23,906 nt of DNA, from positions 1-23,906 of the IMG/VR virus record IMGVR_UViG_3300020348_000011; one strand, given 5' to 3'. This document shows positions 1 through 23,906 of this stretch, one piece after another. The number at the start of each line of letters is the position of its first letter. Position 1 is the stretch's first letter. A program made the position numbers and the translations under genes. Below the pieces are notes generated by a model, which had not been told where the DNA came from, ran no database searches, and saw nothing but the letters and a program-made list of their open reading frames with translations. This DNA is from a virus.

Positions 1-274
1 TAAAACCACCCCAATCTTCTTCGGGAAACCAATCTAGCCAAGTCTTGATTGTGGTTGTTTTAAGCTGTGGATTTGTGTTACGAATAACTGCCCAACGAGT
101 TTTACGTATTCCTTCTTCATTTGGTTTTTGTGAGATTGCTCGTTTTATTATTTCAATACAACAAGCTACAGATTTACCACTTCCTACAGGGCCACGTATT
201 CCTCTGAAGAAAGTATCATTTTTTAAGAATTCTTTTAGTACCTGTCCATCAGGTTTATAATTTAGTGATGCCAT
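1..274 (-). CDS. terL: Terminase large subunit, N-terminal part (cut by window edge)
   Basis: ATP-driven motor that packages phage DNA into the prohead. I translated the minus strand from an ATG at 274; the frame stays open to base 1, giving 91 residues. Residues 28-35 read GPVGSGKS, a Walker A (P-loop) ATP-binding motif, placed about 30 residues from the start as in many phage large terminases; RTKWAVI-like strand sequence follows (RKTRWAVIRNTNPQ, about residues 56-69). The start overlaps the end of the upstream gene (stop at 255-257) by 20 bases, so the two are translated together. The nuclease domain and Walker B lie to the left of the window. A terminase small subunit is encoded upstream at 3042-3431. 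The ATPase assignment is firm; terminase rather than another P-loop ATPase follows from the sequence flavour and the neighbours. Confidence 0.85.
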   Translation of the reverse strand, partial: MASLNYKPDGQVLKEFLKNDTFFRGIRGPVGSGKSVACCIEIIKRAISQKPNEEGIRKTRWAVIRNTNPQLKTTTIKTWLDWFPEEDWGGF

Positions 275-449
275 AATTAACCGCTAGTTCATATAACTTT
301 TCTCTAGCTTGTTCAGATAGAGATTCTATGATTCTATCAGCTTCGTGGTTTGTTACCAACTCTTTTGGATAATGTTTCATATGTTGTGATTTAACAACAG
401 TACGTAGTGTATCTATTTCTCTTATAGAATATTTAGTAAATATTGTCAT
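255..449 (-). CDS. Small hypothetical protein
   Basis: A 64-residue protein that I cannot assign to a function. It is charged and predicted mostly helical, with an acidic helix-like stretch near the C-terminus (about residues 37-58, containing EADRIIESLSEQAREKLYEL). It has no membrane segment or cysteine pair. The start ATG at 449 overlaps the stop of the upstream basic protein by four bases (ATGA), and its own stop lies inside the terminase large-subunit gene. Such double overlap marks it as a real member of the terminase operon. Unlike its neighbours it is not lysine-rich, so it may be a small partner or regulator of the terminase; that role is inference from position only. Confidence 0.7.
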   Translation of the reverse strand: MTIFTKYSIREIDTLRTVVKSQHMKHYPKELVTNHEADRIIESLSEQAREKLYELAVNYGITKL

Positions 450-844
450 ACTTTTCTATATCTCCTTACTTTTCTTGCAATAGATTTTGGTTGTTTACTA
501 AATTGTTTTCCACTCGCTTTATCTTTTCTTTTCTTAGCCGTAGTTCTCGCATATTCTTTTGATGATAATTTTTTAATGGCTTTTTCTGGTAAATAACGTT
601 CTCCTGTTTCTGAAGATTTTTTTCCTGACTTTGTACGCCATTTTTGTTTTGACCATTTAGATAATGAGTTAGATTTCTTTTTAGCACCACTATATCCACC
701 TCCTGCTTTTTTATATGCTTTGACGGCGGCTTGGGCTTTTCTTCCTGACCATTGACCTGCCGCAGTTCCGTGTGATGCTTGTGCTTTTATTCTAGCTACA
801 ATACGTTTCCATAACGAAGGATTTTTTTTCTTTGCTGTACTCAT
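446..844 (-). CDS. Basic phage protein, DUF5872-like
   Basis: A 132-residue, very basic protein. It resembles a family of small phage proteins usually found near terminase genes (I recall it as DUF5872) whose members share a layout seen here: an N-terminal KKxPxLWxR segment, a KAYKKAGGGYSG stretch (about residues 44-55), SNSLxKWxKQxWRTxSGK (about 58-75), RYLPxKAxxxLS (about 83-95) and a C-terminal QPKSIARKVRRYRK tail. The function of the family is unknown; the charge suggests binding to DNA or RNA. The ATG at 844 overlaps the stop of the HNH-like gene by four bases, and its own stop overlaps the next start, so it belongs to the terminase operon. The family name is from memory and needs a profile search; the resemblance itself is clear. 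Confidence 0.75.
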   Translation of the reverse strand: MSTAKKKNPSLWKRIVARIKAQASHGTAAGQWSGRKAQAAVKAYKKAGGGYSGAKKKSNSLSKWSKQKWRTKSGKKSSETGERYLPEKAIKKLSSKEYARTTAKKRKDKASGKQFSKQPKSIARKVRRYRKV

Positions 845-1062
845 TTTTTTGCTGTGTTATATGATGCTGTTACTACTCGTAAATTACTTGGTGCATTATT
901 TTGTGGGTTGCCATCTATATGATGAATATGTTTATTGTCGCCTTTTTTTACGATACCAAGTTTAAGAGCACGTCGTCTTGCTCTATTTCTTTTTACACGA
1001 TCTTTTTTTGACGAAGAAGATGATTGGAAAGAATCATACTCGTGTCTATAATCTCTACTCAT
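841..1062 (-). CDS. Small HNH-like protein
   Basis: A 73-residue protein. An arginine/lysine-rich helix (about residues 19-40) is followed by HIHHIDGNPQNNAPSNLRVV (residues 45-64). The H-H-x-D-G-N and later N-L spacing matches the core of small HNH nuclease-fold proteins: H47/H48 would be the general base and metal region, N55/N56 and N60 the supporting positions. Short HNH proteins of this kind are common beside phage terminases, and some HNH proteins are needed for packaging cleavage by terminase. This protein is near the minimum size for the fold and lacks zinc-binding CxxC pairs. Catalytic activity is therefore plausible but not shown. It overlaps both neighbours (8 bases upstream, 4 downstream). 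Confidence 0.75.
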   Translation of the reverse strand: MSRDYRHEYDSFQSSSSSKKDRVKRNRARRRALKLGIVKKGDNKHIHHIDGNPQNNAPSNLRVVTASYNTAKK

Positions 1063-1240
1063 TACTATTTAAAATATGTTGTTTTGCCATTGCGTATGCT
1101 TTTTCTTTAGAATGACCACGTATCATTTTAAATTCTGCGTAATCTTTTATTTGTTTTTCTCTATGGCGTTCAAGTTCTGCAAGTCTTGACGTTTCCATAC
1201 TTTGGGCAATTTTTTTATTTTTTTCTAATTTTTTATTCAC
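1055..1240 (-). CDS. Small charged hypothetical protein, GTG start
   Basis: A 61-residue, lysine- and glutamate-rich protein, predicted helical throughout, of unknown function. The frame could open with TTG at 1243, but I prefer GTG at 1240: a GAGG ribosome binding site lies five bases before it (only two before the TTG), and the GTG overlaps the stop codon of the small membrane protein upstream in a GTGA arrangement typical of coupled translation. The 3' end overlaps the HNH-like gene by eight bases. Motifs such as RHREKQIKDYAEFK suggest a coiled coil. No membrane segment is present. It is confidently a gene because of the tight coupling on both sides; nothing in the sequence shows its role. 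Confidence 0.65.
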   Translation of the reverse strand: MNKKLEKNKKIAQSMETSRLAELERHREKQIKDYAEFKMIRGHSKEKAYAMAKQHILNSNE

Positions 1241-1380
1241 CAATACCTCACTAGTTCAATTAATTCTATTATAACAATTAATCCTAAAAATAAAGCTAAA
1301 AGTGTATGATATATATTCCATAGAACATAATAATTTTTCTGTGGATATTTTTTAGTAGATTGTTTTTTTCTTACGACCAT
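1237..1380 (-). CDS. Small single-pass membrane protein
   Basis: A 47-residue protein read from an ATG at 1380 to a TGA at 1237-1239. The first 16 residues are basic and aromatic (MVVRKKQSTKKYPQKN), followed by one long hydrophobic segment (about residues 18-44, with LLALFLGLIVIIELIELV) and a short RYW end. Positive residues before the segment predict an N-in orientation. It starts inside the 3' end of the 278-residue gene (29-base overlap) and its stop overlaps the GTG start of the next gene, so it fills what would otherwise be the only gap in this operon. Role unknown; a small membrane modulator of the host or of the lysis genes is possible, by inference only. Confidence 0.6.
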   Translation of the reverse strand: MVVRKKQSTKKYPQKNYYVLWNIYHTLLALFLGLIVIIELIELVRYW

Positions 1381-2188
1381 CAAAACCCTTATCGCCAAAG
1401 GGTGTACCACCCACTCCCATTCCTGTTGGTGTTCCTGTTCTGCTTCCTGTTGAAGATGTAGTTTTGTTTTTAATTGTTTGTAATATTCTTTCTTTTGTTC
1501 TTTGAAAAATATTTTTTTTCTTTTTTGTTGTATCTTTTTTTACTTCCTTTTTAGGAATGTTTTTATTGCTTTTTGCGGTTTCACTTAATCCTTTCATAAT
1601 CTTTTTCATTATTTCTTGGTATCTTTTTGGATTAGTTTGTTGCAAATTTTTAAGATTTTTTTTTGTTCGTGCTTCTGCAAACTTTCGTGCTTTACGACCT
1701 TTATATACTCTACGAGCTATATCACCTGCAATACCAACAACAAGTGTACCACCTGCACCTGTGGTAATAATTTCTGACATTGAGAATTTATCTTTATCTT
1801 GTGGTTTGGGAACATCACTTTTCTTATTTTGTAATTCTATTTTTCTTGTTCTTTTGTCTTTGTTATCTGTTGCACGAACATCATCTTTACTTGTTTTTAC
1901 TTCTCTTTGTTTAGATTCACCTTGTCTTATTTTTTCCATTTCTTCTTTAAGATTTTCTTTTGCTCGTGAACTTAATAAAGTTTTTTCCTTTTTTTTCTTG
2001 TTTGAATCAATTTCTCGTTTTTTTCCTACACCAAAGGCTTCTCTAGTTGTAGGTTCGTTTTTAGTAGAAATAGTTACTTTACCATCTTCACGTCGTCTAA
2101 GTTCATACTTTCGTTTTCCCATTGCACGAAGTTTATAGTCAGTAGGATTTTTCCGTAATTCTTGTTCGTATGTTCCTGTATAGGCCAT
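1352..2188 (-). CDS. Large, highly basic hypothetical protein
   Basis: A 278-residue protein of unknown function, extremely rich in lysine and arginine, with long low-complexity stretches (KKKKEK near residue 64, KKDTTKKKKNIF near 217). A glycine-rich hydrophobic segment (about residues 139-158, ITTGAGGTLVVGIAGDIA) interrupts the charged sequence and could be a membrane-active or oligomerising helix. The C-terminus is Gly/Thr/Ser-rich and ends GRKKKTIY. The composition suggests a mostly disordered nucleic-acid-binding or virion-associated protein. It lies seven bases downstream of the 63-residue gene and overlaps the small membrane protein. An ORF of similar size on the opposite strand here is a shadow produced by the lysine-codon bias. 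Confidence 0.7.
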   Translation of the reverse strand: MAYTGTYEQELRKNPTDYKLRAMGKRKYELRRREDGKVTISTKNEPTTREAFGVGKKREIDSNKKKKEKTLLSSRAKENLKEEMEKIRQGESKQREVKTSKDDVRATDNKDKRTRKIELQNKKSDVPKPQDKDKFSMSEIITTGAGGTLVVGIAGDIARRVYKGRKARKFAEARTKKNLKNLQQTNPKRYQEIMKKIMKGLSETAKSNKNIPKKEVKKDTTKKKKNIFQRTKERILQTIKNKTTSSTGSRTGTPTGMGVGGTPFGDKGFDGRKKKTIY

Positions 2189-2195
2189 AGAGTTA

Positions 2196-2387
2196 TTATC
2201 CTTTCTTTTTCTTTTTTGTCAACATAAGCACTTTTCTTTTTACTTTGGCTGACAAATCTTTGAAGTGAAATAATTTTTTACTAGAAGATGTATGTGTCTT
2301 TCCAGAATGAAGATCCCCATTAGGCATCTTATGTGAACCACCTGTATGAACTTTACCATCTTTGGTATAATGTTTAACTCCTTTCAT
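2196..2387 (-). CDS. Small His/Lys-rich conserved phage protein
   Basis: A 63-residue protein with a recognisable pattern: GVKHYTKDGKVHTGGSHKMP, then NGDLHSGKTHTSSSKKLFHF and a basic tail ending KKKKKG. Similar short proteins with H-K-M-P-(N/D)-G and G-x-T-H-(T) repeats occur in many marine and enteric phages, often near the terminase. The regularly spaced histidines could bind metal, but no function is established to my knowledge. The ATG at 2387 is also the end of the upstream 20-residue gene (TAATG overlap), so translation is coupled. It is seven bases from the following gene. Confidence 0.75.
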   Translation of the reverse strand: MKGVKHYTKDGKVHTGGSHKMPNGDLHSGKTHTSSSKKLFHFKDLSAKVKRKVLMLTKKKKKG

Positions 2388-2449
2388 TAGTAACCTTTTT
2401 TCTTTTTCTTTTTAGTTTTTGGTGCTTTTGGCATTTTATATCCGGGCAT
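2387..2449 (-). CDS. 20-residue lysine-rich micro-gene
   Basis: A 21-codon frame, ATG at 2449 to TAA at 2387-2389, encoding MPGYKMPKAPKTKKKKKKGY. It is supported by context rather than length: its ATG overlaps the stop of the upstream gene by one base (TAATG), and its stop overlaps the ATG of the downstream gene in the same way, so it exactly fills the space between two real genes. The MPGYK start and poly-lysine tail resemble other tiny basic proteins seen in marine phage terminase regions. It could be a DNA- or RNA-binding peptide, or a coupling device for the next gene. No function can be assigned. Confidence 0.55.
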   Translation of the reverse strand: MPGYKMPKAPKTKKKKKKGY

Positions 2450-2769
2450 TATTTCTTTCCTTTCTTTTTTTTATTTTTTAATCGTATTGACATTGCTTTG
2501 GCTTTACGTCTTGCATCAGCTTTACTTGAGGCACCCCACGCTCTTAATGACAAAAGTAAACGAGTTGGTCTACCTTTGCTATCTCGTTCAGGCCCCGGCA
2601 TATTTCCCATCCGTGCTAAAAAAGATGCCCGTCTAGGATTATCTCCAGACTTGACCGGTGCTTTTAATGTACCACCTGTTTGTCTTTTATAAGATGCACG
2701 ACCTTTTGCATTTAATCCTCCTTTAGGATTCTTACCTGCCTTTCTTTGCCACGCCGGTGATTTAGCCAT
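2449..2769 (-). CDS. Conserved basic phage protein, DUF6321-like
   Basis: A 106-residue basic protein. I start it at the ATG at 2769 because the recognisable family sequence begins there: MAKSPAWQRKAGKNPKGGLN, then AKGRASYKRQ, PRRASFLARMGNMPGPERD, KGRPTRLLLSLRAWG and a poly-lysine end. Proteins with this pattern (W-Q-R-x-x-G-K-x-x-x-G-G-L-N-x-K-G-R-x-S and F-x-A-R-M-x-x-M-P-G) are widespread in phages and usually sit near the terminase; I recall the family as DUF6321. Function is unknown. The frame is open for 40 more codons upstream, but that part reads like translated leader with a phenylalanine run from the T13 tract. The stop overlaps the next gene's ATG (TAATG). Confidence 0.75.
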   Translation of the reverse strand: MAKSPAWQRKAGKNPKGGLNAKGRASYKRQTGGTLKAPVKSGDNPRRASFLARMGNMPGPERDSKGRPTRLLLSLRAWGASSKADARRKAKAMSIRLKNKKKKGKK

Positions 2770-2816
2770 TAGAATACCACGTACAAGATCATTGATACAA
2801 TTATGTAAGTAACCAT
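2769..2816 (-). CDS. Possible 15-residue hydrophobic micropeptide
   Basis: A 16-codon frame from ATG 2816 to TAA 2769-2771 encodes MVTYIIVSMILYVVF, almost entirely hydrophobic. An AAGG lies seven bases before the ATG, and the stop overlaps the start of the conserved basic protein by one base (TAATG), the same coupling used by the two genes downstream. It could be a membrane micropeptide or a leader that loads ribosomes onto the next gene. The main gene has no good ribosome binding site of its own, which favours the second reading. Length gives no statistical support, so confidence is low. Confidence 0.35.
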   Translation of the reverse strand: MVTYIIVSMILYVVF

Positions 2817-2819
2817 AAC

Positions 2820-2865
2820 CGAACCTTAACAGAAAAAAAAAAAAATTACAAGCAACGAACCTTAA
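2820..2865 (-). repeat. Direct repeat flanking a 13-base homopolymer
   Basis: The ten-base word CGAACCTTAA (plus strand) occurs at 2820-2829 and 2856-2865. Between the copies is a run of 13 A (2833-2845), i.e. T13 in the leftward transcript. The first copy supplies the AAGG that could serve as ribosome binding site for the micropeptide. The run is not preceded by a convincing GC hairpin in the leftward direction, so I do not call it a terminator. It is a likely site of slippage or of sequencing length error. Confidence 0.5.
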
Positions 2866-2888
2866 ACGACTATAATGTCTGAGCACCA

Positions 2889-3041
2889 CCTACCTTATAA
2901 TCAGGCACGGGTTTTTCTAACCCACCCTTGTTTATTACTTCGGTGTTAGAAAAGCCGTGCCGCATAGTGAGGTCAGCTTTATGTGAATGATACTGGCAAG
3001 AGCCAGTAGCATTCGGATTGGGCTTACGCCAACAATCCCGA
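2889..3041 (-). promoter_or_regulatory. Structured intergenic region with three hairpins
   Basis: The 153 bases between the terminase small-subunit gene and the next coupled cluster hold no convincing gene but three inverted repeats. First, 3015-3023 with 3028-3038 (GGATTG/CAATCC plus GGC/GCC, loop TTAC). Second, 2991-2997 with 3002-3008 (TACTGGC/GCCAGTA, loop AAGA). Third, 2904-2921 with 2945-2961, a 16-bp stem with one mismatch and one bulge, containing TTTTCTAAC and GTTAGAAAA. None is followed by a T-run in the leftward direction, so they look like a processing or regulatory leader rather than terminators. Between the second and third lies ATAGTGAGGTCA (2964-2975), whose complement recurs at 4879-4890. 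Confidence 0.6.
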
Positions 3042-3431
3042 TTACTTCAAGTCTATGTTTATACTAAAATCACCCTTAACCATATGTTGGTGCTTATCTG
3101 GTGCTTTGAATCCTGCCCTATCAAGTATATCCTTACTTGCTTCAAGTTGTACATACTCTGATTTCGCACCTGAACATAAATCAAGTAACCTTGATTGTGC
3201 TTTAACTGCACTCATCCCCAAGTTATGTTGTATCTGTTCAAACATATACTGTTGTACCTTCGGATTTCGTAGCATACGACTTGCACTTACTCTGGAACTA
3301 TTCCCCTTGTATCCTGCGAGTTTTGACGCTTCTGTTATCGTACATCCTGTAGATACGAGAGTATCAACTAACTTCTTTGCTTTCGGTGTGATTTCATTGG
3401 TTTCTTTCATTGAAACGGACATACTCTTCAT
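3042..3431 (-). CDS. terS: Terminase small subunit
   Basis: DNA-recognition subunit that selects phage DNA for packaging and works with the large subunit encoded at the left edge. The 129-residue protein has the layout of the Terminase_2/TerS family: a start such as ITPKAKKLVDTLVSTG, then TEASKLAGYKGNSSRVSASR (helix-turn-helix-like, about residues 33-52), MLRNPKVQQYM (about 53-63), a central helix and an acidic/aliphatic C-terminal part. The start is uncertain: ATG codons lie at 3431, 3422 and 3410, none with a strong ribosome binding site. A good promoter overlaps the first and would begin the mRNA at about 3422, so 3422 (leaderless) or 3410 is likely. Separated from the other terminase genes by the structured region at 2889-3041. 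Confidence 0.8.
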   Translation of the reverse strand: MKSMSVSMKETNEITPKAKKLVDTLVSTGCTITEASKLAGYKGNSSRVSASRMLRNPKVQQYMFEQIQHNLGMSAVKAQSRLLDLCSGAKSEYVQLEASKDILDRAGFKAPDKHQHMVKGDFSINIDLK

Positions 3432-3457
3432 ATATCAGCTACTGTTAAAAAAGTCAA
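3429..3457 (-). promoter_or_regulatory. Sigma70-like promoter for the terminase operon
   Basis: Reading leftward, TTGACT (3457-3452) and TATATG (3434-3429) are separated by 17 bases. Five of six and four of six positions match the consensus. Transcription would start near 3422, at or just before the second ATG of the terminase small-subunit gene, implying a leaderless or very short-leader mRNA. Best promoter match I found in the divergent region. Confidence 0.5.
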
Positions 3458-3481
3458 CATACCTGATTGCGTATGACGGGA

Positions 3482-3536
3482 TTGTTAGAAAAACCACTAG
3501 TGGTAAGATTTGTAAAGAACAAATCTTTTCTAACAA
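3482..3536. other. Three-way-junction inverted repeat
   Basis: A compact nested structure. Outer stem: TTGTTAGAA (3482-3490) pairs with TTCTAACAA (3528-3536). Inside it are a perfect 12-base palindrome, ACCACTAGTGGT (3493-3504), and an 8-bp hairpin, AAGATTTG (3505-3512) with CAAATCTT (3520-3527), loop TAAAGAA. Hairpin and outer stem abut with no unpaired base on the right side. It could act as RNA (junction) or as DNA (operator, recombination or packaging site). It contains the same GTTAGAAAA/TTTTCTAAC core as the hairpin at 2904-2961, on the other side of the terminase small-subunit gene. Confidence 0.6.
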
Positions 3537-3575
3537 CCACTTACATACACTTTATGTTTAATTAAAGATTTAACG

Positions 3576-3656
3576 GAGCTTCGCACATTATAATGACAAG
3601 GACTCTTTCTAAAGAAACTGTCCTTACGCAGTCATATTTCTTCGGTGCTTACGCTC
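3576..3656. other. Long imperfect hairpin, about 80 nt
   Basis: Nested pairing in the non-coding divergent region: GAGC (3576-3579) with GCTC (3653-3656), GCAC (3583-3586) with GTGC (3645-3648), ATGAC (3593-3597) with GTCAT (3631-3635), AAGGAC (3598-3603) with GTCCTT (3620-3625), and TTTC (3606-3609) with GAAA (3614-3617) closed by a TAAA loop. An alternative fold pairs TATAATGA (3589-3596) with TCATTATA (3655-3662). No T-run follows on either strand, so it is not an evident terminator. Transcription direction is unknown. Confidence 0.45.
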
Positions 3657-3712
3657 ATTATATTTGACTAGCTATCCTGCAAAGACTCCTCACGAATTGA
3701 TGGATGTATTGT

Positions 3713-3741
3713 TTGAGTCAAGTTATTTGTTTTAGTATTAG
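3713..3741 (+). promoter_or_regulatory. Candidate promoter for the structured leader and gene at 4014
   Basis: TTGAGT (3713-3718), a 17-base spacer, and TATTAG (3736-3741); each hexamer matches four of six consensus positions. Transcription would begin near 3748, just before the left arm of the large inverted repeat (3756), so the predicted transcript would start almost exactly with that structure. The position is more persuasive than the match. Confidence 0.35.
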
Positions 3742-3755
3742 TTGCGTAAACATTG

Positions 3756-4009
3756 ATGTCCTTCCGTTGTTAAGATTAATGGAAATTATCGAAGCTATAG
3801 ATACCTACAAATATTTGAGAGGTAGGAAAGCCACCCCTTTATATAAAGGTAGGGGTGGTGGCTTACATTTTGTGCCGTCAGCTAACGGCAGTAGCCAACT
3901 CCCTCCGGTTTCCTCCATACCGGCCGATCCTAAAACCTCCGGGAGTTGCAAATTTTGTAGGTATCTATATTTCGTAATTTCGCTATTAATCTTAACAACG
4001 AAAGGACAT
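3756..4009 (+). ncRNA. Large structured RNA element or riboregulatory leader
   Basis: A 254-nt non-coding element with ends that pair over their whole length. Closing helix: 3756-3780 with 3985-4009 (24 of 25 pairs), 3782-3788 with 3975-3981, 3790-3793 with 3971-3974, 3796-3811 with 3954-3969 (16 of 16), 3813-3817 with 3949-3953; 56 pairs in all. Inside: arm A, AAGCCACC (3828-3835)/GGTGGCTT (3857-3864) capped by CCTTT/AAAGG; arm B, TGCCGT (3873-3878)/ACGGCA (3885-3890) with loop CAGCTA; arm C, CAACTCCC (3896-3903)/GGGAGTTG (3941-3948) enclosing CCGGT/ACCGG with loop TTCCTCCAT. The interior (3821-3950) is 72 of 130 G+C by my count, against 11 of 60 in the first full line of the next gene. The AAAGGA ribosome binding site (4001-4006) of the gene at 4014 lies in the right arm, so the fold would hide it. 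It matches no RNA family I recognise. Confidence 0.7.
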
Positions 4010-4013
4010 AACA

Positions 4014-4544
4014 ATGGCAACTAATACTAAAACAAATAACTTAACACTTCTTGATAATATTAATTCATTTGTTGATTTTATGGATTGTTCACATATTCCT
4101 CCGACATCTGATGGTTCTTCATATAGTGATGGAACATATGATGTTGAATGGAATGTTGATAATATCTTATATTATGGTGGTTCGTTATCATATACTATAA
4201 ATCAAATTGAAGCTAAAAAATCTTATTATGACAATTTGACTTATAGATTAAATAATATGAATCAAGATACACACACCGATTCAGATATTGAAGATACAAA
4301 AGAAAAGATTGCATCTGTAGAACCTGTTATCTTTAACCTTTCTAAAATGGAAGCGTTACAACAAAGATTATTTTACGCATTTGTTGGACGTCATATTGGA
4401 ATTGAAATTGGAGATAATACTTCAATTCAAAATTTAGTTAAAGATGTTAGAAAATATTTAGATTCTAAAAAAAGAAAAAATATGGAATCTAAAAATTCTA
4501 ATAAGTTTGATATTGATTTAAATCAAACTGTTACTCTTAAATAA
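4014..4544 (+). CDS. Unknown protein under the structured leader
   Basis: A 176-residue protein I do not recognise. It is Asn/Asp/Ser/Tyr-rich at the N-terminus (about residues 1-55, with GSSYSDGTYDVEWNVDN), then predicted helical: a probable coiled coil at about 62-105 and another helix at about 110-165 containing KMEALQQRLFYAFVGRHIGI, ending in a lysine-rich segment and a polar tail. No membrane segment. ATG at 4014 has AAAGGA seven bases upstream, inside the long helix of the preceding RNA element. An intrinsic terminator follows 10 bases after the stop, and a candidate promoter lies before the RNA element, so the gene appears to be a transcription unit of its own. Expression is probably controlled by opening or processing of the leader (inference). 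Confidence 0.75.
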   Translation: MATNTKTNNLTLLDNINSFVDFMDCSHIPPTSDGSSYSDGTYDVEWNVDNILYYGGSLSYTINQIEAKKSYYDNLTYRLNNMNQDTHTDSDIEDTKEKIASVEPVIFNLSKMEALQQRLFYAFVGRHIGIEIGDNTSIQNLVKDVRKYLDSKKRKNMESKNSNKFDIDLNQTVTLK

Positions 4545-4553
4545 TATTAACTT

Positions 4554-4591
4554 ATTCCCTCTAGTCTTAATTGATTAGAGGGAATTTTTTT
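4554..4591 (+). terminator. Intrinsic terminator
   Basis: Perfect 10-bp stem, ATTCCCTCTA (4554-4563) with TAGAGGGAAT (4576-4585), a 12-base loop, and seven T (4585-4591) directly at the stem base. It ends the monocistronic unit of the 4014-4544 gene. No matching run lies on the other strand, so it acts rightward only. A second small hairpin, CTTTCTTT/AAAGAAAG (4595-4614), follows without a T-run. Confidence 0.9.
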
Positions 4592-4652
4592 GTACTTTCT
4601 TTTGAAAAAGAAAGATACCAAAGAAAACCATAACTTTAGATTGGAGCATATA

Positions 4653-4832
4653 ATGGCATTTCGTTATCATCTTATTTTGTTTTCAGTATTCATATATTCG
4701 TCTATAGTAGTCATAGATGGTTGGCATAAAAGTGAATTTGAATTCTGGACATCACTCATATACTTTTGTACATACATCTCAGTATACGGTGTTGAATTAA
4801 TAAAGTATCTATCTTCAAATGAAAGACCTTAA
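4653..4832 (+). CDS. Small two-pass membrane protein
   Basis: A 59-residue protein with two hydrophobic segments, about residues 5-22 (YHLILFSVFIYSSIVVI) and 32-50 (FWTSLIYFCTYISVYGVEL), joined by a short polar loop. The frame is open further upstream to a TTG at 4590, but the ATG at 4653 has GGAG six bases before it and gives a compact membrane protein, so I start there. It follows the terminator of the previous gene, so it needs its own promoter, which I could not identify. A 13-bp hairpin folds around its stop codon. Small membrane proteins in early phage regions often modify host envelope functions; here that is inference. Confidence 0.65.
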   Translation: MAFRYHLILFSVFIYSSIVVIDGWHKSEFEFWTSLIYFCTYISVYGVELIKYLSSNERP

Positions 4833-4847
4833 TTGGTTTTTCATTTG
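4816..4847 (+). other. Hairpin around a stop codon, possible terminator
   Basis: CAAATGAAAGACC (4816-4828) pairs with GGTTTTTCATTTG (4835-4847): 13 pairs with one G-U, loop TTAATT carrying the TAA stop (4830-4832). The sequence after it is T-rich but interrupted (ATTTATATTTT), so it may be a weak terminator or an mRNA 3'-end stabiliser for the small membrane protein. Confidence 0.5.
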
Positions 4848-4875
4848 CGGATTTATATTTTAAAATGTGCAAACT

Positions 4876-5053
4876 TGATGACCTCACTATCATCAGCACT
4901 AAGCAAGGCATCAATGCACCCGTAATGCAGGACAAAGCTCCTTCCTCATATATTGTCCTGCACTATGGTTGCATAGCCCGACTAGTTGCTATAAAACTGA
5001 CTAGCAATGTGCAACTATGTCAAGACTAAATAGGTTTGATTCCTATGCTTGGC
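4876..5053 (+). ncRNA. Hairpin array, possible structured non-coding RNA
   Basis: The 347 bases between 4833 and 5179 hold no credible gene but successive strong hairpins. TGATGA/TCATCA (4876-4881/4890-4895) has loop CCTCACTA. TGCAGGACAA/TTGTCCTGCA (4926-4935/4953-4962), a perfect 10 bp, has a 17-base loop containing CTCCTTCCTC. GTTGCA/TGCAAC (4968-4973/5010-5015) encloses TTGCTA/TAGCAA (4986-4991/5002-5007). GTCAAG/CTTGGC (5019-5024/5048-5053, one G-U) carries an apex ATAGG-TTTGATT-CCTAT (5030-5046) shaped like a tRNA T-arm. No tRNA or tmRNA could be completed. Direction is assumed rightward because the flanking genes are. It resembles no family I know. Confidence 0.5.
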
Positions 5054-5079
5054 AAAAGGTTTTTGGAATTTGTACCTAC

Positions 5080-5108
5080 TTGACGACTAACAAACAAAAA
5101 CATTTAAA
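5080..5108 (+). promoter_or_regulatory. Candidate early promoter
   Basis: TTGACG (5080-5085), 17-base spacer, TTTAAA (5103-5108); five and four of six consensus matches. Transcription would begin near 5115, within the hairpin at 5112-5144, and would serve the early operon that starts at 5180. Confidence 0.4.
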
Positions 5109-5111
5109 CTG

Positions 5112-5144
5112 TAGCTACATCTTTAACAGAACGAGATGTAGCTA
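5112..5144 (+). promoter_or_regulatory. Hairpin in the early-operon leader
   Basis: TAGCTACATCT (5112-5122) and AGATGTAGCTA (5134-5144) form a perfect 11-bp stem with loop TTAACAGAACG. No T-run follows, so it is not a terminator. It lies at the predicted 5' end of the early mRNA, 36 bases before the first start codon, where it could protect the mRNA or bind a regulator. Confidence 0.55.
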
Positions 5145-5179
5145 TAGCTATATTAGACTTAAAAACAAAGGAGTATATT

Positions 5180-5512
5180 ATGTCTAAATATTTAAAAGAA
5201 GATTCACGCCAACATCATTATGAAACTATTGTGCGTGAAGAACACGTCAAAGAAATCAATCGGATCAACACATTCCGAGAGATGTCTAATGAATATCAAG
5301 ATGTCATTCAAACTAAATATGCAGATGATACAGTTTCACACGATCAATTTGGTTTAGCTATGACATACTACAAAGAAATGGAGTTCTTAACAAAGTTATG
5401 TCTATTGCAAATAGAAAACAATATGATTTCAGATGAATATGTAGGTTATATGAAAGATATTGCTAAAGCTGTAGACAAACTAGAAAGGATTGCAAATGGC
5501 TCTACAAAGTAA
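5180..5512 (+). CDS. Unknown early protein
   Basis: A 110-residue charged, predicted all-helical protein (glutamate- and lysine-rich, with HHYETIVREEHVKEINRIN near residues 12-30 and a probable C-terminal helix at 84-105). I do not recognise it. The ATG at 5180 has a strong AAAGGAG eight bases upstream, within a 21-base start cassette repeated identically before the gene at 7178. It is the first gene of the early operon after the candidate promoter at 5080-5108, and its 3' end contains the ribosome binding site and start of the next gene (17-base overlap). First position in the operon suggests an early host-takeover role, which is inference. Confidence 0.7.
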   Translation: MSKYLKEDSRQHHYETIVREEHVKEINRINTFREMSNEYQDVIQTKYADDTVSHDQFGLAMTYYKEMEFLTKLCLLQIENNMISDEYVGYMKDIAKAVDKLERIANGSTK

Positions 5513-5675
5513 AAAATTATACAGATGTATAGTTACAACTAGTGAAACAACTTATGTTGAAGCAGATTGTGAAGAAGATGTAAAAGAAATGGCAATTTGT
5601 GGTCAAGTTAACTCGGTAACTGACCAAGAAGTTTTTGTTTCTAACATAGAGGAGGTGAAAACTATTGGCGATTGA
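5496..5675 (+). CDS. Small unknown early protein
   Basis: A 59-residue protein. The frame is open to a TTG at 5490, but ATG at 5496 has AAAGGA (5483-5488) seven bases upstream and is the better start. Sequence features: a basic start (MALQSKKLYRCIVTTSETTY), then a strongly acidic stretch (EADCEEDVKEMAICG) and an acidic C-terminus. The pattern of alternating hydrophobics (YRCIVTT, QEVFVSN) suggests a small beta-containing fold resembling phage proteins that present a strand-helix-strand unit. Function unknown. It overlaps the genes on both sides (17 and 11 bases), which implies coupled translation. Confidence 0.65.
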   Translation: MALQSKKLYRCIVTTSETTYVEADCEEDVKEMAICGQVNSVTDQEVFVSNIEEVKTIGD

Positions 5676-5925
5676 AGCACTAGAACAACAATATGAGTGG
5701 GAGTTGAATTCTGAACTTTACACTCTACAATACCTAATTAAGTGTGAGTATGAGATGCGAACAATACTTAAATGCACAGGTGCTATTGAAGTGGCTTTGC
5801 ATAATTGTGAAGCGAAAGAGTTATCGCAAGATAATTTGGAACGCATCACCACTTCTCTAACCATACTTAAAGAACAAGCTAAGGGGCTAGCTGATCTACT
5901 ACGAAAGGAAAAGTATGACCTTTAG
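5665..5925 (+). CDS. Unknown helical early protein, TTG start
   Basis: An 86-residue, predicted all-helical protein, unrecognised. It begins with TTG at 5665: GGAGG (5651-5655) lies nine bases before it and no ATG is suitably placed. The sequence contains two cysteines that could pair or bind metal (C28, C38, with another near 49) and a C-terminal helix ERITTSLTILKEQAKGLADLL. Start lies within the last codons of the previous gene. The GGAGG site is among the strongest in the window and exactly complements the CCTCC motifs in the structured element at 3904-3940; that link is speculative. Confidence 0.65.
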   Translation: MAIEALEQQYEWELNSELYTLQYLIKCEYEMRTILKCTGAIEVALHNCEAKELSQDNLERITTSLTILKEQAKGLADLLRKEKYDL

Positions 5926-5961
5926 CTTAACATTAATCTAACCATAAACAAAGGAGTAAAT

Positions 5962-6822
5962 ATGTTAGATGATATAAAAAAAGACTACGAGTTTCCAACA
6001 GAAATGGTGGAACTTGAAGCAATCAATAGAACAGATCATTTTCAAAACAAAAATTATTCTGTTCCAACTGATATGGCAAGAGCGTGTGTACGTACAGATA
6101 CCGGTCAGGTTCTGGGTATTCACGGCAGTAAATACAAACCTATCGCACACAAAGATGTAGTTGATAAAGTTATGCAAGGCGTTGAAAAAACGGGTATGTT
6201 TGACTATGAAACAAAGATAGAAGTCTTTGAGGCAGGTGCAAAAATGCGTGGCTCTGTTACATTCAACAACCTTGTAGTAGAACCACAGAAAGATGATATT
6301 ATTAAGTTTCGTATCAACTTCTTCAATTCATATGACCAATCGTGGGCATTTGCAACTATATGTGATGGCTTACGTTTGTGGTGTATGAATGGTTGCACTA
6401 CACCAATGAACGCATCAACATTACGATTCAAACATACAACAAATGTAAACATTCAGAGTATTACAGATCGTGTAAAATCTGGTCTTGATTTCTTTATGAA
6501 TTCTGGTATGGACTATTCACAATGGGCACATATCAAGTTGCATCCACATTCAGTTCAAAGATTTCTTGAACAAACATTATGCAAAACATTCAAACGTTCT
6601 TCTAATTCTATACCTTACAATGTAACAAGAACAGAAACATTACTTGAAGGTTTTGATAGAGAAGCACGATCATTAGGTAGAACTAAATGGGCATTGTACA
6701 ATGCAATGACATACTGGTCAACTCATACTGATGGACAGCGTGGACACGCTATTCGTAAACGTAGAGAAGATGAAGTGTCTAAAACATTAGGTTCTGTACA
6801 ATGGAAAGAACTAGTTGCATAG
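5962..6822 (+). CDS. DUF932 family phage/plasmid protein
   Basis: A 286-residue protein of the DUF932 (phage/plasmid-like) family, whose biochemical role is not established. Characteristic parts are visible: an N-terminal segment with ACVRTDTGQVLGIHGSKYKP (about residues 36-55), like the V-R-x-D-T-G-x-x-L-G-x-x-G-x-x-Y core of the family; the middle NSYDQSWAFATICDGLRLWC followed by MNGC (about 119-142), matching the N-S-x-D-x-S-x-A-F and C-x-N-G core; and a helical C-terminal half. The length fits the family (roughly 250-350). ATG at 5962 follows AAAGGAG by eight bases. These proteins often occur near phage recombination genes, as here. It ends with a stop followed by a possible promoter. Confidence 0.8.
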   Translation: MLDDIKKDYEFPTEMVELEAINRTDHFQNKNYSVPTDMARACVRTDTGQVLGIHGSKYKPIAHKDVVDKVMQGVEKTGMFDYETKIEVFEAGAKMRGSVTFNNLVVEPQKDDIIKFRINFFNSYDQSWAFATICDGLRLWCMNGCTTPMNASTLRFKHTTNVNIQSITDRVKSGLDFFMNSGMDYSQWAHIKLHPHSVQRFLEQTLCKTFKRSSNSIPYNVTRTETLLEGFDREARSLGRTKWALYNAMTYWSTHTDGQRGHAIRKRREDEVSKTLGSVQWKELVA

Positions 6823-6842
6823 TAGTATATAAATAGTATAAT
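6815..6842 (+). promoter_or_regulatory. Weak internal promoter candidate
   Basis: A perfect TATAAT (6837-6842) lies in the 42-base gap after the DUF932 gene, 16 bases after TTGCAT (6815-6820), which matches only three of six -35 positions. It would transcribe the small gene at 6865 and those beyond. A+T-rich DNA produces TATAAT often, so support is modest. Confidence 0.3.
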
Positions 6843-6864
6843 AAGAGTACGAAAGGAATATATT

Positions 6865-7062
6865 ATGACCGAGGGTGAAATCTTTGATGAGGTAGTTGCC
6901 CGTCTTGGTGAATCAGAATCTATACAAGAGTTTAGACATGCTGTAGAACCATTTGCAGAAACAATAATCTCATCACCACTATTTCCAAATGCCAAAAAAA
7001 GTCGTTTCAATGATGTTACATATCATATGTGGAACGATTATTGGTCTGAAAAATATTTATAG
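6865..7062 (+). CDS. Small acidic hypothetical protein
   Basis: A 65-residue protein, unrecognised. The first half is acidic and helical (TEGEIFDEVVARLGESESIQ), the second half aromatic with F-N-D-V-T-Y-H-M-W and W-S-E-K-Y at the end. The ATG has AAAGGA nine bases upstream. It lies alone between two short intergenic regions (42 and 115 bases), the second of which is rich in hairpins. The acidic profile would fit an early protein that mimics nucleic acid or binds a host factor, but nothing direct shows this. Confidence 0.65.
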   Translation: MTEGEIFDEVVARLGESESIQEFRHAVEPFAETIISSPLFPNAKKSRFNDVTYHMWNDYWSEKYL

Positions 7063-7148
7063 AATCATATGCAAGGTCTTTTTTATATATTTTGTGTGCC
7101 TTGCAATGATTAGGTTTGGGCGTACCTAGTTATGAGAAAACGCCCACC
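7063..7148 (+). promoter_or_regulatory. Two hairpins in an intergenic region
   Basis: AATCAT plus GCAAGG (7063-7068, 7071-7076) pair with CCTTGC plus ATGATT (7099-7104, 7106-7111) around a U-rich loop. TGGGCGT (7117-7123) pairs with ACGCCCA (7140-7146). Neither is followed by a T-run, so they are more likely mRNA processing or stability elements than terminators. Located just after the stop of the 65-residue gene and 30 bases before the next start. Confidence 0.5.
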
Positions 7149-7177
7149 ATAAATCCATTAAAACAAAGGAGTATATT

Positions 7178-7558
7178 ATGGATAAATATAATGTTGACTT
7201 AAAATTTGATCGCCAAACTTTAAAGTTTGGTAAGTCGCCAAACACGTGCGAGTTCATTGATTTTCATTTAGATAACCCAAAAGTTTGGGAACTGTACCTA
7301 CAGTTTGCATCTGATATGGTACATCACGGACACAAAAAATTATCAAGTGAAATGCTTATCAATCGTGTTCGTTGGGAAACAATGGTTAATACTACTGACA
7401 AACAATTCAAAATAAATAACAATCACAAACCTTATTATGCAAGACTCTTGCTCTCAACACAAAGGTTTAAGAATACAAAGTTCCTTGAAGTTAGACAAAG
7501 CTGTGCAGATGACTTATCATATTCCGAATGTGAAATATTGATGAGTCCATATGTATAG
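7178..7558 (+). CDS. Conserved phage protein of unknown function
   Basis: A 126-residue protein. The middle (about residues 31-95) carries a pattern I have seen in many phage hypothetical proteins: FHLDNPKVWELYLQFASDMV, then GHKKLSSEMLINRVRWETMV, then FKINNNHKPYYARLLL. That is D-N-P-x-V-W-x-L, S-x-E-x-x-x-x-R-x-R-W-E and K-I-N-N-N-x-x-x-Y-Y-A-R. No function is established to my knowledge; these proteins usually sit in the early region, as this one does. The ATG has AAAGGAG eight bases upstream in the 21-base cassette shared with the 5180 gene. Its last eight bases overlap the start of the HTH gene. Confidence 0.75.
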   Translation: MDKYNVDLKFDRQTLKFGKSPNTCEFIDFHLDNPKVWELYLQFASDMVHHGHKKLSSEMLINRVRWETMVNTTDKQFKINNNHKPYYARLLLSTQRFKNTKFLEVRQSCADDLSYSECEILMSPYV

Positions 7559-8033
7559 AATTGCAGTCAAAGAATTACAAGAAAGACGGCAACACCTAGG
7601 ATTATCTTCGCAAGAAGTTGCAGAAAAACTAGGTGTTTCCGATTCGTTAGTATCGCTTTGGGAATGTGGTAAAAAGCAACCAAGCAGCACTATGTTTTTT
7701 AATTGGATAACTGTGCTTGGCTTTAACTTTATTCTCAATGTACATCAATCTCAAATCCCAAAAACTTTTGAGCCAAGCTACGATACAAAGCGTTGGATCA
7801 CAGAAGAATTTGGAGAAAGGTATAACTATGAGCAAGAACTTAAAATCTTTATCAACCATTATCGGGCAGGTGCGACAACTAAATCGGATTGGCAGTACGC
7901 TTTCCGATCTTGGTTATTGCGTTCCAAGAAATTCCAATCCAATACAACTCAAACCACCGAGGGTACTGCAGAACGCCGTGAGCGTATTAACAATGTCTTT
8001 GCTATTAGCAATAAAACAAAACAAAGTAGATGA
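7551..8033 (+). CDS. XRE-type HTH protein with replication-protein-like C-terminus
   Basis: A 160-residue protein. Residues 6-55 form a helix-turn-helix of the XRE/Cro type: VKELQERRQHLGLSSQEVAE, then KLGVSDSLVSLWECGKKQPS. The C-terminal half, about residues 91-124, contains FINHYRAGATTKSDWQYAFR followed by SWLLR. This resembles the F-x-x-Y-W-x(n)-K-x-D-W-x-x-x-(F/W)-R-x-W block at the end of many phage replication-initiation (replisome organiser) proteins. It could therefore be an origin-binding protein as well as a repressor-like regulator. It starts inside the preceding stop (ATG 7551) without a strong ribosome binding site, suggesting coupled translation. Its last 206 bases overlap the gene beginning at 7828 in another frame. 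Confidence 0.75.
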   Translation: MYRIAVKELQERRQHLGLSSQEVAEKLGVSDSLVSLWECGKKQPSSTMFFNWITVLGFNFILNVHQSQIPKTFEPSYDTKRWITEEFGERYNYEQELKIFINHYRAGATTKSDWQYAFRSWLLRSKKFQSNTTQTTEGTAERRERINNVFAISNKTKQSR

Positions 8034-8433
8034 GTATGTAGCTACAGAAGATGATGCCACTAAAAGTTTACATTTATTAAATGAAACATTACGACATTGT
8101 AAAAAATTAATGTTACCTGCAGATCCTAAATATATAGGCACGGCTATAGAAATGTGTGCCTCTACATTTGGGTGTGATGTACCTAATGAACTTGGTTTAA
8201 AAATATACAAAGACATATTAGCAAAATATCCACAATGTATTATAGAAGAATACACAATAGAACTAATTAAAACTTACAAGTACAGGAGGTTGCCTGTACC
8301 TGCAGACTTTTTAAATATCTATGAACCACCATACGAACACGGAATGTTGTTCATAGAAAATACATATTTAAAAACAAAAAAGTTTGCAAACATAGTACAA
8401 AAGTGCTATAAAATAGATACGAAAGGAGTATAA
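7828..8433 (+). CDS. Unknown protein overlapping the HTH gene
   Basis: A 201-residue protein, unrecognised, helical in outline, with two cysteine-containing stretches (MCASTFGCDVPNELG near residues 115-129 and PQCIIEEY). The ATG at 7828 is preceded by GGAG and AAAGG (7812-7820), with AAAGG seven bases away, so I start there, though it overlaps the HTH gene by 206 bases. A later ATG at 7993 would cut the overlap to 41 bases but has a poor ribosome binding site. The frame extends upstream to 7717, without a better start. It ends two bases before the exonuclease gene. Position between a possible origin-binding protein and recombination genes suggests a replication role, by inference. Confidence 0.6.
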   Translation: MSKNLKSLSTIIGQVRQLNRIGSTLSDLGYCVPRNSNPIQLKPPRVLQNAVSVLTMSLLLAIKQNKVDEYVATEDDATKSLHLLNETLRHCKKLMLPADPKYIGTAIEMCASTFGCDVPNELGLKIYKDILAKYPQCIIEEYTIELIKTYKYRRLPVPADFLNIYEPPYEHGMLFIENTYLKTKKFANIVQKCYKIDTKGV

Positions 8434-8434
8434 T

Positions 8435-9244
8435 ATGCAACCAAAGAAAAAAGTAGAACGACCTAAAACACTTGGTGGTTCAGATGCTGTACGCATTATG
8501 GAAGGTGATTGGCACACACTCTGGAAAGAAAAGACAGGGCGTCAAGAACCTGCCAACTTGGATCGGGTGTTACCTGTACAAATCGGCATTGTTACAGAAC
8601 AATTAAACAAGCAATGGTTTGTTCAGGAAACAGGACATAAACTATTACCGGCTAGTAATCAACACGAATTCACAGATGGATTTCGCCACGCTAGTCTTGA
8701 TGGAATGGTAAATGTTAGTGACAAAATATGTGTCCTAGAGTGTAAGCATACCAATGCCAACAACACTTTAGAAAATGTTATACGAAAATATATGCCACAG
8801 CTACAACATTATATGCAAGTTGCAATGATGGATAGAGCGTACCTCTCAGTAATTTTTGGTAATATGAGATACGAATGGTGTGAAATAACATACGATAATG
8901 ATTACATAAAGATGCTTTACGAAATGGAAGATACCTTTTGGAAGCAACATATATTAAATGACAAAGAACCAGAAAATATAAAAGCAGAAAAAATAATACA
9001 AGACTATACAAATAACATAAAAGTAAACGATATGATTCGTATTGATATGGAGAAGAACAATGAGTTTGTAGCTAATGCACATGCTTGGCGTGAAACGAAA
9101 ATACCATACGATCAACACCGAGCAGTTGGTAAGGTATTGAAAGAACTAATACCTGCCAACTGTCGTCTTGCTGAAGGTGGTGGTATCAAAATATCACGAA
9201 CAAAAGCAGGACACCTAACCATCAAAGAAAACAAAGGAGGTTAA
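8435..9244 (+). CDS. YqaJ-type viral recombinase exonuclease
   Basis: A 269-residue 5'-3' exonuclease of the YqaJ/lambda-Exo type (PD-(D/E)XK fold), which would resect double-stranded ends for recombination by the annealing protein encoded next. Motifs: GGSDA (residues 14-18), G51 with E55 in the helix IGIVTEQLNK, D89 in HASLDGMV, E102 and K104 in VLECKHTN (the D...ExK catalytic set), and MPQLQHYMQVA (about 120-130), the Q-x-x-x-Y helix of the family. The length is typical. ATG follows AAAGGAG; the gene begins right after the preceding stop, and its 3' end carries the strong AGGAGG of the next gene. Forms a recombination module with the next two genes. Confidence 0.9.
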   Translation: MQPKKKVERPKTLGGSDAVRIMEGDWHTLWKEKTGRQEPANLDRVLPVQIGIVTEQLNKQWFVQETGHKLLPASNQHEFTDGFRHASLDGMVNVSDKICVLECKHTNANNTLENVIRKYMPQLQHYMQVAMMDRAYLSVIFGNMRYEWCEITYDNDYIKMLYEMEDTFWKQHILNDKEPENIKAEKIIQDYTNNIKVNDMIRIDMEKNNEFVANAHAWRETKIPYDQHRAVGKVLKELIPANCRLAEGGGIKISRTKAGHLTIKENKGG

Positions 9245-9245
9245 T

Positions 9246-9836
9246 ATGATGGGTAACATTGAACCAAGAGTAAAGAAAATACTACAAGAGTATGATCTTA
9301 AACCCGAACACGCACTCTGGGAACTAAAGCGTGGTGGTAAAGCAACATTAGTTATGTTGCACAAATACTGTGAACTTGTTGGAGCTAAAGCAGGTGTTGT
9401 CATTGATGACATACTTGAAGTAGAAACAAACTCTGCACAAGGTATTGCAGTAGTTAAATGCTATGCACACAATGACAAAATGAAAGTCATTACCTACGGA
9501 GAAGCAAGTCCTAAAAATAGTAAGGTTGCTTATCCATATGCAATGGCAGAGAAACGTGCTGTAGATAGAGCCATACTTAAACTTGTTGGATTACACGGCT
9601 TTGTATATTCAGAAGATGAGTTTGATACAACAGATCAGAAGATAGGTTCTGCAGATGATGACGCTATTAAAACATTTCTTACTAATATTGAAGGTAGCAA
9701 AACTATTAAACAAGCTACCGGATATTATGAAATGGCAAAAGTAAACATAGCTAAAGCCAAGAAATCTAATCCGGGATTGTATCAAATGGCTGTAGCTAAA
9801 TATGAATCTAAACGAAAGGAACTACAAAGTGTATAA
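9246..9836 (+). CDS. Putative single-strand annealing protein
   Basis: A 196-residue protein between an exonuclease and an SSB, the usual place of a phage single-strand annealing protein (recombinase partner of the exonuclease). The central block TYGEASPKNSKVAYPYAMAE, continuing KRAVDRAILKLVGLHG (about residues 79-115), has the pattern G-E-A-(S)-x-x-x-x-x-x-x-Y-P-x-A-M-A-E-K-R-A-x-D-R-x-I-L-K-L seen in phage proteins of this context and resembles the A-x-A-x-x-R-A helix of Rad52/Erf-like annealing folds. I cannot assign it to a named superfamily. The start may be either ATG at 9246 or 9249; AGGAGG is five or eight bases away. The 3' end holds the SSB ribosome binding site. Confidence 0.6.
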   Translation: MMGNIEPRVKKILQEYDLKPEHALWELKRGGKATLVMLHKYCELVGAKAGVVIDDILEVETNSAQGIAVVKCYAHNDKMKVITYGEASPKNSKVAYPYAMAEKRAVDRAILKLVGLHGFVYSEDEFDTTDQKIGSADDDAIKTFLTNIEGSKTIKQATGYYEMAKVNIAKAKKSNPGLYQMAVAKYESKRKELQSV

Positions 9837-10254
9837 TAAAATTACATTGATAGGTAATCTAGGTGCTGACCCTGAAATAAAACAAACAGGTGCAGGATCT
9901 AATTACGCCATCTTGTCTTTAGCTACAAACAGAGTAGTTAAAGGCGAGAAAGATACCGAATGGCACAAAGTTGTTGTTTGGGACGATAAGATTGCTGACA
10001 TACTTTCTAAATATAGTAAGAAAGGTAGTCGGGTTTTATTGGAGGGAAGATTAACATATCGGGATTGGACAACCGAAGATGGTGAAAAACGAACCAAAGC
10101 TGAGATACACTTAGATAGGTTCAATTCAGAAATGAAACTTATGGATTCTAAATCTGATAACTCTACACCATCTGTAACTACAGATGAAAAATCAAAACCA
10201 CGAGGATTTGAAAAAGAAGGCCTTGATGATTTTGATGATGAGATTCCAATCTAA
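9829..10254 (+). CDS. ssb: Single-stranded DNA-binding protein
   Basis: A 141-residue SSB with one OB fold that coats single-stranded DNA in replication and recombination. The N-terminus reads YNKITLIGNLGADPEIKQTG, followed by ILSLATNR, TEWHKVVVWDDKIADIL, YSKKGSRVLLEGRLTYRDW and KAEIHLD, in the order found in bacterial SSB. A polar linker leads to the acidic tip DDFDDEIPI, which normally docks partner proteins. I start at GTG 9829: the protein begins with the usual strand there, and AAAGGA (9815-9820) is eight bases upstream. The ATG at 9802 lacks a site. It overlaps the annealing protein gene by eight bases and the following ATG by one. Confidence 0.93.
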   Translation: MYNKITLIGNLGADPEIKQTGAGSNYAILSLATNRVVKGEKDTEWHKVVVWDDKIADILSKYSKKGSRVLLEGRLTYRDWTTEDGEKRTKAEIHLDRFNSEMKLMDSKSDNSTPSVTTDEKSKPRGFEKEGLDDFDDEIPI

Positions 10255-10463
10255 TGTTTAAAATATTTGTTGTTACACTATGGTTAGAATATGAAGGTAG
10301 ATTATATATGAAGTATGCTGTACCTTTACTAGCCAAGTGTAACGTCTTTACGTGGTGGAGTGTGCAAGAACAATTCAAAAATTCTGTAGTTAATGTAGCC
10401 GCTATGAAGTGCACACGATTTAAAGATTTTAGGTACGATAGGAGGATTTATGACCGCAAATGA
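10254..10463 (+). CDS. Small basic hypothetical protein
   Basis: A 69-residue protein, unrecognised. It begins with a hydrophobic stretch (MFKIFVVTLWLEYEG), has another moderately hydrophobic stretch (YAVPLLAKCNVFTWW, about residues 21-35) and ends very basic (KCTRFKDFRYDRRIYDRK). The ATG overlaps the SSB stop by one base (TAATG), and the last 14 bases overlap the LexA-like gene whose AGGAGG lies within this frame. There is no independent ribosome binding site, so expression depends on SSB translation. Basic C-terminus and position suggest a nucleic-acid-linked role, which is inference. Confidence 0.55.
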   Translation: MFKIFVVTLWLEYEGRLYMKYAVPLLAKCNVFTWWSVQEQFKNSVVNVAAMKCTRFKDFRYDRRIYDRK

Positions 10464-10704
10464 AGCACGTGTATTAAAGTTTGTAAAAGACTTTTTAAGT
10501 ATGTATGGGTTTAGCCCATCTTATAAAGAGATTGCAGAACATCTAGCGTTCTCATCACCTTCACAAGCACATAAAATATGTATGCAATTAGTGAAGAAAA
10601 ATAAATTAACCAAAGGTGTAGGTGCAAGAAACCTAGAAGTATTAGGCACAGATTGGTATGCACACGCACCATCAGATACAGAGCCAAAAAATGGGAAAGT
10701 TTAG
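10450..10704 (+). CDS. LexA-type winged-helix DNA-binding protein
   Basis: An 84-residue protein matching only the DNA-binding part of LexA. Residues 5-17 (EARVLKFVKDFLS) form the first helix, GFSPSYKEIAEHLAFSSPSQ (20-39) the turn and following helix, with AHKICMQLVKKNKLTKGVGA (40-59) as recognition helix and wing. The autocleavage (S24 peptidase) domain is absent, so it cannot respond to RecA by self-cleavage. It may act as a small repressor or antagonise host LexA sites, both inference. ATG follows AGGAGG (10440-10445) by about four bases. It overlaps neighbours by 14 bases at each end and lies among replication and recombination genes. Confidence 0.75.
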   Translation: MTANEARVLKFVKDFLSMYGFSPSYKEIAEHLAFSSPSQAHKICMQLVKKNKLTKGVGARNLEVLGTDWYAHAPSDTEPKNGKV

Positions 10705-11017
10705 CAAGAGCAAGGGATATAGAGTAGAAGCGAAACTTGTAAAGGAGTTTGTTAAACACGGAATAAAAGCACGAAGACAACCAATGAGCGGAGCGATACC
10801 AGATTTCCCTTACGACATAGAAATAAGACAAGAACCTTGGCACAAACTAAGCGTGGAAGTAAAGGCACGAAAAGATGGAGCCGGATTTAAAACACTAGAA
10901 AGATGGAAGTCGGGTGCTGACTTGCTGTGCCTACACAAAGACCACGGCACAACAATGGTATGTTTAGACTTGCCTTTATTTATAGATATATTAAAACAAA
11001 GTAATGAACAAGATTAA
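10691..11017 (+). CDS. PDDEXK-like nuclease, resolvase type
   Basis: A 108-residue small nuclease-fold protein. Positions from the ATG at 10691: KGYRVEAKLV with E13 (first motif of archaeal-type Holliday junction resolvases and related nucleases), ARRQPMSGAIPDF (27-39, the S-G that usually precedes the active site), D42 in YDIEI, and E56-V-K58 in LSVEVKARK (the ExK), followed by LERWKSGADLLCL (a conserved region of phage relatives). The set E...SG...D...ExK supports metal-dependent DNA cleavage. It probably resolves branched recombination or replication intermediates before packaging. The frame is open to 10658, but the motifs fit the later start. It overlaps its neighbours by 14 bases on each side. 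Confidence 0.75.
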   Translation: MGKFSKSKGYRVEAKLVKEFVKHGIKARRQPMSGAIPDFPYDIEIRQEPWHKLSVEVKARKDGAGFKTLERWKSGADLLCLHKDHGTTMVCLDLPLFIDILKQSNEQD

Positions 11018-11135
11018 TGAACAAGGGCAAATAGTTGACGACAATGGTGTACCCATTAAAGATCACAAAGGAGAAATTATAGTTGTACCCCTAGAATATA
11101 GATACAATTATCAAGAGTATCAAAAAAAAGATTAG
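11004..11135 (+). CDS. Last early gene, 43 residues, unknown
   Basis: A 43-residue protein from ATG 11004 to TAG 11133-11135. It begins MNKINEQGQIVDDNGVPIKD and continues with an alternating hydrophobic stretch (GEIIVVPLEYRYNY), ending polar and basic. The pattern looks like a beta-hairpin domain, not random translation. The start overlaps the end of the nuclease gene by 14 bases, as other pairs in this operon do. The ribosome binding site is weak (ACAAAG). Its stop is separated by one base from the stop of the convergent late gene. Function unknown. Confidence 0.5.
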   Translation: MNKINEQGQIVDDNGVPIKDHKGEIIVVPLEYRYNYQEYQKKD

Positions 11136-11136
11136 T

Positions 11137-11268
11137 CTATAGGTAGAATAAAAGTAGAATTAGCCCTACAACGGCTATAGCTGAGTACAGAGGGTAAGCT
11201 GAAATCTGAAGTATAATCTTACCCCAAACCTTACTGCACACCCTTCTAGCCTTCTCTATGCTTGACAT
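11137..11268 (-). CDS. Small single-pass membrane protein at the end of the lysis cluster
   Basis: A 43-residue protein from ATG 11268 to TAG 11137-11139. A basic N-terminus (MSSIEKARRVCSKVWGKIIL) leads to one hydrophobic segment (about residues 25-43, with AIAVVGLILLLFYL at the very end). GGAGG lies six bases before the ATG, among the best sites in the window. It follows the holin gene by 20 bases and is the last gene of the late transcript. The size and topology (N-in, C-terminal membrane segment) would suit an antiholin, pinholin or spanin-like accessory factor; this comes from position only. Confidence 0.65.
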   Translation of the reverse strand: MSSIEKARRVCSKVWGKIILQISAYPLYSAIAVVGLILLLFYL

Positions 11269-11288
11269 TTTTGCCTCCAAATAATCTA

Positions 11289-11675
11289 TTATGGTTTTTT
11301 GTTTTTGTTTTGCCATTGTTGTCCAATTTTTTCTGCACTACGCCCAACAGTATAACCACCGACACCAATCATTATAATATCTAATAATGAGTTTTGCACG
11401 GACTCAGGAATGTTAGGTGCAGTAAATCCAAACCAATGTGCTACCATTAGTGCGGCAAACAATAACATCATTATTGGTCGCCAACTTCTTTGCAACCACG
11501 TACCTTGTGCTTCTAATTGTATAACAGTTGCGGCGGCTTCTATTTCTTTTAGATCGCCTGTAATAATTTTGTGCTGTAACTCAGCTTTAATCTTTTCTTT
11601 TTCTGCTTTAGATGTAATAACTTTATCTACAGTAGAGAATATTGATTTGGCTATAGGTGCAAGTAAAGGTAACAT
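11289..11675 (-). CDS. Holin, 3-TM gene-transfer-release type
   Basis: A 128-residue holin that should permeabilise the inner membrane and let the hydrolase encoded next reach the wall. It matches the family first named from gene transfer agent release holins (3 TM). The N-terminus is moderately hydrophobic (residues 1-20), a charged helical region follows, then the signature WLQRSWRPIMML (60-71), a membrane segment (about 68-85) and a last hydrophobic segment DIIMIGVGGYTVGRS (about 99-113). The C-terminus is basic. ATG at 11675 overlaps the hydrolase stop by one base (TAATG). This family is common in phages of alphaproteobacteria, consistent with the proposed host. Confidence 0.85.
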   Translation of the reverse strand: MLPLLAPIAKSIFSTVDKVITSKAEKEKIKAELQHKIITGDLKEIEAAATVIQLEAQGTWLQRSWRPIMMLLFAALMVAHWFGFTAPNIPESVQNSLLDIIMIGVGGYTVGRSAEKIGQQWQNKNKKP

Positions 11676-12076
11676 TAGATTATATTATTGTAAAATTTGT
11701 GATCGCCAATAGTAACTACAGGCGTTTGGCCTTGTGCCCATTTAGGCATAATGTTTGTAGTGTGATAATGCGTTGACCCTTCTGTATTATCTTTTATCTT
11801 TTCTTCTAATACCAAATAAGCAAGAGCAAACATTTTTAAATAAACTTCATCTACCATTGGTAAATTCTCCATCTTTTCTTTATTAGGATCACCTTCATTC
11901 CAACAACTAAACTGCCATTCTTTTAAACAAACTTCTTTTGGTGTGTTGCCATACCAACGTCTAGCCTCGGCTCTATTTTTTATAACACTAGCTACAGCAA
12001 TCTGACCACTAGTATCTTGGTTGCGAGATTCACCCCACATTGTCTTTGCCATTATGTCTAAATCTTCAAACGTCAT
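11675..12076 (-). CDS. SleB/CwlJ-type cell wall hydrolase (endolysin)
   Basis: A 133-residue peptidoglycan hydrolase of the SleB/CwlJ (Hydrolase_2) family, probably the endolysin. Family landmarks: MAKTMWGESRNQ with E16 as the expected catalytic acid; GQIAVASVIKNRAEARRW (24-41, the A-V-A-x-V-x-x-N-R helix); QFSCWN (55-60, the F-S-x-W); STHYHTTNIMPKWAQ (101-115, the H-Y-H and P-x-W); and IGDHKFY (123-129) at the end. The protein is a single catalytic domain with no signal peptide or wall-binding module, so release depends on the holin encoded immediately downstream. Its start overlaps the previous stop by four bases. Confidence 0.9.
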   Translation of the reverse strand: MTFEDLDIMAKTMWGESRNQDTSGQIAVASVIKNRAEARRWYGNTPKEVCLKEWQFSCWNEGDPNKEKMENLPMVDEVYLKMFALAYLVLEEKIKDNTEGSTHYHTTNIMPKWAQGQTPVVTIGDHKFYNNII

Positions 12077-12531
12077 ATAAACTTTAATAACTTTAACTCA
12101 TAATATATAAAAATCAAGAGTCCTGCAATAGCTAATGATGCAACTATAATTGTTTTCCTGCGTTCTTTTTCTTGTTCTAGTCGTTTTAACTCTCTTTTTT
12201 TCTCAGCACGGGCACTAGCAATTTCACCTTGTAATCGTTCCCATTGACCCGGTGAACCATATAATAAAAAGATTTCACGCAACTGATCACGCATACGAGC
12301 AAGTTCTTCTTTACGAAGATGGGCTTCTATGGCTGTTTGTTCTACCGAACTAAACTTACCAAACAAGGATCTCCCTTTTTTTTCTGCGTGTATTTCAATG
12401 TTTGCTTCACCTATAGCCCACTTTGATATATACCCACTTAGACTAGACAAGTCTTTACCTACCTGTATACCTTTCATAATTACAGAATGAGCAGTTTTAA
12501 CTGCGGCAAATGCTGAAAGCGGATCAATCAT
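12073..12531 (-). CDS. Conserved phage protein with C-terminal membrane helix
   Basis: A 152-residue protein. The N-terminus MIDPLSAFAAVKTAHSVIMK resembles that of a common phage protein lying next to lysis genes. The middle is a long charged helix or coiled coil (about residues 65-125, with REIFLLYGSPGQWERLQGEI and then a KRELKRLEQEKERRK run), and the end is one hydrophobic segment (about 126-148, TIIVASLAIAGLLIFIYY). The coiled coil plus single membrane anchor and location directly before the endolysin invite comparison with inner-membrane spanins, but the order (anchor at the C-terminus) differs from the usual type. Function not established. Start and stop both overlap adjacent genes. Confidence 0.7.
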   Translation of the reverse strand: MIDPLSAFAAVKTAHSVIMKGIQVGKDLSSLSGYISKWAIGEANIEIHAEKKGRSLFGKFSSVEQTAIEAHLRKEELARMRDQLREIFLLYGSPGQWERLQGEIASARAEKKRELKRLEQEKERRKTIIVASLAIAGLLIFIYYELKLLKFI

Positions 12532-12686
12532 TAATGTACTCTTTCGTAATCGTAATATTCTTCAAAGCCTACAGATTCTATAAACTCCTTAGCTTCACTT
12601 AAACTGTCAAAGGATTTGGCTTCTATAACCACAACATATTGTTTGCGGTATTTTTTAACTTTGTATGTTAATCTAAGTTCTTCCAT
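12531..12686 (-). CDS. Small hypothetical protein, 51 residues
   Basis: A 51-residue protein from ATG 12686 to TAA 12531-12533. It fills the gap between two lysis-region genes: it starts 14 bases inside the upstream gene, and its stop overlaps the next ATG (TAATG). The sequence looks like a small alpha/beta unit: a strand-like start (ELRLTYKVKKYRKQYVVVIE), a helix (SLSEAKEFIESVGF) and an aromatic, acidic end (EEYYDYERVH). It has no membrane segment, so it is probably not itself a lysis pore. Unrecognised. Confidence 0.65.
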   Translation of the reverse strand: MEELRLTYKVKKYRKQYVVVIEAKSFDSLSEAKEFIESVGFEEYYDYERVH

Positions 12687-12879
12687 ATAAAAGACCAAGT
12701 ATTATAGTTATCAACAATCCAATAATAGATGCACTTGATGACCATAGCAATACCTCTAGTCTTTTAATGCGATATTCAACAGCATCAAGACGTTGACCTG
12801 TCATTTGTCTATACACGACACATTCTCTTTCGTGAGCCCTCATTTCTTTAGCTACATCTTTTATAGTACGTGTGTCCAT
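12673..12879 (-). CDS. Small coiled-coil membrane protein
   Basis: A 68-residue protein with a charged helical N-terminus and one C-terminal membrane segment. MDTRTIKDVAKEMRAHEREC (residues 1-20) and RLDAVEYRIKRLEVLLW (30-46) form heptad-like repeats, followed by SSSASIIGLLITIILGLLYG (47-66). This topology is that of XhlA-like phage proteins found with holins and endolysins, which are thought to help membrane-associated lysis. The resemblance is in layout and in the M-D-x-R-x-(I/V)-K-D-(V/I)-A-K-E-M start common among phage relatives. ATG overlaps the previous stop (TAATG). Confidence 0.7.
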   Translation of the reverse strand: MDTRTIKDVAKEMRAHERECVVYRQMTGQRLDAVEYRIKRLEVLLWSSSASIIGLLITIILGLLYGRT

Positions 12880-13175
12880 TATTTAGGTTTCTCTGGCATA
12901 GTAACAGCTTTAGCTTTATCTACTGTATCTATATCTTTAGTTATATCTCTTAGCTTTTGTCTATAAGTTTTCCAATCAGCAGACATTGTTAAATCTGACA
13001 TACCCATCCAATCACACTCAGCAAGAAGGTTAGTTCTTTCTTCACGAATACTTGCCATTAGTCTGTCATACTCACCTTTAGCCCACTCTACATCTCTAGC
13101 TTCAAGTTCTTTGATTTCGTCAGCAGTAAGTTTTACCTCAACACCATTAACCATTTTAGTTTTATAAATAGACAT
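12879..13175 (-). CDS. Tail assembly chaperone-like protein
   Basis: A 98-residue protein resembling the phage tail/fibre assembly chaperones that follow fibre genes. The diagnostic block is REERTNLLAECDWMGMSDLT (about residues 44-63) followed by WKTYRQKLRDITKDID (68-83), i.e. R-x-x-L-L-x-x-x-D-W...W-x-x-Y-R-x-x-L-R-D. The start MSIYKTKMVNGVEVKLTADE is also typical. It would help fold or assemble the fibre proteins encoded upstream on the same transcript. ATG has AAAGGAGG about six bases upstream, a strong site consistent with high expression. The next gene starts at its stop. Confidence 0.75.
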   Translation of the reverse strand: MSIYKTKMVNGVEVKLTADEIKELEARDVEWAKGEYDRLMASIREERTNLLAECDWMGMSDLTMSADWKTYRQKLRDITKDIDTVDKAKAVTMPEKPK

Positions 13176-13191
13176 ATTTACCTCCTTTCTT

Positions 13192-13803
13192 TTAATCTAC
13201 TATTCCATAAACAGTAATTGTTCCTGCATAATTACCACTTGATGTTTGAAATTTAACATAGGGTGTTATGGTTGTAGCATTAAACCTACCATTTATAATT
13301 GATGTAAACACATAATTAGTTGAACTATTAAAATTTAAATGTCCGTGATACCTTGCTTTAACTGAACTATCGTTTATTGCAAAAACTGTGATTTCAAATG
13401 TAGCATGGTCAGAGTTATTTGGTACATAATAAGCTACTGAAGCACCTCCTGTATCTGTTTGTCCAGACCTATGCCAACTTGTATAACTAATGGAATCATT
13501 TGCACCATTAACATCAGTATGATTTCTAATACCACCTTTTTGAATTTGTGTAGAAAAAGTATCTGATGCAGTTCCAAAAAACATATTTAAATTTGGATTA
13601 CTTGCAGAAAAAGTGCTAAGATTATGTCCAAATATTTTGTATGCTTTATATGTTGTGCCTATTGTTGCACTCGTTAAATCTAAAGTAATAGATGGATTTG
13701 AACCATCATTTGTACTAGATACTAATTTAACCAACCCACCTGTTGCAAAAGGCAATGCAGTTACACTAGATAAAGAATTATTATTTGCTCTAATTATTGC
13801 CAT
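13192..13803 (-). CDS. Tail fibre or receptor-binding tip protein 4
   Basis: A 203-residue Ser/Thr/Asn-rich protein, probably a fibre tip that meets the host surface. After a short leader (about 25 residues) comes GGLVKLVSS, then a beta-rich domain ending GTITVYGIVD. It is similar in plan to the C-terminal half of the next gene upstream: both have GGLVK, a Y-(K/N)-x-(Y/F)-K-I-x-x-H-N-L-(S/T) segment and a Y-G-I-V-(D/E) end. It lacks any virion-attachment N-terminus, so it may assemble onto another fibre. ATG at 13803 overlaps the previous stop (TAATG). Receptor-binding function is inferred from composition and position. Confidence 0.7.
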   Translation of the reverse strand: MAIIRANNNSLSSVTALPFATGGLVKLVSSTNDGSNPSITLDLTSATIGTTYKAYKIFGHNLSTFSASNPNLNMFFGTASDTFSTQIQKGGIRNHTDVNGANDSISYTSWHRSGQTDTGGASVAYYVPNNSDHATFEITVFAINDSSVKARYHGHLNFNSSTNYVFTSIINGRFNATTITPYVKFQTSSGNYAGTITVYGIVD

Positions 13804-14843
13804 TATTCTACTATCCCATAAACTATAAACAATCCTTCATCAATAGTTCCTGTTGATGGAAAAAATTTAATATAATTCATAGCACTTGTTAGAGAACTAG
13901 TGAAATAATTTAAATTACCATAAATATTATTATTATTGTTATAGTGAATCCAATTACAAATATATTTTTTATAATCATTTGTTCCAGAACGACCAAAGTT
14001 TGTTAAATCAAATTCATAATAATTTCCAACATTTGCTTTTAAATTCCAACCTTGAAAGTCATAGTAATTTGAAGTGCTTCCCGAACCAACAGCATGAGAA
14101 TTAGAAATTAACTGTGCATAATGAGAACCAAAATTACCAGTAAAAGAAATTGTAGACCCGTTGTCTGGTGAATCTGCAAATCGTAAATCTGATGGTGTTG
14201 AATGTGTAAGATTATGCACTACTATTTTAAATCTATTATAGCCTGTCATAGTAGAACTATTAAACACAACTTCTGAAACACTAGAACTTACATTTGTTTC
14301 TGTAATTTTAACTAACCCACCTGCATTTCCAAAAGATAGATTACCACTTCCATCTGTAATTAATGCTTTGTTTGCACTTGGTGCTGTGCTAGGCAAGGTT
14401 AATGTATATGATTGTGCCGCACTATGAGGTGGGCCTTTAATTGTTACTCCGTGGCTATTAGTTTCGCAATTTAATTTTATTGCTCCCGAATCTGATCCTG
14501 CTCCCTTTGATATAATTGTAGGTGCAGTAGCTAACTTATCATTAGTTACAGTATTATCACTTGGTGTACCTATATTAAGAACATCACCTAATACTAAAAT
14601 AAAATTTATAACATCACCTGTTACCAAATTACTTGCAAAAGTAAGTGTGCTACCAGATACAGTAAATGAAGTGCCCGGACTTTGTATTATACCATTTAGA
14701 CTTACGATCATATGGTTCGCAGAAGCCGGTACATAGTTTGCAGAATTATATTGCATAGTGTAGGCGGCTTGACCATTAACTACAGATATGGTGTCTAGCT
14801 TTATAAAGTTTCCTGTTATAGGTTGTTGTCCAATATAAGGCAT
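13803..14843 (-). CDS. Tail fibre protein 3
   Basis: A 346-residue fibre-like protein. I start at ATG 14843 (MPYIGQQPITGNFIKLDTIS), which overlaps the stop of the upstream gene (TAATG); the frame is open seven codons further, but that adds only translation of the neighbour's end. The N-terminal part (about residues 1-95) is a beta-rich domain with NGQAAYTMQYNSANYVP and INGIIQSPG-like sequence. SDNTVTNDKLATAPTIISKG (about 97-116) is a linker of the kind found in fibres, a repeat-containing shaft follows, and the last ~175 residues form a tip that starts GGLVKITET and ends FIVYGIVE, paralogous to the downstream gene. It probably attaches to the virion and to the receptor. Confidence 0.75.
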   Translation of the reverse strand: MPYIGQQPITGNFIKLDTISVVNGQAAYTMQYNSANYVPASANHMIVSLNGIIQSPGTSFTVSGSTLTFASNLVTGDVINFILVLGDVLNIGTPSDNTVTNDKLATAPTIISKGAGSDSGAIKLNCETNSHGVTIKGPPHSAAQSYTLTLPSTAPSANKALITDGSGNLSFGNAGGLVKITETNVSSSVSEVVFNSSTMTGYNRFKIVVHNLTHSTPSDLRFADSPDNGSTISFTGNFGSHYAQLISNSHAVGSGSTSNYYDFQGWNLKANVGNYYEFDLTNFGRSGTNDYKKYICNWIHYNNNNNIYGNLNYFTSSLTSAMNYIKFFPSTGTIDEGLFIVYGIVE

Positions 14844-15334
14844 TAGTTTGCTATCTCCAACCACATAACTGTACTAGGTGAACCTGCAAAAGCACCATCA
14901 TAACTTCTATTTATATACAATGTGCCAGAGTTTACTTTAAGTTGACATTTTACAGGTATAGCCGAACCATCAGTATTTGTTATACTTGTAAATATTGTTG
15001 AAGGCATATATGCATTAGCATTTAATGATGTACTATTATAAAAAATATGTGTAGCATCTGGTGATGAACTACCTGTTGATAAAAAATCTGAACCATCAAC
15101 AACCCATTTATAATAAGTATAAACATTTGTTCCACCATCTGCATTTGCAACACCAGATATAAGTACAATGCTACTAGAACTTGATGGTGTAAAACTACCA
15201 AAATCTAAATCATCTGCATAAGAAGTTGCACTTGACCTCGTAGAATTTGTTGTAATCTTTGTAATTTTATGACTCAATAGTTTACCTCCTACACCTGTTG
15301 TTAACGAACTTGCTAATATTTTACTTAATGGCAT
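14843..15334 (-). CDS. Tail fibre tip protein 2
   Basis: A 163-residue protein, Ser/Thr-rich and predicted all-beta. After a short start (MPLSKILASSLTTGVGGKLL) it has SHKITKITTNST, a core with FTPSSSSSIVLISGVANADG and a C-terminus ending VMWLEIAN. The layout matches that of tip domains with a G-G-K-(L/V)-L start, a T-P-S-(S/A)-(S/T)-S-S-x-(I/V)-L-I strand and an L-x-E-I end, as in the gene at 15634-16521. It is a likely receptor-binding or fibre-capping module. ATG has AAAGGA upstream (about seven bases). Its stop overlaps the next start. Confidence 0.7.
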   Translation of the reverse strand: MPLSKILASSLTTGVGGKLLSHKITKITTNSTRSSATSYADDLDFGSFTPSSSSSIVLISGVANADGGTNVYTYYKWVVDGSDFLSTGSSSPDATHIFYNSTSLNANAYMPSTIFTSITNTDGSAIPVKCQLKVNSGTLYINRSYDGAFAGSPSTVMWLEIAN

Positions 15335-15337
15335 AAT

Positions 15338-15634
15338 CTATTCCTTTGGGTATTTATCCTTAACTGTTTTTATTGTTTTTTTCCATTCATCTATACCTTT
15401 ATGATAAATAGTATCTAGTTGTTCTTCTATTCTTGGGTATTCTTTTTTTCTTTGCATCTTATATTCATTAGCTTTGTCTACTTTATCTAATTCTGCCTTC
15501 TTTGTTTTGATTTGTTTAACAGTAATTTTGTTTGGATTGTTATCAAACCAAGTAATTTTATCATAATCTTCACCTACAACTTTTACTCTTGCATTTGAGT
15601 CTAAAGCTAATATTGCATCAACTATAATTGCCAT
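15338..15634 (-). CDS. Fibre-associated conserved protein, chaperone-like
   Basis: A 98-residue charged protein of a type that frequently lies between phage fibre genes. The diagnostic end is ANEYKMQRKKEYPRIEEQLD followed by IYHKGIDEWKKTIKTVKDKY (about residues 55-95), i.e. Y-P-x-I-x-x-Q-L-D-x-I-Y-H-x-G-I-D-x-W-K-x-x-I-x-x-V-K-x-K-Y-P-K. The N-terminus contains ITWFDNNPNKITVKQIKTKK. Such proteins are thought to be tail assembly chaperones or small tail components; no direct proof is known to me. The ATG overlaps the stop of the previous fibre gene (TAATG). Confidence 0.75.
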   Translation of the reverse strand: MAIIVDAILALDSNARVKVVGEDYDKITWFDNNPNKITVKQIKTKKAELDKVDKANEYKMQRKKEYPRIEEQLDTIYHKGIDEWKKTIKTVKDKYPKE

Positions 15635-16521
15635 TATGCACCTATTTCCATTAAAGTAATATTTGAAGTTGGAACTGCTGTTTCTTTATTATTGTAAGTA
15701 TATCCTCCACCATTAATTATTAAAGTTAATGAGCTTAAACTACTTCCATAGTGGTTTGCATAAGCAAAAAAATTATAAGTTGTCGCTGAAGTTGTATTTG
15801 GTGAATCTAAAAAATGTAAAAGTGGTGCTTTATCTGGTTTTGAATAACTACTAGCAGCTATTATTGAATGACCAGTACCTACACCACTATTCCAACTACT
15901 TGCATCACCTTCTCCAATAATAGTAGAACCTCTTTTTATTGTTACACCATAAGTTTGCACACTTGAATTAGTTGAGGACATAGATATAAAACCTGTAATC
16001 AGGATTTTACTACTTGTTGCACTTGGAGTTATACTAGCAGTTAACACTTGTACTTTGTTATCAACATTTGTGCTTGAATAACTAGCGTATTGATCATCGT
16101 GAACATTAACAACTTGTAAAACTTTACCACCACCTGCTTCTGCAAAACTATTATCACCTCTTAAAAATGTACTGCTACTTGCTGTGCCTGTTGCTGATAA
16201 TTTTGCTATTGAAACCGAACCATCTGCTAATTGACTTGTACCAACACTACCACTTGCAGGATTAATTGTACCTACGGCTCTACCTAAATATATACAATAC
16301 ATATCATCTGATCCTGCTGTTGCTTCAGTTAATGTTAAACTTGTACCAGAGGCAGAGTACGCATATGTAGGTTCTTGTCTTACATTGTTTATATATAATG
16401 CAATATCATTAGCATTAGTTACAGATTGCGATAATGTATAGTTTTGAGTTGCACTAACAGAAAAATCTTGTTTAACAAGCGATTGTGAAGATGTAGTAGG
16501 AGTAACACCAAGATAAGCCAT
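15634..16521 (-). CDS. Tail fibre protein 1
   Basis: A 295-residue fibre-like protein. N-terminal segment (MAYLGVTPTTSSQSLVKQDF, about residues 1-90) is a beta domain with NDIALYINNVRQEPTYAYS and a YCIYLGRAVGTINPASGS end, typical of phage fibre attachment regions. Next is a linker with VGTSQLADGSVSIAKLSATG (about 92-112) and FLRGDNSFAEAGGGKVLQVV (about 118-138). The tip (about 132-295) follows the G-G-G-K-V-L-Q-V-V ... I-T-P-S-A-T-S-S-K-I-L-I ... L-M-E-I-G-A plan of a common phage receptor-binding domain, shared in part with the gene at 14843-15334. The stop overlaps the next ATG. Confidence 0.8.
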   Translation of the reverse strand: MAYLGVTPTTSSQSLVKQDFSVSATQNYTLSQSVTNANDIALYINNVRQEPTYAYSASGTSLTLTEATAGSDDMYCIYLGRAVGTINPASGSVGTSQLADGSVSIAKLSATGTASSSTFLRGDNSFAEAGGGKVLQVVNVHDDQYASYSSTNVDNKVQVLTASITPSATSSKILITGFISMSSTNSSVQTYGVTIKRGSTIIGEGDASSWNSGVGTGHSIIAASSYSKPDKAPLLHFLDSPNTTSATTYNFFAYANHYGSSLSSLTLIINGGGYTYNNKETAVPTSNITLMEIGA

Positions 16522-16865
16522 TAGGTTATCTCCATTATTGACAATGCTACATCCAATGAAGCTGATGCACTTGCTTGTGCTTTAACAACATCAGTTGTTT
16601 GCACGACAACTTTTTGTCCTCCAAACACTTCAAGTGTAGTGTTAGCCGGTATATCTACTGCTTTTAACAAAAAGATGTTAGCATTAGTTTCTGTATCAGA
16701 AGTATCACTTACTAATTGTACATCTGCAGTTATTGCACTTGTTGTTTTATTACACAATGCCATACCTAATACAACTGTACTTGTGCTCGAAGGTACAGTA
16801 TAAATTGTATCTAACGAACTATTACTTACACTTGCTTTTGTTTTTACTTTAAATGTATTAGCCAT
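16521..16865 (-). CDS. Conserved small virion-type protein
   Basis: A 114-residue all-beta protein without charged stretches. It has the pattern ANTFKVKTKASVSNSSLDTI, then YTVPSSTSTVVLGMALCNKT, ITADVQLV, IFLLKAVDIPANTTLEVFGG and an end ASLDVALSIMEIT, which I recognise from many marine phages near fibre genes. It is likely a small structural or tail-associated protein; its exact place in the particle is unknown to me. Ribosome binding site AGGAAA precedes the ATG at 16865, and the stop overlaps the next ATG (TAATG). Confidence 0.75.
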   Translation of the reverse strand: MANTFKVKTKASVSNSSLDTIYTVPSSTSTVVLGMALCNKTTSAITADVQLVSDTSDTETNANIFLLKAVDIPANTTLEVFGGQKVVVQTTDVVKAQASASASLDVALSIMEIT

Positions 16866-16878
16866 AATGTTTCCTATA

Positions 16879-17733
16879 TTAACCTAAAGCAATAGCTAAT
16901 GCAACAGGGTCGGGTGCTGTGTTAGTAATCGTTACTGTATCTGTTGCACTTACAGCTACTTGCATATTTGTTCCTGCCGTAAAAGTTAATGTATTTCCAT
17001 TTGATATTGTTTGTGATGTAGAGCCATCTGTAATTGTAAAATCATTAAATGTACCTGTTCCGTCTGCACCATCTGAGCCGTCGCTACCCGGATTTCCTTG
17101 TGCACCTGTTGCACCTTGTGGTAAACCTAATGCTAATACACCTGTAGATGTATTATAAGATGCTGTAGCTGATGCTCCGGGTGATAATGTGCTTACTGTT
17201 ACACCACCTGCAATAGGTTGTGAACTTACAGAAACATTACCAGAACCATCAAAAGATAATATTTTATTGGCTCTAGTTGCCGGTATTGATAATGTAGGTG
17301 TTGTGTCATCACCATCTGTTAATCTTATACTTCTTGTAATTTGATCTTTATTATCACTAAATATAGCAACAGCTTTATCTAATTCTGTATTTAAGGCAGT
17401 AATATCAAATGTGCCATTGACAGGAAAATCTGTTGTTCTTTCTATAGTAATACGTCTAACAACTACAACTTTATCATCTGCTGTAAGTCCAGAGCCAAAT
17501 GTAATAACTGCACCTGTACCAAACTCATACGCACTATCGCTAGAAGAATTACTAGCTGTTACTTTATACGTAGTAGTTGTAGTAGGATTAGCATTGTATG
17601 TAGCTAATGTACCATTCTTATAAACTTGTAAGTCAGCTATACCAAAAAATTCAAATGTAATAGTAAACGCAGTTTGTCCACCTGTAGCTGTAAAAACTTG
17701 TCTACCTGTATTTTGTGCTGATGCAATCGTCAT
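16879..17733 (-). CDS. T7 gp17-like tail fibre with collagen-like segment
   Basis: A 284-residue fibre. The N-terminal ~150 residues resemble the virion-attachment domain of T7 fibre gp17: FTATGGQTAFTITFEFFGIA, DLQVYKNGTLATYN, VVVVRRITIERTTDFPVNGT and a helix ITALNTELDKAVAIFSDNKD. A linker with ILSFDGSGNVSVSS leads to a short collagen-like stretch, GATGAQGNPGSDGSDGADGT (about residues 209-228), which should trimerise, then a beta C-terminus ending DPVALAIALG. In T7 the fibre gene follows internal protein gp16; the same order holds here. The start overlaps the preceding stop by four bases (ATGA). The attachment role is well supported; the distal tips may come from the downstream fibre genes. 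Confidence 0.85.
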   Translation of the reverse strand: MTIASAQNTGRQVFTATGGQTAFTITFEFFGIADLQVYKNGTLATYNANPTTTTTYKVTASNSSSDSAYEFGTGAVITFGSGLTADDKVVVVRRITIERTTDFPVNGTFDITALNTELDKAVAIFSDNKDQITRSIRLTDGDDTTPTLSIPATRANKILSFDGSGNVSVSSQPIAGGVTVSTLSPGASATASYNTSTGVLALGLPQGATGAQGNPGSDGSDGADGTGTFNDFTITDGSTSQTISNGNTLTFTAGTNMQVAVSATDTVTITNTAPDPVALAIALG

Positions 17734-20700
17734 TCTTTTATTCCTGTAATTGTATCATATATATAATCAATCATATGCTCTATCCCTAAAAGTGTACTTC
17801 CGGGTAAAAGTCGTTTTATAGTATCGTGTTTTTCTTCTTCTGTAAATCGGTTGTCAGATAAAACTGATATTAAATCATAAACTGCGGCAGGGCCTGCACC
17901 TACAACACTTTTAAAAGCGTCTTCTCCAGACACTTCTCCAAATCGTGCATCTTGTCCTAATAATGGTCTTAATCCTAATGGAGTTTCAAATGCTCCTTGA
18001 CTTAAAGTTTCTAAATGAAAATTTAAATCTCCTAATAATCCTGTAATACCTGACAATTCTACACCTCTTATTGTTCTTTCAACCCAATTTTTATTTTCCC
18101 AATATGATGGATTTTTTAAAAAATCTGCGGCAACGCCTAATGCAATCATACTCATCATACCATTTATAACTACTGCACCTTTTTCTCTACCTTGCACGGC
18201 AGATAGGAATACTTTACCATTTGCTCCCATCATCCAACTAAAAAACTGTGTTAATAATTGTAAAGGTGCAATATTTATTTTAGCACCAAATTCTGTTGCA
18301 TCAAATTTTGCTCCTATAGGAAATCCAATCGTATTTGCAAATTTTCTAAATAAATTATTATTAAATAATTGTCTAGCACCTTCACTATTAATACGAATAA
18401 CACCACTCATCATATTAGGTACATCTGCTGTTGTTGGTGTTACAATTCTTCTATCTACATCTGTTCTTAATGCTTGTGCAAATATTTCTCTTGCTGTTTT
18501 ACCACCTGCTATCTTATCCCATTCTCTTACATTAGCTAAATAATGCGTCCCCCCACCTTTTTCTACTGCCTCTATTGGCATACTTGCTATTAATTTTGCA
18601 TTATTTTCATCAATACCATATGACAACAGCCGTTGTTGTCCTTTTACATCTAATAAACCTTTTGACCAAGCTACACTATCTTCTAAAAATCTATGAGCAC
18701 TTAGTAATCCGTTAAAAGTTTTAAGAAAATATGTCAATGGTTGTAAACCATTAAATGTATAAAAATATTCTTGTGCCCTTTCGGCGTGTCTGCCTATATA
18801 TTTATCTAAAATATTGCCAGATCGTGTAGCATCAAGATGAATACCACCTTGCCATACATATCTATTAGTCATAGACATTGCTAATTCCATTAATGGATTT
18901 AAATAATGCACATCTGCCATATTACTTTTAGCAAAAGGGTTCATACTACGGCTAACAGCATCTTTACTAAAACCATTAAAATATGTTTTCATAAAACCAT
19001 CTACCATTATTGGTCTAGCTAATTCAGGTAATCCAGATATTGTAACTTTGCCCATATAGGCAAGGTGAATTACATTTTCTAGCAACTTTGTGGCTCTTAC
19101 AGACATAGATGCAGGATCACCTGTAAAAAATGTGCCTAACAATTTATCTTTCTCATCTATATAAGCGTTAAGTATTCTATTTCTATCTGTAGCACTTATA
19201 CCTTGGCTTATCATATCAATTTCTTTGTTTATTATGTAATCTCTCATATGTACATCACCAAAACGGCGAGTAAATTCAATAGAAGCACCTATTTTTTGAG
19301 CGTAACTTCTCATAATAAAATTAATATCTGTTTCAATAAATTCTTTTATTTCACTTATTGGCAATAAAGTATCTCTTTCAAGTAATTGTTTTGCACCAAT
19401 TTTACCTCTACCTCTATATGTTTTATCTATGCCATTTGCATTATCAATATTCATAAAAGATGCTTGTTCGTTTCTAATATCATCAAATCTACGCGCAGTT
19501 TCTGCTTCAATAATTAAATCTCTTTCATTTAATGGTATTTTATCTGATTTTTTCATTGATATACCATACTCTTTAGCATAACTAAGTTGTCTTAAATTAT
19601 CTCTTATTGATATATACTTAGGATGACCAGAAGAATGTGGTACGCCTTTATTAGGTTGCGATAACTTTTGGCGTATTAGTCCTTTTAATTGATCTGCTTG
19701 GTCATTTACTTTATCTAAACGCCATATAATTGGCATATAATCTTTAATAAGTGATGTATCTTCATCAAATTCTCTTATTTCATTATTTATTGATTTAACA
19801 TCTTGTTTTAATTTTTTTCTTCTATCTAATAAAGCCTTAATTCTAGGATCACCGGCAGGTAATTGTGTTACATTACGATCAATTTTTTCTATTGCTGATT
19901 CTAATCTTAACAAAGTACGCTTCATTGTGTTTTGATTAGCATATAAACCTAATAATGAGTTTTGTTCGTTGTAATATTTAAAAAAATTATCTACTTGTTT
20001 TAGTGAATTTTTTACAGCTTTTCTTGTTTGTGGATCAAAGTGTACTAAAATTTCTTTATCGGCTCTAGCTTCACCAACAAGTTCAAAATATTCTTGTTTG
20101 CTCATTCGTTTTTTACGAGCAGGATCACGAAGAATAGCATTTCTTATATTACCAAAAGTTGATTCCACTGCTACACGGAAACCTTGTTTTCGTCTTTCCC
20201 AATTTGTTTGAGTTGCATTACCACCCATTAATTTATGAAAATCATCTTCTACTTTAGCTATAGTTTGTATATAAAAACCAAAATGTTTTAGACTTAAATC
20301 TGTAGCTATAGAGGTTGGTGATGCTCTACCCATTTTATTTAGTTGTGTCTGTGTAGCGTGATTACCGGATATTTGATACAAGTCCTCCATATATTGTAAT
20401 TTTTGTTTTTCTGTAAGTATTTTATTTTTAAATATTTTTTCTAGTCCTCTACGCAATGGACTTACTTTTTCTAATGTTCTTAAAAAACCATCTACATCTG
20501 TTCGTAAATAAGCATTTTCTGGTCGCACACTATATTCAACTGCCCATTTATTTACAGCTTTTTCGTGTTCTAATTTTGATGCAAATTTGTCAGGTTTTAC
20601 ATAAATTTTTCTTCCAATAGCTTTTATAAACTCAAAGTGCATATAATCATCCATTGTTTTAAACATTTTAGCTATTGGTATATTTAATTTTAAATCTTTA

Positions 20701-21809
20701 AATTCTTCTTTATATGTTTGTGTAAGCCATTTTTGTTTTATTCCTACATCATCAAATGTAATTTGATTATTTTTTTCATTAAACTCGGCAACTGTTCTAT
20801 GTAATAAAGGCATTTTAGCATCTGGTGTATTTGCAAGATTGTTTTTTATTGCAGTAAGTTGTTCTTTTGTATATATATTACTTACATCATCAAATTGTTT
20901 TGCATTGCCTTTAACTTCTACTTTAGCTTCTTTATGTTTTGCAGTAACATTTTTTTTATTATTGTAAAAAATTTTATTAGTTTTATCTTTTACAAAAATA
21001 ATTCCATTTTTTAAACTTGTAGCATCAAAATAAAATTTAGTTCCTGCAGGTGATAATTTAACATTTGCTTCTTCAAATGCTTTATTATAATCATCTATAT
21101 ATTGTTTTACATTTTTGCCAAAATATCGTTTAAAAGCATCAGGATCATCTCCTGTTAATCTTGCTATTGTACCTGTCATTAACCCACCAAACAATGCCGC
21201 AGATCCTGTCATCATTAAACCTTCACCTTCTGGTTTTGTAGGGTCAAGTTTTGATGCAACATATTGACTTGCTCCTTCAGCTAAACCTACTTGTAAGCCA
21301 CCTCTTGCGGCGTTCATTAAAAACATATTATGTCTTATGCCAAATATAGGTATTGCTGTAATAGGATTAATTAAGGCTGACGCTAAATAAGTACCAATAC
21401 CTGCATCAGCTATATTATCTCGTCTTTCTTGATTTCTATCTATTCGTTCTTTAATTCTTTGTGTTTCTTTAGGATTTGCTGATTCTGTAAATTGGTCTGC
21501 GTGATGTTCATATCCTTTAATTTCGCCAAAAGGATTGTAGTTTGGATCAAATGCACCAACACGACCTCCTGTTGCAACTTCTTCTATTCTTTCTACTGTT
21601 TGACCTATGCCTTCAAGCATTACTATATCAACCATATCTCTAAATAAACTTTGATCTACAGTAACATCAGTTGATCTAGGTAGTATTGGCCTTGTTGATT
21701 CTTGTATATTATCTATATTTTGAAATAAATTTGCACTTTCTTGCACCTGTTGTTTTTGTTTAGGTGTAGTTACATTTAATTCATAATCAGATAAAGGTTT
21801 TTGTATCAT
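17730..21809 (-). CDS. Giant internal virion protein (gp16 position)
   Basis: A 1359-residue protein close in length to T7 gp16 (about 1318), lying between a protein in the gp15 position and a T7-like fibre. In T7-type phages such proteins are ejected first and build the channel that carries DNA across the host envelope. Two glycine/alanine-rich hydrophobic segments near the N-terminus (about residues 134-185, with YLASALINPITAIPIFGIRH, and 198-219, with GSAALFGGLMTGTIARL) could insert in membranes. The remainder is long, charged and mostly helical, with a further hydrophobic region late in the protein. I see no lytic transglycosylase motif like that at the N-terminus of T7 gp16. The assignment rests on size, order and hydrophobic pattern. 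Start and stop overlap both neighbours by four bases. Confidence 0.75.
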   Translation of the reverse strand: MIQKPLSDYELNVTTPKQKQQVQESANLFQNIDNIQESTRPILPRSTDVTVDQSLFRDMVDIVMLEGIGQTVERIEEVATGGRVGAFDPNYNPFGEIKGYEHHADQFTESANPKETQRIKERIDRNQERRDNIADAGIGTYLASALINPITAIPIFGIRHNMFLMNAARGGLQVGLAEGASQYVASKLDPTKPEGEGLMMTGSAALFGGLMTGTIARLTGDDPDAFKRYFGKNVKQYIDDYNKAFEEANVKLSPAGTKFYFDATSLKNGIIFVKDKTNKIFYNNKKNVTAKHKEAKVEVKGNAKQFDDVSNIYTKEQLTAIKNNLANTPDAKMPLLHRTVAEFNEKNNQITFDDVGIKQKWLTQTYKEEFKDLKLNIPIAKMFKTMDDYMHFEFIKAIGRKIYVKPDKFASKLEHEKAVNKWAVEYSVRPENAYLRTDVDGFLRTLEKVSPLRRGLEKIFKNKILTEKQKLQYMEDLYQISGNHATQTQLNKMGRASPTSIATDLSLKHFGFYIQTIAKVEDDFHKLMGGNATQTNWERRKQGFRVAVESTFGNIRNAILRDPARKKRMSKQEYFELVGEARADKEILVHFDPQTRKAVKNSLKQVDNFFKYYNEQNSLLGLYANQNTMKRTLLRLESAIEKIDRNVTQLPAGDPRIKALLDRRKKLKQDVKSINNEIREFDEDTSLIKDYMPIIWRLDKVNDQADQLKGLIRQKLSQPNKGVPHSSGHPKYISIRDNLRQLSYAKEYGISMKKSDKIPLNERDLIIEAETARRFDDIRNEQASFMNIDNANGIDKTYRGRGKIGAKQLLERDTLLPISEIKEFIETDINFIMRSYAQKIGASIEFTRRFGDVHMRDYIINKEIDMISQGISATDRNRILNAYIDEKDKLLGTFFTGDPASMSVRATKLLENVIHLAYMGKVTISGLPELARPIMVDGFMKTYFNGFSKDAVSRSMNPFAKSNMADVHYLNPLMELAMSMTNRYVWQGGIHLDATRSGNILDKYIGRHAERAQEYFYTFNGLQPLTYFLKTFNGLLSAHRFLEDSVAWSKGLLDVKGQQRLLSYGIDENNAKLIASMPIEAVEKGGGTHYLANVREWDKIAGGKTAREIFAQALRTDVDRRIVTPTTADVPNMMSGVIRINSEGARQLFNNNLFRKFANTIGFPIGAKFDATEFGAKINIAPLQLLTQFFSWMMGANGKVFLSAVQGREKGAVVINGMMSMIALGVAADFLKNPSYWENKNWVERTIRGVELSGITGLLGDLNFHLETLSQGAFETPLGLRPLLGQDARFGEVSGEDAFKSVVGAGPAAVYDLISVLSDNRFTEEEKHDTIKRLLPGSTLLGIEHMIDYIYDTITGIKE

Positions 21810-23906
21810 TTTTTATTTCTATATTTATATAAAATATTATTATAAAATTTAATATATTCTGGTAAATCATTAGTAAAACCTAATTGGTCATAAATAGCTT
21901 GTACACTATCTATTGTACCTTCATCTTCTACTATTGCCGCAATTCGTTCTCCTGTACCTTTTATTAATAATTGTTTTTCGTAATCTGAAATTTCATATTG
22001 TAAATGTTTTCCATATATATCATTAAAAGGGTCAAGAATAACTTGTGATCTACCTGTTTCATCCATAACAGGATCAACTAATCCTTCTTCATCTCGTATG
22101 TGTAAAAAATATTTCATTGTTAACGGATTGCTTGTTGGTAATGTTTCAATACCTCTTACTGCAGGTACAACAATAAATTCTGCTTCATCATATGTAAGTG
22201 GTCGTTTTTCACCTCCATACATATTTGCTCTATCTTCATTCCAATTATCTCTATAAACATTATACATATAAGATTTTAAATATGATGAATCTTTTTCCAT
22301 TGTTTCAGGATTAAGTATTGCAAAATTTTCTATTGGGTACATACCAAGCGACTCTTGATTTTTTAAACCTTCTGATCCTGTAGCTCCAAATTTCGTAAGT
22401 CCATATATGCCCTGTTTTGCATAACTTGTAAGTAATTTTTCTGCTTGTTTTTGTATTTCATCTTTTCGTAATGTAACACCAATATTGTTTTGTAAAAGAG
22501 TATCTCGTATTAATTTATTAAATTTATATTGGCTGCTTTTTGAAAAAAATGTTGCTCCCGGTAATTCTACACCAAATACATTTGTATCTACATCTAAATC
22601 TTGTACTGCGGCTTTTATGCCTTGGTCTACTCTATCTTTTATTAATGTTAGTTTTTCATTATCTCGTGTTATTTCTTCTTGGAATACTTCATATTCATTT
22701 TTTGTTTTTAAATTTTGTAATGTTAACTGCCCACCTAATCTAAGATTATTTATATTACGAAGATAACTATATGTACTTGATCCTATATCTGCCGGCATAA
22801 GATCAACCATATAATTTTGATATTTAGAAGCATCTTCAAGATATCCTTGTAGCCATTCTACATCACCTGACCATATTTTATCATTTAACATTGTTTTAAC
22901 TCCAGATGGAATATATTTTGTTGCAAATAACATTTTGTAGTCATCAGGATTGTTAATATCAAATTCTTGTCCTGTTGTTGGTAATCCTAAAGATTCTCTT
23001 AGTCCATCAGCACTTGCTATTCGTTCTGTTAATTTTTGGCTATCTAATTTATCCATTAATTGTTTTGCTCTAAAATTTGTAATTACTTCTTCACCATTTT
23101 TAATTGCTTCTATACCTAAAGATATCTGATTGTTAGAGTCATCATTATCTATAGCATCTTTCATAATACTTAATCTTTTTTTAACAACATTATTTAAAAA
23201 TGTTTTATTTTGACCTGTAAGTGTACCCATTGATTTTTGAAAGTCTGCTAAAGTAATTGTTGTATCAAATCCACCTTGTTGATGTTCAGGCGAATATAAC
23301 TTTGCATCACCAACACCATTAATTAACAATTCAAATGCTTCTAAATTTTTAGCAAACTTTTTTTGATTTACTACTTGTTGATTAGCAACAGATAATGGAT
23401 TCATAAAATCACCATAGGTTTCAAAAAATTTTACAAGGTTTTGCATATTGTTTAAATCATTTTTGTAATGTATACGTGCATAACTTGATATATCTTCAAA
23501 TTCTAATGCTTCGTTTGCAAAATCTTGTTCAAGTATTGTTTTAGCTACATTTATTTTTCCTGCAATAAGTGCAGATTCTATCTGTTCTTGTGTGCTTTTA
23601 GTATATGCTTTGTATTCTTCATTCCTTCCTTGTTCTTGTATGTTTAAAAAATTAGCTTCTGTTTGTTGTTTATATTTATTTGCAATATTATTAATATCAT
23701 CTTCTAATAATGCTTTATATTCATTAGGAAATGATTTTTGTGTTGCTTCAATTATAGGTTCTATTTGTAATGCAAATTCATTTGGATCACTTCCTTTTTC
23801 AAAACGAACTCGTTTATATACAGCATCTAATTGATCATCAAAAAATGAACCAACTTCTTTTTTTATTTTAGCTAAAGCAAATTTGTCATACTTTTGTTTT
23901 GATTCT
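21806..23906 (-). CDS. Internal virion protein (gp15 position), N-terminus outside window
   Basis: Partial gene. The first ATG in the frame inside the window is at 23446, but the frame remains open without a stop to the right edge (first full codon at 23905-23903) and the extra 153 codons read as good helical protein, e.g. FFDDQLDAVYKRVRFEKGSD and TQEQIESALIAGKINVAKTI. The true start is therefore beyond the window, and at least 699 residues are encoded, compatible with T7 gp15 (about 747). The sequence is charged, helix-rich and without membrane segments or known enzymatic motifs. By position it should be the partner of the 1359-residue protein in the internal core and ejection channel. The stop overlaps the next ATG (ATGA). 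Confidence 0.75.
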   Translation of the reverse strand, partial: ESKQKYDKFALAKIKKEVGSFFDDQLDAVYKRVRFEKGSDPNEFALQIEPIIEATQKSFPNEYKALLEDDINNIANKYKQQTEANFLNIQEQGRNEEYKAYTKSTQEQIESALIAGKINVAKTILEQDFANEALEFEDISSYARIHYKNDLNNMQNLVKFFETYGDFMNPLSVANQQVVNQKKFAKNLEAFELLINGVGDAKLYSPEHQQGGFDTTITLADFQKSMGTLTGQNKTFLNNVVKKRLSIMKDAIDNDDSNNQISLGIEAIKNGEEVITNFRAKQLMDKLDSQKLTERIASADGLRESLGLPTTGQEFDINNPDDYKMLFATKYIPSGVKTMLNDKIWSGDVEWLQGYLEDASKYQNYMVDLMPADIGSSTYSYLRNINNLRLGGQLTLQNLKTKNEYEVFQEEITRDNEKLTLIKDRVDQGIKAAVQDLDVDTNVFGVELPGATFFSKSSQYKFNKLIRDTLLQNNIGVTLRKDEIQKQAEKLLTSYAKQGIYGLTKFGATGSEGLKNQESLGMYPIENFAILNPETMEKDSSYLKSYMYNVYRDNWNEDRANMYGGEKRPLTYDEAEFIVVPAVRGIETLPTSNPLTMKYFLHIRDEEGLVDPVMDETGRSQVILDPFNDIYGKHLQYEISDYEKQLLIKGTGERIAAIVEDEGTIDSVQAIYDQLGFTNDLPEYIKFYNNILYKYRNKK

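Follow-up and report, generated by a model that had tools for sequence, protein, structure and literature searches.

The stretch of DNA analysed here (the window) is a 23.9-kb virus record from a phage resembling pelagiphages. Among annotated phages it is closest to Pelagibacter phage EXVC031P Hodr, with 70% identity in the terminase small subunit and 29% in the large internal virion protein. In the open reading frame list, genes left of ∼3430 are read leftward and those from 4014 to 11017 rightward. The structure described here sits in a 582-nt gap between the terminase small subunit (TerS) gene on the minus strand and gene 1, the first rightward gene. The features of the locus are:

3042–3431, minus strand: TerS gene (phrog_51, E 8e-14)
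3429–3457, minus strand: leftward promoter-like site of the TerS gene (TTGACT, 17 nt, TATATG; scan score 9.2)
3717–3811: left arm, an inverted gene-1 leader, SD, ATG and first codons (inverted repeats I1, I2 and I8)
3812–3953: central GC-rich loop region with three local hairpins (fold of both strands)
3954–4045: right arm, holding the leader, SD (AAAGGA, 4001–4006), ATG (4014) and first ∼10 codons of gene 1 (inverted repeats)
4014–4544, plus strand: gene 1, a fast-evolving early gene of 176 aa (ORF)
4554–4585, plus strand: intrinsic terminator directly 3′ of gene 1 (terminator scan)

The promoter-like site of the TerS gene is the best-scoring leftward site and forms the left boundary of the element; the same site is found in relatives, among which its GTCAACATACC block is conserved. 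The annotated TerS start overlaps the −10 of this promoter (3429–3457), so the true start is probably a later, internal Met.

At 3740–4030 the fold reaches −123.2 kcal/mol, where shuffled sequences average −66.2 (z −11.56; none of 200 shuffles as good), which bears out an earlier note's claim of a genuine structured element. The opposite strand gives an equally good fold (z −11.46), both strands reaching ∼−124 kcal/mol. Two arm pairs, 3756–3780/3985–4009 (25 nt, 96% complementary) and 3796–3811/3954–3969 (16/16), and three inner hairpins in the central loop (3827–3864, 3873–3890 and 3896–3948) lie where that note had put them. Its boundaries at 3756 and 4009 were too narrow: an outer arm pair, 3717–3745/4017–4045 (29 nt, 97%), widens the full inverted repeat to 3717–4045 and carries it into the gene 1 coding sequence, so that the statement that the complementarity is not explained by coding fails for the outer part. 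The arms carry small bulges, with one uninterrupted 26-bp run in the window.

The key fact, overlooked at first, is what the arms contain. The right arm spans the SD, the ATG and about the first 10 codons of gene 1, and the left arm is therefore an inverted copy of the gene-1 start, with a mirrored ATG at 3751–3753 and a mirrored SD at ∼3759–3765 on the minus strand. Gene-1 bases 4–32 match the inverted left side at 96.6%, the left arm scores z 20.9 against its own gene-1 start, and the copy covers −65 to +82 relative to the gene-1 ATG when aligned with gap-tolerant scoring. The region recurs at 99–100% identity in two other IMG/VR contigs, and the cultured phage Hodr shares the architecture though not the sequence, which disposes of the suggestion that the inverted arms are an assembly artefact. 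A search for tRNA and tmRNA returned none, a search of annotated phage DNA, using the region as query, gave chance matches only, and no relevant report was found in the literature on pelagiphage non-coding RNA or inverted repeats. Rfam 15 (4227 models, gathering score threshold) had no match in the window or in 16 relatives (146,671 bases), in keeping with the original impression that the element belongs to no known RNA family.

Terminase-anchored IMG/VR searches yielded about 130 loci, ninety of them non-redundant, all from one phage clade and not independent. Most of the ninety share a common layout: the terminase promoter, a folded gap usually of 280–950 nt, and gene 1. Folding of the gap is extreme in 54 of 56 tested loci (plus-strand z below −4, mean −8). 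The fold is conserved and the sequence is not: arm sequences differ completely between groups of relatives. In Hodr (OQ414635, L174) the same arrangement takes the form of a bulged helix of roughly 95 bp, at the gap that separates genes 021 and 022 (∼12036–12374) and the start of gene 022. The GenBank entry OQ414635, named EXVC031P Hodr, has locus tags EXVC032PBaldr, a probable labelling mix-up in the deposit. The largest palindromic match seen, ∼1.15 kb, adjoins the terminase gene in locus L128 (gap 27–1180). One inner hairpin module (AACAACAATAGTCCTTCT...CCCGATTGTTGTTG) recurs within unrelated outer arms in L015, L016, L050 and L020, as if such modules were exchanged between phages.

The copy follows the gene that it adjoins. 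When the left part of each gap was inverted and aligned to its own gene-1 start (−40 to +60, starts being picked automatically) and to the starts of unrelated clusters, the own start beat every unrelated one in 40 of 71 loci, spread over nine sequence-unrelated clusters, with z 8–34. The result is bimodal: none of the other 31 loci exceeds z 3.3, though a folded region is present. In the best-sampled cluster (12 loci), each left arm best matches its own right arm along the diagonal of the score matrix, with one tie. The copied stretch includes the ATG in all 40 loci and typically runs from ∼−74 to between +50 and +150; the arm's right end can fall anywhere between a point before gene 1 and one past its end. 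Other genes of the same loci have no such copy (0/377), the only two high scorers among 379 both being gene-1 homologs. With the terminase promoter on one side of the palindrome and gene 1 on the other, this start could be copied partly because of where it lies and not because the start itself is selected.

In five loci (L099, L124, L025, L170 and L143) the whole of gene 1 is mirrored. These mirrors are decayed, with many stops and frameshifting indels, and do not form divergent pairs of intact paralogous genes. Since the gene is intact and the mirror decayed, gene 1 is probably the source and the mirror the copy. Compared with small indels, the arms hold few mismatches: substitutions number 1.28 per indel, whereas between orthologous gaps the ratio is 2.99. 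Uninterrupted pairing does not exceed 11 bp in Hodr and the best-sampled subgroup of the largest cluster. This pattern may mean that RNase III or perfect palindromes are avoided.

Gene 1 itself is variable. Its product has no PHROG match and is 37% identical to its homolog in the relative L099, and the gene 1 products of relatives fall into at least a dozen sequence clusters (BLAST at 1e-3). The AlphaFold2 model of the window protein (pLDDT 69.7) predicts a helical hairpin, and a fold search with it gave generic helical matches only, none at E <= 0.001. Models from two distant clusters both have a long two-helix hairpin flanked by short helices, so the clusters may be a single, very fast-evolving family; the product is possibly a host-takeover protein. 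An intrinsic terminator lies 3′ of gene 1 in 21 of 64 loci, against 0 of 64 after shuffling.

The reading tentatively preferred here, held with rather less than even confidence, is that the locus is a self-complementary control element of gene 1: a hairpin built by template switching and acting at the RNA level, probably through a putative leftward RNA that overlaps the gene-1 start. Template switching at DNA replication, a form of fold-back copying, would have produced the copy from the gene side and renewed it time and again. The selected form would be a folded single strand, most likely a leftward RNA that begins within or past the start of gene 1 and ends near the terminase promoter. Since this RNA would contain the complement of the SD and start codon, it or its folding may control gene-1 translation. 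The mirrored half would fold that complement into a long bulged hairpin, allowing conditional control in which an open antisense form alternates with a closed hairpin; the hairpin would also stabilise the putative RNA. The early proposal of a switch for the next gene may also hold, because the arms contain the gene-1 start.

Which strand folds can be read from the imperfections of the arms. Across 55 loci, transition mismatches in plus-strand letters comprise 266 A.C against 95 G.U (211:65 after near-duplicate removal). The figures are 239:59 in the 40 gene-start loci and 45:3 around the SD and ATG, and the A.C excess holds at all codon positions and in 8 of 9 clusters. An A.C on the plus strand is a G.U on the minus strand, so the folding strand is probably the leftward one. 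In 42 of 56 loci, with composition accounted for, the minus strand gives the better fold, and the consensus fold energy is −43.1 on minus and −33.8 on plus. Unpaired letters in internal and multibranch loops, counted on a strand-neutral fold and read on minus, are A.36, U.27, G.23 and C.14, an A-rich, C-poor composition that resembles RNA loops. The four tests agree that minus is probably the folding strand, against the earlier note's choice of plus, although cluster 4 and a few other loci lean the other way; tetraloop type was uninformative as a strand indicator. The main alternative to minus-strand folding is a strand-biased mutation process, which could mimic the G.U preference; 4-fold sites in neighbouring plus-strand genes have no skew (A+C vs G+T 277:263, small numbers).

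The main RNA-level rival takes the element to be a cis-acting leader on the plus strand. A rightward mRNA would start just right of the terminase promoter, the 5′ part of this early mRNA would pair with the gene-1 SD and start codon, and translation would stay off until an inner promoter bypassed the leader or the leader was processed or opened. Among known schemes, this is the simplest for such a layout. In leaders that sequester the ribosome-binding site, as in riboswitch-type translational switches, an upstream segment can pair with the SD and start codon. The left arm does have that complementarity to the SD and start region of the plus-strand gene, gene 1 forms a transcription unit of its own that ends in a terminator, and L099 has a good rightward promoter within the loop. 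Yet the plus strand avoids G.U pairs, above all at the SD and ATG themselves, plus-strand energies are the weaker ones, the promoter scan of the loci found no conserved rightward promoter, and the whole-gene arms of five loci are unnecessary for sequestration. The element differs from known leaders in having a near full copy of ∼90–200 nt in place of a short anti-SD, no conserved aptamer or sequence, and the opposite strand preference. The plus-strand reading is on balance rather unlikely.

Conservation of pairing can be followed in compensatory changes, a check proposed at the outset that found them in abundance. In 26 close pairs of sequences, double-changed base pairs kept pairing in 64 cases and broke it in 11 (plus strand), far above shuffles, and stems had fewer single changes than loops. 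Among eight related sequences, 27 pairs have both bases changed; shuffles give 11.0 (sd 2.3) and reach that number in 0 of 500, a count that is not a probability as the sequences are related; slid pairings of the same eight give 6–13. Covariation thus exceeds both shuffled and slid pairings, as in a structured nucleic acid. Many of the double changes are not simple transitions and some lie in neighbouring runs, with runs of 2–3 in L045/L046, L046/L048 and L119/L023.

Hairpins can be both made and kept up by template switching (Monttinen and Loytynoja 2022, PMC8794818), so covariation alone is no proof here of selection on RNA. The locus has the marks of such an origin: a reverse-complement copy of a neighbouring segment and clustered multi-base compensatory changes. 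The hairpins of PMC8794818 share with it single-event inverted copies, compensatory changes of several bases and maintained pairing; theirs are stems of rRNA and miRNA with patterns up to 59 bp, whereas the arms here reach 50–600 bp, at one locus clade-wide, and always mirror the start of the same gene.

The main DNA-level rival takes this process to be sufficient. The stretch right of the terminase promoter would be a palindrome hotspot without function, where template switching at the fork near a stalled site generates and corrects inverted copies, and RNA pairing would be a by-product. A documented mechanism (PMC8794818), the left arms that track their own right arms, the multi-base compensatory runs with non-transition double changes, and the inverted pseudo-copies of the whole gene in L099, L124/L025, L170 and L143 all fit it. 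Against it, the element is kept at one locus across the clade despite tightly packed genomes, the strand asymmetry is strong, single changes are rarer in stems than in loops, and mismatches are scarce relative to small bulges. This account, too, is rather unlikely.

Single-stranded DNA would give the same strand signal as RNA, and G.T tolerance fits a minus-strand DNA as well. The element might then be a replication origin, primase-loading site or recombination signal used with a RecE-like exonuclease and SSB. The window phage does encode a RecE-like exonuclease (PHROGs), and the location between divergent late and early blocks is suitable, but the copying of the gene-1 start would be left unexplained, no replication initiator is recognised in the phage, and there is no shared sequence motif; this reading is distinctly unlikely. 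A packaging-RNA-like component of the DNA packaging motor, as first suggested, is highly improbable: the element resembles phi29 packaging RNA in its multi-arm fold, paired ends and proximity to packaging genes (it adjoins the TerS gene), but it has no sequence or packaging-RNA model match in the window or 16 relatives, an ordinary TerS (phrog_51, E 8e-14) is present, and sequence and loops are not conserved between relatives.

The preferred reading, a leftward RNA over the gene-1 start, has precedents in phage counter-transcripts over gene starts, such as lambda paQ and OOP and P22 sar. These are likewise antisense to a phage gene and control it; the putative RNA here would add a sense-like mirror of the same start and fold on itself, and its promoter was not found. 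No conserved promoter beside the fold, in either direction, emerged from the scan of relatives apart from the terminase promoter. Leftward promoters are not enriched at the gene-1 start, where the best scores equal shuffled ones, and this missing enrichment is the weakest point of the RNA reading. The variable end of the right arm is also odd for an RNA with a fixed start, and the 31 loci with a folded region and no gene-start copy speak against gene-start control. The ornate phage RNAs GOLLD and ROOL (structures in PMC12286853) are likewise large folded non-coding regions in phage genomes, with conserved sequence cores and Rfam models, whereas the present element keeps its architecture but not its sequence and matches no Rfam model.

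The persisting match between copy and gene points to either an unrecognised gene control or an unusual DNA-copying hotspot. It is possible, though doubtful, that this is a novel type of regulatory RNA whose defining trait is architecture and not sequence: a hairpin that serves as its own template, copying the translation start of the adjacent gene again and again. If so, replacing the fast-evolving early gene would automatically bring a matching inverted control arm. Compensatory changes are usually taken as proof of a fixed RNA family, whereas here the pairing outlasts replacement of the sequence, even of the adjacent gene cluster, and each arm mirrors its own neighbour. The locus is a natural test case for whether replication itself can maintain regulatory hairpins, and it marks a fast-evolving early gene of an ocean phage group as under unusual control. 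The element is testable because a cultured pair, Hodr with Pelagibacter HTCC1062, carries it.

Other folded stretches occur in the window. Downstream of the TerS gene, a non-coding stretch at 2796–3041 folds with z −5.5 and contains a block of ∼88 nt conserved in many relatives. A long local hairpin at 3484–3545 (GTTAGAAAAACCACT...CAAATCTTTTCTAAC) has a near-identical copy in L016, in a different gap context. A second strongly folded non-coding region, 4833–5180 (z −11.9 for 4801–5000), has no tRNA and no Rfam match; it is conserved in sequence and modular in many relatives, and includes a T-arm-like segment, ATAGG-TTTGATT-CCTAT. In the early region, the mostly coding stretches 9041–9320, 9761–10040 and 10161–10360 have unusually strong plus-strand folding (z −5 to −8).
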